Assembly: GCA_013334485.1 (NCBI GenBank)
Contig: JAAXXL010000009.1
Location: forward strand, 1-58,773
Direction of reading: 5' to 3'
Source of the DNA: Chlorobiaceae bacterium
Lineage (GTDB): Bacteria > Bacteroidota > Chlorobiia > Chlorobiales > Chlorobiaceae
Length of the DNA stretch: 58,773 nt
Positions 1 to 58,773 of this stretch are shown here, piece after piece. The notes beneath the pieces were generated by a model. The model had not been told where the DNA came from, searched no databases, and was given only the letters and a program-made list of their open reading frames with translations. The position numbers and the translations under genes were made by a program. Within the stretch, counting starts at the first letter, position 1. Each line of letters opens with the position of its first letter.

Positions 1-42
1 TCAAAATAGAGCCGCTCCGTTAATTCAACACGATATCGCACG

Positions 43-333
43 ATGCAACATAAATTTATAAAGGTCCTGGCCATTGATATTCTCGACCACTGTTCATTGC
101 GTGTTTATTTCGATAATGGTACGGTAAGGGAGATAAATCTGGAACCCGTTTTGTATGGCGAACTCTATGAACCGCTGCGCAATCATGACTTTTTCAGACA
201 AGCAATTGTTGACGATGAAGCAGGAACAATCGTATGGCCAAATGGAGCGGACTTTGACCCTGACTTGCTCTACGCATGGGATGAACACGTTGAAGCATTT
301 GCAACCCAGATGCGCAAAGTCGAACAGTCTTAG
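43..333 (+). CDS. DUF2442 domain protein
   Basis: The 96-residue protein resembles the DUF2442 family: a short beta-rich start reading VYFDNGTVREINL, a middle segment with FFRQAIVDDEAGTIVWPNG, and an end with DLLYAWD. These IVWPNGAD..P..LY features are the family hallmark. DUF2442 genes usually lie directly downstream of DUF4160 genes, and the pair is regarded as toxin-antitoxin-like without a proven biochemical role. Here the partner would lie left of the window edge; an open frame ending at base 61 could be its tail, but it is too short to assign. The length is normal for the family. The position at the edge of an island full of toxin-antitoxin genes fits that reading. The family call is fairly secure; the function is unknown. 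Confidence 0.82.
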   Translation: MQHKFIKVLAIDILDHCSLRVYFDNGTVREINLEPVLYGELYEPLRNHDFFRQAIVDDEAGTIVWPNGADFDPDLLYAWDEHVEAFATQMRKVEQS

Positions 334-435
334 CCGTCAATAACGAAATAACCGTGTACGGATTTGCCTCCGTCGGCGATTGCCGCCATCTTGGGGATAA
401 AATCCATTTGGTGCACCTGAGTTCATCTTCCTGTA

Positions 436-467
436 TCAGCCTTTTTTCAGCTCTTTAATCACCTCAA
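436..467 (-). pseudogene. Relic of a Phd-type antitoxin 3' end
   Basis: Read on the minus strand, this stretch ends in a frame giving LEVIKELKKG and a stop, almost the same as the EVIKDLKKG terminus of the intact antitoxin at 1731-1949. The DNA match with 1729-1760 extends over about 30 bases with one or two differences and then breaks off. No open frame continues upstream. I read it as the last fragment of a second, deleted copy of a related module. The match is visible; its origin is inference. Confidence 0.5.
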
Positions 468-548
468 GTTAGTCGATAGCGCCCCGCAACCCGGAATAAT
501 GATTGTCATTTATGATAACTCTGAATATATTTACAAGAAAGGAACGCG

Positions 549-995
549 ATGCCGAGAAAGATATACCTTGACGTCTGTACCCTTTGTAGGCCTTACGACG
601 ACCAGACCTACACGAGAATCCGTATGGAAACCTCGGCTGTTCACTTAATTTTGTCGGCTGTGGAGAAAAGTAAATTTCAACTTGTTTGGTCACCTGTCCA
701 TTTGAAAGAAATTGAAGCAACAGCGAATGAAGTTGAATGAGCAGAGTTACTCTATTTGATAGCGAAAACTCAAAGCCGTTCAGAGCACAATACTCTTTTG
801 ACCAGGAATCGGGCTGAATTCTTTGTGAGCAAAGGCCTTGGAATTGCTGATGCAGTTCATCTGGCGTATTCCGAGTCATTTCAAGCGGAATTGATTACCT
901 GTGACGATAAATTTGCAAAGAAAAGCAAAACCATTACCCCGGCAATCTGGGTAGGTAATCCAGTAGCGTTTTGCGAAAAGGAGGAACTGTTATGA
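549..995 (+). pseudogene. PIN-domain ribonuclease (VapC-like), interrupted by in-frame TGA
   Basis: The frame from ATG 549 reads a PIN-domain start (KIYLDVCTLCRPYDD) for 63 residues and meets TGA at 738-740. The same frame then continues with no shift (AELLYLIAKTQ, later GLGIADAVHLAYSE and LITCDDKF) to a stop at 993-995. Read through, the product would be about 148 residues, a usual PIN length, with the expected acidic residues in LDV, ADAVHL and CDDKF. The TGA sits between them, so neither half should make an active nuclease alone. One base change from CGA (Arg) to TGA would explain it. AAGGA lies just upstream of the start. The ATG of the next small gene overlaps the final stop as ATGA. A sequencing error at 738 is the main alternative. 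Confidence 0.75.
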
Positions 996-1195
996 GCATC
1001 ACAAAATTAATGCCCGATAAAGATCTGATCAAAAAGGTCACTGAAATTCTTTTCAAGGAACTTGGCTATGCCAATGCTGTCAGATATTTGTCTCTGCCTA
1101 AGGAAGAGAAGCTTGAAAGCGTAAAACGCCATCGCAACTGGCAGGATACTCTCGACAAGGATACATTCTTCAACGACGTTTTCCCTTCCAGGTAA
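992..1195 (+). CDS. Small protein coupled to the PIN gene
   Basis: A 67-residue protein starting at ATG 992, preceded by AAAAGGAGG at 977-984, a strong ribosome binding site. The start overlaps the stop of the interrupted PIN gene (ATGA), so the two were probably translated together. The sequence is charged and mostly helical in appearance (KDLIKKVTEILFKELGYANA, then an end with WQDTLDKDTFF). I do not recognise a family. Position suggests an accessory or antitoxin-like partner of the PIN protein, though in most vapBC modules the antitoxin comes first. A frame with an upstream TTG at 971 exists, but the Shine-Dalgarno spacing favours 992. Confidence 0.6.
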   Translation: MSITKLMPDKDLIKKVTEILFKELGYANAVRYLSLPKEEKLESVKRHRNWQDTLDKDTFFNDVFPSR

Positions 1196-1359
1196 AACAG
1201 CATAAAACAGTCGGCCAGTAGCATTTTTCAAACAAAACAGCAACCGGAATCAGCTCCTCTCCGGCAAATAGTTCAGAAGGCATTAGAGCTAAATAACGAG
1301 GCGTTTTCGATTTTCGAAAAAATGGCAGGTAAGGGGTTTCGCGTAACTGACAGGAATGA

Positions 1360-1572
1360 GTGTCGTCCCACCATATTCATCTTTCGCGGGCAGAAAAACT
1401 GAGAGTCATGAAAGCCATATGGGAAGATCTGACGCATGAAAAAGAGTCATTAGAATCTCCAGACTGGCACAATCACGCTTTGCGGGAAACTGAACATCGA
1501 TTGAGCACAGGCCAAGAGCAGATTGTGGAATGGCATCAAGCGAAATCCGAACTTCGAAAAAGATTCGAATGA
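1360..1572 (+). CDS. Putative addiction module component, TIGR02574 family
   Basis: The 70-residue protein shows the pattern of the TIGR02574 antitoxin-like family: an SRAEKLRVMKAIWEDL start, a middle SPDWHNHALRETEHRL, and the highly typical tail WHQAKSELRKRFE. The frame opens with GTG at 1360; an internal ATG at 1408 would remove part of the conserved start, so GTG is preferred. Such proteins are normally encoded just upstream of a RelE/ParE toxin, usually with overlapping stop and start codons. Here the overlapping ATGA is present (1569-1572), but the toxin frame fails after 21 residues. The gene therefore looks like an orphan antitoxin left after loss of its toxin. Confidence 0.78.
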   Translation: MSSHHIHLSRAEKLRVMKAIWEDLTHEKESLESPDWHNHALRETEHRLSTGQEQIVEWHQAKSELRKRFE

Positions 1573-1634
1573 GAATCAGCCGAGCGCTACCCGGCAATCG
1601 TAACACCTGGCTCGGGAAATCCCCCTCCGATTGA
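1569..1634 (+). pseudogene. Beheaded ParE/RelE-type toxin start
   Basis: An ATG at 1569 overlaps the stop of the upstream TIGR02574 gene in the usual antitoxin-toxin ATGA arrangement. It begins MRISRA, as toxins of this partner family often do, then runs out after 21 residues at TGA 1632-1634. No toxin-like sequence follows in any frame before the next module. The identification rests on the position and six residues, so it is tentative. Confidence 0.4.
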
Positions 1635-1730
1635 ACCGTAACTTTAGAAAAGTCTTCACGCTGGGCACAGAGGCAGGTACAAGGTTGATGATATCCGATA
1701 GCTGTTTGAGAATGATTTGCTCATCGCATA

Positions 1731-1949
1731 TCAGCCTTTTTTCAGGTCTTTAATCACCTCATCAAGTGGCACAGATGATTGATCATGCCCTTCGGCTTTT
1801 GCTTCCCGAAGATCAATCAGATCCATATAATCTTCCATCAGCTCTTCTATTGCCTGATATTCTTCATAGGGCAAAACAACAAACTCTTTTTTTCCCCCTT
1901 TTTCTATGATTTGAGGGTTAAGGCGCATAATTTTTCTGGCGGTAATCAT
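1731..1949 (-). CDS. Phd/YefM-type antitoxin
   Basis: The 72-residue protein has a Phd/YefM look: a short DNA-binding start followed by EFVVLPYEEYQAIEELMEDYMDLIDLREA and an acidic, flexible tail (SSVPLDEVIKDLKKG) of the kind that wraps a RelE-fold toxin. Its ATG overlaps the stop of the toxin gene by four bases, so the pair is co-translated with the toxin first, the reverse of the commonest order. The antitoxin would bind the toxin and, through the dimer, repress the promoter upstream of the toxin gene. A near-identical 3' end occurs as a relic at 436-467. Confidence 0.8.
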   Translation of the reverse strand: MITARKIMRLNPQIIEKGGKKEFVVLPYEEYQAIEELMEDYMDLIDLREAKAEGHDQSSVPLDEVIKDLKKG

Positions 1950-2194
1950 CGGTATGCCTCTTTTCTGTGTTTTATACGATACACAATCACTTTTTGACCT
2001 TCAACACCAAACAAGACTCTATAGTCACCTACTCTTAAACGGTATTCAGGAGTAAAGTTAGTCAGTTTTTTTACGTTTCCTGTCAGATTATTTTCAAGTG
2101 CTTGTATTCTTTCGGTTATCCGTAATGCCTCTTTTCGATCGAAAGATTTCAAATCTTTAATTGCTGATGGTTTAATTTCAATAGAATAAAGCAT
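1946..2194 (-). CDS. RelE/ParE superfamily toxin
   Basis: This 82-residue protein fits the RelE/ParE fold: IEIKPSAIKDLKSFDRKEALRI at the start, a helical ERIQALENNL, then the conserved strand block YRLRVGDYRVLFGVEGQKVIVYRIKHRKEAY. The RVGDYRVLF segment and the basic end are hallmarks of RelE-type mRNA interferases that cleave mRNA on the ribosome; ParE-type gyrase poisons share the fold. The family cannot be split further by eye. It is first in a two-gene minus-strand operon with the Phd-type antitoxin. Length is complete, so the toxin is probably intact. Confidence 0.85.
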   Translation of the reverse strand: MLYSIEIKPSAIKDLKSFDRKEALRITERIQALENNLTGNVKKLTNFTPEYRLRVGDYRVLFGVEGQKVIVYRIKHRKEAYR

Positions 2195-3195
2195 CAGTAC
2201 ACCCTCGATCTATATGGCGGTTCCGGGAATTTTGAACACGTTTTCCGGTTAACGTTGAACCGTGAACGCCTCATCATTCGTTCTGTAAGTACAATGTAAA
2301 AAAGTGTTCGAAGTTTATTCCATTCAAGCAAGCATTTTACGCATTAATTCTCCCTTCAGCATCAATCGATCGGCGTTATGACTTAACCGGTCACAGATGA
2401 CATCTGCCTGAGTCGGATCGATGATAATGCGACATAGTGAAGGAGTTCATCCCTCTCCCCTGCAACGTGTTATTTTCTTGAGAACGGACTAAGCCGGGTC
2501 TCGAAACAACGTTCAGAGGCATCAGCAAATGGGAACATGACAAGCGTTGGTTAACAGAGTAAGGTGCCTCCATCTGCATATGAAAATCAAAAGTAAATAC
2601 AGAAAATCATGGCTGTCGCTGAAGTTCCCCAGTGATAACACATTGAACTGCGGTAAACAAGTAGAGTTTGTCGTCTACGTCCCCGAACTGGGAAAAAGCG
2701 GTTATCGGATTGAATGAAATTGAGTTAGCGGGGTAATGAGAAGAAGAGGGGCGAGGGGTTATTATCGTTATTCAACGACGTCCCGGAAGTTAGGAAGTCA
2801 AATGAAGTCAGCCTACGGATTAGGGTGATTTCGGAACTCATTACAGAGCCTGCGCTTTCCTCTGTCAACGCTTCCCCACGGCATTGCTGCACGTCGAGGC
2901 ATGACTCGGGGCCATGATGACTGGCTATACCTTTCATGTAAGTAACTTTCATACCCAACTTTTTACCGGTTTTAATCGGCGCTTTCTGAACGTCCCTGCG
3001 TGGTTTTGTAGACTTGGCAAGTTGTCCAGATCCGTCACCGTAGCCTTCCAGTTCTGCGGGTGTCCGATTGATTCTGTTTCAAAGAATAGGAAGATATGTT
3101 AAACATTGAATTAGCAAAAGCAGATATCTTTTCTATTTGCTACTGTTTAAACATTAGCATTCTATTTCAATAATAATAAATGAGGTTTTTAAATG
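2195..3195. other. 1.0-kb stretch without a recognised gene
   Basis: No frame here gives a convincing protein. The longest plausible small frame is ATG 2580 to TGA 2717 on the plus strand (45 residues, start MKIKSKYRKSWLSLKF), which I cannot place in a family and which has no clear ribosome binding site. From about 2400 to 3060 the base composition matches the core genome rather than the AT-rich operon that follows. This suggests remains of an older element ending near 3090. There are no terminal repeats or transposase motifs that I can see. Confidence 0.4.
3097..3153 (-). terminator. Imperfect nested inverted repeat downstream of the AAA-TPR gene
   Basis: Outer arms TGTTAAACA (3097-3105) and TGTTTAAACA (3144-3153) enclose inner arms TTAGCAAAAG (3111-3120) and CTTTT...TTGCTA (3128-3142, with a four-base insert). 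It lies 43-99 bases past the stop of the 869-residue gene and could end that transcript. There is no strong T run on the minus strand, so the terminator call is weak. Confidence 0.3.
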
Positions 3196-5805
3196 TTATT
3201 TAATTATAACGCACTCCCCATTCTCAATATCTTCCTTAACCATTTTATACTTTTTAAATACAATTGATCCGTTATTATATCTTACCTTTATTTTTTCATT
3301 TCTACGATATACCTTACCTAAGCTCATAGCGATAGGCACCGCAGTAAAAGAGTCAAGGACCACCTCTGCATTTTTCCTTATTATATCAACATCTTCAAGA
3401 TGTACATAATTGGAAACATGCTTAATACTATCATATTCATTTATAAACTTAAGAATATCTCTTGCTTTATTTATAGCCGTCTCTTTTTGGTTTAAATATG
3501 CATAAAGATTTAACTCTAAATGATCAACAGTGATATATTCTTCGGGATTAACTAAAGCAAATTGTTTTACTGAATTTATAAGCTCAACGTACTTCAACGC
3601 ATCATGATACTTTCTCTGTTCAGTAAGTTGAAATATATATTTTTCAAATATTCTAAGATCAATATAATCAACGGAATCAGCCCTGTCACTCTTAAAATTA
3701 GCAAAATATTTTAACCTTACATCTAGTGATGCACCTGTATCATTAAAGTATGAAAGTAACTTATTAATGTTATATGCAATTTTTTTATCGACAGATAAAC
3801 CCTCTTTTTCGAGATAAATATTTGCATCATTAAGCAATTCTATAGCCACACTGAAATCATCTTTACTGTCAATAGCAAAAACTGCAATTTCATAGAAATG
3901 TTGTGCAAGTGGCTTTTCACCTAATATATTTATCTGCGATAATATTAACTCAAAATAATCATTATAGTAATTCTTGTACAGGTATAAAATAATACCTCTA
4001 AACACTGAATAGCTAAAATCCATTGATGCTTCTAGCTCCTCATCTGTTGGCCTAACTTTACCAGTAGATACAAGATCTAGCAATTGATTAATTAATGTTA
4101 TTTTTTCATTTGCTTCAGTAGTCACTTCAAGCAATGCGAGAATTATTTTAGGTTTAACAATATCTTTTGAAAAAGAAATTGCTTTCCTATAATTCTCTAC
4201 AACTTTACTCTGCTGATGTATGTTATCAAATGTTTGCGCTAAGTTAAAGTGAGCTATGGTCTTCAGCTCTTCTATAAATTCCTGCTTAATTTTTTCTTTT
4301 TCAAAAGCAGTTTCATCAATTATTTTTTCAAATATTTGTATAGCTTCATCTTTATGAGTTTCAACATCAGACTGCAAAGCAATACTCCCATAATCGAGAA
4401 GTGCTTTTGCGTAAATCTCATCTTTCTTACAATTACTTATCACTTTCTTAAAACATTGTAAACTTTTCTCTATACTGTTGAGATAAAAATATGTTAGTCC
4501 TCTTTGAACTAAAACAGTATAGTACCAAATAGCCTCATCGTCAACATTAAATTTAGCATTATTAAAATAACCAAGTGCGCCCTCATAATCCTTTAAGACA
4601 AACGCACAATGCCCCATTATGTAGTAATAATGATGTTTATCAACGTTATCAACAAACTCGTCCGCACTTAAATACTTTTTAAATGCTTCAAGAGCTTTTG
4701 CATATTTAAATTTTTGATACTCTTCAATAGCGATTTTTATTAATCCTTTATCTTCCTCCTCAATTGCTCTTATCCACTCGTAGCTCAAACTGCGCCGAAT
4801 AATTTCATTTTTAATACAAATATCATCTTCATGGTAGTTAATGATACCAGCAAGATATAGCTTACTTTTAATTTTATCTGAAACTTCTTTTCCTTTTTTA
4901 AACTCGATTTCAACAATAGCATTTCGAATATCTCTATCCTTTTTAACTATCTCTCTTATATTGTCTATAGGGGGCTTATCATATGTTGTAAGATATAGTT
5001 CAGTTACAAGTTTATCTATCATATCAACGTTAACATCTTCTTGCATTAACTTATTTTCTACCTCTGAACACACATCCCACATCATTCTCGGATTGCCATT
5101 TGTCCAATAAAATATTCGACTAACAGACTCATCTGATAATTTGATTCCAGAAATCATCAAAAATCTTTCGTACTCTTCCCTAGTAAAATCATTTAAATAT
5201 ATTTTTTGACCTATATTGAACGGTGATATCTTTGGATCTTTAATGATTTCATTTGGTTCAACTACTCCTGAAAGCAAATATGTTAAGCCATAAAATTCAT
5301 TATAATTTACTCTCGAAGCAAAATAACTGCTTCGTATTTGAGAAAATATCTGGTCTGAATAGTCTGTTTTTGTAAGCGCATCTATTTCATCGAGGATGAT
5401 AATAATTTTCCCTCCATTTAAAGCTTTCAGCAAAAGCCTTAACTCATTTGTATGCTGCTTATGTGCCGGGGTATCCTTTAAGTGAATTCGCCTATCATAT
5501 ATAACATTCGAAACCTCACAAAACTTTTCAGGATAAGTTTCTATTGCAACATCGATTATACTTTCGAAGCAGCTCCTTGCATCAGGAAATGAATTAGATA
5601 AATCTATATATAAAAAAACATCACTTATCGTCTCATATTTTCTTTTTGCATTTAGTAATAGATTAGTTTTACCCATTTGTCTTGAAACAAGAACATAACC
5701 AGGCCGGCCCATATCACGAATGATATTTCTTACTTGTTTATCTGCATCCCTTTGGACATAGAGTTCTGGAGGAATGATAGTATATGGCTTTAATATTTTA
5801 TTCAT
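3196..5805 (-). CDS. AAA-type ATPase with long helical-repeat (TPR-like) tail
   Basis: An 869-residue protein with no signal peptide. Residues 1-330 look like an AAA_35-type ATPase: a Walker A region SRQMGKT (41-47) in which the usual first Gly is Val, a clear Walker B IIIILDEID (134-142), then LNDFTREEYERFL and FYWTNGNPRMMWDV, which match the lid of that family. From about 350 to 640 the chain is made of paired helices with TPR-like pieces such as HYYYIMGHCAFVLKDYEGALGYF, followed by more helical repeats and a short beta-rich end. The gene starts four bases after the stop of the phosphorylase-NTPase gene, so the two form one operon. The sequence is very AT-rich and flanked by toxin and methylation genes. 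By analogy with STAND-type immune ATPases, the repeat tail could be the sensor and the fused enzyme of its neighbour the effector. That role is inferred. Confidence 0.8.
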   Translation of the reverse strand: MNKILKPYTIIPPELYVQRDADKQVRNIIRDMGRPGYVLVSRQMGKTNLLLNAKRKYETISDVFLYIDLSNSFPDARSCFESIIDVAIETYPEKFCEVSNVIYDRRIHLKDTPAHKQHTNELRLLLKALNGGKIIIILDEIDALTKTDYSDQIFSQIRSSYFASRVNYNEFYGLTYLLSGVVEPNEIIKDPKISPFNIGQKIYLNDFTREEYERFLMISGIKLSDESVSRIFYWTNGNPRMMWDVCSEVENKLMQEDVNVDMIDKLVTELYLTTYDKPPIDNIREIVKKDRDIRNAIVEIEFKKGKEVSDKIKSKLYLAGIINYHEDDICIKNEIIRRSLSYEWIRAIEEEDKGLIKIAIEEYQKFKYAKALEAFKKYLSADEFVDNVDKHHYYYIMGHCAFVLKDYEGALGYFNNAKFNVDDEAIWYYTVLVQRGLTYFYLNSIEKSLQCFKKVISNCKKDEIYAKALLDYGSIALQSDVETHKDEAIQIFEKIIDETAFEKEKIKQEFIEELKTIAHFNLAQTFDNIHQQSKVVENYRKAISFSKDIVKPKIILALLEVTTEANEKITLINQLLDLVSTGKVRPTDEELEASMDFSYSVFRGIILYLYKNYYNDYFELILSQINILGEKPLAQHFYEIAVFAIDSKDDFSVAIELLNDANIYLEKEGLSVDKKIAYNINKLLSYFNDTGASLDVRLKYFANFKSDRADSVDYIDLRIFEKYIFQLTEQRKYHDALKYVELINSVKQFALVNPEEYITVDHLELNLYAYLNQKETAINKARDILKFINEYDSIKHVSNYVHLEDVDIIRKNAEVVLDSFTAVPIAMSLGKVYRRNEKIKVRYNNGSIVFKKYKMVKEDIENGECVIIK

Positions 5806-5809
5806 TTCT

Positions 5810-7441
5810 TTAGTTTAATTCTCGCTCAATATCTCTTAATATATTAACATAAGTTTTATCATCAAACTTATTTAAGGTATAAATACTTCGAAAAAACTTC
5901 TTAATGAAGCGAGGCGACCCTTTACTTCGTTCAATTAAGGAAGACTTAAAATCAGACGTTAGACAGACATTAAAAACTCCTATAATCTTATCAACGAGCA
6001 GTATGATCTCATCTTTTCCCCAATATGTCAGAGGAATAAACATGAGATGTTGATATATTTTTTGTTGAATTTCAGATATACTTAACGAAGGATTATCTAT
6101 TGATGAAAGCACAAACTTTACTTTATCTAAACCAATAATAAAATTTTTGGAAATAATTAAAGAGAATATTTTTTCACAAAACTCTTTCTTTTCCTCACTT
6201 GAATTAATTGGGATTTCCTCAATAAATATTAACAGCTCTTTATTACTATAGTATTTATTAAGTATTGCCATCAAGCACTTACTACACTCCGAAAATGATT
6301 TTGGCTGAATTTCAGTAGACACCCCTTCAGCATAAAATGCGATTTCATATAATATCTCCTTAAAAAATTCCTCTATATTTGAACCTATGCATGGGGCGAG
6401 ATTTATTTGTATAAATGGGATTTTATTTTTTATTAAATTTCTAACAATCAAATTTGACTTCCCACACCCTGAAGGACCATATATCCAAACTCCATACTGC
6501 CGTACGTATTGATTAAATATATAATCACTATTTCTCTCAATATAGTAATTTTCTTTTAAAGCATCATAATACTCAAAAAGAACATCGCCAATATACAAGC
6601 TATAGCAACAAGATTCGTCTATAATGTTATTAATAGCCTTAACACCTAATTCTTGAAATGCAAATGGCGAATTAAATATCTCAGAGCATGCACTTAATGC
6701 AGACTCAATTGCAACTTTTTGATTAATTTTTTTATTTTCTTTTTTATTCCCATCAGCAAAATCACAAATTCCTTTAACTAATATCCAGTCAACCTTATTT
6801 CCGCATGCAGAATAAAGCCCTGCACCCTCCATTTCTCCACCTTTTGAATCTGGGAACTCGAGCTTCAATTTATTTCTATACTCTAAATTATCAACAAGTT
6901 CTTCACCAGATAATATTCGTGTGAAAATCATTTTTGCTTTTGTATCGTCACCATTAAAAAACTCCCAATTTCCGATAATATTTTTAAACCTGTTAAGTAA
7001 TATTTGACTTGATTGGGCTTCAATCCCTCTACTTATAGTTTTTGATTCTCCGACTCGTTTCACATTGTACGGAATAACTGATTCAGCAACCAAAACATCA
7101 CCAATTTTCTGTATTTCTTCTTCAACTCCAAACGCAATACCAATCATAATCACAACAGTTGTTTTTAGAAAGGTTAATGCTGACGATACCGTCATTATAG
7201 AACTATCCCTTGAAATAGATCCCATAGAACATTGAACATGAGCAACTTTATAATTACCAAAAACCCCAAAATAATAGGTATGATTACCCTCAAATACTCG
7301 TAATATTTCTTTATGTCCAACTAATGGCTCAATTTTTAAATGCGTATATTTAGTCTCAATATCTGTAGCCGTCACCAATAGCACTAAATCTCCATCAAGC
7401 AAGTGTGCAATACTGTTTGAATCAACGTCTTTATAGATCAT
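5810..7441 (-). CDS. Nucleoside phosphorylase/nucleosidase domain fused to a P-loop NTPase
   Basis: Residues 1-260 of this 543-residue protein match the phosphorylase superfamily that includes MTA/SAH nucleosidase: VVIMIGIAFGVEEE with IGDVLVAESVIPY (98-125), GGEMEGAG (201-208) carrying the expected catalytic-site Glu205, and GICDFAD (224-230) carrying the expected Asp227. Residues 280-543 are a P-loop NTPase with Walker A GPSGCGKS (322-329) and a Walker B-like LLIFIEEI (403-410), resembling STAND/AAA ATPases, with no repeat sensor after it. It is the first gene of a tightly packed operon with the AAA-TPR protein. Phosphorylase-like domains act as effectors in several immune ATPases, so a nucleotide- or nucleoside-depleting defence function is plausible, but the substrate cannot be read from sequence. 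Composition is strongly AT-rich, pointing to transfer. Confidence 0.82.
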   Translation of the reverse strand: MIYKDVDSNSIAHLLDGDLVLLVTATDIETKYTHLKIEPLVGHKEILRVFEGNHTYYFGVFGNYKVAHVQCSMGSISRDSSIMTVSSALTFLKTTVVIMIGIAFGVEEEIQKIGDVLVAESVIPYNVKRVGESKTISRGIEAQSSQILLNRFKNIIGNWEFFNGDDTKAKMIFTRILSGEELVDNLEYRNKLKLEFPDSKGGEMEGAGLYSACGNKVDWILVKGICDFADGNKKENKKINQKVAIESALSACSEIFNSPFAFQELGVKAINNIIDESCCYSLYIGDVLFEYYDALKENYYIERNSDYIFNQYVRQYGVWIYGPSGCGKSNLIVRNLIKNKIPFIQINLAPCIGSNIEEFFKEILYEIAFYAEGVSTEIQPKSFSECSKCLMAILNKYYSNKELLIFIEEIPINSSEEKKEFCEKIFSLIISKNFIIGLDKVKFVLSSIDNPSLSISEIQQKIYQHLMFIPLTYWGKDEIILLVDKIIGVFNVCLTSDFKSSLIERSKGSPRFIKKFFRSIYTLNKFDDKTYVNILRDIERELN

Positions 7442-8091
7442 TTTTATAAAATAAACAATGAAAATAATTAATTAGATTTGTTTGTAGGTCATAGTTATAC
7501 TCTATTACCTTTCAAATTTCAGATATGGCGTATTTCATTTAAACAGCTCAACAGTATTGCTAACTAAATTTCAACTAGTGAGCAAATCATAACACCTTAA
7601 ATAGAATTCATTTTATCATGGCGGATACAACTATATCTAATTACTTTTGATGATTTTTGCTATCACATATTCGCTGTAATTAGCTTCCACTATTTACATT
7701 TTACCCATTGTAAAACGGCTATAAAATACATATAATACTTGAATAATAGCAATAAAAGCCCGAGAAAAGTCTTTTCGTTTTGAAAATATTCGTTAAAAGG
7801 GTCTCTTCATAACCGCCAGCTTCATTGACAGTTACCTCAACAGCTCCCGCTGCATCAGACTTGGGATGGTTGGTTGAAAGATGAAGATGTCTGCATATGC
7901 TGAAGCGGGGTTGAGATTGAAATATAGCATTCATCGACTTTCTGCGGCTACCAAGATGCCGCTCCTCAGGAGCTGAAGAATACGACCATCCTGAAAGAAG
8001 AATCAAGCCAATTTAATGTCCGGGATTTTGATTGCGTTCAGTTGCAGACTGAGGGGTGTTGATCATCCATGGACGAAGTTGTCACTTCTGC
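7442..8091. other. Intergenic region upstream of the AT-rich operon
   Basis: About 650 bases. The first 300 or so (7442-7750) are extremely AT-rich and should hold the promoter of the phosphorylase-NTPase operon. From about 7800 the composition returns to that of the core genome, marking the likely edge of the imported block. A 95-codon open frame on the minus strand (7719-8006) is low-complexity in coding terms and spans the composition boundary; I do not regard it as a gene. No tRNA, repeat or transposase is visible. Confidence 0.45.
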
Positions 8092-9393
8092 TCAGGCAGG
8101 CTGGAGAGCTGACAGGGTTAAAAATTTCTCCTTCTGCTTGTAATCATAGCTGCTGTCAATGCCGACCAGCCGGCTTTTGATCAGATGCGCATTGACGAAG
8201 GTCTTGTTTTCGAGATAGAGATAACAGAGGAGGTTATTCTCTTTGTCGTATTTCATCCGGTCATACTTCATGAATATCCGCTTGCCCTGAATTTTCTCAA
8301 CCAGATAACCGACAGCACGGTCGTGCATAAAGGGCTCTTGCTTGATACCAATCAGTTTCACCGTCAACCCGTTGGATAAGCGCACCTTCTCGGGGCTGAG
8401 AATCTCCCTGACCGTAAACAGCTCTTCCCGCTGTGCTGAACCAGTATTATCAATGCGTGAACCAAAGGTGAGTTTTCGCGGATCCAGTTTTTTATCGAGC
8501 TTGTGAGGGTCAGTAAACCGGTAAGGCAGTTGTTCAATCGCAGAGGCAAAGTCACCCGTTACTGTGTCATGCAGAAACTCATAGGTAGTTCCTGCAAAAT
8601 CCTGCTGATTGCTGTTGAGCTTTGTTTTGGCAATCTCGATAAACTCGGGGTTGATTTCATACCCGATGGAGTTTCGGTCAAGATTTTTTGCAGCAAGAGC
8701 CGTAGTTCCGCTTCCCATAAACGGGTCAAGCACCGTATCGTCCTGGAAAGCAAACATTTTAATGAGACGATGAGGAAGCTCTTCAGGAAACATGGCAATG
8801 TGACCATCCTGTTTTGCTCCTGCAAAGTTCCAGTGGCCTGAAAAATAGGTGTTCCACTCCTCCGTGGTCATGGCTGATCGCTCTTTCTGCTCTTTGGTCG
8901 GCTTGGGAGCATCTCCCGGTTTTTTAAAAATCAGGATGAACTCATAGTCAAGTTTGAGAATACCGTTACGCGGATAAGGAAAGCTCCCCATAATTGATGC
9001 TCCGCCGGTAGTATTGGTCGTTGTTACCTTCTGCCAGATTACCGCACCCATGTAGTCCAGACCGATAGTCTCACAGAACTTTATAATCTCCGTCCGGATC
9101 GGAATAACCTTGTACCTGCCGTAGTAGACCGAACGGGCAAACTGGTCTCCGATGTTGATGCAGAGACGACATCCCGGATAGAGCACCCGCTCACACTCCT
9201 TCCAGACAAGATTCAGATTGTTGATGTAGCTCTCGTAACTCTCATGAAAACCGATCTGTGCGTCCGTGCCATAGTCCTTGAGCTGCCAGTATGGCGGTGA
9301 GGTGATCACAAGGTGAACCGACTTGTCGCCAACAAGATTCATCTCGCGGCTGTCGCCATCTATTATAGTGTGCTTGGTCTTCAAATTATTCAA
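8092..9393 (-). CDS. Beta-class DNA methyltransferase with staphylococcal-nuclease-like C-terminal domain
   Basis: Residues 1-262 of 433 form an amino-methyltransferase in beta order. The catalytic motif TSPPYW (31-36) comes first, and the AdoMet motif DPFMGSGTT (223-231) with GYEINPEFIEIA follows near 244-255. A Ser before PPY is common in N4-cytosine enzymes but also occurs in N6-adenine ones, so the target base is open. Residues 326-425 resemble a staphylococcal nuclease (TNase/OB-type) domain: VRLSNGLTVKLIGIK, YLVEKIQGKRIFMKYD, then LLCYLYLENKTFVNAHLI. The Arg and Asp typical of the nuclease active site (RLIGID) are Lys here (KLIGIK), so the tail may bind rather than cut nucleic acid. No restriction endonuclease gene is adjacent. 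It may be an orphan methylase or the modification part of an incomplete system. Confidence 0.85.
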   Translation of the reverse strand: MNNLKTKHTIIDGDSREMNLVGDKSVHLVITSPPYWQLKDYGTDAQIGFHESYESYINNLNLVWKECERVLYPGCRLCINIGDQFARSVYYGRYKVIPIRTEIIKFCETIGLDYMGAVIWQKVTTTNTTGGASIMGSFPYPRNGILKLDYEFILIFKKPGDAPKPTKEQKERSAMTTEEWNTYFSGHWNFAGAKQDGHIAMFPEELPHRLIKMFAFQDDTVLDPFMGSGTTALAAKNLDRNSIGYEINPEFIEIAKTKLNSNQQDFAGTTYEFLHDTVTGDFASAIEQLPYRFTDPHKLDKKLDPRKLTFGSRIDNTGSAQREELFTVREILSPEKVRLSNGLTVKLIGIKQEPFMHDRAVGYLVEKIQGKRIFMKYDRMKYDKENNLLCYLYLENKTFVNAHLIKSRLVGIDSSYDYKQKEKFLTLSALQPA

Positions 9394-9594
9394 TTACTTA
9401 ACAATATTCCATCAAACCTGTTACCGGTAATCGTGGTGCGTCGCCCAGATAACCGGCACTTTTCAAAAGTATAGCAATTTTCAGAAGAAACAGCGGATTT
9501 ATCCCCTCTTGAACTGACGAATTGATTGTAGCCTCCGGCGGGAGGGTTAACTGAAGAAAATTATGCCTTAAACCTCTCCTCATTGTGATACCGT

Positions 9595-9664
9595 ACTCAA
9601 TTCCGGGACGGTGTTCACTACTGTCAGAAACCGGCTCCTCCCGACGGTCAGGAAAGCTGTGCAG
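9595..9664. repeat. Repeat copy A (toxin 3'-flank repeat), beside abiEii
   Basis: About 70 bases beginning CTCAATTCCGGGACGGTG and ending GGAAAGCTGTG match copies B (from 11136) and C (from 12795) with few differences. Copy C spans the 3' end of hipA and its downstream flank. Here the match stops about 12 bases before the stop codon of the AbiEii-type gene, where both genes also share a short TTTAAAAATCGA run. It looks like a leftover hipA tail joined to abiEii. Confidence 0.7.
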
Positions 9665-9675
9665 AGCTATATGCT

Positions 9676-10602
9676 TCAAGCTTTTAAAAATCGATCCACA
9701 AGGGCTTGGACTGCATTGAGCCCCATCGTGAAGTCCGGGGTTTCTCCTTCCACAGCGTAGGAAACGCCTTTGACAAACACATCATATTCGCCAGGATATT
9801 CCTTATCTGAATTCAGGATGCTCAACATACGCTGAAACTTCTCCGCCATTGAGAATGCTGCAAACTCAGGATTTTTTCTCAAACGGCCTTCATCTTCGAG
9901 CATCGAGGCAGCAACAAGGTCAACAAAATATTCATCAAAAAGGGCCAGCTTTTTGAGCAATGCCAGATCATGAATATGCCGAACAAGAGCTCGATCATCA
10001 TTTTCACTACCGCGAATTCTGGTTGGAATTCGCCACGCAAGCGCACTCAATTTATCGGAGGCACTTTCAACAGGATCGATAGACAGAACACTTTCCGCTT
10101 CCGGAGGGCTTTTGGTGAGGGTATTCACGAAGGAAGAAACGGGAAGCACAATCCCTTTGCGCTGTGGGGCTTTGACTGATATTTCTATCTGGACATGAGG
10201 TCGAATTGCAACCGGGGTAGTAAAATAACTTGGGTAGTCGAACTCGATCACGATAAACCGGTTATCATTCAGGGCCGTAATATGATGATTTTTCAGGGAA
10301 AAATCGTTAAGGCGCAAATGCTGAATCACTTCGTGCTTAAACCGGGATAAATAGCTGCGGTTTTGCTGATCTTTCGGTGCAATAACCCTGAAATCTACAT
10401 CTTCAGAAAATCGCTGGATGAGGTTATGAGCTTTTGATAATGCCGTTCCTCCCGTAAAGACAAATTCAAACCCTTCATATTTAAACTCAAACAGAGAGGA
10501 AATTACTTGCGTGACAAACCAATCCTTCTCGACAAATGCCGCATCAATTGCTTTGATTTCTGCGACACCTTCAAAAATCTCCTGTTCAGGCCGCTCGTTC
10601 AT
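9676..10602 (-). CDS. AbiEii/AbiGii-type nucleotidyltransferase toxin
   Basis: The protein carries the AbiEii signature: AFVEKDWFVTQVI near the start, then FEFVFTGGTALSKAHNLI and RFSEDVDF, which together form the GG-(T/S)xLSK...RFSEDVDF nucleotidyltransferase core. Members of this family inhibit growth by modifying RNA or proteins with nucleotides, as shown for the MenT and AbiE systems. Length of about 308 residues is normal. ATG 10602 is chosen because AAGGGAG lies 12 bases upstream and it leaves only a 17-base overlap with the preceding gene; a GTG at 10644 would add 14 residues. It is downstream of and co-transcribed with the AbiEi-type gene, the usual abortive-infection type IV toxin-antitoxin order. 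Confidence 0.87.
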   Translation of the reverse strand: MNERPEQEIFEGVAEIKAIDAAFVEKDWFVTQVISSLFEFKYEGFEFVFTGGTALSKAHNLIQRFSEDVDFRVIAPKDQQNRSYLSRFKHEVIQHLRLNDFSLKNHHITALNDNRFIVIEFDYPSYFTTPVAIRPHVQIEISVKAPQRKGIVLPVSSFVNTLTKSPPEAESVLSIDPVESASDKLSALAWRIPTRIRGSENDDRALVRHIHDLALLKKLALFDEYFVDLVAASMLEDEGRLRKNPEFAAFSMAEKFQRMLSILNSDKEYPGEYDVFVKGVSYAVEGETPDFTMGLNAVQALVDRFLKA

Positions 10603-11002
10603 AGCTAATGTAAACTCCCTTATATCCAAGCTTTCGACTGACACGGCCCTTTACACCAATCAATCGGCCTGTAGGAACCTGCGTTGTCCTGCCTGCATTA
10701 TAGTCTTGTTCAAGACGGGATGGTGCAGTTTTGATTCCTAAGCGCGCGAGCGCTTCTTTAGCCAATACAGGTAACGGCGCCACGGGAACGATTGTCCCGT
10801 TTATGGGCGACGTTTTCGCCTTTGCGTAGACACCATAACCAAGGCGGATCAGACATCCCTTTTTCGTCAAATTCCGAAGCGCCCTTCCGACCTGATCGTA
10901 GTCACAGCTTATATCCTTAAAATCATCACGAACGAAAACAGCGGATTTCTTCCTCGCTATTCGTGCCGTAATCCGGTACTCAATACTCCCGTATCTACTC
11001 AT
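10586..11002 (-). CDS. DUF6088/AbiEi-type antitoxin
   Basis: The 138-residue protein has a winged-helix start: SIEYRITARIARKKSAVFVRDDF, then GRALRNLTKKGCLIRLGYGVYAKA. This is the pattern of DUF6088 and AbiEi antitoxins, which read as a transcriptional-regulator HTH ending in G-x-Y-x-K. The second half (LAKEALARLGIKTAPSRLE, TGRLIGVKGRVSRKLGYKG) resembles the DUF6088 C-terminal part. It overlaps the AbiEii-type toxin gene and would bind DNA at its own promoter and counter the toxin. The start at 11002 is the only reasonable ATG; upstream sequence is short and AT-rich, as expected for a promoter. Confidence 0.83.
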   Translation of the reverse strand: MSRYGSIEYRITARIARKKSAVFVRDDFKDISCDYDQVGRALRNLTKKGCLIRLGYGVYAKAKTSPINGTIVPVAPLPVLAKEALARLGIKTAPSRLEQDYNAGRTTQVPTGRLIGVKGRVSRKLGYKGVYISYERAA

Positions 11003-11125
11003 TAAAAATGTTCTTTAGATGAACAACAATACGACACCATACTTATGCAAAGATAAGACACTTTATGGAGAACAACAAGCCTTTCGTTTTTGGCCGGTAT
11101 TCATACGTTAAGGGGTTTGAATGCC

Positions 11126-11315
11126 CGATTGACCAACCTCCGGGACGGTGTTCACTACTGTCAGAAACGGGCGCATCTGAACGGTCAGGTAAGCAGTGCT
11201 GCGCTTTGTTTCAGGCCTTTAAAAATCGAATCGGCTACCTGTGCCGGAAATCCGGTTGGCCATGGCCATTTTTACCCTGTGTAAAGAGATAAAAATATAA
11301 CCCGGAAGGGATTTG
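11126..11315 (-). pseudogene. Collapsed hipBA relic (repeat copy B)
   Basis: From about 11136 to 11262 this matches the 3' end and flank of hipA (12795-12925). It then jumps to a piece resembling internal hipA sequence (GGCCATGGCCATTTTTACC, compare 13089-13108). Next, near 11295-11311, comes ATATAACCCGGAAGGG, which resembles the hipB operator repeat around 14491-14506. The order is the same as in the intact module, with most of hipA and all of hipB missing. I read it as a hipBA copy reduced by internal deletions to its ends. Confidence 0.6.
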
Positions 11316-11431
11316 GACACTGCATATCTTTCTTGCCATCCAGAGGGATACCGTTTGGCACTGTTTTTCGGGAATTCGGCTGAATTACGGATTCTTGATG
11401 AATGAGAAGAGGAAGTGATTCGATGAGCAGG

Positions 11432-11833
11432 TTACTGCACCCAGTTCTCGATTTGCAGGGCCGGGACACAGATAAACTCTTTTGTGTTGTTGGTGACAAG
11501 AATCAGTCCTTCGCTGCGGGCATGAGCGGCGATATGGAGATCATTAACCCCGATTGACTGACCCGATTTTGCAAGAGTTGCCCGGATAGCACCATAATGC
11601 CAGGATGCGTTCGGTCCATACGGCAGAACCGCAAGCCTGCTGCAGAAATCTTCAACAACCGAAAGATTTGCGCTCACGTTGCTGCTCTTTTCCGCACCAT
11701 AGCAGAGTTCAGACAACGTGATAGCAGAGATGGCCATTCGGTCGGCGTTTCTGTTAAACACATCCAATACCTCAATTGGTCGACGCTTCAGGGTATATAT
11801 GACGATGTTGGTATCAAGAAGATAGCGCAGCAT
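11432..11833 (-). CDS. vapC: VapC-type PIN-domain ribonuclease toxin
   Basis: A complete 133-residue PIN protein: RYLLDTNIVIYTLK (first acidic residue), ISAITLSELCYGAEKS (Glu), IGVNDLHIAAHARSEG (Asp) and LVTNNTKEF, where many relatives have a second D or N-rich site. VapC toxins cleave tRNA or rRNA when freed from VapB. The ATG overlaps the last base of the vapB stop codon (TAATG), so translation is coupled. Length and motifs are intact, unlike the broken PIN gene at 549-995. Autoregulation by the VapBC complex is usual in this family. Confidence 0.92.
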   Translation of the reverse strand: MLRYLLDTNIVIYTLKRRPIEVLDVFNRNADRMAISAITLSELCYGAEKSSNVSANLSVVEDFCSRLAVLPYGPNASWHYGAIRATLAKSGQSIGVNDLHIAAHARSEGLILVTNNTKEFICVPALQIENWVQ

Positions 11834-12066
11834 TACAAGGCTTCCCGTTCTGATTGTTCCTGATCGTCACGCTCCTCCATAAAGTCATCCGTCACCTTTT
11901 CTGTCCCGAGGAAAAAGCTCTCCCACGACTGTCCCGCCGGAGATATTATCCGTTCATTGCCTTTTACCCTGATTGTTACCTTTTTAACATTTTCCGGCAA
12001 CCGGACATCAACAGGCAGTCGCACTGCCTGGGAACGATTGTTGACAAATACAGTAGTGGTAGTCAT
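11833..12066 (-). CDS. vapB: VapB-type antitoxin (AbrB/SpoVT fold)
   Basis: Starting at ATG 12066 the protein reads TTTTVFVNNRSQAVRLP, the classic start of VapB/AbrB swapped-hairpin antitoxins, followed by VKKVTIRVKGNERIISP and an acidic, likely disordered tail (EERDDQEQSE) that would occupy the VapC active site. AGGAGG lies five bases upstream of this ATG, so 12066 is preferred over an in-frame ATG at 12084. It is the first gene of the vapBC operon and should repress it. The product is about 77 residues, a normal length. Confidence 0.9.
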   Translation of the reverse strand: MTTTTVFVNNRSQAVRLPVDVRLPENVKKVTIRVKGNERIISPAGQSWESFFLGTEKVTDDFMEERDDQEQSEREAL

Positions 12067-12262
12067 TTTTGCCTCCTGAATCAATGGATATATTACCAGT
12101 ATATAGCAAATAATTCACCGCCAGGCAATCTCTGCTTGTTACGACAGAAAAACCTCTATTTTTCGATTGCCATATCACAAATCGTTTTTTATCATGAACA
12201 ATCACAACCCCTCACTCCTGTAAGTCCCGATCCTTCAAAAGAACAACCAAACGCTGATCACC

Positions 12263-12649
12263 ATGAGAAAAGCCATCACATCCTACACCGTGCACCTGCT
12301 GGCTTCGGTTAAAACCGGACTGACTGCACAGATCCTGTTTAAAAACAACGGGTTGTTTGTGGGAAGAGTTGATTTTTATAACGGAGTGGATCTTCCTAAA
12401 TCCTACCTCTGGCATCCGAACAATCCGAACGATGAAAATCAGACCTATCTTGTTCTGGCGATGTCGTTTGATGCATTTCATTCCGTAGCGGAACTGATTC
12501 GTAACGAAACTCCCTGGGGGCTGGAGTTATGGCCGGTATCATCCCCGATGATTGGCGCTGCTACAGATGGCTATTCGGGTAAACTCTATACCACATCCGA
12601 AGAGATCACCGGCGAACAGGAGTTTGACCTCCAGGCGCTCCGTCCATAG
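12263..12649 (+). CDS. Conserved hypothetical protein (128 aa)
   Basis: A 128-residue soluble protein I cannot assign. It opens with ITSYTVHLLASVKTGLTAQI and has an NGLFVGRVDFYNG segment, suggesting a small beta-rich domain, and no signal peptide or catalytic motif that I can name. It stands alone on the plus strand between vapBC and hipBA, both on the minus strand, so it is not part of their operons. The coding potential looks real (even residue use, complete frame). Location in the toxin island suggests accessory status but gives no function. Confidence 0.6.
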   Translation: MRKAITSYTVHLLASVKTGLTAQILFKNNGLFVGRVDFYNGVDLPKSYLWHPNNPNDENQTYLVLAMSFDAFHSVAELIRNETPWGLELWPVSSPMIGAATDGYSGKLYTTSEEITGEQEFDLQALRP

Positions 12650-12794
12650 AGCAGTTTCCTCCATCTGTTCAACCTGATCAGATGGAGAAACATCATTGCT
12701 CTCAGAAACTGACACATCATAATTATCACGGTACTTGATCATTATCTTCTGCGTTCCTGAAGCTTGATCTCTTACTCAGCATCGTTTGAAAATA

Positions 12795-12925
12795 AAACTC
12801 AATTCCGGGACGGTGTTCACTACTGTCAGAAACTGGCACATCTGAACGGTCAGGAAAGCTGTGCTGCGCTCTGTTTCAGGCCTTTAAAAATCGAATCGGC
12901 AACCTGTGCAGGAAATCCTGGCGGC
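12795..12925. repeat. Repeat copy C, spanning the hipA 3' end
   Basis: This copy runs from CTCAATTCCGGGACGGTG downstream of hipA into its last 25 or so codons. It matches copy B over about 125 bases and copy A over about 70. Because it includes real hipA codons, this is the parent copy and the others are partial duplicates or remnants. Confidence 0.72.
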
Positions 12926-14175
12926 AATTCATTGCTGACCCGATCAATGACCGCAGGGGTTTTGCTGATCATATCCCCAATGATATCTGCACAGCTCGAT
13001 GCATCAAAACCGCAGCGGGTAGCTGTTGAAAGGAAATGGTGTTTCTGAAGAGTGTTCCACAGGTAGTGCTTATTCTTTCCCCTCAAGGCCATAGCCATTT
13101 TAACCTTTTGTGAAGAGAGCATTCCTGTTCCTGAACCCATAACAGGATAGGCCGACAGGACATCATAAAGCGGTGTAAGGTTGTAGGAGCCACCCCGATC
13201 AATAAAGATGCTGAAATTTTTTGCGTGTCCATCTATTGCACACAGAAGCCAGAACGCTACCTGCGCCCGAAAAAACGCTTTACGATCCTCTTCCGCCCTT
13301 GATGATCCAAGAAGAAGGTTCATGATCGGCCTGATCCCCGGCCCCCCGTCACTCTCATATTTCAGACCTGACGGCGTGCCGGTTGCCTGACACATATCCT
13401 CCTGCGGCAACCGGATAATCCATGATTTATCCGAAGAGAGCCTTCTGTCAAATCGCTCAACTACTAATGTTTTTGTATTACCGAACTCAATCATGCTGCT
13501 CGCAGCAACAGAGATGCCGTATGCCTGCAATATTCTGCTGCAGAGCCACTCATTTTCAACGGACAAGGTCATATCAATATTAAAATGACCCATCTGACCC
13601 AGCGGGAGCTTGAGAATATGCGTTGTAGGAGTTGCTCCTGTCGGTTTTTTCCATTGCCCTTCATGCCACAACAGCGCTGTTTTTTCCTGCGCTCCGGCAA
13701 TTGAAATACGAAACTCCTCTGTTTCGCTGAGCAATCTGCCCAAATAATCCGATGTTACTGCGCGAGCTATCAATAATTCGATATCGGCATCGGTAACCGT
13801 TTCGGCTGTTATTTTTCGAACATCAACCACATCATCCCCGTCAGGCAATATTTGAATTGCGCCTACACAGTCGCGTCCAATTTCCGCAAGAAGCTGAAAG
13901 GCGTCAATGGAGCCGGTAGCAAAACGATCCCGGATTCTTCTCCGAATCGCATCATTATCTGGAAGAAGATTATCAAAAAATGAATGGACGATATCGCCAC
14001 TGTACCGCTCTTCGCGTAACGGTATTGATAGGGAGAGCGGGCGGGAAAAAGGAGAAGAGAGCCATGATTCAGCATAGAGAAATTCATGTGATCCGGTTGA
14101 GGTCAGTTTCCACTCACCCACCAGTTCGCCATTCATCAGCACAAGAAGCGTCCGGGACTTGAGTTTTCTGCCCAT
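12850..14175 (-). CDS. hipA: HipA-type serine/threonine kinase toxin
   Basis: The protein of about 441 residues follows the HipA plan. An N-terminal subdomain has LVLMNGELVGEW and FFDNLLPDND. A phosphate-binding region reads ISIAGAQEKTALLW, and the kinase core has LLCAIDGHAKNFSIFI (catalytic Asp and metal-binding Asn) followed by YNLTPLYDVLSAYP. HipA in E. coli phosphorylates glutamyl-tRNA synthetase and induces dormancy; the target here is unknown. The ATG at 14175 overlaps the hipB stop by one base (TAATG); ATG 14181 is possible but gives a larger overlap. The 3' end lies inside a repeat present twice more in the window. All motifs look intact. Confidence 0.92.
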   Translation of the reverse strand: MGRKLKSRTLLVLMNGELVGEWKLTSTGSHEFLYAESWLSSPFSRPLSLSIPLREERYSGDIVHSFFDNLLPDNDAIRRRIRDRFATGSIDAFQLLAEIGRDCVGAIQILPDGDDVVDVRKITAETVTDADIELLIARAVTSDYLGRLLSETEEFRISIAGAQEKTALLWHEGQWKKPTGATPTTHILKLPLGQMGHFNIDMTLSVENEWLCSRILQAYGISVAASSMIEFGNTKTLVVERFDRRLSSDKSWIIRLPQEDMCQATGTPSGLKYESDGGPGIRPIMNLLLGSSRAEEDRKAFFRAQVAFWLLCAIDGHAKNFSIFIDRGGSYNLTPLYDVLSAYPVMGSGTGMLSSQKVKMAMALRGKNKHYLWNTLQKHHFLSTATRCGFDASSCADIIGDMISKTPAVIDRVSNELPPGFPAQVADSIFKGLKQSAAQLS

Positions 14176-14420
14176 TACCATTCACCATCGCTGCTGCATG
14201 AACTCTTTGGCCTCAAGACAAGCTCAAGACCAAGTGCAGAGAGCAGTTTAAAAAGACTCTCTATACTGCTTGTTCCAGGAGTGTTTTCCAGTGCCGATAT
14301 GCTCTTTGGATAGAGACCAACCTTCAGGGATGCCTGCTTTTGAGTCATTTTCAGCTTCTTTCTAAAGCCGCCAAGTACCATTGCAAGCTGCATCGGGGTC
14401 CGGATTGACTGACTCTCCAT
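14175..14420 (-). CDS. hipB: HipB-type XRE-family antitoxin
   Basis: An 81-residue helix-turn-helix protein: LAMVLGGFRKKLKMTQKQAS and LYPKSISALENTPGTSSIE form the Cro/CI-type HTH, followed by LFKLLSALGLELVLRPK, the strand that HipB uses to dimerise. It binds HipA and represses the operon. Three imperfect inverted repeats stand 44-116 bases upstream, matching its expected operators. It directly precedes hipA with one base of overlap. Confidence 0.9.
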   Translation of the reverse strand: MESQSIRTPMQLAMVLGGFRKKLKMTQKQASLKVGLYPKSISALENTPGTSSIESLFKLLSALGLELVLRPKSSCSSDGEW

Positions 14421-14463
14421 TGTTTATCCCGGTTGATTTTTCGGATTGCATTATTTCAAATAA

Positions 14464-14536
14464 TATACCCTAAAAGGTAAACTATTATAATATAACCCGC
14501 AAGGTATATTATAGGATTATACCCTATAAGGGATAC
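14464..14536 (-). promoter_or_regulatory. Putative HipB operator cluster
   Basis: Three related inverted-repeat sites lie upstream of hipB: TACCCTAAAAGGTA (14466-14479), TAACCCGCAAGGTATA (14493-14508) and TACCCTATAAGGGATA (14520-14535). They share a CC...GG core flanked by TA, as in the known HipB operators (TATCC-N8-GGATA), with a shorter spacer. Spacing of about 27 bases puts them on nearly one face of the helix. The AT-rich stretches between them could hold the promoter. Confidence 0.62.
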
Positions 14537-14569
14537 CGGCACATCTTCCCTTTTCTATCAAAACCGGGC

Positions 14570-15364
14570 CTATTTTAAAACCTCTCTTTGCATGCTCTGG
14601 CGGAGTTCAAGAAGGGGTTTGTCGGCCCGATCAACGCGAACGAACCCTCTGCGCGGAAACTCGATGTCGAGGATCACAAATACGGTGAGCGAGACAATCG
14701 CGGCAAAGGCAACGGGATGCAGCCAGTGACGCCTCTGGTTGACCGACATGTTGTAGCCGACGAGCAGGGAGCTGATGAGACTCAATGCAAAAAAGAGCAG
14801 CAGAATGACAAGCGGCGGATGATCAATGGTGGCTGTGGCTCTGGTCGTTGTGATGTCGATCATGCTGTTCAGTGACGCGAGCGCAAGAATGCCGGCATGC
14901 TTCGGCACCTCCGGCCTTTCGCATGCCTTTACCGATTTCTGCCAGATCTCTGCCTGAAGCGCCACGGATTTATTAAAAATGGCCTGTGTACCGGCCTCAT
15001 CTTCCACATTCCTGTAAACAGCCACCCGGGTGTCGAGGTATCGCCGGAAAAGATCCTTCATTTCCGGCCGGATATCCAACGGGAGCAGATCCATGCGGAG
15101 GTAGGCGGTACCAATCGCATTGGCCTCCTCGGTGATCAGTTGACGGCGATGTTCAAACCGGGACTCTGCTCCGGCAAAGGTAAAGGCAATGATCAGTCCG
15201 AGCAGACCGAACACCGCGCTTTCAACCGGGCCGATCCCTTTTGCAAGGCCGTCAGGATTGCGTCTGATCGTTCTCATACCGACACGACGCCCGATTTCAG
15301 TGCTGAGCAGCATACCGGTAAACAGGCCGGCAAACAACAGAACTATGATGACGGTAAAAGTCAT
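14570..15364 (-). CDS. Bestrophin-like/DUF4239-type inner-membrane protein
   Basis: A 264-residue membrane protein with a hydrophobic segment at 4-22 (VIIVLLFAGLFTGMLL) and others at about 48-65 (VFGLLGLIIAFTFAGAESRF), 183-203 and 217-233, and a soluble helical stretch between. GPVESAVFGLLGLIIAFTF with a following acidic and basic helix (RRQLITEEANAIGTAYLR) is the pattern of the bestrophin-like/DUF4239 proteins found in many bacteria, whose function is not established. The gene stands alone between hipBA and the adenosine-deaminase-like gene, with 72 bases to the latter. The family assignment is from pattern only. Confidence 0.65.
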   Translation of the reverse strand: MTFTVIIVLLFAGLFTGMLLSTEIGRRVGMRTIRRNPDGLAKGIGPVESAVFGLLGLIIAFTFAGAESRFEHRRQLITEEANAIGTAYLRMDLLPLDIRPEMKDLFRRYLDTRVAVYRNVEDEAGTQAIFNKSVALQAEIWQKSVKACERPEVPKHAGILALASLNSMIDITTTRATATIDHPPLVILLLFFALSLISSLLVGYNMSVNQRRHWLHPVAFAAIVSLTVFVILDIEFPRRGFVRVDRADKPLLELRQSMQREVLK

Positions 15365-15436
15365 AACCGATAAATTTTCGGTTGTTGATCAATCGGCATT
15401 GTCAGCAATTGAGTGCTGAGGTGCTCAACATCCCCG

Positions 15437-16921
15437 TCAATTGCGGCGGGCAAAGTCGGCCATCCGGCTCTCAAATTCTGCGAATTTCTCCTGCAGGAGC
15501 TGCAACCCCCGCTCCTTCTCATCCTTTTCAAGAAAGGAATAGATGATACTGTTGGCAGCAAACTGCTTGACTTCATCGTAGGAGTAGCGGTAACGACCGG
15601 CCAGCAGTACATACTCCTCCGTCAGAGAGTTGCGTGAAACACCGGGATCGTCAGAGGAGATAACAATTGGTACTCCGCTATCGGTATAAAGCCTTATCGG
15701 GTGGGCTTCATCCTTTACGCCAAGAATAAAGTCGTTGCTGGTGAGGTTGATCTCGACAGGAATCCTTTCAGCCTTCATCCGCGTCAGGGTTGAAAGGGCA
15801 TTTGTTTCGTAGGAAATGTCAACCCCGTGGCCGATCCTGTTGGCTCCGGCAACCGAGACGGCTTCAGAAATATGGTACTTCAACTCTTCCGGCATGACCA
15901 TTCCTGTTGTTAACTCTCCGGCATGCATAGATGTTTTGATATGAGGGTACTTCTCCTTCAAGTACCTGAACATCTGCATGTGCAAACGGTAATCACCGAG
16001 AGCAATCGGATCATTCTCCGCGCTGACGATGTTGACTCCGACAACACCTTTATTTTTATTGGCTTCATAGAATGCGGTATAGAGACCGGAGAAGAAAAGT
16101 GATGGTGCAGAGTTTCTGGAAACATAGCTCTGGAATCGCAACGTGAAAGTATCGTCATTAATCCCATTGCTGCTGAACTCTATCAAATCACGATACTGCT
16201 TGACCTTGTTGTAGAAGAGCGTGTCCTGCGAAACACCGGAGAGAAAGCCGTCAAGCAGAGCCCTGAACTCTTTGTTATCGGTATTGATCACGCTGTTTCG
16301 AACCTGAACATCAAAAACCGGATCTGGCTTTTGATAACCGGGAGAGACAAACATAGTTTCGAGGTACTGAACATTTTCATTTTTAGCCCGTTCCTTGAGC
16401 TTCAGCAGCCCCTCCCTGTAGTATTTCCGGTTACCGTTGAAGATTTTTGAAAAGTAAACGAAGGTGTTGAAAAACTGGGCGTCCGGAGGTAGCTGATCGT
16501 GGTAGTGATTGGCATAATCCTTGTCGGACCAGTGCGTAAAGAAATCACTGTACATCAGCTTGTTAGTTCTCAGGTTTTTAACCGAGAGCGTGTCTTTCAG
16601 CTTGTCCGTATCCTTGGGGGTTATAACCGAATAATCACTTTTGCTGATCCAGTACCCCTCCTTCTCTATCCACTCCAGATAATTCTCCGCATAGAGTGAA
16701 CCGGTGAAATGCTGATGAATGTCTCCCCCTTTCGGCATAAGGGTAAAGAAGAGCCGCAGTCCGGCAACATCAGGCTTTGCCGGAGATATCAGCTTCTGAT
16801 AATATGACTTCGTTACAGCGTAGTCGGCAGATACTTTTGGCCTTGCATAGAGCGTTGCCGAAGAGAGCGAAAACATCGAAAGTATAATCAGGAGAACTGA
16901 TTTTCTGTGCATAACCATCAA
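15437..16921 (-). CDS. Exported adenosine-deaminase-like protein
   Basis: The 494-residue product starts with a signal peptide (KSVLLIILSMFSLSSATLYA), so it should act outside the cytoplasm. The mature part carries the adenosine/AMP deaminase metal motifs: HQH at residues 69-71, SMHAGE, NRIGHG and ISSDDPG, plus NLTSNDFIL before the last. These bind zinc and the purine ring in the family, so purine nucleoside deamination in the periplasm is the likely reaction. It is longer than classic Add (about 330-340), like secreted ADGF-type members, with extra sequence between the first and second motifs. A nucleoside scavenging role is inferred. No partner transporter is adjacent. Confidence 0.85.
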   Translation of the reverse strand: MMVMHRKSVLLIILSMFSLSSATLYARPKVSADYAVTKSYYQKLISPAKPDVAGLRLFFTLMPKGGDIHQHFTGSLYAENYLEWIEKEGYWISKSDYSVITPKDTDKLKDTLSVKNLRTNKLMYSDFFTHWSDKDYANHYHDQLPPDAQFFNTFVYFSKIFNGNRKYYREGLLKLKERAKNENVQYLETMFVSPGYQKPDPVFDVQVRNSVINTDNKEFRALLDGFLSGVSQDTLFYNKVKQYRDLIEFSSNGINDDTFTLRFQSYVSRNSAPSLFFSGLYTAFYEANKNKGVVGVNIVSAENDPIALGDYRLHMQMFRYLKEKYPHIKTSMHAGELTTGMVMPEELKYHISEAVSVAGANRIGHGVDISYETNALSTLTRMKAERIPVEINLTSNDFILGVKDEAHPIRLYTDSGVPIVISSDDPGVSRNSLTEEYVLLAGRYRYSYDEVKQFAANSIIYSFLEKDEKERGLQLLQEKFAEFESRMADFARRN

Positions 16922-17017
16922 TTTTGTTTGACGATAAAGTGTACTCTCATGAAACCGGACACAATAATTTACAGATTATTACGCAATCAACCGTCAGAAT
17001 AATCACAGCGCTCAGAT

Positions 17018-19426
17018 TCACCTCTCACCCCTCTCTTTCCACTGCCAGTGCCGGATTTCCGGCATGTCCTCTCCATGCTCATGGATATACTCCTTGTGAG
17101 TGATCAGCATGTCGCGCACATACTGCTTTATATAGGCCGCCCTCTCCCGGAGACGGGGAACCCTCTCCACCACGTCCGCAACCAGATGGAAACGGTCAAG
17201 ATCGTTCATGACCAGCATGTCAAATGGTGTGGTTGTGGTTCCCTCCTCTTTGTAGCCCCTGACATGCAGGTTTTGATGGTTTGTCCGGCGGTATGCCAAC
17301 CGGTGAATCAGCCATGGATAGCCATGATAGGCAAAGATTATTGGCTTGTCGATGGTAAAAATATCATCAAAATCCCTGTCACTCAATCCGTGAGGATGCT
17401 CTTCAGGAGGCTGCAGGGTCATGAGATTAACAACATTGACAACGCGCACCCTGAGATCGGGAAGCTTTTCGCGAAGTATATCGACCGCGGCAAGTGTTTC
17501 GAGTGTGGGGACATCCCCGGCACAAGCCATGACCACGTCAGGCTCACCGTCGGATGAATCATTCGAAGCCCACTCCCAAATACTGATGCCGGAGGCACAG
17601 TGACGGACAGCCGCTTCCATGTCAAGCCACTGCCATTCAGGCTGTTTGCCGACAACTATGACATTAATATAGTTGCGTGACTGCAGGCAGTGATCGGTCA
17701 CCGAAAGGAGCGTATTGGCATCCGGCGGCAGATAGACTCGGATAACACTCGATTTTTTGTTGACGACATGGTCAATAAAGCCGGGATCCTGATGGGAGAA
17801 TCCGTTATGGTCCTGGCGCCAGACGTGGGATGTTAACAGGTAGTTCAGCGAGGCGACAGGCCTGCGCCAGGGAATTTGCGTAGTGGTAATTTTAAGCCAT
17901 TTGGCATGCTGGTTGAACATGGAGTCAATGATATGAATAAAGGCTTCATAGCATGAAAAGAGACCGTGCCTGCCAGTCAGAAGATAGCCTTCAAGCCACC
18001 CCTGGCAGGTATGTTCGGAAAGAATCTCCATAACCCTGCCATCGGGTGAGAGATGCCCGTCATAGGGAAAAACGCTCTCCATCCATGATCGTCCGGTAAC
18101 CTGAAAAAGTGCATCAAGGCGGTTTGAAGCGGTTTCGTCAGGACCGAATACCCGGAAATTCTTTGCAGATTCATTCAGTTTCATGGTATCACGTAAAAAG
18201 GCACCCATGACCATTGTCGCTTCAGCCCTGACCGAACCGGGATAGGCTACGTCAACGGCGTACTCCCGGAAATCCGTCAGCCGCAGCGACTTCAGAAGCA
18301 GTCCGCCGTTTGCATGGGGGTTGTCACCCATACGCTTCTCTCCTTTCGGAACAAGTGCTGCAAGTTCCGGCTGCGGGGCACCGGACGGTGTAAAGAGATC
18401 TTCAGGGTGGTAGCTGTGCATCCACTCTTCAAGGATGCGAAGGTGAGCAGGATTTTCCCGAACCCCTGTAACGGGCAGTTGGTGGGAGCGCCAGAAGTCC
18501 TCGACTTTCAGACCGTCAACCTCCTTCGGGCCTGTCCATCCTTTCGGCGAGCGCAAGACAATCATGGGCCAGTTTGGCCGTTCATGCACGCCCTGCTTGC
18601 GAGCCTCAAACTGGATTTCAGCTATTTCGTCAAGGCATGCATCAAGCGCTGAAGCCATCTTTTGATGCATCGGTTCAGCCTCTGAACCTTCAACAAAGTA
18701 GGGCTTGTAACCATACCCGGTTAACAGGCTTTCCAGCTCATCGTGCGATATGCGGGCCAGAAATGACGGGTTGGCAATTTTATAACCGTTCAGATGCAGA
18801 ATCGGCAGCACCGCGCCATCCCTCGCAGGATTGAGGAATTTGCTGGAGTGCCAGGAAGCCGCAAGAGGACCTGTTTCAGCTTCACCGTCACCGATAACGC
18901 AGGCCGCAACAAGATCGGGATTATCAAAAACCGCACCGAAAGCATGTGAGAGCGAATAGCCGAGTTCACCCCCTTCATGAATGGAACCGGGAATTTCAGG
19001 GGCAACATGACTTGGAATTCCTCCGGGAAATGAAAACTGCCTGAAGAGGTTTTTCATTCCGGCCTCATCCTGCGAAACGTTCGGATAATATTCGCTGTAA
19101 GTACCCTCAAGCCAGACATTGGCAACAATAGCAGGACCTCCGTGGCCAGGCCCGGAAATGTAGATGATATCGAGGTTCCTCTGAAGAATCGCCCGGTTGA
19201 GATGCACGTAGATAAAATTCTGGCCCGGTGTTGTGCCCCAGTGACCCAGCAGACGGGGCTTGATATGTTCGGGCTTCAATGGATAGAGGAGCAGCGGATT
19301 ATCGAGCAGATAAATCTGCCCGACCGCAAGATAGTTCGCCGCCCTCCAGTAGGCGTTAATGGCGTGAAGTTCTCTCCCGGAGAGGGGTGTTGCAAAAGCC
19401 TCCTGTTCTGTCTGGTTGGTCATCAT
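17018..19426 (-). CDS. xfp: Phosphoketolase (xylulose-5-P/fructose-6-P)
   Basis: About 802 residues, the normal phosphoketolase length. Recognisable parts are [18 protein letters not shown] near the start, [36 protein letters not shown] (thiamine diphosphate and metal site), [11 protein letters not shown] and [11 protein letters not shown]. The enzyme splits xylulose 5-phosphate or fructose 6-phosphate with phosphate to acetyl phosphate plus a shorter sugar phosphate. Acetate kinase and a phosphotransacylase follow upstream on the same strand and could convert acetyl phosphate to ATP and acetate, or to acetyl-CoA. A GTG at 19453 extends the frame, but the tandem ATGs at 19426/19423 fit the family start better. 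In a green sulfur bacterium this could serve dark breakdown of stored glycogen, an inference. Confidence 0.95.
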
Positions 19427-19493
19427 CGTATCCGTTAGTTTGTTCAGGGTCACTTCACATGGTTACAAACCTCCCCTCTGGAAGGGGATGCTC

Positions 19494-20717
19494 TCAATCC
19501 GCCGTCAGCGTCCGCTCTTTCAGCACCTGCATGGTATGGCGGGCAATCATCAGCTCCTCATTTGTTTTTATAATGCTTATCTCAACAGCTCCATTTTCAT
19601 CCGTCAAGTCAGGCCCCTGCTCCCGATTTTTCGCCTCATTGATCCTGATGCCAAGAAAATCCAGACCGGTGCAGAGGCGACTGCGGATTTCAACTGAATT
19701 TTCACCTATCCCCCCGCTGAATATCAGCCTGTCAAGCCCTCCCAAAACAACGCAAAGAGAGCCGATACTTTTGCGGGCCTGGTAACAGAACAGCTCAACC
19801 GCATTACGTGCAGCAGCATCACCCTGTTCGGCATTCAGCAGTTCGAGCATATCGTCCGTTCGGCCGGAAAGAGCGAGCAGCCCCGAGCGTCGAATCACCA
19901 TCTCATTTATTTCGGCAGGCGTCATCCTCCCCTGCTCAAGCAGAAACAAAATCACTCCGGGGTCAAGATCACCGGTGCGGGTACTCATCACGAGCCCTCC
20001 GGCAGGAGAAAAACCCATTGTGGTCTCGATGCTTTTGCCATCCTTTACGGCAACCATGCTTGCGCCGTGCCCCAGATGGGCAATAATTATTCGCCCCTGC
20101 AGCTTTCCGGGAGCGGCCTCTTTCAGAAGCTCTGAAAGGATATATTCGTAGGAGAGGCCATGAAAGCCGTAACGCCGTACCCCTGCCGTGCGGATGGATT
20201 CCGGCAGTGCATAGAGCCTGGCTACATCGGGCATTGAAGCGTGAAAGGAGGTATCAAAGCAGGCGACCTGCAGGGTACCGGGAAAAAGCTTTTCAAGATG
20301 CCGCAAAGACTTCAAAGCAGGAGGGAGATGCTCCGGCGCAAAAGGCGAAAGCTCCTCAAGTGAGGCGATGAGCTGGTCGGTCACAACCCGGGGTTCCGAG
20401 AAAATGGGGCCGCCATGAACCATGCGATGGCCTATTGCATCAGGCTGGAGAGCTGCAAAGTCCGACTTCAGACGACAGAATACAAATTCACACGCAGCCA
20501 GATGGTCCGGAACCGCAACACGTTCACTTGCCAGAGAGCACCCTGCGGCATCCATGAGCGAGTAGCTGCCGCCGGAGCTGCCGATACGTGTCAGTAAACC
20601 CGAAAAGATCAGCCGCTCCTCTTCGCCAATTTCGAAGAGAGCAAACTTGATACTTGATGAGCCGGTATTGAAAGTCAGAATTCGTTTGTTGAAAAGCATA
20701 TGGCTCCAGGAAAACAT
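19494..20717 (-). CDS. ackA: Acetate kinase
   Basis: The protein has the acetate-kinase pattern: ILTFNTGSSSIKFALF (first phosphate loop), IGHRMVHGG, VACFDTSFHASMP, RRYGFHGLSYEYI, IIIAHLGHGASMVAV, STRTGDLDPG and LIFSGGIGENSVEIR. It interconverts acetyl phosphate plus ADP with acetate plus ATP. It lies between the phosphoketolase and phosphotransacylase genes on one strand and probably shares an operon with them. The start is uncertain: ATG 20717 has a GAGGGG site seven bases upstream, while ATG 20699 gives a protein beginning closer to the family consensus. A further upstream start at 20753 is unlikely. Confidence 0.94.
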   Translation of the reverse strand: MFSWSHMLFNKRILTFNTGSSSIKFALFEIGEEERLIFSGLLTRIGSSGGSYSLMDAAGCSLASERVAVPDHLAACEFVFCRLKSDFAALQPDAIGHRMVHGGPIFSEPRVVTDQLIASLEELSPFAPEHLPPALKSLRHLEKLFPGTLQVACFDTSFHASMPDVARLYALPESIRTAGVRRYGFHGLSYEYILSELLKEAAPGKLQGRIIIAHLGHGASMVAVKDGKSIETTMGFSPAGGLVMSTRTGDLDPGVILFLLEQGRMTPAEINEMVIRRSGLLALSGRTDDMLELLNAEQGDAAARNAVELFCYQARKSIGSLCVVLGGLDRLIFSGGIGENSVEIRSRLCTGLDFLGIRINEAKNREQGPDLTDENGAVEISIIKTNEELMIARHTMQVLKERTLTAD

Positions 20718-20795
20718 GCGCTCGCCCCTCTTGAAGAGCTTGATAACGATCAAAAAAAGAGAGAATCAGCAATTCGGCATGGCAACCGCCTGCTC

Positions 20796-21782
20796 TCATT
20801 TTATACTGCCTTTACGACGGGCATTAACCACTAATACAGCCAGTGCGCAGGAGAGAATCCGTGTGCGCTGGCTGTCTGCCCTGCTGGTAAGAATAATCGG
20901 AACACGTGCGCCCATGACAATTCCGGCTGCATCCGCGTGGTTGATGAAGGTTATCTGTTTTGCAAGGATGTTGCCGGCTTCAATATCGGGAGCAAGCAGA
21001 ATATCCGGATCTCCGGCAACGGCGGAAACGATGCCTTTTTCCAGTGCGGCCTCTTTGCTGACTGCGTTGTCCAGAGCAAGCGGCCCGTCGATAATGCAGC
21101 CGACGATTTGTTGGCGTTCAGCCATTTTGCAAAGTGCAGCCGCGTCCAGTGTGGCCTGCATTTTCGGATTCACGAGTTCAACGGCAGCCAGAACAGCTAT
21201 TTTCGGAAGACGTTTTTCATCACTCAGAGCCCGCCAGACATCAGCAGCATTGCGGCAGATATCAGCCTTGGCGGCAAGATCGGGCTCAATATTGACTACG
21301 GCATCGGTAATGATCAGCCACTTATGATACCCGGCGGTATCCATGACATAAGAGTGCGAGAGTCGCCTCCCGGTTCGCAGGCCGGAAGTTGAAGCTACAA
21401 CAGGATAGAGCATCTCCTCTGTATGCAGTGAACCCTTCATGATTGCTTCAACGCTTCCTGCTGCGGCTAATTCAACTGCCTTCTGTGCAGCGGCATGACT
21501 GTGCTTGACGTCTACAAGCTGCCAGTTGGAAATATCAATACCGGCTCTTGCCGCAACGGCACGAATGCGAACGAGAGGGCCTACCAGAACCGGGATAATC
21601 AGGTTTTCCTGTACGGCCGTCACAATCGAGCTGAGAACCAGCTCATCGACCGGATGGACAACTGCCGTAATGATGGGATCCAATTCCGCACAGGCCTTCA
21701 GCACTGCATGGTAGCGGTCATGGGAGTGAACCTGTATTTCGGGCGGTTCATCACTTGCATACATATGAAGGGTATCGGTCAT
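20796..21782 (-). CDS. Phosphate acetyl/butyryltransferase family enzyme
   Basis: A 328-residue member of the PTA/PTB family, with IPVLVGPLVRIRAVAARAGIDI near the N terminus, EAIMKGSLHTEEML, RRLSHSYVMDT, LIITDAVVNIEPDL, IDGPLALDNAVSKEAA and DILLAPDIEAGNILAKQ. These blocks are shared by phosphate butyryltransferase and by the short phosphotransacetylase type that exchange CoA for phosphate on an acyl group. Substrate length cannot be set by eye; beside phosphoketolase and acetate kinase, acetyl phosphate to acetyl-CoA is the likeliest reaction. It is 79 bases upstream of ackA on the same strand. Sometimes annotated as bifunctional enoyl-CoA hydratase/PTA, but no hydratase domain is present here. 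Confidence 0.87.
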   Translation of the reverse strand: MTDTLHMYASDEPPEIQVHSHDRYHAVLKACAELDPIITAVVHPVDELVLSSIVTAVQENLIIPVLVGPLVRIRAVAARAGIDISNWQLVDVKHSHAAAQKAVELAAAGSVEAIMKGSLHTEEMLYPVVASTSGLRTGRRLSHSYVMDTAGYHKWLIITDAVVNIEPDLAAKADICRNAADVWRALSDEKRLPKIAVLAAVELVNPKMQATLDAAALCKMAERQQIVGCIIDGPLALDNAVSKEAALEKGIVSAVAGDPDILLAPDIEAGNILAKQITFINHADAAGIVMGARVPIILTSRADSQRTRILSCALAVLVVNARRKGSIK

Positions 21783-21857
21783 AAATTATGCTGTAGTTCC
21801 GGATTTAAAAATACGTCCTGCATCACCTGTAACGGCCATGAAACAACAGTTCTCATC

Positions 21858-22427
21858 TCAGAGCGACGGAACATGAAGTTTTACCCAGGCCGTATACCTC
21901 TCCATCCAGCACTGCAGAAACTGACGGCTCCCCTCTCCGATATTGCCCTTTTCATCAAAGAGAGATTCCTTTAGCTGAATGAACCCTTCCGGCTGAGCAA
22001 GGGTCGGCATATCCAGAGCCGCCAGAATGTTGCGCAGATGCTGCTGCGCCATTGCCGTACCGGAGGCACCGGGAGAGATACCCATAATACCTGCAGGCTT
22101 GCCCGGCCATGAACTCTGCCCATGGGGTCGCGAAGCATGGTCAAGGGCGTTTTTAAGCACACCGGGAATTGAGCGGTTGTACTCGGGAGTAATAAAAAGA
22201 AGGCCGTGGGCCTCCCGTATTTTTGCTTTGAAGCGCAAAACAGAATCCGCCTGCAGAGCGTCATCGTCCTGATTGTAGAGCGGCAGATCACCGATCCCGA
22301 CCTCACTGAAGGTGAACTCCGCAGGTGCAAGCCTGACGAGCGCATCAGCCAGTTGACGATTGAAAGAGTTTTTTCTCAAGCTCCCGATCACAAGCGCAAT
22401 TTTGTACTTTTTCATGCTCCTCTGCAT
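21858..22427 (-). CDS. NADPH-dependent FMN reductase (chromate-reductase-like)
   Basis: The 189-residue flavodoxin-fold protein shows ALVIGSLRKNSFNRQLADAL (phosphate loop of the FMN site), LLFITPEYNRSIPGVLKNAL and PAGIMGISPGASGTAMAQ, the three signature blocks of the YieF/ChrR-type FMN reductases. These enzymes reduce quinones or metals using NAD(P)H. It precedes the phosphotransacylase gene by 75 bases on the same strand and may be read with that cluster. ATG 22427 has AGGA eight bases upstream; the ATG at 22415 has its AGGAG too close to serve, so 22427 is kept. The physiological substrate is unknown. Confidence 0.9.
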   Translation of the reverse strand: MQRSMKKYKIALVIGSLRKNSFNRQLADALVRLAPAEFTFSEVGIGDLPLYNQDDDALQADSVLRFKAKIREAHGLLFITPEYNRSIPGVLKNALDHASRPHGQSSWPGKPAGIMGISPGASGTAMAQQHLRNILAALDMPTLAQPEGFIQLKESLFDEKGNIGEGSRQFLQCWMERYTAWVKLHVPSL

Positions 22428-22798
22428 TTTACGTTATCCTGCAAGCCCGTTCTGAAATCCAGTTTCCATCCGATTACCCGCCCTTGCTGAACTGAAAACA
22501 TGGACTGCATTCGGAGGTCCATCTCCAAAAAAAACAGCCGGCATAACCATCCTGTGGCCTTTACTCCTGTTGTTAATGATCACGTGTTCTTAACAACACG
22601 AAATAACCCGCATTGATTCCTCTGATTGAGAAGAACCATGTGTAATGGAATAAATATTCAGAAGAGAGCAGAAAGTGGCCAGAGATGAAGCGCTTCGTCA
22701 TCCTGCCGGACATCAGATTATATATCTCTCTGCGTCGGCAATTTGTTAGGCAAAATGATGGTTATAGTGACATATCAGTCACCTGTAAATATCGACTC
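22428..22798. other. Divergent promoter region between FMN reductase and korA
   Basis: About 370 bases between two oppositely transcribed units, so it should hold both promoters. The korA frame stays open back to 22685, but the added residues do not resemble the family and the sequence looks non-coding. I see no clear operator palindrome, riboswitch or repeat. Confidence 0.45.
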
Positions 22799-24517
22799 AT
22801 GTATCACTATTTGCACGATATCTCCATGGTATTCGCCGGAGAGGCCGGACAGGGGCTTCAGACCGTTACGGAAACACTTCTCCGGATTCTTGAAAAGAGC
22901 GGCTACAATCTCTTCTCCTGTACAGAGTACATGTCACGAATTCGTGGAGGGTGCAACACCACGGAAATCAGGATAACAGATAACAACTGCACCGCTTATC
23001 TCAAGCGCATTGACATGCTCTTTGCCCTCTCCCCTCTTTCGGTTGAACACCTGCAGAGCCGGATCACAAACGGGACACTGATATTTGCTGAAAAATCGGA
23101 GTTCACCGGGAGATGGAAAGCTGAGTACATAGATACACCTTTCAAAAAATTTGCCATTGAAACAGGAAGCCCTGTTTTTGCAAATACGGTGGCCGCAGGG
23201 ACCGTACTCGGTATCATCGGCATTCCAATTGAGCGCCTGACCGATTACCTGCGAGAACAGTTTGCCGCAAAGGGAGCAGATATTGCTTCGAAAAACTGCA
23301 CAGCAGCAGAGCTCGGTTACAATTTCGGACGCGAAAAAACTGCGGATAAATCGATTCTGCTTCCATCTCAAGGCACAAATGAACCTGCAGAACGCCTTCT
23401 TATGGACGGCAATGCAGCACTCGGTATCAGCGCAATCGCCGCCGGCTGTAACTTCATAAGCTCCTACCCGATGTCTCCCGGAACCTCACTGCTCACCTTT
23501 CTGGCAGCCAAATCGAAAACATTTGGCGTTATTGTTGATCAGGCGGAGGATGAAATTGCCGCAATCAATGCCGGGATAGGTGCATCCTACGCCGGAGCAA
23601 GAGCTGTTGTCTCTACTTCAGGCGGAGGGTTTGCCCTGATGCAGGAGGGGGTCAGCCTTGCAGGCATGCTCGAGACTCCAATTGTAATCCATATCGGTCA
23701 GAGGCCCGGACCAGCAACCGGTCTGCCGACCCGCACGGAACAGGGTGATCTCAACCTTGCACTCTATGCAGGCCACGGCGATTTCGCAAGGGCCATTCTT
23801 GCGCCCGGCACCCTTGAAGAACTTATTGAATCGATGCAGCAAGCCTTCAGGCTCGCCCACCGCTTCCAGATTCCCGTGATTGTGCTGACCGACCAGTACC
23901 TGCTTGATGCCATCACCACTATTGAGCGAAAGAGTATTAAAAGGCTTCCTTTCAAAAGTTCAATCATAAAAACAAAAGCTGACTACCAGCGCTTTGCTTT
24001 CACCGTTAACGGCCTGAGTCCACGGGGAGTTCCCGGATATGGTGAAGGTCGTGTTCGCGTGGATTCCGATGAACATGATGAAAACGGCCTCATTACGGAG
24101 AGCTTTGCAATTCGGCGGCAAATGGTTGAAAAGCGGCTGAAACGAAAGAGTGCCCTCTCTGAATCGGCACTCATGCCCTCAATAATCGGCAGCATCAACG
24201 AGGCGGCCACAGTGGTGATTGCCTGGGGGTCAAACCGGGGTGTGCTTGAAGAGGCGCTCGACATAATCGGCAGCAAAAAACTTGCAGGTCTCCATTTTGC
24301 ACAACTCTTCCCGCTCAATCCAAAATTAAAGCCGCTGCTTGAAAAGAGAAAAATCGTGGTCATGGAAAACAATGCTACCGGCCAGTTTGCCGATCTGCTC
24401 TCGCTTCAGACCGGCCTGAGCATAGCAAAGCGGATAGTAAAAGCTACGGGTGAGCCATTCAGTGTAGAGGAGGTAGTGCATGCCTTAAAGACAAAAATCA
24501 ACCATGATCATGAATAA
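22799..24517 (+). CDS. korA: 2-oxoacid:ferredoxin oxidoreductase, fused gamma-alpha subunit
   Basis: From ATG 22799 the protein has 572 residues. The first 190 form a gamma domain (VFAGEAGQGLQTV, RIRGGCN), followed by the alpha domain with GNAALGISAIAAGCNFISSYPMSPGTS, VDQAEDEIAAINAGIGASYAG and PGPATGLPTRTEQGDL. This gamma-alpha fusion is the KorA type. With KorB it oxidises 2-oxoglutarate or another 2-oxoacid to the acyl-CoA with reduction of ferredoxin, or in green sulfur bacteria carboxylates succinyl-CoA in the reductive TCA cycle. The gene overlaps korB by 14 bases. It lies divergent from the acetyl-phosphate genes. Whether it is the main cycle enzyme or a second paralogue cannot be told here. 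The frame upstream to 22685 is probably untranslated. Confidence 0.92.
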   Translation: MYHYLHDISMVFAGEAGQGLQTVTETLLRILEKSGYNLFSCTEYMSRIRGGCNTTEIRITDNNCTAYLKRIDMLFALSPLSVEHLQSRITNGTLIFAEKSEFTGRWKAEYIDTPFKKFAIETGSPVFANTVAAGTVLGIIGIPIERLTDYLREQFAAKGADIASKNCTAAELGYNFGREKTADKSILLPSQGTNEPAERLLMDGNAALGISAIAAGCNFISSYPMSPGTSLLTFLAAKSKTFGVIVDQAEDEIAAINAGIGASYAGARAVVSTSGGGFALMQEGVSLAGMLETPIVIHIGQRPGPATGLPTRTEQGDLNLALYAGHGDFARAILAPGTLEELIESMQQAFRLAHRFQIPVIVLTDQYLLDAITTIERKSIKRLPFKSSIIKTKADYQRFAFTVNGLSPRGVPGYGEGRVRVDSDEHDENGLITESFAIRRQMVEKRLKRKSALSESALMPSIIGSINEAATVVIAWGSNRGVLEEALDIIGSKKLAGLHFAQLFPLNPKLKPLLEKRKIVVMENNATGQFADLLSLQTGLSIAKRIVKATGEPFSVEEVVHALKTKINHDHE

Positions 24518-25373
24518 AACACCGACCCTGTTCGATATGCCCCTGACTACCGATGTTGCATGGTGTCCGGGGTGCGGAAACTTCATGCTACAGAGTGCCG
24601 TCAAGGCTGCCCTGCATGAACTCGCCATTGACCCGAAAAACCTTGTACTGGTATCGGGAATAGGCCAGGCAGCCAAAGCACCTCAATATCTCAACGTCAA
24701 TATGTTCAACGGGCTGCACGGTCGATCACTTCCCGCAGCACTCGGCATAAAGCTCTCGAACAGAAACCTTGTTGTTGTGGTGGAATCGGGTGATGGCGAT
24801 ATGTATGGAGAGGGCGGCAACCATTTTATCCACGCCATACGCAGAAATAGTGATATCACCGTCATTGTCCACAACAACATGATTTACGGTCTGACAAAGG
24901 GTCAGGCATCTCCAACTTCACAGCGGGGTATGGCTACTCCTGTTCAGGTTGAGGGCGTCATGCTTGAGCCGTTCAACCCGCTCGCTGTAGCGCTTGCACT
25001 CAACGCACCTTTCATTGCAAGGGCTTATGCCGGGGATGTTGAAGCAACAAAAAAAATAATCATGCAGGCTGTCAGGTTCAGGGGATTTTCAATTGTCGAT
25101 GTTTTCCAGCCCTGCGTTGTATTCAACAAAGTGAACACCTATCAGTGGTTCAAGGAGAACACCTTCTACCTGCCGGAGAGTCACGACGCTTTAGATCGTG
25201 CCTCCGCTTTCGGACTGGCAACCGCGCAGGGCAAATTTCCGCTGGGAGTGCTCTACCAAAGTGAAGAGCGGGCGGTTTATGAAGATCTGATCGACGTCAG
25301 CTATACACCGCTCCATCAGCAGAAACCACCTGACGATAAAGCTTTTCATGCCATGATTAACGATTACCGCTGA
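24504..25373 (+). CDS. korB: 2-oxoacid:ferredoxin oxidoreductase, beta subunit
   Basis: The 289-residue subunit binds thiamine diphosphate: VAWCPGCGNFMLQSAV with the cluster-associated CxxC, GIGQAAKAPQYL, NGLHGRSLPAALGIKL, and the diphosphate-binding motif SGDGDMYGEGGNHF. NNMIYGLTKGQASPTS follows, as in KorB and related OorB/PorB proteins. It forms the catalytic complex with KorA, whose gene overlaps it by 14 bases. A second ATG at 24510 is possible and nearer to the family start. Length is normal for the short KorB type. The substrate (2-oxoglutarate versus another 2-oxoacid) is undetermined. Confidence 0.93.
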   Translation: MIMNKTPTLFDMPLTTDVAWCPGCGNFMLQSAVKAALHELAIDPKNLVLVSGIGQAAKAPQYLNVNMFNGLHGRSLPAALGIKLSNRNLVVVVESGDGDMYGEGGNHFIHAIRRNSDITVIVHNNMIYGLTKGQASPTSQRGMATPVQVEGVMLEPFNPLAVALALNAPFIARAYAGDVEATKKIIMQAVRFRGFSIVDVFQPCVVFNKVNTYQWFKENTFYLPESHDALDRASAFGLATAQGKFPLGVLYQSEERAVYEDLIDVSYTPLHQQKPPDDKAFHAMINDYR

Positions 25374-25485
25374 CGGGCACCGGAGTGCAAAGGAAAAAGA
25401 GAAATTCCCTCACTCTTTTGCAAAAAAATCAATTTCCTCCGGCGAATCACTCATGGTGCGGCTAAAAGTCACGAAGAGCTGATAG

Positions 25486-25788
25486 TCAAATCTGCCGGAT
25501 TTCTGAGAGGAGATAGTTCACCCGTTCAGCGACCGAATTTTTCGGCAGCTCACACAGTTCATAGACAAGCCGTTCATAGGTCAACCGGAGTGTATGGTAA
25601 AGCTTGAAGGAGTGCTCGAAACTCTGTGGGCACTCACTATCGTTGACAAAAATGTCCGGCCATGGAGGAAGAATAAATACACGCCGTTCATAACAGCAAC
25701 GCGCGTGGGCCTCAGTATACTCCGCAGGAACAGCGCAACCACCCTCTTCAAGATAGCCGAAAATATCAGGCAGCGCCCGGTCAAAAAT
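25486..25788 (-). pseudogene. C-terminal fragment of an AAA_28-type ATPase
   Basis: An open frame of about 100 codons, with a stop codon directly upstream, reads FDRALPDIFGYLEEGG, CYERRVFILPPWPDIFVND and LVYELCELPKNSVAERVNYLL. These are the Asp-Arg motif and the PPW and C-terminal blocks of the predicted ATPases in the AAA_28 family (about 180 residues). The N-terminal half with the P-loop is absent; the sequence upstream runs straight into the 3' end of the cobyrinate synthase gene. The gene is therefore truncated and probably dead. The function of intact relatives is poorly defined. Confidence 0.65.
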
Positions 25789-25799
25789 TCAAATGCGAT

Positions 25800-27149
25800 T
25801 TACAGCTTGCTGTTCAAAAGGAATTGGGGGAAATCCCTTCTCTCACCCCAATAGAGATGAAGGTAGGAGACAAAGGTATTATTTTTTCGAAAAAGTGCCG
25901 TATCACTCTCCATATCTCGGGCATTGGTTATAGTTGCAATACTATGCAACTCGCCCGATCTGCTGATCCGGGAATAGTGAAATTCGTGACCGCGCAGCTC
26001 CCTCGTATAGCCGTTTTTCACAGAGAGCTTTCTATAGCCAAGGGTCATTTTTGCACCTTGCATGGTCGTATCAAGATCAACTGCACCGCACATCGGGTAA
26101 ACTGAACCATCTTTGAGGGTGATGGTATTTCCCAGATACATCATCCCTCCGCACTCTGCGTAGGCAATTCCGCCATTTCGGCAATACGATTCAATCTGAC
26201 TCCGCATCGCACTGTTGGCGGAGAGTTTTTCGGCATAAAGCTCCGGATAACCACCGGCAAAGTAGAGCATATCTGCCGGGGGAAGCTCACTATTGTCCAT
26301 CGGGCTGAAAAACACAACTTTTCCATACTCTTTGAGCAGCTCAAGATTCTCCTGGTAGAAAAAATTAAACGCTTCGTCACGTGCAACGGCAATAACGCGC
26401 CCTCCCGACTCCGCAGAAACCCTGCCACCGGGAGAGTGAGGAATTTTGATGTTCGAAAGCTCAAGCAGACGTTCAATCTCTACCGTTTTTTCGAGATGTT
26501 CAGCCATCCCGGTAATCTGTCCATCATAATCATAACCCGGAGAGATGTTCAGACCGAGATGCCGCTCACTGATCTTCATAATGTCGCTTCGGGGAAGATA
26601 GCCAAGCGGCTCAACCCCGGCATCGCGAGCCGCTGCTTCAAGATAACGGTAGTGAGATGGTGTATTGACTTCGTTGAATATCACCCCTGCAAGATTCAGT
26701 CCGGGATCAAAGGTTCGAAAACCGTGAAGGAGAGGGGCGGCGGAATAGGCCATGCTTTTTGCGTTGACAACCATAATAACAGGAAGATTGAGCAGTTTGG
26801 CAATCTCCGCACTGCTCCCTTCCGCTTTTTCCGCTCCGTCAAAAAGCCCCATTACCCCCTCGACAATGGAGAGGTCAGCATCAGTTGAGTAGCGAAAAAA
26901 CAGCTCCTGCACATGCTCTTTGGATGCCATCCAGCTATCAAGATTGATACTCGAATGGTGAACGCCACCCCATGAAGCCGCTATGGAGTGCAGCCAGGTA
27001 TCGAGATAATCCGGACCGCACTTGAACGGCTGTACCTCAAGCCCGCGCTTTGCCAGCAGCCTGATGAGAGCAAGCGTCAATGTTGTCTTGCCTGAACCGC
27101 TGGATGGAGCGGCAAGAAGAAATCCTTTTTTGTATTGACTATTTTTCAC
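25800..27149 (-). CDS. cbiA: Cobyrinate a,c-diamide synthase
   Basis: A 449-residue CbiA/CobB enzyme that amidates the a and c side chains of cobyrinate using glutamine and ATP. The N-terminal dethiobiotin-synthetase-like half has LLAAPSSGSGKTTLTLALIR (P-loop), FKCGPDYLDTWLH and VEGVMGLFDG. The C-terminal glutamine amidotransferase half has YFAGGYPELYAEKLSAN and AYAECGGMMYLGN with the nucleophilic Cys. It is the third gene of a btuB-btuF-cbiA unit led by a cobalamin riboswitch, 44 bases after btuF. This suggests salvage and remodelling of corrinoids or low-level synthesis under B12 control. Motifs and length are complete. Confidence 0.95.
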   Translation of the reverse strand: MKNSQYKKGFLLAAPSSGSGKTTLTLALIRLLAKRGLEVQPFKCGPDYLDTWLHSIAASWGGVHHSSINLDSWMASKEHVQELFFRYSTDADLSIVEGVMGLFDGAEKAEGSSAEIAKLLNLPVIMVVNAKSMAYSAAPLLHGFRTFDPGLNLAGVIFNEVNTPSHYRYLEAAARDAGVEPLGYLPRSDIMKISERHLGLNISPGYDYDGQITGMAEHLEKTVEIERLLELSNIKIPHSPGGRVSAESGGRVIAVARDEAFNFFYQENLELLKEYGKVVFFSPMDNSELPPADMLYFAGGYPELYAEKLSANSAMRSQIESYCRNGGIAYAECGGMMYLGNTITLKDGSVYPMCGAVDLDTTMQGAKMTLGYRKLSVKNGYTRELRGHEFHYSRISRSGELHSIATITNARDMESDTALFRKNNTFVSYLHLYWGERRDFPQFLLNSKL

Positions 27150-27193
27150 GACGATTCATCTATAGATTCTTTCGGACTGCAGAAACAGAACGG

Positions 27194-28081
27194 TTACTTT
27201 TCATTCCGGATTTTCTGACGTAACTGTTCAATCCCCTCAAGCACTCTCGGTCCCGGAATAAGAAAAAAAGAGTTATCGAACCCGTCATAGACTTTTCCAT
27301 GTTTTACTGCGGCAACATGATCCCAGCCGAAACGGCTCATTACTTTTTCGGAGGCAGGAGTGGTTTTCGCCATATACATGCAGGCAATAACATCAGGATT
27401 TTGCCGGATAACCCATTCAGGTGAGATAGCAAAATAGTCCTTCCGGACATCATCGCCGATGTTGCGACCTCCGGCATAGGTAATCATGCCCGAAATATAA
27501 CTCCCCTTTCCTCCTGTCCAGAGCGGACTATTCCAGATTTCAAGATAGACACTGCTCTTATTTTGTTTGAGAGCCTCACTTTTCCGAAACTGTTCAAGAC
27601 CAGTGCTGATTGAAATTGCCAGACTCTCTGCCTGCTTTTCGTGGCCGGTAAGCTTGCCAAGTTTACGAAGTGCAGACGGAATATCATCGGGGGTATTGCA
27701 GGTTATGGTTGCTCGTGGAAAACCCATAGCCGTTATTTTCTCCCCGCTCTTTTTATTCGACAACTCATCATCAATAACGATATCGGGGTGAAGAGCAGCA
27801 ATAACCTCCAGTGACGGACGCCCGAATGCTCCAGTAACAGGCAGGTTTTTGGCCCCTTCGGGCCTCTTGCAGCCACTGCTCCTTCCGACCAGTTGGTCAC
27901 CGGCTCCGATTGCAAAGAGCATCTCCGTTACGCTCGGAGCAAGGCTGACAATCCTGAGTTTTCCCTTCGATTGTTCCGCTCTGCCCTCTCTTTTGCTGCT
28001 GCATCCGGCGGCCAACAACAGCAATCCAATCAATACGACAAGCTTCAACTCATGAGCGATGAAACGCAAAAAGTTTTTCAT
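27194..28081 (-). CDS. btuF: Cobalamin-binding periplasmic lipoprotein (BtuF-type)
   Basis: The 295-residue product starts with a lipoprotein signal (VVLIGLLLLAAGC) and continues as a class III substrate-binding protein: RIVSLAPSVTEMLFAIGAGDQLVGRS, then LPVTGAFGRPSLEVIAALHPDIVI and YAGGRNIGDD near the second lobe. These are typical of BtuF and related corrinoid/siderophore binders. Placement between btuB and cbiA, below a cobalamin riboswitch, supports corrinoid as the ligand. The matching BtuCD permease and ATPase are not in the window. The start follows the btuB stop by 81 bases. Confidence 0.88.
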   Translation of the reverse strand: MKNFLRFIAHELKLVVLIGLLLLAAGCSSKREGRAEQSKGKLRIVSLAPSVTEMLFAIGAGDQLVGRSSGCKRPEGAKNLPVTGAFGRPSLEVIAALHPDIVIDDELSNKKSGEKITAMGFPRATITCNTPDDIPSALRKLGKLTGHEKQAESLAISISTGLEQFRKSEALKQNKSSVYLEIWNSPLWTGGKGSYISGMITYAGGRNIGDDVRKDYFAISPEWVIRQNPDVIACMYMAKTTPASEKVMSRFGWDHVAAVKHGKVYDGFDNSFFLIPGPRVLEGIEQLRQKIRNEK

Positions 28082-28162
28082 TGGAAACCGTCAGTTCAAT
28101 TGTTTCTCTAAAGCTAATCCTGCCGCATGACTCCCGCGCCATGCGGTCAAACATAATCACAA

Positions 28163-30040
28163 TCAAAATTTATACTTGAGCCCTGCGTAAGCGGAGCGTC
28201 CGGCAGTTGCGTAACCCCAGGATTCCTCATAAAACCGGTCAAACAGATTGTCAATCCTGCCATAAAGCTCGAGCTGACTCATCGGACTACAGGAGCCGGC
28301 TATATTGACAAGGCAGTAGCCCGAAAGGGTGCCTGTCTTGTTACCAAGAGCATCCCTTGCGCCTGCATCTTTGCGGCTCCCGACCCACTGCAGGTTAGTG
28401 CTGATTTTAGAGTTTTTCGAAAACGTCCAGCTACCCAAAAGCCCGACTTTATTTTTTGGACGCCTGGGAAGTTCTATACCTGAAGGATCTTCAGTATGGG
28501 TATAGGTGTAGTTGAGCATAAGAAATATGTGATCAAGAGGTTTCCATTCAGCATAATTCTCAACACCGGAAGTTTTTGTCAAACCTGAAGCCTGTGCATA
28601 TTTATAGGCTGTCAGATCAAAAGCAATGCGGTCGTCATAATGCATAGTGAACCAGGTTGAGCCAAATTTAAACCGCTCAGTAATGCGCTGATCAACTCCT
28701 GCATCCCATCCCGAACTCGTTTCGGCCTTCAGGGCCTCATGGCCGTAGGGCGAATAGAGCTCATAGAGCGATGGTGCCCGGAAGCCCGAACCATAACTGA
28801 ACTTGACGCTGGTGTTGTTGAAGCTGCACGATGGAGCAACCCTGAATGTCATCCTGCTTCCGAATTTCCCGATCTGCTCATAACGAACTCCTCCAGCAAG
28901 ATTCAGCAAACCTGGATGCCATTGTTCCTGCAAAAAAATGCTGTTTGAACTGACGCCTTTGTCAAGTGTGGAGGGTGAGGCTCCAAAGTTTTTATTCAGC
29001 AGGCTTTCATGCTGACTGTTAATGCCAACCGACACCGTGTTGTTTTCAGCCAAAGAGAGGTCTCCCTGCCATCCAAGCTCATGAAAATTCCCGGTGTATG
29101 AGCTTGATGCTGTACCAGCGCTCAGATAAAGACGATCCTGATTGTTTACGTCATAATAGAAGGTGGAGATAAGCGGTTTATAGTTCAGTTTCAGAGCAAT
29201 ACGGCCATTGAACTGTTCGCTATCCAGCTCATTTCCTGACCTGTCAGCACCCGAACTATCCAGTGCAACTGCCGCTTTCGTATAGCGCAATACGGATTCA
29301 ATCGAAATATGTCCCGAAAGAAACAACCCGAACTTTGCTGACAGTGTTGTGTTCTCATACCCATCCTTATCATAAGCCTTGCCTGTCGGGTTGATCCAAC
29401 TGTTTTTTTCATCAACTGCTGAAAAACCCTCTGTTTTTAATCTTGACACCCCCAGTGAATAGTTCAGAAGAGCTGTCCGGCCATTGGTTCCTCCATAGAA
29501 TTTAGAAGTACCGTACGATCCCCCTTCTGTTCCGGCAAATGTTTCAGGTGTGGCCGAGCCTGTTTTGGTAATTATGTTAATTACCCCTGCCGATGCATTT
29601 GAGCCATACAAAAAACTGACCGGACCACGAACAATCTCGATTCGCTCAATATTATCAACGGTAAGATTTGCAAAATTCGCAGATCGGTTTGCATCCGAGG
29701 GATCGTTTGCAGGAACACCGTCAATCAAAAGAAGCGTGTTTTTCGCATCGCTCCCCCGTAAAAAAAGAGTTGCGGATGTACCTGCTCCTCCGTTTGAGAC
29801 CACATCAATCCCCACCGAACCCTTGATCACCTCTTCAACGGTGGATTGTCCGGAATTTTTAATCTCCTGAGCGGTGATGACGGTTACAGAGCTGCCTTCG
29901 GAATGACGCAGAGCATTCATGGTTTTGGTTGCCGTAACGACAACTTCGTCACCAGTAAATCCTGCCAGGGATTCTTTTGCCAGCAGCCCTTTGCTGGAAA
30001 GGAGCCCGGCCATGAGAGCGATAAACACTTTTTTGTGCAT
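28163..30040 (-). CDS. btuB: TonB-dependent cobalamin/corrinoid receptor (BtuB-type)
   Basis: A 625-residue outer-membrane receptor. It has a signal peptide (VFIALMAGLLSSKGLLA), a TonB-box-like ETWV-free stretch DEVVVTATK, and a plug domain with STVEEVIKGSVGIDVVSNGG, LFLRGSDAKNTLLLIDGVPAND and IERIEIVRGPVSFLYGSNAS. The beta barrel then ends in the terminal aromatic KYKF, as outer-membrane proteins do. Ligand assignment comes from the cobalamin riboswitch upstream and the btuF and cbiA genes downstream. Length matches BtuB (about 600). It would import corrinoids using TonB energy. No signs of truncation. Confidence 0.93.
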   Translation of the reverse strand: MHKKVFIALMAGLLSSKGLLAKESLAGFTGDEVVVTATKTMNALRHSEGSSVTVITAQEIKNSGQSTVEEVIKGSVGIDVVSNGGAGTSATLFLRGSDAKNTLLLIDGVPANDPSDANRSANFANLTVDNIERIEIVRGPVSFLYGSNASAGVINIITKTGSATPETFAGTEGGSYGTSKFYGGTNGRTALLNYSLGVSRLKTEGFSAVDEKNSWINPTGKAYDKDGYENTTLSAKFGLFLSGHISIESVLRYTKAAVALDSSGADRSGNELDSEQFNGRIALKLNYKPLISTFYYDVNNQDRLYLSAGTASSSYTGNFHELGWQGDLSLAENNTVSVGINSQHESLLNKNFGASPSTLDKGVSSNSIFLQEQWHPGLLNLAGGVRYEQIGKFGSRMTFRVAPSCSFNNTSVKFSYGSGFRAPSLYELYSPYGHEALKAETSSGWDAGVDQRITERFKFGSTWFTMHYDDRIAFDLTAYKYAQASGLTKTSGVENYAEWKPLDHIFLMLNYTYTHTEDPSGIELPRRPKNKVGLLGSWTFSKNSKISTNLQWVGSRKDAGARDALGNKTGTLSGYCLVNIAGSCSPMSQLELYGRIDNLFDRFYEESWGYATAGRSAYAGLKYKF

Positions 30041-30793
30041 TGAAATTTTTACCTGTTTTCAGTTTCAGGAACATCAACTGACAGGGGTTAGTACTCAAAG
30101 GCGGCATGTAAGAAAATCGACAGTGCTGTGCAGCTTGTTAGCACCTGCTCTTTTCCAAAAAAAGCGGAAGCCGGCAAAGGGAAAAACAGGCGATAACAAG
30201 CCGGGTATTCTGAAAAAATCAGTAAAACCCGAACAAAAATCTTATGCTGAGCAATGTTAAAAGAAGTACAGCTTTGCCCTGACTATCACCCGTAGTCCGA
30301 TCTTGAATGCAAATAATAACTGGCAGGTCTCCTGACTATCACGGATCTATTCCGTTTCGGCCTTCCCGCAGTTCTCCAGGGAGGAAAACAGTGCAGTGAC
30401 CTGAAACGACCATCAAAAGTTTTCTGCATGTGGCCATGCATCAACTTTTATGGCTTCCGTTATACAGTTGCGGGTACAGTTTACGATTTTCACGTAATTC
30501 CCTATTCTCCGGTTTTTAAACCGGCACCAGCTACAACAAAAGAACAATAATGGTGTAATAGATAGCAATTCAGACGCTATTAACCAAATCGAGCGCGCAT
30601 TTCCGTCAAGAGGAAACCATGGCAATGCATGCCCCTGATAAAACAAAAGGAGGGTAGTTGCTTTTATGACAACGAAGCAGTAAACAATTGCCCATAGCCG
30701 CCTGTTATGCAAAACACTCAATTTTTCACTATACTCATTCGTTCGGCACTGCAAGCATGACGCCCCTTATAACAATTCGATGCTCCCATCATT
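30041..30793. other. btuB leader and region up to the DUF1275 gene
   Basis: Apart from the riboswitch, the btuB leader at 30041-30310 contains short self-complementary pieces (for example GTGCT...AGCAC near 30122-30144 and a T run near 30155) that may form the switch's expression platform. From 30440 to 30793 I see only non-coding sequence with the presumed btuB promoter. A minus-strand frame of 113 codons at 30413-30754 overlaps the riboswitch and is not credible. Confidence 0.45.
30315..30440 (-). ncRNA. Cobalamin riboswitch
   Basis: On the minus strand the sequence holds the B12 box AGTCAGGAGACCTGCC (30337-30322). It is preceded by the conserved core with GGGAAGGCCGAAACGGAATAG-like elements (about 30375-30345) and an upstream GGTC-ACTGCACTG arm. 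These are the landmarks of the AdoCbl-binding riboswitch class. It lies about 270 bases before btuB and would reduce btuB-btuF-cbiA expression when cobalamin is plentiful. The exact 5' end of the P1 helix is not certain. Confidence 0.9.
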
Positions 30794-31576
30794 ATGCCAA
30801 TCAAGTATGCCAGACGCCTCTCGGGGCGTAAACGCTCTACGGAGACAAACCGGCACCTCGGGTTTGCTCTCGCCTTTGTGGCCGGAGCAACCAATGCCGG
30901 CGCCTATCTGGCAGTGAAGCTCTACACCTCGCACATGACCGGCATGGTTTCATCAATGGCCGACAATATTGTTCTTGGTAACAGTGATCTTGCGCTTGGG
31001 GCATTCGGTGGCGTATTCTCCTTTCTCGCCGGTGCTGCAACGACGGCTGTCATGGTCAACTTTGCACGGCGGAGGCACATGCACAGTGAGTTCGCTTTTC
31101 CTCTCCTGCTTGAAGCTCTTCTCCTGCTCTCGTTCGGTCTGCTTGGCGCTCAGCTCTCCACAATCAAAGGGGTATTTGTTCCGGTTACGGTGATGCTGCT
31201 CTGCTTCATTATGGGGCTGCAGAATGCCGTTATCACCAAGCTCTCGAATGCGGTTATTCGAACCACCCACCTGACCGGCATCATTACCGATATGGGAATC
31301 GAACTCGGCAAACTCTTTTACTGGAATCGCCATACTCTGGAAGCTGAAAATGACGTTGTGGCTGATCGGGACCGGCTGAAGGTGCTTGTAACCCTCACCC
31401 TTTCGTTCTTTGGCGGCGGGCTTTTTGGCGCTCTCGGCTTCAAAGAGATCGGCTACGCACTGACTATCCCTCTTGCACTCCTCCTTGTTCTTCTCGCCGG
31501 AGTCCCGGCCGTGGACGATCTGCGCGGCTTCCTGCACAGAGCTGCACGAAAAAGAGAAGCGAAGTTGCTTGATTGA
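30794..31576 (+). CDS. DUF1275 (YoaK-type) membrane protein
   Basis: The 260-residue protein has about six hydrophobic segments and the DUF1275 pattern: FALAFVAGATNAGAYLAV, TSHMTGMVSSMADNI, MGLQNAVITKLSNAVIRTTHLTGIITDMGIELGK. The two T-HMTG/T-HLTG blocks are a family feature, reflecting an internal repeat. DUF1275 members are inner-membrane proteins of unknown function, sometimes called YoaK. The first 20 residues are basic and cytoplasmic. The gene is transcribed away from btuB and is followed by a small unrelated gene. Function remains unassigned. Confidence 0.87.
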   Translation: MPIKYARRLSGRKRSTETNRHLGFALAFVAGATNAGAYLAVKLYTSHMTGMVSSMADNIVLGNSDLALGAFGGVFSFLAGAATTAVMVNFARRRHMHSEFAFPLLLEALLLLSFGLLGAQLSTIKGVFVPVTVMLLCFIMGLQNAVITKLSNAVIRTTHLTGIITDMGIELGKLFYWNRHTLEAENDVVADRDRLKVLVTLTLSFFGGGLFGALGFKEIGYALTIPLALLLVLLAGVPAVDDLRGFLHRAARKREAKLLD

Positions 31577-31693
31577 TCAGAAACAGAGCTGCATTCGGGG
31601 AACTCTTGAGAGCCCTGCGGGATTAAAAAATATACCGAAAGTGGCAATTAACTATCCATTCATGATCCGACAGACTGCTAAAGCTCTACATTT

Positions 31694-32047
31694 ATGAAGT
31701 TAATCTTTGTCTACAATACCGACAGCAACCCGCTCAGTGCGCTCATCGACCTTGGTCGCAAGATTCTGAGCCCCGAAACCTATGATTGCAGCCTCTGCAA
31801 ACTGACCCATGGGCCATTTACTGAAATGGAGTCATGGCGAGCGTTCCGCATCTCCATAGGGGTTCCCGTAGAGTTTCTGCATCGCGATGAATTTGAGAAA
31901 AAATATGAGCAGCGTTTTCATTACCCGGTTATTCTCAAGAAAAGCGATACTATCGACGTACTGCTCTCGAAAAGCGAGATTGACGAGCTTAGTGATCTTG
32001 ACGCACTCATTACGGCAGTAAAAAAACATTTACCGCCAAAAGTGTGA
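31694..32047 (+). CDS. Small conserved protein (117 aa), thioredoxin-fold-like
   Basis: A 117-residue soluble protein starting MKLIFVYNTDSNPLSALIDLGRKIL and containing DCSLCKLTHG, which has a CxxC pair, then FLHRDEFEKKY and YPVILKKSD. Similar proteins occur in diverse bacteria as conserved hypotheticals (occasionally labelled GTPase without visible GTPase motifs). The YNTD start, CxxC and PVIL block suggest a thioredoxin-like fold, perhaps binding a metal or a redox partner. It is 117 bases downstream of the DUF1275 gene and ends 13 bases from the convergent msrB. No function can be asserted. Confidence 0.7.
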   Translation: MKLIFVYNTDSNPLSALIDLGRKILSPETYDCSLCKLTHGPFTEMESWRAFRISIGVPVEFLHRDEFEKKYEQRFHYPVILKKSDTIDVLLSKSEIDELSDLDALITAVKKHLPPKV

Positions 32048-32060
32048 GGAGTTGAGATTG

Positions 32061-32516
32061 TCAGGAACGGTCTTCGGAGGGGTCTCTATCCGCTTCAAAT
32101 TCAAGAAGTGCAGAGTTTATGCTGAAACGCCTGCCCATGGGTGGCGGTCCATCGGTATAAAGGTGACCGAGGTGTGAGCCGCACCGACCGCAAAGCACCT
32201 CCATCTCCATTGCGCTCTCTTTACGATACCTGACACTGTTTGAACGCACGGTTTTCAAAAAACTCGGCCAGCCGGATGAACTGGTAAACTTCTCTTCCGA
32301 ACGAAAAAGCCTGTTACCGCATACTGCGCAGAAGTAGGTTCCAGGGCTTTCATTGTCCCAGTACTTTCCGGTAAAGGGCTGCTCGGTAACACCCTTGCGG
32401 GCAACCTTGTAGAGGGTCCGGGAGAGCAACACTTTCCATTCGGCATCTGCTACACTGAGCTTTGCCGTATCAGTCCGGGAGTAGTAGGGATTTAAAGGTT
32501 GAGGCTGTTTTGGCAT
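32061..32516 (-). CDS. msrB: MsrB-family methionine sulfoxide reductase, Ser at catalytic Cys position
   Basis: The 151-residue protein is clearly MsrB: EWKVLLSRTLYKVARKGVTEQPFTG, GTYFCAVCGNRLF and VLCGRCGSHLGH (the four zinc cysteines), and KFTSSSGWPSF. MsrB reduces methionine-R-sulfoxide in proteins. In the motif usually read as RYCINSASL the sequence here is RRFSINSALLEF, with the codon AGC (Ser) where the catalytic Cys is expected. This would abolish or greatly change the normal sulfenic-acid chemistry. The change needs one base from TGC. No second MsrB is in the window. Family is certain; activity is doubtful. Confidence 0.9.
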   Translation of the reverse strand: MPKQPQPLNPYYSRTDTAKLSVADAEWKVLLSRTLYKVARKGVTEQPFTGKYWDNESPGTYFCAVCGNRLFRSEEKFTSSSGWPSFLKTVRSNSVRYRKESAMEMEVLCGRCGSHLGHLYTDGPPPMGRRFSINSALLEFEADRDPSEDRS

Positions 32517-32693
32517 GGTTTTGCTTTTTTCAGTAACTGTTGGCGATGTTATTCCACCTGGAAACCAATAACCACCGCCCTACCATAAACACCACAAAGA
32601 TAAGAACCGTTCGTTTCACATGCACTTCATGCTGTTTAATAATGTAACCAGAAAATCTTTAATTGTATATCATAAAACACAATATCCTCACAC

Positions 32694-35363
32694 TCACGCA
32701 TCTTTGGTGACAAAACGAGTGATAAGTTCAAGCAACTGCTCTTTTTTTACCGGCTTGGTGACGAAGGAGTCACACCCCGCTTCTTGTGCTTTTTCCTTCT
32801 CAATTGCTGAGCTGAAGGCGGTCTGAACTATAACCGGCAACTCAGGGCGAAGCTCTTTTATCAATCTGGTCGAATCAAAACCGTTCATGAACGGCATTTT
32901 GATGTCCATAAGTACAAGCTTTATTTCGGGATGCTGCTTTACCTGCTCCACCGCGTCCCGGCCATTTCCGACCGAAAGAATGGTAAGATTCTCTGCATGA
33001 AGTGTCTTTTTCAAGAGCAGGCTACTGATGGCGTCATCTTCAGCAACAAGAATAGTCACAGGGGGCAGGAGAGCTTCAGCGATATGAACCGCTCTCTCCT
33101 GAATGCTTGTTTTGGCAAAACCCTGGGCCGTGTATTCAAGGCTGAACAGGAATTCACTTCCTTTGCTCTCTTCCGAGGAGACAGAGATGCTGCCACCAAG
33201 CATTTCAACGTATGCCTGGGCAATGCTCAGTCCGAGGCCAGCACCCTCATAGTTGCGGGTCAGGGAGTTATCTGCCTGACGGAACCGTTCAAAAATTTTC
33301 GTTTGCATGTCGGGCGAAATCCCGATACCGGAATCAACAACATAAAACTCAAGCCTGTTATTTTTCAGAGTATATCCAAAGTCTATATGCCCCTCTCTGG
33401 TGAACTTCAGTGCGTTCTGCAGAAGATTTGTCAGAATTTGCGTAAGCTTTGTGCCGTCTGTCTCAATGACACTTTCACTGTCTGACAACCCGGTGGTGCA
33501 GTTCAAACGCAAACCCTTCTGTTCGGCCTGGGGATTGAAAAAGGCATGAAGCTCCCGAAGAAGTTTATTGACAGGGGTCTTGTCGATTTTGACATTTGTC
33601 TTGCCAGCCTCAATGCGTGAAACATCAATAATGTCATTGATAAGAAAAAGCAGACGCTGACAGCTCTGGTCAATAAGATCGATATAGAGCAACTGTTCAT
33701 CTCTTGAGAGATCAGAATCTTTCAGGATCTCTGAAAGGCCAACGATCCCGTTCATCGGAGTTCGGATTTCATGGCTGATATTGGCAAGAAAGGCGGTTTT
33801 TAACCGGTCGCTCTCCTCCGCATTCTCTTTGGCTGTGATCAACTCACTCCAAAGTTTTTTCGTTTCAGTGATATCCTCCTTGATCGCCACAAAATTGGTT
33901 ATCACACCCTCTTCATTCAAAACTGGCGAGACAACCGCTGACTCCCAGTAAAACTCTCCGTTTTTCCGCTTATTGTACATTTCGCCCTTCCACACTCCCC
34001 CGCCAAGAATGGTTTTCCAGAGATCTTCATAAACTGAGTCCGACATGGTTCCGGACTGGAGAATACGGGGATTTTGCCCGATTGCCTCTTCAGCAGTGTA
34101 GCCTGAAAACTCTTCAAATGCCGGGTTTACATATTCAATATTGCCCTCCGGATCGGTAATGAGCACAATGGTATGACTTTGATGTATTGCTACACTCAGT
34201 GTTTTCAGCTCCCGTTCAGCCGCTTTGCGCTCCGTTACGTCATGAATAATAGCGTAGAGCAGCTCCCTGCCTGCGACCCTGATATTGGAGCTGAACACCT
34301 CTACGTCGCGAATGGAATTATCGGCCCTGCGGTGTTGAAAGGAGAACTGATTTTTTCCCGACATCCGGTTCTGTGCCATAATGCGTTTCAGCTCCTCATC
34401 AGGCAGCGTATCGATCTCCCGGATATGCTTGTGGCGGAGATCATCAATTGTCCAACCGTAATAAGATGCCGCAGCATGGTTGGCATCAACAATATTACCG
34501 GTAACAGGATCAATCACCAATTGTATGGCGGAGTGCTCCTCAAACAGTTTCCTGAAACGCTCCTCGCTGTTGTGAAGTGCCTCCTCTTCAGACTTTTTAT
34601 GTTCGGTGATGTCGGTAGCAATACCGATAAGAAATGGCTGCTCCTTGATGATGACTCTCTTTCCGGATAACTGAAACCATCTGAACTCAGGGCCGCCCTG
34701 TATGAGGACTCTCACTTCAACGGACTCCTCATTGCCACTACTCATGATCTGCAACATTCTCTCTGCGACCATCGGCCGGTCATCCGGATGAACAGTCTCA
34801 AGGGCAATGAAAGTGGCCATTTCAGCATCCGGTTTGCCAACAACAACATCCCGCTGATAGGTATTCCAGAGGGCATAACGCCCCTCTGCATCAAGCATAT
34901 AGAAGGCACCGGGCACAGCCTCTTTGAGTGCGCCAAAAAGAGCCTGCGTCGTTTCTGCATCCCGTGCTGCGGCTTTCAGGTCAGTGATATCCTGAGCAAT
35001 GATATAGACCTGTGCAGCTTTGCCCTCTCTCTCAACAATCGGGTATACAGTATTTCGAAAACAATGGCCATCCTGCTCATCTTCAAAGATCATACGCCTG
35101 GCCGTACGAAAAACCTCATCAACTTTTATTCGCCGTACTGCCGCCAACTCAGGCGAAAGAAAAGCATATGCGTTTGCGTTGATGCACGCCTCCGCCTGTT
35201 TGCCAAAGAGCGCAGCAAATGCCTGATTGGCATCAAGAATGGTTCCTTCCCGATCCATGATAAACGCCGGTTCAGCAATAGTATCAAAAACAGCGTGGAG
35301 CGTGCTTTCGCGTTGTTCTGATGAACGGTTCTTGTATTGTTCTGTATGACTTCTGTTCTGCAT
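32694..35363 (-). CDS. Hybrid sensor histidine kinase with four PAS domains
   Basis: An 889-residue cytoplasmic protein without membrane segments. Four PAS/PAC units fill residues 20-500 (for example FIMDREGTILDANQAFAALF, YMLDAEGRYALWN, LVIDPVTGNIVDANHAAA and LITDPEGNIEYVNPAFEEFSGY). Then comes a histidine kinase with H-box FLANISHEIRTPMNG, N-box NLLQNALKFT and G-box DSGIGISPD, and a receiver domain with phospho-acceptor LVLMDIKMP. A phosphorelay from PAS sensing to the receiver is expected; the next partner is unknown. It is a single gene between msrB and a hypothetical gene. The first PAS lacks obvious heme or flavin signatures, so the signal is open. Confidence 0.93.
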   Translation of the reverse strand: MQNRSHTEQYKNRSSEQRESTLHAVFDTIAEPAFIMDREGTILDANQAFAALFGKQAEACINANAYAFLSPELAAVRRIKVDEVFRTARRMIFEDEQDGHCFRNTVYPIVEREGKAAQVYIIAQDITDLKAAARDAETTQALFGALKEAVPGAFYMLDAEGRYALWNTYQRDVVVGKPDAEMATFIALETVHPDDRPMVAERMLQIMSSGNEESVEVRVLIQGGPEFRWFQLSGKRVIIKEQPFLIGIATDITEHKKSEEEALHNSEERFRKLFEEHSAIQLVIDPVTGNIVDANHAAASYYGWTIDDLRHKHIREIDTLPDEELKRIMAQNRMSGKNQFSFQHRRADNSIRDVEVFSSNIRVAGRELLYAIIHDVTERKAAERELKTLSVAIHQSHTIVLITDPEGNIEYVNPAFEEFSGYTAEEAIGQNPRILQSGTMSDSVYEDLWKTILGGGVWKGEMYNKRKNGEFYWESAVVSPVLNEEGVITNFVAIKEDITETKKLWSELITAKENAEESDRLKTAFLANISHEIRTPMNGIVGLSEILKDSDLSRDEQLLYIDLIDQSCQRLLFLINDIIDVSRIEAGKTNVKIDKTPVNKLLRELHAFFNPQAEQKGLRLNCTTGLSDSESVIETDGTKLTQILTNLLQNALKFTREGHIDFGYTLKNNRLEFYVVDSGIGISPDMQTKIFERFRQADNSLTRNYEGAGLGLSIAQAYVEMLGGSISVSSEESKGSEFLFSLEYTAQGFAKTSIQERAVHIAEALLPPVTILVAEDDAISSLLLKKTLHAENLTILSVGNGRDAVEQVKQHPEIKLVLMDIKMPFMNGFDSTRLIKELRPELPVIVQTAFSSAIEKEKAQEAGCDSFVTKPVKKEQLLELITRFVTKDA

Positions 35364-35494
35364 GAAAAATCAAATAGCGTATTGACCCCGGCGTAACAAT
35401 GGAAATAATCTGCAGCATTTCAGCATCTGAAGGATGGCTGTCTGAGCCGCAATTGGTACAAAATATGAAGAGTTTTCAGCTTTGTCATGATAAA

Positions 35495-35980
35495 TCACTC
35501 CTGCACGCCAAGGCCTTCATATTGCCCTATTTTTTTTGCCCACCTGGCAAGTGTCTTGTCGTCCATGCTATTCCATAGCTCAATCCCGGCACCAAGATGG
35601 TGGTTGATGAAGGCGCACTCGACAACTGCTTTATCGGCAGAAAAAATGTATTCGTCAAGAGCAGCATCATCTTTTGGCTGAAACGCCCAGTATAAAAGTC
35701 CGGGCTGGCCGTTATTGAAAAGAAAGAGTTTCTCGTCAGGATCAAGGTCGCTATTGTTCTCAAGCGTGCTGCACTCACTGGCAATCTCTTTGATCAACCG
35801 GCAGTGCTTCTCACTGTACTCAATCGGGCCGATGATAGGATCGTAGACCCGACTGTCAACCGTAATCACTCCCATCTCTGTCAGAATAAAAAGCATATGA
35901 CCTGAGCGCCAGTAACCGCCGTCGAGTAGTGCCGGTTTATGAATTGCGTTAAAGCGACGAAGCAGAGCTGCTCTCTCCAT
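35495..35980 (-). CDS. Hypothetical protein (about 161 aa)
   Basis: From ATG 35980, with GGAG eight bases upstream, the protein has 161 residues. It has no signal peptide, and the blocks HMLFILTEMGVITVDSRVYDP, KLFLFNNGQPGLLYWAFQPKDD and FINHHLGAGIELWNS suggest a compact alpha/beta domain. I cannot place it in a named family. It is 131 bases upstream of the hybrid kinase gene on the same strand and could share a transcript. A longer frame to 36115 adds residues that look non-coding. Function unknown. Confidence 0.6.
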   Translation of the reverse strand: MERAALLRRFNAIHKPALLDGGYWRSGHMLFILTEMGVITVDSRVYDPIIGPIEYSEKHCRLIKEIASECSTLENNSDLDPDEKLFLFNNGQPGLLYWAFQPKDDAALDEYIFSADKAVVECAFINHHLGAGIELWNSMDDKTLARWAKKIGQYEGLGVQE

Positions 35981-36284
35981 CAGACGGTCTCCGTGGTTTC
36001 TTGGTGAACAGGTAATGACAACATGGTAAAATACAATATTCACAAGATGCATACCAGTACATGAATTACGCTTTTTTTCGTTCCACAGAAACAATCCAAA
36101 AACCGGCGATATCAAACTTGCACATCCTCACATAACAATGCTCAATTCAACGCCTTCACTCACTTTTGATTCATGGCGAAAGACCGGGGTGTCAGAATGA
36201 AAAGTGCCATTGCAGAAAGATGACCTCCGTTACCACCTTTGGTAGTAAGAAATTTTGTAGTAGCTTTCATTAAAATCAAAACCC

Positions 36285-36542
36285 ATGCATTTGGCAAACC
36301 GAACGGTCATAACCAGAACGCTCATTTTTCTGTTCGCTATCGCATCCGTTGCGTTAGCCGGAGAGGCTGTTGCAGAAAATTCAGTTACGGTACAGACAAA
36401 AGTGACGATAAACATCTCTGACTCACTGATTCGGTACCTGAATAAAATCAGGAAAGAGGCTGACCTCAAGAAAAACACTCAGCCCTCATCTGCACTATCG
36501 AACCCCTCACAGGCCGACACCACGAGAGTGTTTACTCCTTGA
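36285..36542 (+). CDS. Small exported protein (85 aa)
   Basis: An 85-residue protein with a clear signal peptide (TLIFLFAIASVALAGEAVA, cleavage near residue 30) and a short mature part beginning ENSVTVQTKVTINISDSLIRYL, followed by basic and Ser/Asn-rich residues. The beta-prone VTVQTKVTINIS start is like the N termini of small fimbrial or surface subunits. It is the first of three plus-strand genes that encode exported proteins and a PapD-like chaperone. I do not recognise a family. Expression with the next gene is likely because only 59 bases separate them. Confidence 0.62.
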   Translation: MHLANRTVITRTLIFLFAIASVALAGEAVAENSVTVQTKVTINISDSLIRYLNKIRKEADLKKNTQPSSALSNPSQADTTRVFTP

Positions 36543-36601
36543 ATAGGGAAACCGATTCCATGCCGGAGCGGTGTAAAAAAAAGAATCACGTTATTTTTAC
36601 T

Positions 36602-37129
36602 ATGAAAAGATCACAAATAAAGCTCATTACTGAACGCAATACCATCAGGCTTCCGCTTCTTGCGGCCATAACCCTTATCTTGTTTCTGGCATTAACAGCT
36701 ACACCACTGTTTGCCAAAGAAAATGTTGTAAGTGCCAGTGAAATAACACTTGCTACACTCAAGCTTGAAGATGTTCAGGGAACATATGGAAAGAAGATTA
36801 ACGAAAAGAAAACCGATGAAATACAGGTCATTCGCACAGTAAATCCCTTATGGAAACTGGAATTGCCGGACGAGCACCTGCCGGCAATCACTACAGAATA
36901 CTGGGTTACCGGCAATAACGGGAAACCCGATGTATTCTCAAGTATCAATGAACCATCCTCATCAGTGAAAATTGAGATCAGGGCGAAAGGGATACAGTCT
37001 GAAGCGTATGTTAACAAACACTGGTTAATGTCGGAAATTGTTGATATTATCATCTATCCGGTTACCGCAACCAGTAAAGGCGCTTATAGTGGCGTCATTA
37101 AAACCGTCATCTCTTTTGCGCATATTTAA
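36602..37129 (+). CDS. Exported beta-rich protein, possible fibre subunit
   Basis: Starting at ATG 36602 the product has 175 residues with a long N-terminal signal (LLAAITLILFLALTATPLFA). The mature part alternates strand-like stretches (EITLATLKLEDVQGTYGK, IQVIRTVNPLWKLEL, SSVKIEIRAKG) and ends KGAYSGVIKTVISFAHI, a final strand of the G-x-Y-x-G-x-I type often seen in chaperone-assembled pilin subunits. A PapD-like chaperone is encoded 282 bases downstream. The subunit role is inferred from these two points. An in-frame ATG at 36539 overlaps the previous stop, but would add a non-signal-like stretch. Confidence 0.58.
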   Translation: MKRSQIKLITERNTIRLPLLAAITLILFLALTATPLFAKENVVSASEITLATLKLEDVQGTYGKKINEKKTDEIQVIRTVNPLWKLELPDEHLPAITTEYWVTGNNGKPDVFSSINEPSSSVKIEIRAKGIQSEAYVNKHWLMSEIVDIIIYPVTATSKGAYSGVIKTVISFAHI

Positions 37130-37274
37130 TACCCCAGCCCCATCCGTTGAGTTTTTTTTACGTTTCTTTACGACTGTCAGGCTCCTCAGGCACTCCTCCT
37201 TTTGACTCTCCCGTTACCAAAACAGTAAGAAACCGCCTGACGGGAATAACAATTCATTACGGAATCTCCCTTAT

Positions 37275-37409
37275 GAGCATCTCTATTAATTTATTCCGCG
37301 ATTCGACTGCTTCGTTGGGCGGTGCTCGAAATCCTCAAGTACTAAGTGTACATTCGGTTTCTGCGCTGCCTCGCACTCAAACCGCTCACGACAATTAATA
37401 GAGGTGCTC
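37275..37409. repeat. 135-base inverted-repeat (MITE/REP-like) element
   Basis: The ends GAGCATCTCTATTAATT (37275-37291) and AATTAATAGAGGTGCTC (37393-37409) are inverted repeats differing at one base. The interior (TGCTTCGTTGGGCGGTGCTC ... CTGCGCTGCCTCGCACTC) is partly self-complementary too, around a central AAGTACTAAGTGTAC. The whole would fold into a long hairpin. Its right arm contains GAGGTG, the probable ribosome binding site of the chaperone gene starting at 37412. Confidence 0.66.
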
Positions 37410-37411
37410 TT

Positions 37412-38233
37412 ATGAAAAACACGGTATGGACAGGCCTCTTTCTGCTTTTTGGCACTCTTTTCGCTCAATCACTCTATGCTGATCATATCTACAATTTGTT
37501 TGTATCGCCAAAAATGTTTGAGCTGAACCTGGATACCCAGCCGATCAGTGAATCCATACGGCTGAAAAACAACAGTGGTAACCCTTTGAGCCTGAGAGCA
37601 ACTGTCCAGAACTGGACAATTGACGAAGAGAACAAACTGAAAACAGTGCCATCCGATACAGAGTCACTTGATCAATGGATAGTGGTTACACCAGAAAATA
37701 TTACGGTAAAACCAGGCAAAGAGGCTGTTGTTCAATTTTCAGTGACGCCGCACCCTTCTGCTGAACCCGGTGAACATCGAGCCATTATTTATATCACAGA
37801 GAGATATCCTACAGCAATCGGTGAGGGAATTGAACTCACATTCAGCCAGGGCATTGGTATCTATGGCTATTCTGGAACTATCCTGCGTGCTGCCATCCTG
37901 AAAGAGATGACGTTTGAGCGGGGTTCAGGAACCCTGAGTGTCGATATTGAGAACATTGGAAATGTGCATTCCAGGTTTCATGGCGACTATTCTATCTGGA
38001 AAAAAGAGCGTTTTGCCGGGGTTAAAGCTCTGAAAGGTTACCTGAACAAGCCAGACAAGAAAAATAAACCGCAAGGCTTTATCGCTTCAGGCAGTGTCAA
38101 CACGACTCCGGTGCTTGCAGGAAACCGCCGAACAATAAAGACCATACTCCCTGTTACTGGTCTGCCTGCGGGATACATCGTTGTTGTAAGCGGCTCAATC
38201 AATAATCAAAAGGTAGAGAAGATTTTCCGCTGA
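37412..38233 (+). CDS. PapD-like periplasmic chaperone
   Basis: The 273-residue protein has a signal peptide (GLFLLFGTLFAQSLYA) and an immunoglobulin-like chaperone domain: LFVSPKMFELNLDTQPISESIRLKNNSGNPLSLRA, SLDQWIVVTPENITVKPGKEAVVQFSVTP and GEHRAIIYITER. This is the order of the fimbrial/PapD-type chaperone N-terminal domain, with the usual V-x-P...G start and the R-x-x-I-Y strand. A second domain with more extended strands follows. It probably escorts secreted subunits such as those encoded at 36285 and 36602. No usher gene is near. ATG 37412 has GAGGTG five bases upstream, inside an inverted repeat, so folding of the mRNA could affect translation. Confidence 0.7.
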   Translation: MKNTVWTGLFLLFGTLFAQSLYADHIYNLFVSPKMFELNLDTQPISESIRLKNNSGNPLSLRATVQNWTIDEENKLKTVPSDTESLDQWIVVTPENITVKPGKEAVVQFSVTPHPSAEPGEHRAIIYITERYPTAIGEGIELTFSQGIGIYGYSGTILRAAILKEMTFERGSGTLSVDIENIGNVHSRFHGDYSIWKKERFAGVKALKGYLNKPDKKNKPQGFIASGSVNTTPVLAGNRRTIKTILPVTGLPAGYIVVVSGSINNQKVEKIFR

Positions 38234-38318
38234 ATGAAGCTCATCCACCTGGCTTGCTCGCAAAAAAACGCATTACCATCTCTTTTCCTTGTAGTCTTTT
38301 AAGTCATGAGCCAGGCCA

Positions 38319-38594
38319 TCACTCAGGAAAAACCTCATCTCCGATAATGGCATCAAAATCAACAGGAAATGATGGCTCTACCTGATTGAGATGGTCAAGA
38401 CCCTCAGGCATTGCATGAACCCCGGTCGGAAAGGAGTTATGTGACCGGATATACTCCATCAGGTAAAGGCTCAACCGATAATAACCGCAAGGTTTTGTGG
38501 ATGTCGATCCCGGTGATTGATTTACCGGCTTGCCCTCAGCCCACCGCTCAACAATCTTTTCGACCAGCTCCTCATAGCTTTTTTCTTTCCGCAT
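38319..38594 (-). CDS. Small hypothetical protein (91 aa)
   Basis: A 91-residue soluble, acidic protein: KSYEELVEKIVERWAEGKPV at the start, then YYRLSLYLMEYIRSHNSFP and an acidic end (DAIIGDEVFPE). No family is recognised. It stands alone on the minus strand, convergent with the PapD-like gene. The even residue composition and complete frame favour a real gene. There is no indication of its role. Confidence 0.6.
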   Translation of the reverse strand: MRKEKSYEELVEKIVERWAEGKPVNQSPGSTSTKPCGYYRLSLYLMEYIRSHNSFPTGVHAMPEGLDHLNQVEPSFPVDFDAIIGDEVFPE

Positions 38595-38744
38595 CTGCCT
38601 CTCTCCTTTTTTTACAGTTTACTGCATGCCGAACAATACTATCCCGACAAGTTAGTGAATGAAGAGAAATATCACTGAAGCTTCGCTTCAGGTTGTATCG
38701 TCAGCCACGTAAAAATGTGAAGGGGTGCCGGGGGGGGATGTAAA

Positions 38745-38778
38745 AAAAGCAAGGCCCACATTGGCGGGCCTTGCTTTT
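38745..38778 (-). terminator. Rho-independent terminator of the pilin-like gene
   Basis: The arms AAAAGCAAGGCCC (38745-38757) and GGGCCTTGCTTTT (38766-38778) form a perfect 13-base stem with an eight-base loop, followed on the minus strand by a run of T. It lies 20 bases past the stop of the 38799-39410 gene. Confidence 0.9.
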
Positions 38779-38798
38779 ACGGTTATGAATCCTGAGGA

Positions 38799-39410
38799 TC
38801 AGATAGTCTGTGCGGTAATAGTGAACGAACCTGCATGTGCACCTGACTCGGTCGTATTACCGAAGTTGAGGGTCATATTGACGTCACCAACGGTCTGAGT
38901 CTGGCCGGTAACTCCACGAAGAAGTGTCGTGACCGTAGCGCCTGAAACTGCTCCGCTTACTCCATTGGTTGAGGCCAGTCCGTATCCGGTTACACCAATC
39001 TTGGACGTTGAACCGACTCTTGTTGCAGAGAAATCAGTTCCGGTAATGGATACGGTTGCTGTTCCACTGCTTGAAAGACCAGCAATCGCCCATGCATTCT
39101 TCAGGGTAATTTTAGCTGACGATGGTCCGACCTCTGTTGCTGATGCCGCAAGAGTTGTTGAGGTATCGCCGAGAGTTGTCCAGGTAGCCGACAGCGGTGA
39201 ACCTGTCTGTGATGCGCTTGACGACGTTGCTGAGAAGTTCAGGGCTACGGCACTGTAGTAGTGCAGCACCATATACTCCGGCATGGTCACGGTTGTGGTA
39301 GTAGTTCCGGACTGAGAGACCGGCGCTGCATTGGCTGATGGAGAGATGCTGCAGAGGCCAAGAAGTGCTGCTCCAAGAGCGATGGTGCGAATAGCTTTGT
39401 TGTTTCTCAT
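38799..39410 (-). CDS. Exported Ser/Thr-rich beta protein, pilin-like
   Basis: The 203-residue protein has a signal peptide (ALGAALLGLCSISPSANAAP) and a mature chain very rich in Thr, Ser, Ala and Gly with alternating strands: TTTTTVTMPEYMVLHYYS, LNFSATSSSASQTG, GTATVSITGTDFSAT and a final GSFTITAQTI strand. There are no cysteines. This is the profile of a structural surface or fibre subunit, resembling spore-coat-U/DUF4402-like pilins in overall form, though no family is proven. It has its own strong terminator, suggesting high expression. A PapD-like chaperone is encoded nearby, convergently. A LuxR-type regulator gene lies on the other side. Confidence 0.65.
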   Translation of the reverse strand: MRNNKAIRTIALGAALLGLCSISPSANAAPVSQSGTTTTTVTMPEYMVLHYYSAVALNFSATSSSASQTGSPLSATWTTLGDTSTTLAASATEVGPSSAKITLKNAWAIAGLSSSGTATVSITGTDFSATRVGSTSKIGVTGYGLASTNGVSGAVSGATVTTLLRGVTGQTQTVGDVNMTLNFGNTTESGAHAGSFTITAQTI

Positions 39411-40029
39411 GATAGTATCCCTTTTGGTCCTGGTTGAAAGTTGAGTGATTCTGATTCTGTTTATAATGGTTCAACAACCGTGCCAATGATTAACCGCACC
39501 CCGTATTTCCACATCCAGTACTACCTCAATTCTCTTGAAATTCATGACTACACGTAGGTTTAATGCCTTGCTATTGCTCATCTCACTACAATAACCTCAA
39601 CCCTGAACTTTTATTTTCTCCGTATTGCAAAACATTGCAGCCGATGAACAATTCAAAAAAGACCGTCTCATTTATCTCAAAATGTATCGTTTTATAAGAC
39701 TCAAAGTGAGACTGTTGATGAGTCTGAACATATCAATAGTAGGGACGCCTCTGCTCTCAACCCGAAACGACAAAGAAAACAGAGCTCTGCGGGTATTTAC
39801 ATTGAGGGATCCAGGCAGAACCAAACAAATGCGATTGGCCTTTCAAGCGAAAAAAGAGAGTGGTATTAATTCAGTATCAAAGAAGAGTAGTAAAACGTAG
39901 TGCGGCGTAGTGGAGCAAAAAATATTTGTAAATAAAGTGAAATAGTTCTTTTTATTCAGGAATAAAGCCGATATTACTCACCTTAATACGCCAGCACATG
40001 GCGAATTAATAATCAAGCAGAGTAAAGCG
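39411..40029. other. Divergent promoter region between pilin-like gene and HTH regulator
   Basis: About 620 bases between two divergent genes. It is AT-rich near 39540-39680 and 39900-39990. The only plus-strand frame of note (39625-39900, 91 codons) has no ribosome binding site and reads as random, basic sequence, so I reject it. The length would allow a regulated promoter for both neighbours; I see no clear operator. Confidence 0.4.
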
Positions 40030-41235
40030 ATGGCTGAGCCAATCCTGAAAACCATAAAAAACAGCCACTGGGAAAGTGTACACCCGGCAGCCGGATACAC
40101 CAAAAAGGTGGAGGTGATTGATGACAATATCGTCCACACCTGGATTGAGTCAACAGAGGATGTTGTCCTTGATTTCATGGACACAGAGCTCCTTCAGGCT
40201 GTTCTTGAGGATACGGGTCTCGGAAACAGAGAGTTTCATGTCATTTTTAACCTTGCCAATACCAAAAGCATTACCTATCGCTACAAACAGGCAATAACCA
40301 ACCTCTTTTTTAACTGGAGCCCGTTCTTCGGGGCTATAGGCTTTTATAACATTGCGGACTCAATGCGCATTATAACTGAATCCTTTGCCGCCATTGCTCC
40401 CGAAAAACTCTGTATTCTTCAGACTGAAACCTATGATGAGGTTATTGAAAAAATAATAGCCTTCAAGTCAGGGACACTGCCGTCTCGAGAAAACCCTGAT
40501 GATGAGAAAAAAGAGGAACTTCGCTTTCTTGGAACGGTTGCAAAACTTTCATGGCTTGGCCTGCTCGAAGAGCCTGTAGAGCTGCCTTCCAGGGGAAGTC
40601 GTTTCCGTACAGTTTTCAAAGCACTCGAAGCCCTTCGTCTTGACCTTGTAGCAAAAAATATTAACTGCGAAAAAGAATTAAAAGAGCTTAACAACAACCT
40701 TCAAAATCGACTAACCCAGATGACTATACAAATGAATGCACAGACAGAGCTGAATAAAAAATCGGCAACAGAATTCAAAAGCGAAATTGCAGACCTGAAA
40801 TCACGGCTTGCAACACAGGATATGGAGCTTACAAGGGTTTCAACGGCAATTGCTGAAAAAACCACAAAATTGCGCAATCTGCTTCAACAGATACATGCTC
40901 TTGAAATAGATTCTGAAGTTAAAAACGGCATTGCTGACACCTGTCTCGGCCTTATAGAGACTGAAACCATTGAAAAACGCCTGAATACCGAACAGACAGA
41001 GGGCGATTCAGTGTTTCTGTCAAAACTTCAGAAAAAACATCCAAACCTCAACCAGCGCGAACTGAGAATAAGCCTGCTGGTAAAGATGAACTACGACACC
41101 TGTGATATTGCCCGCTCGGTCGGCATCTCAACAAGGGGTATGGAAAGCATTCGCTACAGAATGCATAAAAAGCTCGGGCTGGGAAAACATCAGTCTATCA
41201 AAACCTATCTTTCAGAACTTGCAGTAACGTTCTGA
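40030..41235 (+). CDS. Transcriptional regulator with coiled coil and LuxR-type HTH
   Basis: A 401-residue protein. Residues 1-140 form an unassigned alpha/beta sensor-like domain (VHTWIESTEDVVLDFMDTEL, REFHVIFNLANTKSITYRY). Residues 200-300 are strongly coiled-coil (NCEKELKELNNNLQNRLTQM, DLKSRLATQDMELTRV). The end (HPNLNQRELRISLLVKMNY, DIARSVGISTRGMESIRYRMHKKLGL) is a LuxR/GerE-like HTH as found in Bacteroidetes/Chlorobi single-component regulators. It probably binds DNA as a coiled-coil dimer in response to a cytoplasmic or membrane-linked signal. It is divergent from the pilin-like gene, which could be its target. A strong terminator follows. Confidence 0.75.
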   Translation: MAEPILKTIKNSHWESVHPAAGYTKKVEVIDDNIVHTWIESTEDVVLDFMDTELLQAVLEDTGLGNREFHVIFNLANTKSITYRYKQAITNLFFNWSPFFGAIGFYNIADSMRIITESFAAIAPEKLCILQTETYDEVIEKIIAFKSGTLPSRENPDDEKKEELRFLGTVAKLSWLGLLEEPVELPSRGSRFRTVFKALEALRLDLVAKNINCEKELKELNNNLQNRLTQMTIQMNAQTELNKKSATEFKSEIADLKSRLATQDMELTRVSTAIAEKTTKLRNLLQQIHALEIDSEVKNGIADTCLGLIETETIEKRLNTEQTEGDSVFLSKLQKKHPNLNQRELRISLLVKMNYDTCDIARSVGISTRGMESIRYRMHKKLGLGKHQSIKTYLSELAVTF

Positions 41236-41255
41236 ACCCTCTCTCTATAATTTTT

Positions 41256-41300
41256 AAAAAAAAGGCACTTCATGCGTCGAGTATTGAGTGCCTTTTTTTT
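41256..41300 (+). terminator. Rho-independent terminator after the HTH regulator
   Basis: AAAAAAAAGGCACT (41256-41269) pairs perfectly with AGTGCCTTTTTTTT (41287-41300) around a 17-base loop, ending in eight T. It begins 21 bases after the stop at 41235. The A-rich left arm would let it work in both directions. Confidence 0.88.
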
Positions 41301-41394
41301 CTCCTCCACCCACCCTCACCGTGGATTTTTTCATCACGGTTATTTGTTCATATTCCGGTAAGAGTGTTTCACCACTTGAAAAATGGAGGAATAA

Positions 41395-41748
41395 ATGGAT
41401 ATCCGTAAACTGATTGAGGCCTATCACAAAGCCTGGACTTGCGGAGATTTTGAGGCCGCTCGATCTTTTCTTGCTGATGACCTGGAGTTCAGGGGCACTA
41501 TTGAGAGTTTTTCGAATGCCGACGATTTCCTTGCCGCTCTGAAGCAGTTCGCAAAGATGACAAACCAGGTAACCATGCTTGAGCAGTTCTACGATCACCA
41601 GAGTGCTGCCCTGCTCTATGATTGTGATACGGCTACTCCGGCAGGAGTCATCCGCACCGCAGAATTCTTCTCTGTTGCAGGCAACCGGATTACAGCTATC
41701 AGGCTGATTTTTGACGCAACAGAACTGCGTAAAGCGATGACGACTTGA
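41395..41748 (+). CDS. NTF2-like (SnoaL-type) protein
   Basis: A 117-residue single-domain protein: IRKLIEAYHKAWTCGDFEAARSFLADDLEFRG at the start, then LEQFYDHQSAALLYDCDTATPAG and FFSVAGNRITAIRLIFD. This is the NTF2-like/SnoaL fold, with the W-x-x-G/DF-ARSFLADDLEF block typical of small polyketide-cyclase-like and unknown-function members. The pocket residues do not fix a substrate. GGAGGA stands ten bases before ATG 41395. It is followed after 44 bases by the Nramp transporter and a universal stress gene, with which it likely shares an operon. Confidence 0.82.
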   Translation: MDIRKLIEAYHKAWTCGDFEAARSFLADDLEFRGTIESFSNADDFLAALKQFAKMTNQVTMLEQFYDHQSAALLYDCDTATPAGVIRTAEFFSVAGNRITAIRLIFDATELRKAMTT

Positions 41749-41792
41749 GTCACAAAGAATCGGAATCAATCCTGACTGAAAGAAAAACCTGT

Positions 41793-43043
41793 ATGATCGA
41801 TAGTCCAACAACAAATAAAGGCCTCCCGTTCAAGAAGATGCTAAGCTTTCTCGGCCCCGGCTTTCTGGTAACGGTGGGTTTTGTAGATCCGGGAAACTGG
41901 GCAACAAACATTGAGGGGGGATCACGGTTCGGCTACCAACTCCTCTGGGTAGTATCACTCAGTACACTCATGCTTGTTGTGATCCAGCATATGGCGGCAA
42001 AACTTGGCATAGCCACAGGGAAGTCGCTTGCAGTCAACATACGTGAACATTTCCCAAAACCGGTGACGGCCTTTCTTGGCACTACGATTCTGCTTGCCTG
42101 TATTGCCACTGATATTGCCGAGCTTCTCGGGGGTGGGATCGGTTTTTCCCTGCTCTTCGGCATACCAATCTGGACAGGAGTGCTCTTAACAGTCTTTCTC
42201 AAAATCTTTCTTGTCATTAGCCAGCGATACCATCGAATTGAAGCACTCATTGTGGGTTTTCTTGGAGTCATAACCCTCTGTTACATGATCGAACTCCTGA
42301 TTGTCAAGCCTGACTGGGCGGCAGTAACTACCAGCATTGTTCTGCCTCAACTGGACAGGGATAACATCTATGCCGCTATGGCCATTCTGGGCGCCCTGGT
42401 TATGCCGCACAATATCTTTCTGCATTCAAATGTCATTCACAGCAGAGAGTGGGGAATATCGGAGAGAGAAAAAATGGAGTTGCTCAGGTATGAAAAAATG
42501 GACACCATCTCTGCTATGACTCTTGGATGGATTGTAAACTCATCGATGATTATTGTCGCCTCAGCGGTGTTTTTTCAGAACCATCTTGCAATCCACACGA
42601 TTGAAGAGGCCTCAGCCACACTCAAACCACTCGCAGGCCCGCTTGCAGGAGTGCTTTTTGCCATAGCACTGGTTTTTTCAGGTGTAGGATCTTCCATGAC
42701 CTCAGCGATGGCTGAAGCAAATGTATTCACAGGGTTTCTCGGCAAACCGGAAGATCCCGGAACACTCCTCTACAGGAGTGCGGTTTTTGCCACCTCAATA
42801 CCATCATTCCTGATCATTCTCTTTACTACCGATACCTTTCGGCTCCTGATTTTCAGTCAGATCATTCTTGGCATACAGCTTCCCTTTACCCTTCTCTCGC
42901 TTTTGATTCTCTGCCGTAACGGGAAAGTCATGGGTGGATTCAGAAGCCGAAACAGGGAGTTTGCTGCCGCCTCACTCATTTCAGCGATCGTTATCATGCT
43001 CAACATCTATTTTTTTTACACAACGGTTACCGGAGGAGTCTGA
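41793..43043 (+). CDS. mntH: Nramp-family metal transporter
   Basis: The 416-residue protein has about eleven membrane segments and the Nramp signatures: FVDPGNWATNIEGGSRFGYQLLWV (DPGN in TM1) and GALVMPHNIFLHSNVIHSR (MPH in TM6). The Asp, Asn and Met ligands that select Mn2+ or Fe2+ over Ca2+ are present. It would import divalent metal ions with protons. ATG 41793 gives the normal cytoplasmic start; a TTG 16 codons upstream extends the frame into the previous gene and is unlikely. It lies between the NTF2-like gene and the universal stress gene, in one operon. Confidence 0.93.
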   Translation: MIDSPTTNKGLPFKKMLSFLGPGFLVTVGFVDPGNWATNIEGGSRFGYQLLWVVSLSTLMLVVIQHMAAKLGIATGKSLAVNIREHFPKPVTAFLGTTILLACIATDIAELLGGGIGFSLLFGIPIWTGVLLTVFLKIFLVISQRYHRIEALIVGFLGVITLCYMIELLIVKPDWAAVTTSIVLPQLDRDNIYAAMAILGALVMPHNIFLHSNVIHSREWGISEREKMELLRYEKMDTISAMTLGWIVNSSMIIVASAVFFQNHLAIHTIEEASATLKPLAGPLAGVLFAIALVFSGVGSSMTSAMAEANVFTGFLGKPEDPGTLLYRSAVFATSIPSFLIILFTTDTFRLLIFSQIILGIQLPFTLLSLLILCRNGKVMGGFRSRNREFAAASLISAIVIMLNIYFFYTTVTGGV

Positions 43044-43044
43044 T

Positions 43045-43455
43045 ATGCATATCTACAGGGATATCCTTGTGGCAATTGACTGTTCTCCTGCCGACGAAAC
43101 CGTGATCAGCCATGTGTCATCACTTGCCATAAAACTGGGTTCAGTGGTACATCTTCTGCATGTTGTCCACTCGCATACCCTTGACCAAAACAGGGACCTT
43201 CGAGCGCAGGCAGTCACGCTTCTGAACCGGTATCGGGAGAAGATGCTAACTGATGGCATTGATACGAGAGTGATTATCAGAAGCGGAGAACCGGAGCATG
43301 AAATTCTGCGTGAAACAGAAGAGAACCGGTATGATCTCCTTGCCATGGCGGCCCATGGCCACCGTCTGCCGGAAAGGATTCTCTTTGGAAGTGTGTCAAG
43401 AACAGTTCGAAAAAAAATCACTCTTCCCCTGCTCCTCATCAACGCTGAACGTTAG
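43045..43455 (+). CDS. Universal stress protein (UspA family)
   Basis: A 136-residue UspA-fold protein: YRDILVAIDCSPADETVISH at the start, VHLLHVVHS, then DLLAMAAHGHRLPERILFGSVSRTV and KITLPLLLI. The GHRLPERILFGSVSRT region corresponds to the G-x2-G-x9-G-S/T ATP-binding loop, here partly altered since it reads A-H-G-H-R. It starts one base after the Nramp stop (TGATATG) with GGAGGAG six bases upstream, so it is co-translated. Universal stress proteins assist survival under nutrient or oxidative stress; the pairing with a metal transporter suggests metal-related stress. Confidence 0.92.
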   Translation: MHIYRDILVAIDCSPADETVISHVSSLAIKLGSVVHLLHVVHSHTLDQNRDLRAQAVTLLNRYREKMLTDGIDTRVIIRSGEPEHEILRETEENRYDLLAMAAHGHRLPERILFGSVSRTVRKKITLPLLLINAER

Positions 43456-43741
43456 CCTGAGCAAAACCCCGACACCTCTTTATCGACCCGTCCAACTCAG
43501 GCAAAAAGTGATGAATGGAGAAAAGAGAAAACCGTTATATTCGCTTTCTGACTTCATGCAAGGAACTTAAGCCGCTCTCCGGTGATTATATCTATACGGA
43601 TTTCAAATCTCTTTACATTTCAAAGTACATTCTCGACAGAGCAGTATGGCGCGATCAGGAGATCTTGATGACCGTATACAGTGATAACTGGTTGAAACTA
43701 TTTCTATGTTCACGATCCTTTAATTCTAACAACAGACAACT

Positions 43742-44431
43742 ATGAAACATCTGCAAAAACTCACCAAGCCGGTAGCACTTCTGCTCATTCTCGCCATGAG
43801 TTCACTGACATGGGGCTGCCAGTCATCAAGCAATGCAGGAAGAGGAGCGGGTATAGGGGCAACCGCAGGTGGCGTTATCGGGGGAATTATCGGCAGCAGG
43901 TCGGGAAGCTGGGCCAAGGGCGCGCTTATCGGCGCGGCAATCGGTGGTGGAAGCGGTGCCTTGATCGGCAACTACATGGACAAACAGGCTGCAGAAATCC
44001 GCAACGAAGTCAACGGTGCACAAGTAACGCGTGAAGGTGAAGGCATAAGGGTAACAATGGATTCCGGCATTCTCTTTTCCACCGGCTCTTCAACCCTGAC
44101 CTCAACCAGCCGCACCAATATTGAAAAGCTTGCAAGAATCCTCAATCAGTACAACGACACTCATGTCATGGTTGAAGGGCACACCGATAACACCGGCACC
44201 GAAGCAATAAACCAGACGCTTTCTGAACGACGCGCTGAGTCGGTAAGCAAACTGCTTGTTGCCTATGGTGTTGCGGAGCGCAGGCTCTCTACTATAGGAT
44301 ACGGCCAGTCACGTCCGGTTGCATCCAATGACTCTGAATTCGATCGCAAGAGTAACCGCCGTGTTGAAGTGCTTATCTATGCTAATGATGCACTCAAACA
44401 GAAGGCTGCTTCCGGTCGTCTGGATCAGTAA
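43742..44431 (+). CDS. OmpA-family lipoprotein with glycine-zipper domain
   Basis: The 229-residue protein has a lipoprotein signal (LLILAMSSLTWGC), a glycine-zipper segment (GAGIGATAGGVIGGIIG, then GALIGAAIGGGSGALIG) likely embedded in the outer membrane, and a C-terminal OmpA domain. The OmpA domain has ILFSTGSSTLTSTSRTNIEKLA, VMVEGHTDNTGTEAINQTLSERRA, LSTIGYGQSRPVASN and NRRVEV. The OmpA domain binds peptidoglycan, so the protein should anchor the outer membrane to the wall, like YiaD. A terminator follows closely. Length is standard. Confidence 0.93.
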   Translation: MKHLQKLTKPVALLLILAMSSLTWGCQSSSNAGRGAGIGATAGGVIGGIIGSRSGSWAKGALIGAAIGGGSGALIGNYMDKQAAEIRNEVNGAQVTREGEGIRVTMDSGILFSTGSSTLTSTSRTNIEKLARILNQYNDTHVMVEGHTDNTGTEAINQTLSERRAESVSKLLVAYGVAERRLSTIGYGQSRPVASNDSEFDRKSNRRVEVLIYANDALKQKAASGRLDQ

Positions 44432-44462
44432 GCCTCCTCTTTGCGAAATTAACCTTCTATGG

Positions 44463-44497
44463 AAAAAGCCTGAATGCAACCCGTTCAGGCTTTTTTT
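44463..44497 (+). terminator. Rho-independent terminator after the OmpA-type gene
   Basis: AAAAAGCCTGAA (44463-44474) pairs with TTCAGGCTTTTT (44484-44495) around a nine-base loop and runs into T. It is 32 bases past the stop at 44431. Confidence 0.9.
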
Positions 44498-44602
44498 ATG
44501 GATAGACGAACAATAAAAAAATCTTACATTTCCGACCATACTACCCCGCACTGCTGAACGTTCAGCACCGTCGCGAGCTAAACCGAAATAACTGTGCATA
44601 CC

Positions 44603-44998
44603 ATGTCGTACTTTAAAAATGCTGAAGAGGTTCTCTTTCAATGGGTTTCAAGGGTCTGTAGCGGAAGCCCTGAAGATATTGCCGCGCTTTATGATGAGTC
44701 TGCGGTTCTTGTTCCTACATTTTCACCCCATACGGTCACAACACCTGAAGGGATCAAGGGCTATTTCGGACAGCTTGCGTCAAGGGATGGACTTGGTGTA
44801 CGACTTCATAACAAGGCGCTCAGAAAGCAGGCTCTGAGTGATACGCTGTTCGCTTTGAGCGGAATCTACTCCTTTGAATTTGAAGTTGACCAGGTGCTGC
44901 TCTCCTTCCCTTCGCGCTTCAGCTTTATGGTTGATATTTCACGTGAGCAACCGATCATTCACCACCACTCCTCACAGGTTCCGAGAAATCTCTCCTGA
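44603..44998 (+). CDS. SgcJ/EcaC-type NTF2-like protein
   Basis: A 131-residue protein of the NTF2-like superfamily close to the SgcJ/CaMKII-association type: EEVLFQWVSRVCSGSPEDIAALYDESAVLVPTF, ITPEGIKGYF-like TTPEGIKGYFGQLA, ISGIYSFEF-like LSGIYSFEFE, and the end IIHHHSSQVP. The HHHSS-x-x-P terminus is a family feature. Members dimerise or form rings and bind small ligands; no enzyme activity is assured. An upstream GTG at 44594 is possible. It stands between the OmpA gene and a GH15-type gene, with a hairpin after it. Confidence 0.82.
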   Translation: MSYFKNAEEVLFQWVSRVCSGSPEDIAALYDESAVLVPTFSPHTVTTPEGIKGYFGQLASRDGLGVRLHNKALRKQALSDTLFALSGIYSFEFEVDQVLLSFPSRFSFMVDISREQPIIHHHSSQVPRNLS

Positions 44999-45013
44999 CC
45001 TTTTTCAGCGCCC

Positions 45014-45053
45014 CCCGGAACAAGGCCCGGCAAAACCACTGCCCTGTTCCGGG
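45014..45053 (+). terminator. Hairpin after the SgcJ-like gene
   Basis: CCCGGAACAAGG (45014-45025) and CCCTGTTCCGGG (45042-45053) form a 12-base stem with one mismatch. It lies 16 bases past the stop at 44998. There is no T run, so it may be a processing or Rho-related site rather than a simple terminator. Confidence 0.5.
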
Positions 45054-45123
45054 AATTCATTATTATCTGCTGTGTTCCATTTTTCAGCTCTCCCGTCCCA
45101 GGCATTAAAACAGGAATGCGGAA

Positions 45124-47787
45124 ATGTACAGAAGCATTGCCGATTACGGCATTATAGGAGACCTTCATACGGTCGCCCTTGTCTCCAAAGAGGGCTCCAT
45201 TGATTACTGTTCGCTCCCCCTGCTGGACTCTCCCACTATCTTTGCGTCACTGCTTGATGATGAAAAAGGCGGTTTTTTCTCTCTGCAACCCTCACTGCCT
45301 TTCACCTCAAGTCAGGAGTATGTCTCCAATACAAACATCCTCTCATGCAGATTCACGACTGAAGATGCCGAAGCCCTGCTTTATGACTTCATGCCGGTAA
45401 AAATATCCGGACCGGTCAACGAAAAAATGCAGCGTATCCACCGCTGCCTGAAAGTCATCAAAGGAAGTCTGGCCTTTAAACTAACCTTGAAGGCACGACC
45501 GGATTTCGCAAGAGTTGTGCCCGAAATTGCCCAAACAGGAGAGAACCGCTTTACCATCCGCTATGGCAGCCAAACACTTACGTTGCGTGTGGCGTGCCGC
45601 GAGATCTCGATAATCAGCAACAAATCAGGCACACTCACCCTTGAGCTTCGGCTTGCTGCCCTTGAGGAAGCTCACCTTGATCTCCACTACGGCAAGCTTG
45701 AATCCGATGAACTACTCCCCTGCTCTTTTCAGGAAAACCTGCTGTTCTGGCAGGAGTGGGTAAATAGCTGCATTGGAGAACAGTGCGCATATCTCGGAGA
45801 GTTCACTCCGATGATCAAACGCTCCCTGCTTACACTTAAACTCCTGACCTTTCAGCCAACGGGTGCCATTGCCGCAGCAGCGACAACCTCCCTTCCGGAA
45901 ACATTGGGTGGTGAAAGAAACTGGGATTACCGATTCAGTTGGCTGAGAGACTCCTCATTTACACTCAAAGCGCTTTTCACCGCCGGTCACAGCAACGAAG
46001 CAGATGCCTATCTTCGCTGGCTGCACCGCACCTACAAAAAATACGGCAGCCGTAATTTGCAGATCATGTATACCCTGCAGGGCAATGAACGGCTCAGGGA
46101 GATGCAACTCAGCCATTTGAAAGGGTACCGCAATTCGCAACCGGTAAGAATCGGAAATGACGCCCACCGGCAGAACCAGTGGGATATCTATGGAGAGGTC
46201 ATGGATAGCGCTCTGCGACTCTCTGATTACGCAGGGAAAATCGACGAAGAGCTCTGGCCGTTTTTCAGCAATATCTGTGAACTGGCCATAGAGAACTGGC
46301 AAAAACCCGATGACGGCATATGGGAGGTACGCAACGGCCCGCATCATTTCGTCTATTCAAAAGCGATGTGCTGGGTTGCCCTTGACCGGGGAATCACCAT
46401 TGCCCTCCGTTTTGGCTTTGATGCCCCGATTGAACGTTGGAAGGAGGAGCGTGAGCGGATCAGGAAAGATATTCTTGAAAAAGGATATAACGCTTCACTA
46501 AACAGTTTTGTACAGAAATACAATTCAACAGATCTTGACGCAAGCCTTCTCCTGCTTCCACTTGCAGGTTTCCTTCCGGTTGATGACAAACGGATACAGA
46601 GCACTATTGAAGCATGCCGGAACACTCTTATGGAAAACGGTTTTCTCCTCCGATACCGCTCGGAAGACGGACTAAGCGGTGAAGAGGGCGGATTTGTGCT
46701 CTGCAATTTCTGGCTGGTGGAGTGTCTGGCTCTTTCAGGCAAAATCGGGGAGGCAAAAGAGCTGCTCCAGAGAACCCTCACGGCATCAAACCATCTCGGC
46801 CTCTTTTCGGAAGAGTTTGACAGCGAAAAGCTGGAGATGCTGGGCAACTTCCCCCAGGCCTTCAGCCATATCGGCTATATCAATGCCGTTTCGGCGATAC
46901 TTGCAAAACACCCGGAGTTGAGCCGGTCAGCCAGGGAAAGCTCCTGGGGGGAACGGATCCGGAACATTATCCCCATGCCGGTCACGCTGAACAAAAGCAC
47001 ACCGATAGACCCGGAATCAACCAAAGAGATCGGAGCTGCCTTGAAGCGGACACTGGGCAGACTTCAGGGTGCATTTTTCAATGCTGAAAGGGGTGTGGTC
47101 AATTATGAAGCAATGAAGCAGTCGGAAGAGTTCAGCCGCTACCTCCAGCTCACCTCGTCACTCAACAGTTTCAATCCGGAATCGCTTAAAAACGATGCAG
47201 AAAAAAAGGCTTTCTGGATCAATATCTACAACATTCTCATCATTCACGGAGTCATTGAATTCAGTGTTCAACGCTCGGTACTTGAAGTCGTCAACTTCTT
47301 CGGCAGAATCGGCTACACCATCGGTGGATTGTTCTTTTCCGCTGACGATATTGAACACGGCATCCTCCGTAAAAACCGCCCGCACCCATTTTTTCCGAAT
47401 AACCCCTTCTTTGGAAGCGATTCACGAAAAGATCTCATGGTTGAACGATTCGACACGCGCATCCATTTTGCACTGGTCTGCGCGGCATCAAGCTGCCCAC
47501 CCGTTGAATTCTACGATGCATCAATTATCGATCGGCAACTTGACCTGGCGGCAAAAAGTTTTATCAATCGAAAAGGGCTGGTGATTGAGCAGGATAACAA
47601 AACGCTCTGGCTCTCCCCGATATTCGATTGGTATTGCAGAGACTTTGGCCGGAACAGAGATGAAATCATCCTGTCTCTGCTGCCGTATGTGAGGGAGGAA
47701 AAAAAAGAGTGGATAGAGGCAAATATCTCGTCACTGCGTGTTCGATACCTTCCCTATAACTGGAACCTGAACAGCTCTCTGCAATAG
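45124..47787 (+). CDS. GH15 glucoamylase/trehalase-type enzyme fused to DUF547
   Basis: An 887-residue fusion without a signal peptide. Residues 1-615 resemble GH15: IADYGIIGDLHTVALVSKEGSIDYCSLP at the start, LPETLGGERNWDYRFSWLRDSSFTL, a first catalytic-acid region DDGIWEVRNGPHHFVYSKAMCW, and GLFSEEFDSEKLEMLGNFPQAFSHIG for the second. These enzymes cleave terminal alpha-glucosyl bonds in glycogen breakdown products or trehalose. Residues 645-887 match DUF547: KKAFWINIYNILIIHGVIEF, IHFALVCAASSCPPVEFYD and LWLSPIFDWYCRDFG. DUF547 proteins are usually separate and of unknown function, perhaps linked to thiol chemistry. The fusion is in one uninterrupted frame. Glycogen or trehalose turnover is the likely role of the first half. 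Confidence 0.87.
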   Translation: MYRSIADYGIIGDLHTVALVSKEGSIDYCSLPLLDSPTIFASLLDDEKGGFFSLQPSLPFTSSQEYVSNTNILSCRFTTEDAEALLYDFMPVKISGPVNEKMQRIHRCLKVIKGSLAFKLTLKARPDFARVVPEIAQTGENRFTIRYGSQTLTLRVACREISIISNKSGTLTLELRLAALEEAHLDLHYGKLESDELLPCSFQENLLFWQEWVNSCIGEQCAYLGEFTPMIKRSLLTLKLLTFQPTGAIAAAATTSLPETLGGERNWDYRFSWLRDSSFTLKALFTAGHSNEADAYLRWLHRTYKKYGSRNLQIMYTLQGNERLREMQLSHLKGYRNSQPVRIGNDAHRQNQWDIYGEVMDSALRLSDYAGKIDEELWPFFSNICELAIENWQKPDDGIWEVRNGPHHFVYSKAMCWVALDRGITIALRFGFDAPIERWKEERERIRKDILEKGYNASLNSFVQKYNSTDLDASLLLLPLAGFLPVDDKRIQSTIEACRNTLMENGFLLRYRSEDGLSGEEGGFVLCNFWLVECLALSGKIGEAKELLQRTLTASNHLGLFSEEFDSEKLEMLGNFPQAFSHIGYINAVSAILAKHPELSRSARESSWGERIRNIIPMPVTLNKSTPIDPESTKEIGAALKRTLGRLQGAFFNAERGVVNYEAMKQSEEFSRYLQLTSSLNSFNPESLKNDAEKKAFWINIYNILIIHGVIEFSVQRSVLEVVNFFGRIGYTIGGLFFSADDIEHGILRKNRPHPFFPNNPFFGSDSRKDLMVERFDTRIHFALVCAASSCPPVEFYDASIIDRQLDLAAKSFINRKGLVIEQDNKTLWLSPIFDWYCRDFGRNRDEIILSLLPYVREEKKEWIEANISSLRVRYLPYNWNLNSSLQ

Positions 47788-47791
47788 GGAA

Positions 47792-47817
47792 AAGCCCCGC
47801 AAAGGGATACGGGGCTT
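47792..47817. terminator. Shared hairpin between convergent GH15 and lpxD genes
   Basis: AAGCCCCG (47792-47799) and CGGGGCTT (47810-47817) form an eight-base GC-rich stem between two converging genes. T runs are short on both sides (TTCC and TTTTCCC), so it is probably a modest bidirectional terminator. Confidence 0.62.
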
Positions 47818-47830
47818 CCGGATCAAATAA

Positions 47831-48886
47831 TCACTCCCGTGCCTTACGCTCTTTCAGGTCAGCCTCAAGCAGGTCAAGCTTCTCTTTCATTGCGCCAAGA
47901 TTGCGCATCATAGCCTCAAGCTTTAACTGATCGCGCATCGGTTGTGCAGGGGTTCCCCGCAGAACCGTGCCCGGCTGAAGAAAAGATTTCGAGATACCGG
48001 TTTTGGCTGCAACCTGAATACGGTCGGCAAGCTCAAGATGGCCGGCAAATCCGGCCTGACCGCCAATGAGGCATTGACGGCCAACAACCACGCTGCCGGA
48101 AATTCCTGCCTGTGCAGCAATGACCGTGTCGTCACCAATAGTACAGTTATGGGCTATCTGAACAAGATTGTCAATCTTGACACCACGACCGATCACCGTA
48201 CTGCCCATGGTTGCCCGGTCAATCGTAGAGTTTGCCCCGATCTCGACATCATCGCCGATCTCAACAACTCCCATCTGGGGAATTTTTACATAGGAGCCGT
48301 TACTCTGAGGAGCAAAACCAAAACCATCTGCACCGATCACGCTTCCGGAGTGAACAACCACCCTGTTGTGGAGAACAATCCCGTCATAAATGGTAACACG
48401 TGGAAAAAGAAGAACCTCCTCACCGAGTGAAACATTATTGAGCAGAACCGTGTGCGATCCGATAACCGTATTACGGCCGATTGTACAGTTATCACCGATC
48501 ACTGCAAACTCTCCGACAGAGACTCCTTCTGCAATCGAAGTGCCATTGCCTATAACAGCAGTCGCAGCAATTCCCGGCGCAGTTATAACACGGGGGGGAG
48601 CAAATATTTTCAGAAGAAAAACAAAAGCGGTATAGGGATCACTGACCTTGAGAAATGATCGTTTTCCGGCATACTCATCAACAGAAACCGATCGGTGAAC
48701 AATAACCAGAGAGGCTTCGGTAGTGGCAAGAAACCGGATATACTTCTCGTTGGCTATAAAGCTGACCTGCCCCAGGGTTGCATCTTCAATTTTGGCCGGA
48801 CCGGATATTTCCCCATCACCACTGCCGATCAGTTCAACAGAGTCCGAAAACCGGAGCAGGTACTCCCTGATCTCCTGAATAGTCAT
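47831..48886 (-). CDS. lpxD: UDP-3-O-acylglucosamine N-acyltransferase
   Basis: The 351-residue enzyme has the LpxD layout: an N-terminal uridine-binding domain ([22 protein letters not shown]) and a long left-handed beta-helix of hexapeptide repeats ([62 protein letters not shown]), with the HNCTIG containing the catalytic His, and a helical tail. It adds the second acyl chain in lipid A synthesis at the inner membrane. Presence supports a Gram-negative envelope with LPS. It stands alone, facing the GH15 gene. Confidence 0.96.
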
Positions 48887-49064
48887 ATTTTTAAAGCAAT
48901 TAACCGAACGTTAGAAAGAGGAAATAATTAATTAATTTTTCAGCCTTTTTATTTATATTCGAAGTCTCTTGAGCGTATCATCTGACACCAGCAGGAAGGA
49001 GATACACCGGGAATTTGAATGACTGCCATAATATAATCCCTTTCATTTGAAAATGCAGGACCCG

Positions 49065-50036
49065 ATGGCAAAACCAATTAAAATTTTCGCAGGGCGCAGT
49101 AATCCGGCTCTTGCCGAAAAAATTGCAGCATACCTCGACATGACACTTGGCAATGCCAAGGTCGAAAACTTCTCCGACGGGGAGATCTCTGTAAACTATT
49201 TCGAGTCAATCAGAGGATCGGATCTCTTCATTATCCAGTCCACCAACCCTCCGGGCGACAACCTGATGGAGTTGCTCATCATGATTGATGCTGCCAGAAG
49301 GTCATCGGCGGCAAGGATCACGGCTGTCATGCCTTATTACGGTTATGCACGTCAGGACAGAAAGGATCGCCCGCGTGTTGCCATTACGGCAAAACTTGTT
49401 GCAAACCTGCTCACTGAAGCCGGTGCAAACCGCATTCTGACCATGGATTTGCATGCTCCGCAGATTCAGGGATTTTTTGATATTCCCTTTGACCACCTCT
49501 ACTCGAGTGTCGTGCTCATTAACGATATCCGTCAAAGAGAGTTCCGTGACAACCTTGTTGTCGCCTCTCCTGATGTCGGCGGAGTGAAGCTCGCAAGAAA
49601 ATTTGCCGAAGAGCTTGGCACCGACCTCGTTATTGTCGATAAACGCCGTCCGGCAGCCAATGTTGCTGAAGTGATGAACATTATCGGCGATGTCAGAGGT
49701 AAAAATGTTTTGCTTGTGGACGACATGATTGATACGGCAGGAACCATTGTCAACGCGGCAAAAGCTATCCGTGAAGCAGGCGGCCTGAAAATCTACGCCG
49801 CAGCAACGCACCCGATTCTTTCCGGACCGGCCATAGAGCGCATCAACGCATCACTGCTTGAGAAGCTGATTGTCACCGATTCGGTTATTACCAGTCACGA
49901 ATACTCACCGAAAATCGAAACGGTCACGGTGAGCAACCTCATTGGAGAAGCTATAAAGCGTATTTATGAAGATGACTCTGTCAGTTGCCTTTTTGACAGC
50001 AAGAATATTCTTCAGAAACTTACGAACACTCATTAA
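49065..50036 (+). CDS. prs: Ribose-phosphate pyrophosphokinase
   Basis: The protein of about 323 residues is a class I PRPP synthase: IKIFAGRSNPALAEKIAAYL, NFSDGEISV, MPYYGYARQDRKDRPR (ATP loop), ILTMDLHAPQIQGFFDIPFDHL and the PRPP-binding loop VLLVDDMIDTAGT. It makes PRPP for purine, pyrimidine, histidine and NAD synthesis. ATG 49065 has CAGGA six bases upstream and gives the usual MAKPIKIF start; the TTG at 49047 is less likely. The rplY gene follows after 31 bases and is probably co-transcribed, a pairing often seen. Confidence 0.96.
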   Translation: MAKPIKIFAGRSNPALAEKIAAYLDMTLGNAKVENFSDGEISVNYFESIRGSDLFIIQSTNPPGDNLMELLIMIDAARRSSAARITAVMPYYGYARQDRKDRPRVAITAKLVANLLTEAGANRILTMDLHAPQIQGFFDIPFDHLYSSVVLINDIRQREFRDNLVVASPDVGGVKLARKFAEELGTDLVIVDKRRPAANVAEVMNIIGDVRGKNVLLVDDMIDTAGTIVNAAKAIREAGGLKIYAAATHPILSGPAIERINASLLEKLIVTDSVITSHEYSPKIETVTVSNLIGEAIKRIYEDDSVSCLFDSKNILQKLTNTH

Positions 50037-50067
50037 ACAGAAGAGATAAAAGATATAAAGGAAGAGC

Positions 50068-50667
50068 ATGGAAACTATTGTACTGGGCGTTGAGCCTCGC
50101 GTAATCAAAAAGAAAGACGCTGAAAAACTTCGCAAGAACGGAATTGTCCCGGCCGTTATCTATCATAAGGGTGAAGAGACCATTCCTGTAAGTGTTAACG
50201 AAATTGCACTCAAGAAACTTGTGCACTCAGCCGAATCGCATATTATCGATCTTCAGTTCCCTGACGGCAAGATCAAACGTTCCTTTATCAAACAGGTTCA
50301 GTTCCACCCTGTCACCGACAGAATCATTCATACCGACTTTCAGCTCTTCTCGGCTGACGAGGTCATTGAACTCGAAGTACCGGTTTCCGTTACCGGTAAC
50401 AGTATCGGTGTTGAAAAGGGCGGCAGAATACAGATCATCCGTCATGCACTGACCATTCAGGGAAAACCGGAAGATATGCCTGATCACCTCGTTGTTGATG
50501 TCACAGCTCTTGAGATCGGACACTCTATCCATGTCAAGGAGATCCCTATGGCTGCCTATGCCGGTCTCGTCATCAGTGACGATCCTGACACTCCGGTTAT
50601 TACTGTACTTGCATCGAAAAAAGAGGCAGAAGCAGTTGAAGAAGCCCCGGCTACACCTGCAAGCTGA
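50068..50667 (+). CDS. rplY: Ribosomal protein bL25 (CTC-type, long form)
   Basis: A 199-residue bL25 of the CTC type. Residues 1-95 form the 5S rRNA-binding domain (RVIKKKDAEKLRKNGIVPAVIYHKG, HSAESHIIDLQFPDGK, VQFHPVTDRIIHTDFQLF) and residues 100-190 the C-terminal TL5/CTC domain (PVSVTGNSIGVEKGGRIQIIRHALTI, LPDHLVVDVTALEIGHSIHV-like). It ends in an acidic Ala-rich tail. It binds 5S rRNA in the large subunit. AAGGAAGAG lies just before the ATG. It shares a transcript with prs and is followed by a strong terminator. Confidence 0.95.
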   Translation: METIVLGVEPRVIKKKDAEKLRKNGIVPAVIYHKGEETIPVSVNEIALKKLVHSAESHIIDLQFPDGKIKRSFIKQVQFHPVTDRIIHTDFQLFSADEVIELEVPVSVTGNSIGVEKGGRIQIIRHALTIQGKPEDMPDHLVVDVTALEIGHSIHVKEIPMAAYAGLVISDDPDTPVITVLASKKEAEAVEEAPATPAS

Positions 50668-50693
50668 GTACCGTTTTGCTGTTGTAAGAATAC

Positions 50694-50734
50694 AAAGCTG
50701 CTTTTCTTATCAGGGAAAAGCAGCTTTTTTTTTT
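50694..50734 (+). terminator. Rho-independent terminator after rplY
   Basis: AAAGCTGCTTTTC (50694-50706) pairs with GAAAAGCAGCTTT (50715-50727) around an eight-base loop, followed by T to 50734. It ends the prs-rplY unit. Confidence 0.93.
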
Positions 50735-50814
50735 GCTGGTCACTTGATTTTCTCCTGCCTGTATTGTTTTTTTCCTGTGCACATAACCATTATTCACCGA
50801 TAGCAACCTGACGT

Positions 50815-52308
50815 TTGAAAAAAAACAGAGTCACCTCCCTATCCCGTCAAAAGGGAATTGCCGAGGAGGGAAAACGAAAAACAGAGAACAAAGGAAAACT
50901 CTTTTTTTTGTTTTTCTCCCTTGCTGCGTTTCTGACCATCATGGTTATCCAGCTTGATCTGGTTGTTATCAGTTTCCGTTCAATGGCTACAGCCTCCACG
51001 CTCTTTATCACGGCGCCGGAAGCGTTACGGGAGATTTTTACCACGGATATCCTTGAGTTCTGGATTGGAGCCATCTACCTGATTGCCGTACCGCTTCTGC
51101 TTGTTCGTGTAGCCCGAAACTCCCTGAAAAAAAAGAGTGCTGAAACATTAAAAAGAGAGCGTAATGAGCTGAGCCTCGGTAAAATAAGCCTCAGGGCGTT
51201 CATGCGTCATACCATAGCGCTCTATGCATCTGCGGTGATCTTTGTGCTCTATTCAGCAGCCTTTCTTGCCCCCTTTATCGCCCCTTTCAGCCCCTATGAC
51301 CAGCAGGACTTTCTGGTTACCGCCTACCAGCCTCCTCTGTCAAGACTTGATGCCCTGGTTCTCAGGCAACCGAAAAACCTGGAAATCCCGATGCAAAGAG
51401 GAAGCGGCAGAACGATTGAACTGGCCAACTCCCTGATCCGAGACCTGCAACTGCTCAAAACCCGCAATGAACCCAATGCGATAAAGTTTGTGAATGAATA
51501 TCGTATTGAGGGCGATTCGGTCATCTACCTACAGGGAATGCGGACCAAATCCATACCGCTCACGGCTCTTTACGGAACACTCAACAACGGGAGCAGAGAA
51601 GTTGAAAGAGCAAAACCGGATTTTGTCGTTACCCGCACCTTTTTGCTTGGCACAGACCAGTATGGACGTGACATTCTCAGCAGGGTGATCTACGGTTCGA
51701 AAATTTCGCTCACGATCGGCTTTCTCGTTGTGCTGATCTCCGTCACACTCGGCACTGTTATCGGGGTATCTTCTGGATATTTCGGAGGATGGATAGATGC
51801 GGTCATGATGAGAATCGTTGATGTTCTGATCGCCTTTCCAACCCTCTTTCTCATTCTTATCATCATTGCCACGTTCGGAAATTCCATTTATTACATTGTC
51901 ATCACGCTCTCCTTTACCGGATGGATGGGCGTTGCCCGCATGGTCAGAAGTCAGGTGCTCTCGCTCAAGGAGCAGGAGTTCATCCTTGCCGCAAAATCTC
52001 TCGGTCTTTCGAACGTGAGAATCATCTTCCGCCACCTGGTACCCAATACGCTCACTCCGGTCATTATAGCTGCCACACTGCGTATAGGAAGTATTATTCT
52101 TATGGAAGCCGGACTCTCCTTTCTCGGACTCGGCGTTCAGCCCCCAACCCCAAGCTGGGGAAACATTATCAGTGAGGGGCGAGACAGCCTTTTGAACTAC
52201 TGGTGGATATCGACCTTTCCCGGTATAGCCATCCTGATTACCGTGGTCTGCTTCAACCTTATCGGTGACGGTGTCCGGGATGCCCTTGACCCGAGAATGC
52301 GAGGATAA
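50815..52308 (+). CDS. ABC transporter permease, DppC/OppC type
   Basis: The 497-residue protein has an N-terminal membrane segment (LFFLFFSLAAFLTIMVIQLDLV) and a second near residue 80, then a segment (AVIFVLYSAAFLAPFIAPFSPYD) typical of OppC starts. The transport core has LGTDQYGRDILSRVIYGSKISLTIGF, GVSSGYFGGWIDAVMMRIVDVLIAFP, the EAA loop KEQEFILAAKSLGLSNVRIIFRHLVPN and LMEAGLSFLGLGVQPPTPSWG. It should import peptides or related solutes with an OppB-type partner and ATPases, none of which are here. The protein is longer than usual by about 170 residues because of an N-terminal extension and a loop near 185-260. The start is TTG 50815 without a clear ribosome binding site, so the true start is uncertain. 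Confidence 0.85.
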   Translation: MKKNRVTSLSRQKGIAEEGKRKTENKGKLFFLFFSLAAFLTIMVIQLDLVVISFRSMATASTLFITAPEALREIFTTDILEFWIGAIYLIAVPLLLVRVARNSLKKKSAETLKRERNELSLGKISLRAFMRHTIALYASAVIFVLYSAAFLAPFIAPFSPYDQQDFLVTAYQPPLSRLDALVLRQPKNLEIPMQRGSGRTIELANSLIRDLQLLKTRNEPNAIKFVNEYRIEGDSVIYLQGMRTKSIPLTALYGTLNNGSREVERAKPDFVVTRTFLLGTDQYGRDILSRVIYGSKISLTIGFLVVLISVTLGTVIGVSSGYFGGWIDAVMMRIVDVLIAFPTLFLILIIIATFGNSIYYIVITLSFTGWMGVARMVRSQVLSLKEQEFILAAKSLGLSNVRIIFRHLVPNTLTPVIIAATLRIGSIILMEAGLSFLGLGVQPPTPSWGNIISEGRDSLLNYWWISTFPGIAILITVVCFNLIGDGVRDALDPRMRG

Positions 52309-52310
52309 CC

Positions 52311-52877
52311 ATGAAAAAAGGTATGGCAAACGATCCCGAAGCCTGGATCACTCTCGAAACACAATACCTCTACAGGAAACCGTGGCTGACCATGCGCCAG
52401 GATACCGTGCAGTTACCCAATGGCAGAGTTATTGATGACTACTACATCTGGGAGTATCCCCCATGGGTCAATGTGCTTGCGGTTACAAGAGAGCGGCAGT
52501 TCGTCCTGATCCGCCAGTACCGGCATGGCATCGGCAGCGTCTGTTATGAGCTTCCTGCCGGTGTTCACGATAAAGATGGCGAATCACTGCTTGAATCGGC
52601 AAAGCGTGAACTGCTTGAGGAGACCGGCTACGGCGGGGGTTCGTGGCGTCCGCTGCTTGAGTTGAGTGCCAACCCGGCTCTGCAAAACAACATCACCTCC
52701 ACCTGGCTGGCTGAAGGGGTCGAACTGGTTGGCAAGCAGCAGCTTGATGCAACCGAAGAGATCAGCGTACACCTCATCTCCCTTGATGAGCTTCAAACCA
52801 TTGCTCTTGATGGAAGCATGCTGCAGGCTCTTCATGTAGCGCCGATACTGAAATACCTTTTGATGCAAGAGCCGTGA
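52311..52877 (+). CDS. NUDIX hydrolase (ADP-ribose pyrophosphatase-like)
   Basis: A 188-residue NUDIX protein with a beta-rich start (WLTMRQDTVQLPNGRVIDDYYIWEYPPWVNVLAV) as in ADP-ribose pyrophosphatases, then RQYRHGIGSVCYELPAGVHDKDGES and the NUDIX helix ESAKRELLEETGYGGG. The first spacer of the box is one residue longer than the classic G-x5-E. The enzyme should cleave a nucleoside diphosphate linked to another group. The ATG is two bases after the permease stop, so the two genes are translationally linked, though no functional link is known. Confidence 0.88.
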   Translation: MKKGMANDPEAWITLETQYLYRKPWLTMRQDTVQLPNGRVIDDYYIWEYPPWVNVLAVTRERQFVLIRQYRHGIGSVCYELPAGVHDKDGESLLESAKRELLEETGYGGGSWRPLLELSANPALQNNITSTWLAEGVELVGKQQLDATEEISVHLISLDELQTIALDGSMLQALHVAPILKYLLMQEP

Positions 52878-52898
52878 ACACACCAGGGAGAAACGTTC

Positions 52899-53174
52899 AT
52901 GAAAAAAACCGCACAGCTCTCACTTCTGGAGAGCACAATCAAAGAGCTTGGATTCAGCCTCCGGTATGAAAAAGGGAATTTTCTTGGTGGCGATTGCCGT
53001 CTCCGTGATGACAAGGTGGTCGTAGTCAACAAGTTCCTGCCACTCGAAGGCAAAATCTACACGCTGGCGCTTGTCATAAGCAAAATCAACCCTCCGGGAC
53101 TCGCTCCCGGGATTGCAAAAATAGTCGATGGACTGATCGGCACAAGCCTCTTCAACCAGGATCTGCGGGGGTAG
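52899..53174 (+). CDS. Small conserved hypothetical protein (91 aa)
   Basis: A 91-residue protein: LSLLESTIKELGFSLRYEKGNFLGGDCRLRDDKVVVVNKFLPLEGKIYTLALVI. The F-L-GG-x-CRL...VVVNK-x-x-P-x-E block recurs in small hypothetical proteins of Bacteroidetes and Chlorobi. No catalytic motif or signal peptide is visible. It is 21 bases downstream of the NUDIX gene with GGGAGAAAC before its ATG and probably belongs to the same transcript. The function is unknown. Confidence 0.75.
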   Translation: MKKTAQLSLLESTIKELGFSLRYEKGNFLGGDCRLRDDKVVVVNKFLPLEGKIYTLALVISKINPPGLAPGIAKIVDGLIGTSLFNQDLRG

Positions 53175-53183
53175 AGCACAGCC

Positions 53184-53552
53184 TCAAGCTCCTGTGAGCC
53201 AGCACTTTGCCGTCTCAATATTGCTGGAAAAATGCAAGGTGAGACCTCGATTGACAACAACATCCTCGAAGAATTCAGCATCCGAGAAGAACTTCGGATT
53301 ACAGACTATTGCCACCCTGGCAACCGCAGGAACATGTTCAGAGATAAACTTCCCAGCCTCATAGGTATCGAGTGTTCCAAGCTGATACTCAAGTGCGGTT
53401 TCATCACAAAGCACAAGAGTCACACCACTCTGTTGACACAAACCGATGATGCCCATGCCGTAATTAAGAACATCTTCGAGATTTTCGTCAAAACCTGAAG
53501 CAGTGACACAGAGAATCTCACCCTGAACTTCCGCAGTGTAGTGAATTGCCAT
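53184..53552 (-). CDS. STAS/SpoIIAA-like small protein
   Basis: The 122-residue protein starts IHYTAEVQGEILCVTASGFDENLEDVLNYGMGII and continues with GVTLVLCDETALEYQLGTLDTYEAGKFI and VARVAIVCNPKFFSDAEFFEDVVVNRG. This resembles the SpoIIAA-like (DUF3478/STAS_2) fold: a small alpha/beta domain used in stress-linked or membrane-binding proteins. The family is a guess from the alternating pattern. It converges with the 52899 gene, 9 bases apart. The rest of the context gives no function. Confidence 0.55.
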   Translation of the reverse strand: MAIHYTAEVQGEILCVTASGFDENLEDVLNYGMGIIGLCQQSGVTLVLCDETALEYQLGTLDTYEAGKFISEHVPAVARVAIVCNPKFFSDAEFFEDVVVNRGLTLHFSSNIETAKCWLTGA

Positions 53553-53738
53553 ATGCTCTTGTTAGTCTGTTTACTGATCCCCACGTCATGTTAATGCCCT
53601 TGCGCGGCAGAAAACATTCTGAGGCAAATAATCATGATATTCAGCACAGCATAAAATACAGATAAATTACATTTATATAAGAAGTTCTTTCAAAAAAAAC
53701 ACTTCTGCCCCCCCAAAATTCAGCGTTGCTGCACACCG

Positions 53739-55982
53739 CTACCGGATCACCACCTGCCGGGTTTTGCTTCGAACCTCAAGGCCAGGGCGAAGTGCCGCAA
53801 ACCGTTGCAGAGCCGCAAGATCTGCGCGTGACAGAAAGGAGCCGGGAATCAGCACACACCGTTTAGGACGGGCGTAGTCAAGCCATGAGAGGATCTCTTG
53901 CTGCTGTTTTTCAGCAAATCGATAGACCCAGAGAAGAACATAGTCCGCCTTGTAGAGTTCAGCCTGCTGCAACCTGCTGGAGCCTGATACAACAAGCAGT
54001 GAGTTCTTCCTGCTCCAGAGTTTCAAAACCTTCTCCTGAGGGCGCATGATAAGCATGGAAGGGAGCACGAGCAACGAGTCACCCTCCAGCATATGACGAC
54101 TGACAGGGTGCCTCAACACAAGCGAATCAGGTTTGTAAAACTGTACAACGGCTTGCGGGGCCGCAAAGCCATTGCGTTCAAGCTGTTGCAGAATGCGCTT
54201 GCGCTCACGCTCACTCCTGGCGGCATCAATGAGCACGGTCGAGCTACCCGAAGAGTATAGTGCAGCAAGATGACGCCCGAGATTGATTGTCAGAAGAGTT
54301 GGCTGAACCGGAGGGCGAGAAGAGAGAAAGGAGTACCAGAAGAGCAGGTTCAACCCGAGAAGAGTGGAGATTGCAACCTTGCTCCAGGCTTTACGGGTAA
54401 AGAAAAAGAGGGCTCCGCCAAGCAGCAGGTAGTAGAGAAAAACTTGCGGCAATTCAAGCCTCACCGGTAGTGAGGCAAAGGGTACCCTGCTGAAAACAGT
54501 TGCGGATTTGAGCGTCAGTTCAGCAAAAAATATGGCACTTTCGGCAAACAATGAGGCTGCATACCCTGAAAACAGATGTAAAAACAGCATGGGAACAAGA
54601 GCATACATCAGGAGGGTTGAGAAGAGCACAACGGGTATATTTGCCAGAAGACCGATAAGGGAGAATGTTCCGAAGTAGTAGGCAATCACAGGAGAGACGC
54701 CAAGAACAGCGGCAAGTGTAACGGCAAAGCTGCCGAGAAAAAAACGACCGGTGACACGAAGAACTCCTCCTCCTCTCTCCTGCAGTATCCTGAAACGGGG
54801 ATAAAAGAGAAGAATGGAAGCAACAGCACTGTTGGTCATTAAAAAGCCGGGAGTCAGGAGGTCAAGAGGATCAAAAAGAAGAATCAGAACGTCGGAGAGG
54901 GCAAGCGAGTTCATGGAGAAGGTTTTTCTTCCAAGCGTCTCACCTCCAATCAGCACCACCGTCATGATTGCTGCACGCTTGACTGAAGCGGTGTTGCCGG
55001 TAACATAGCTGTAAACCAGCAGAATAAAGGCTGCAATCAGAAATGATATCCAGCGGCCCGCAGTGGTAACTTTAAGGCGCTGCAAGCAAACATGAATGGC
55101 AAGAACAAGCAAACCTACATTAAGCCCGGAAACGGCGAGTATATGCGCTGTCCCGGTAATCCTGAACGCTTCGAACAGCTCAGGAGGAAGGTACTCCTTT
55201 TCACCGGTAAGCACACCTGCTGCAAGCTGGCGCGCTTCACCGGCGGGAATCAGCTCATCAATGCTTTTCATCATATAGTCGTAAACCGGCTGGACAATGA
55301 ATCGCTCGAAACTGCCGAGTTCCGGAGCCCCTTCATGCAGCACCATCCATGGCCCTGCGCAGTAAAGCTGTACTGAAACCTGCTTCATGCGGGAAGCTCT
55401 CCCTGGGTCATACTCGCCACTGTTTGCTGCCCCGGAAATAAGGTCAAGCTGCCCCTTGACACGAATCATATCACCGTAATGGATGGCTCTCTGAGCATCT
55501 CTTCCGCTTCGCATAAAGACCTTTGCCCGATCGCGAAGCTTTATGGTTCTCCCGTTAACAAAAACCTCTTCAACACCCATGATCCAGCTTGTACCGTTTT
55601 CCGAGGTATCGGGCCGTCCATCAACACGCCCGTAAAGGAGCACTGAGTGGCCTGAGTATTGAAGCAGGCCATTGCGCGGCGAATAATGCATTCGGCTGAC
55701 GCTGGAGAGCGCAAAAGTAGAAAAGAGAAACAGAGTGTAGCTGATGGTCGTAATGAGCAGAGGAAAAGGGCCTCTCTTTTTGATCAATTCATACAAAAGA
55801 GATCCGAGAAGAGTGAAGAGGAAGATGAGGCTCAACATAATCCACCCCTCAAGCGGAAATGGCAAATAGACACCCGCAAGAATCCCTGTAATAACGAAAA
55901 AAAGAAGCCGGAGAGCCGGGTAAGGCGCCAGAGAGAAGCGCACTGCTTTGCGGAGCTTCCTTATATTTTTCACGTCAGGCAA
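53739..55982 (-). CDS. comEC: ComEC/Rec2-type DNA uptake channel
   Basis: A 747-residue integral membrane protein. After N-terminal membrane segments comes a DUF4131-like soluble region (YSGHSVLLYGRVDGRPDTSENG, GDMIRVKGQLDLISGAANSGEYDPGR), then the Competence domain (ARQLAAGVLTGEKEYLPPELFEAFRITGTAHILAVSGLNVGLLVLAI and several more membrane helices). ComEC forms the inner-membrane channel for single-stranded DNA in natural transformation. The C-terminal 170 residues lack the HxHxDH motif of the usual metallo-beta-lactamase nuclease domain, retaining only a remnant-like start (LLTINLGRHLAALYSSG). It stands alone, divergent from metF. Confidence 0.9.
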   Translation of the reverse strand: MPDVKNIRKLRKAVRFSLAPYPALRLLFFVITGILAGVYLPFPLEGWIMLSLIFLFTLLGSLLYELIKKRGPFPLLITTISYTLFLFSTFALSSVSRMHYSPRNGLLQYSGHSVLLYGRVDGRPDTSENGTSWIMGVEEVFVNGRTIKLRDRAKVFMRSGRDAQRAIHYGDMIRVKGQLDLISGAANSGEYDPGRASRMKQVSVQLYCAGPWMVLHEGAPELGSFERFIVQPVYDYMMKSIDELIPAGEARQLAAGVLTGEKEYLPPELFEAFRITGTAHILAVSGLNVGLLVLAIHVCLQRLKVTTAGRWISFLIAAFILLVYSYVTGNTASVKRAAIMTVVLIGGETLGRKTFSMNSLALSDVLILLFDPLDLLTPGFLMTNSAVASILLFYPRFRILQERGGGVLRVTGRFFLGSFAVTLAAVLGVSPVIAYYFGTFSLIGLLANIPVVLFSTLLMYALVPMLFLHLFSGYAASLFAESAIFFAELTLKSATVFSRVPFASLPVRLELPQVFLYYLLLGGALFFFTRKAWSKVAISTLLGLNLLFWYSFLSSRPPVQPTLLTINLGRHLAALYSSGSSTVLIDAARSERERKRILQQLERNGFAAPQAVVQFYKPDSLVLRHPVSRHMLEGDSLLVLPSMLIMRPQEKVLKLWSRKNSLLVVSGSSRLQQAELYKADYVLLWVYRFAEKQQQEILSWLDYARPKRCVLIPGSFLSRADLAALQRFAALRPGLEVRSKTRQVVIR

Positions 55983-56038
55983 ATCATTGTTTTGTATATT
56001 GTTCTTTTTAAAAAAAGCCTCTAAACCTCATTTTCTGC

Positions 56039-56908
56039 ATGCTTGTCAAAGAAATTCTGGACACTGCCCGGACCCCTGTATTCAGCTTTGAGTTTTTTCC
56101 GCCAAAAAAAGATGAAGATTGGGAAACACTGTTTAAAACCATTGCTGCACTCTCACCGCTCAACCCTTCCTATGTAAGCGTAACTTATGGCGCAGGGGGT
56201 TCTACGCGTTCAAGAACACATGATCTGGTAACAAAAATTCAGAGAGAGACAGGGCTGACGGTGGTCTCCCATCTCACCTGCATCTGTTCGGACAAAGAAG
56301 AGACAGGATCAATCCTGCAGAACTACCAGGATAATGGCATCAACAATGTTCTCGCCCTTCGTGGTGACAAACCTGCCGGAACCGCAACTCTTGCTGAAGC
56401 CATAAAGGATTTTCCCCATGCAATTGATCTGGTCCGTTTTATTAAAACAAACTATCCGGGCATCGGGGTTGGCGTTGCGGGCTTTCCCGAAGGCCATCCT
56501 GAAACACCGAACCGCCTGCACGAGATCGACTATCTGAAAGAAAAAATTGATGCCGGGGCCGATTATATCGTTACCCAGCTCTTTTTTGACAACCGCGATT
56601 TTTTTGACTTTGTTGAACGCTGCACGATTGCCGGTATTACGGTTCCCATTATTCCGGGAATCATGCCCATAACGACCCGCAAGGGTATGATAAGAATGGC
56701 AGAGCTGGCTCTTGGAGCAAGAGTTCCAGCTCCACTCATGAAAAAGATAATGAACGCTTCAGACGATGCTGATGTTGCTTCAATCGGTATTGAGTGGGCG
56801 ACCAAACAGGTGCAGGAGCTGATAGACAACCATATCAAGGGAGTTCATTTCTACACCCTGAATATGGCTGACGCAACCCTCAGAATTTTCAACAACCTTC
56901 ACAAGTAA
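56039..56908 (+). CDS. metF: 5,10-Methylenetetrahydrofolate reductase
   Basis: The 289-residue flavoprotein has the MetF blocks: VFSFEFFPPKKDEDWETL at the start, SVTYGAGGSTRSRTHDLV, VSHLTCI, NNVLALRGDKPAG, VGVAGFPEGHPETPN, GADYIVTQLFFDN and IIPGIMPITTRKG. It reduces methylene-THF to methyl-THF, feeding methionine synthesis. Complete length and no oddities. The ATG stands close to comEC's divergent start (56 bases apart), so the short intergenic region holds both promoters. A stable hairpin follows the stop. Confidence 0.96.
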   Translation: MLVKEILDTARTPVFSFEFFPPKKDEDWETLFKTIAALSPLNPSYVSVTYGAGGSTRSRTHDLVTKIQRETGLTVVSHLTCICSDKEETGSILQNYQDNGINNVLALRGDKPAGTATLAEAIKDFPHAIDLVRFIKTNYPGIGVGVAGFPEGHPETPNRLHEIDYLKEKIDAGADYIVTQLFFDNRDFFDFVERCTIAGITVPIIPGIMPITTRKGMIRMAELALGARVPAPLMKKIMNASDDADVASIGIEWATKQVQELIDNHIKGVHFYTLNMADATLRIFNNLHK

Positions 56909-56916
56909 ACCTGTAT

Positions 56917-56951
56917 CCGGCAAGGCGACTGCTTGAAGCGCGCCTTGCCGG
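56917..56951. terminator. Hairpin between convergent metF and lysA
   Basis: CCGGCAAGGCG (56917-56927) and CGCCTTGCCGG (56941-56951) form a perfect 11-base stem with a 13-base loop, placed between two converging genes. Neither side has a strong T run, so its efficiency as a terminator is uncertain. Confidence 0.6.
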
Positions 56952-56960
56952 GGTCTCCTC

Positions 56961-58214
56961 TCAGCACAGCTCATTTTGGATGATCTGTTCATAGCTCTCA
57001 CGCTTTCTTATCACCTTCACTTCACTTCCGTTCACAAGAACCTCCGCAGGGCGCAGACGGCCATTGTAGTTGCTGCCCATAACTGATGCATACGCGCCTG
57101 CCGACATCACGGCAAGCAGTTCACCCTCTTCAGCCGCATCAATCTCACGGTGCCGGGCAAAAAAATCACTCGATTCGCAAACCGGTCCAACAACATCGGC
57201 TACAACTGATTGGTCATGACTGGTTACCGCCAGTATTTCATGATGCGCCTGATAGAGGGCAGGGCGAATCAACTCGGTCATCCCTGCATCAACAACAAAA
57301 AACTCCTTGCCGGTATGATTCCGTTTTTTATAGAGGATCCTGGTCAGAAGTACAGACGCATTGGCCACTAAAGAGCGTCCGGGCTCGAAAATAACCTTGA
57401 CACCCGCAGGCTTGAGCATGGGAATAAGCTTTTCGGCAAAACGCTCAATCGGAGTAGCCGGTTTACGTGGATCATAGGTAACAGGAAAGCCTCCACCGAT
57501 ATCGAGATACTCAATGGGAAAACCCATATCCTTCACGGCATTAAAAATATCAAGCAGTTTTGTTGTCGCTGCCACATAATATTCAGGATCAAAAATCTGC
57601 GATCCGATATGCATATCCAGTCCAATCAGACGGAGATTACTCAGTTGGGGAAGCAGGGCAAACACTGTCGGGAGCTCCCCTTCATCAACACCGAACTTCT
57701 CCTTGCTGTCACCGGTGGTGATGTAGGGGTGTGTTTCGGCTGTAACGTTGGGATTGATCCTTATGGCAACAGCGGCAACGGTGCCGAGTTCATCGGCAAT
57801 ACGGTTGATGGAGCGAAGCTCTGAGAGCGACTCTGACTTAAGCATGAGCACACCGCTCTTGAGGGCGTAGGTAATCTCTTCGGGTTTTTTGCCGACTCCG
57901 GCGAAAATAATTTTTTCAGGGGCCACTCCTGCCTGAAGGGCTCGATACAGTTCGCCACCTGAATTGACATCACAACCACAGCCAAGTTCGGCAAATGTTT
58001 TTATAACCGAAAGATTGAAGTTAGCCTTGACGGAATAGCAGGTAAAATGCGGCAAATCAGCGAAAGCATGCTCGAACTCCCGGTAACTGTCAGCAAGACT
58101 CTTTGCCGAGGTCACAAAAAGAGGGGTTCCGTAGGTGTCGGCAAGCTCTTCAAGAGAGATCCCGTCACAGGAGAGCGTTCTGCCGTTATAATGAAATAAG
58201 TTACTGTCGAGCAC
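56961..58214 (-). CDS. lysA: Diaminopimelate decarboxylase
   Basis: The 417-residue PLP enzyme shows the LysA order: YGTPLFVTSAKSLADSYREF, YSVKANFNLSVIKT with the PLP Lys, GCGCDVNSGGELYRAL, IFAGVGKKPEEI, RINPNVTAETHPYITTGD with KFGVDEGEL, GLDMHIGSQI, YLDIGGGFPVTYD, FEPGRSLVANASVLLTRILYKK and GPVCESSDFFA with the substrate-binding Cys-Glu. It turns meso-diaminopimelate into lysine. Complete and isolated. Confidence 0.97.
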   Translation of the reverse strand: MLDSNLFHYNGRTLSCDGISLEELADTYGTPLFVTSAKSLADSYREFEHAFADLPHFTCYSVKANFNLSVIKTFAELGCGCDVNSGGELYRALQAGVAPEKIIFAGVGKKPEEITYALKSGVLMLKSESLSELRSINRIADELGTVAAVAIRINPNVTAETHPYITTGDSKEKFGVDEGELPTVFALLPQLSNLRLIGLDMHIGSQIFDPEYYVAATTKLLDIFNAVKDMGFPIEYLDIGGGFPVTYDPRKPATPIERFAEKLIPMLKPAGVKVIFEPGRSLVANASVLLTRILYKKRNHTGKEFFVVDAGMTELIRPALYQAHHEILAVTSHDQSVVADVVGPVCESSDFFARHREIDAAEEGELLAVMSAGAYASVMGSNYNGRLRPAEVLVNGSEVKVIRKRESYEQIIQNELC

Positions 58215-58370
58215 GATATTTGTTCCGGTTATTAAGATTAAAGCAAAGAGCTGAGGTTAAAAATACTCTTTCTCACGTTATCATCGAAAGAAAAAACCCT
58301 GAACTTGCAAATTCACCCTGAAGGGGTTATATTCACAACTCTTTACAACTCATACAGGATCGGGGTTACC

Positions 58371-58553
58371 ATGGCAAAAGGAAAAGAAAACAGAATCGTT
58401 ATCACACTTGAATGCACTGAAGCAAAAAAGGAAGGAAAAACGGTTTCACGATATACCACTACAAAAAACAAGAAAAATACGACTGATCGTCTTATCTTGA
58501 AAAAGTACAATCCCAACCTGCAGCGTCATACCCTGCACAAGGAGATCAAGTAA
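58371..58553 (+). CDS. rpmG: Ribosomal protein bL33
   Basis: From ATG 58371 a 60-residue basic protein: [42 protein letters not shown] and RHTLHKEIK. This is bL33, of the type with no paired zinc cysteines (a single C in LECTEAK), so it is the Zn-independent form. The upstream frame to 58305 lacks a ribosome binding site and is not part of the protein. A terminator and tRNA-Leu follow. Confidence 0.95.
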
Positions 58554-58570
58554 GGCTCGTTGTTTGCTCT

Positions 58571-58595
58571 TCAGACAAAAAAGAGTCTGATTTTT
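58571..58595 (+). terminator. Rho-independent terminator after rpmG
   Basis: TCAGAC (58571-58576) pairs with GTCTGA (58585-58590) around an eight-base A-rich loop, followed by five T. It lies 17 bases past the rpmG stop. Confidence 0.75.
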
Positions 58596-58619
58596 GCTCT
58601 GGTTGAAGCATAACGCATT

Positions 58620-58701
58620 GCCCGAATGGCGGAATTGGTAGACGCACGCGTTTCAGGGACGCGCGCCGCAAGGTGTAGGAGTTCGAGTCTCCTTTCGGGC
58701 A
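58620..58701 (+). tRNA. tRNA-Leu (CAG anticodon)
   Basis: An 82-base cloverleaf with acceptor stem GCCCGAA/TTCGGGC, D-arm GGCGGAATTGGTAGAC, anticodon stem CGCGT/ACGCG around the loop TTCAGGG giving anticodon CAG, a long variable arm (GCCGCAAGGTGT) as expected for a class II tRNA, T-arm GGAGTTCGAGTCTCC and discriminator A. The CCA end is not encoded. Confidence 0.96.
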
Positions 58702-58773
58702 CAAAAAAATCTACCGCGATATGCATATAAAATCATACAACACACTTTCAGCGGTCGGCGAAGATCAGGCAGG

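Follow-up and report, generated by a model that had tools for sequence, protein, structure and literature searches.

The gene on the minus strand at positions 8092..9393 of the window, by which we mean the whole 58,773-nucleotide stretch of Chlorobiaceae DNA analysed here, encodes what is probably a solitary DNA methyltransferase derived from an MjaI-type Type II restriction–modification (R–M) system, with a non-catalytic staphylococcal nuclease (SNase) fold as a DNA-holding module and with its endonuclease gene deleted. In the mechanism that we propose, the N-terminal domain would both read the site and transfer a methyl group to an exocyclic amino position, probably cytosine N4 and probably within CTAG. 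The C-terminal SNase fold would have been recruited to hold DNA. Next to the active site, its basic OB barrel and a conserved linker would together grip either duplex DNA or the non-target strand, much as CcrM, another beta-class enzyme, does with a C-terminal domain of unrelated fold. With the separate RE_MjaI endonuclease deleted, the enzyme would now methylate without restriction.

The gene and its methyltransferase domain

The open reading frame encodes 433 aa, and its true start is likely the TTG at 9384 (residue 4), giving a protein of 430 aa, since this codon is conserved and homologue alignments begin there. Residues 1–262 (8608..9393, minus strand) form a beta-class N4/N6 amino-methyltransferase domain, which is matched by the Pfam N6_N4_Mtase family over residues 26–256 (E 5.9e-45) and for which TTHA0409 (2zie) is the nearest solved structure. 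The catalytic motif IV SPPY (residues 32–35; 9289..9300, minus strand), invariant in 40 homologues and here part of TSPPY (residues 31–35), precedes the AdoMet-binding, FxGxG-type motif I DPFMGSGTT (residues 223–231; 8701..8727, minus strand), which is nearly invariant in 40 homologues. This motif order is that of the beta class of Type II amino-methyltransferases and, with the domain match, bears out the original prediction of a complete beta-class methylase at residues 1–262.

A SNase fold without the SNase active site

The methyltransferase domain is followed by a linker (residues 263–323; 8425..8607, minus strand) with a conserved DPHKLDKK..P.KL.FGS motif and then by a SNase-like OB-fold domain lacking catalytic residues (residues 324–425; 8119..8424, minus strand). 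The Pfam SNase family (PF00565) matches residues 331–417 of the full protein slightly below its cut-off (E 0.0014) and the tail alone slightly above it (21.1 bits against a cut-off of 21). A single match of this kind is weak by itself, and the SNase assignment is carried by the homologous tails, all 40 of which match the family (best E 1.4e-9); families other than SNase each match at most four of the 40. In the AlphaFold2 model, built on an alignment of 40 relatives, the tail shows the SNase-type order b-b-b-a-b-b-a-a over residues 325–429, with pLDDT block means of 81–94 across residues 331–430. Residues 299–323 of the linker are unstructured in the model, a property often seen in segments that become ordered on DNA. 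Foldseek searches with the full model rank methyltransferases first and then staphylococcal nuclease (E 2.6e-7, TM 0.76 of the target), while the top 50 matches to the tail model are all staphylococcal nuclease (E 1.5e-7, rmsd ~2.3, TM ~0.7). A SNase-like OB domain had been proposed at residues 326–425, and profile search and structure prediction now place it at about 324–425; the objection that the tail might hold no OB fold falls away because AlphaFold2 and Foldseek give the SNase fold. At the level of sequence and predicted structure, we regard the fold as confirmed.

The active set of SNase comprises the catalytic Arg35, Glu43 and Arg87 and the Ca-binding Asp21 and Asp40. By HMMER alignment, K346 falls at the Arg35 position, K351 at Asp40, P354 at Glu43 and N387 at Arg87; we assigned E335 to Asp21 from the order of the strands. 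In a set of 87 homologues, the Arg35 position is K or R, the Asp40 position is K in 81, the Glu43 position is P, K or E, the Arg87 position is N in 68 and the Asp21 position is E in 79. The earlier remark that lysine stands where the catalytic Asp/Arg region should be is therefore accurate for K351 and K346, with asparagine at N387. The full catalytic set is present in none of the 87 homologues examined, and the tails of divergent tailed methyltransferases likewise do not have it. The tail thus has its fold and strand order in common with staphylococcal nuclease, but its catalytic and calcium-site residues are replaced throughout the family, and judging from these positions it is catalytically dead family-wide. 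All of 40 sequences compared share D378, K381, D383, Y391, N396, T398, F399, N401 and H403, and by this pattern the tail is conserved for reasons other than nuclease catalysis. A SNase fold that lost its catalytic residues and was recruited for binding is also found in the eTudor domain of Tudor-SN (PMC7641849), although that protein is eukaryotic and, unlike the tail described here, binds methylarginine through an inserted Tudor domain.

A widespread family with an RE_MjaI partner

The PADLOC Type II methyltransferase model PDLC03259 spans residues 6–426 (E 8e-174), and head and tail therefore belong to one catalogued family. Proteins of this model have the same head, linker and tail as the window protein; the model itself says nothing on the tail, and the window copy differs in having lost its restriction partner. 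Relatives at 57–96% identity occur in Chlorobi, Bacteroidota, Nitrospirota, desulfobacterial and Neomarinimicrobia genomes, and in the 394 genomes of the phylum that we searched, the strong tail matches lie in methyltransferase-length frames or in pieces of these genes. Among phage and plasmid records, none spans 80% of the tailed query, the best matches being limited to the head; one viral contig (L144) carries a tailed methyltransferase with RE_MjaI. The window protein itself is one ordinary member of this widespread catalogued family. A literature search for a SNase-like domain on a DNA methyltransferase found no description in the literature that could be searched, so that a SNase domain both conserved and catalytically dead, carried by a family of R–M methylases, is apparently undescribed.

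In at least 66 of 101 methyltransferase loci (counted as loci rather than genomes, some of them duplicating one genome), an RE_MjaI gene lies directly downstream, frequently with a 7 bp overlap. This downstream frame of ~211 aa matches RE_MjaI (PF09568) with E 4.9e-47, and RE_MjaI also adjoins more divergent tailed methyltransferases (L146, L148, L150 and L144). Because the family usually has this overlapping downstream gene, the window gene is, by its relatives, the methylating component of an MjaI-type Type II R–M system. M.MthZI, M.MjaI and M.BfaI are likewise beta-class methyltransferases and, as in the relatives of the window gene, have an adjacent MjaI-family endonuclease. M.MthZI, which we take to be the methyltransferase of plasmid pFZ1, has 355 aa and aligns to residues 4–260 only of the window protein at 35% identity, with nothing aligned to the SNase tail.

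These observations bear on the suggestion in the original prediction that the tail descends from the nuclease of a former single-chain R–M enzyme and has since decayed. Its fold is indeed a nuclease fold, but the SNase catalytic set is absent from all homologues examined, divergent tails and relatives with a complete R–M system included, and the system's nuclease is encoded by the separate RE_MjaI gene, in contrast to the single chain of Type IIC/IIG enzymes. For these reasons the suggestion is unsupported and we consider it extremely unlikely.

Deletion of the endonuclease gene

Comparison with a congeneric genome (G015) indicates how the window gene came to be without a partner. The two sequences match at 96.7% from 9542 to 8109, including the stretch upstream of the gene (9394..9542, minus strand), and a weaker match resumes from 7984 to 7754. 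Between them lies a deletion scar (7985..8108), where the RE_MjaI gene is intact in G015 (213 aa) and the window has ~125 unrelated bases. In a further locus (L023), whose methyltransferase is 96% identical, the endonuclease frame is interrupted by one stop codon. We found no RE_MjaI gene in the whole assembly, which is 96% complete, and no remnant of it in the window by tblastn or profile search. The window thus holds an intact methyltransferase with no cognate endonuclease found in its assembly, and on this comparison the enzyme is solitary (orphan) through deletion of its partner. It had been noted that no restriction gene is adjacent, which is correct only because the RE_MjaI gene was deleted. 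With the endonuclease intact in G015, stopped in L023 and deleted in the window, the series presents a clear in-place conversion of an R–M methylase to a solitary one.

Elsewhere in the family, several solitary copies (L034, L036, L094 and L054) retain just the first 27–38 codons of RE_MjaI, and these recognisable remnants, from different genomes, stop at nearly one position.

Genomic surroundings

The window gene lies in a defence and toxin–antitoxin neighbourhood. Just upstream (9676–14181, minus strand) are an AbiEi/AbiEii pair, a PIN-domain protein and a HipA-like protein. At 3196–7441 (minus strand), two genes 4 bp apart encode a protein with nucleoside-phosphorylase-like and ATPase domains (543 aa) and an AAA_35-TPR protein (869 aa); the 543-aa protein has partial PADLOC matches to the candidate defence protein PDC-M60C and to a PN-superfamily effector.

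In several genomes of the genus to which the window belongs, the methyltransferase gene recurs every 1–4 kb as truncated copies or copies with internal deletions (L103 (G023:C13), L104 (G018:C87), L029/L105 (G050:C43), L107, L108 and L110); none was seen in the window. Many of these pieces start exactly at the methyltransferase start and have a common upstream stretch, their internal deletion points recur (nt 199 to 467, 419 to 902 and 518 to 605), and they alternate with toxin–antitoxin-like genes (ParE, Gp49, UPF0175, Macro and a DUF4143 ATPase). One possible role for the pieces is as sites of recombination through which cassettes are exchanged.

Likely target sequence

M.MthZI, M.MjaI and M.BfaI are reported to be CTAG N4-cytosine methyltransferases (PMC5867850), and an MjaI-family endonuclease adjoins M.MthZI. 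At L153, a MthZI-like methyltransferase (50% identical) and two MthZI-like endonucleases lie beside a member of the window family with a swapped tail. Given the RE_MjaI linkage and these associations with M.MthZI and L153, CTAG is likely to be the target by analogy, the analogy running through RE_MjaI and through M.MthZI, whose methyltransferase is just 35% identical to the window protein. Depletion of CTAG was also considered as evidence of specificity and dropped. The window holds 5 CTAG sites against 47 expected (observed/expected 0.11), but congeners without the methyltransferase show ratios of 0.00–0.35 and such depletion is present in many genomes (PMC6471742), so it adds nothing.

The L153 contig (L153:2-3869) is an observation in its own right, with tandem methyltransferases, one MthZI-like and the other of the window family but with a domain lacking any Pfam match in place of the SNase tail, adjoining two RE_MjaI-type genes.

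Possible role of the tail

The tail is basic, with a mean net charge of +7.4 across 87 sequences; in the window protein, residues 288–433 carry +9 compared with –2 for the methyltransferase domain. Pairwise dN/dS of the OB part is low, at 0.05–0.17 overall and 0.07–0.17 for pairs in which both members are without an intact endonuclease gene, pairwise values that may include time preceding endonuclease loss. Low values between such pairs speak against a tail that serves solely to couple with the endonuclease. A docking or dimerization domain, coupling the methyltransferase to RE_MjaI or to itself, would suit the constant presence of RE_MjaI as a neighbour, but RE_MjaI also pairs with tail-less methyltransferases such as M.MthZI; the tail is therefore not essential to MjaI-type systems, and we judge this role unlikely. 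Sequence divergence is quicker in the tail (mean column identity 0.73) than in the head (0.83–0.88), which could point to a structural appendage of minor role, retained for stability. With many invariant polar residues (D378, K381, D383, N396, T398 and N401) and the low dN/dS, such a minor role is very unlikely.

Beta-class enzymes read DNA through the central part of the methyltransferase domain, and in the present family the most invariant stretch of the whole protein lies there, at residues 67–190 (70 of 124 positions invariant). Moreover, the L153 member has a head 59% identical to that of the window protein and, after the linker, an unrelated domain in place of the SNase tail. Both observations speak against the tail setting specificity, as does the tail-less M.MthZI, which is reported to methylate CTAG (PMC5867850). 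Conservation of the tail along with the methyltransferase across phyla could be explained by a true target-recognition domain that fixes sequence specificity; on balance, we hold this to be decidedly unlikely. The description of the tail in the original prediction as a DNA-recognition or single-strand-binding add-on was nevertheless the better of the two readings it offered, and by charge, conservation and analogy with CcrM it holds as a predicted DNA-binding add-on, while its specificity-setting part is disfavoured.

CcrM provides the closest precedent for the DNA-holding module that we favour. It is likewise a beta-class enzyme in which a linker leads to a C-terminal domain, and this domain, which is required for activity, binds DNA non-specifically and keeps hold of the non-target strand (PMC6787082). 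DNA binding is established for CcrM and predicted here by position, charge and conservation. The two differ in that the CcrM domain is SAND/PWWP-like rather than SNase-like, and CcrM methylates N6-adenine in GANTC. From the low dN/dS, the basic tail, the conserved linker and the CcrM precedent, we take DNA gripping to be the most likely function. More tentatively, the dead SNase fold could be a swappable module that holds the melted or non-target strand for strand separation, through a CcrM-like mechanism in which other domains can be substituted, as at L153. A tail that binds DNA would give the C-terminal DNA-binding domains known from beta-class methyltransferases a second fold, unrelated to the first. 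The family also shows a nuclease fold stably retired to a non-catalytic role in several phyla.
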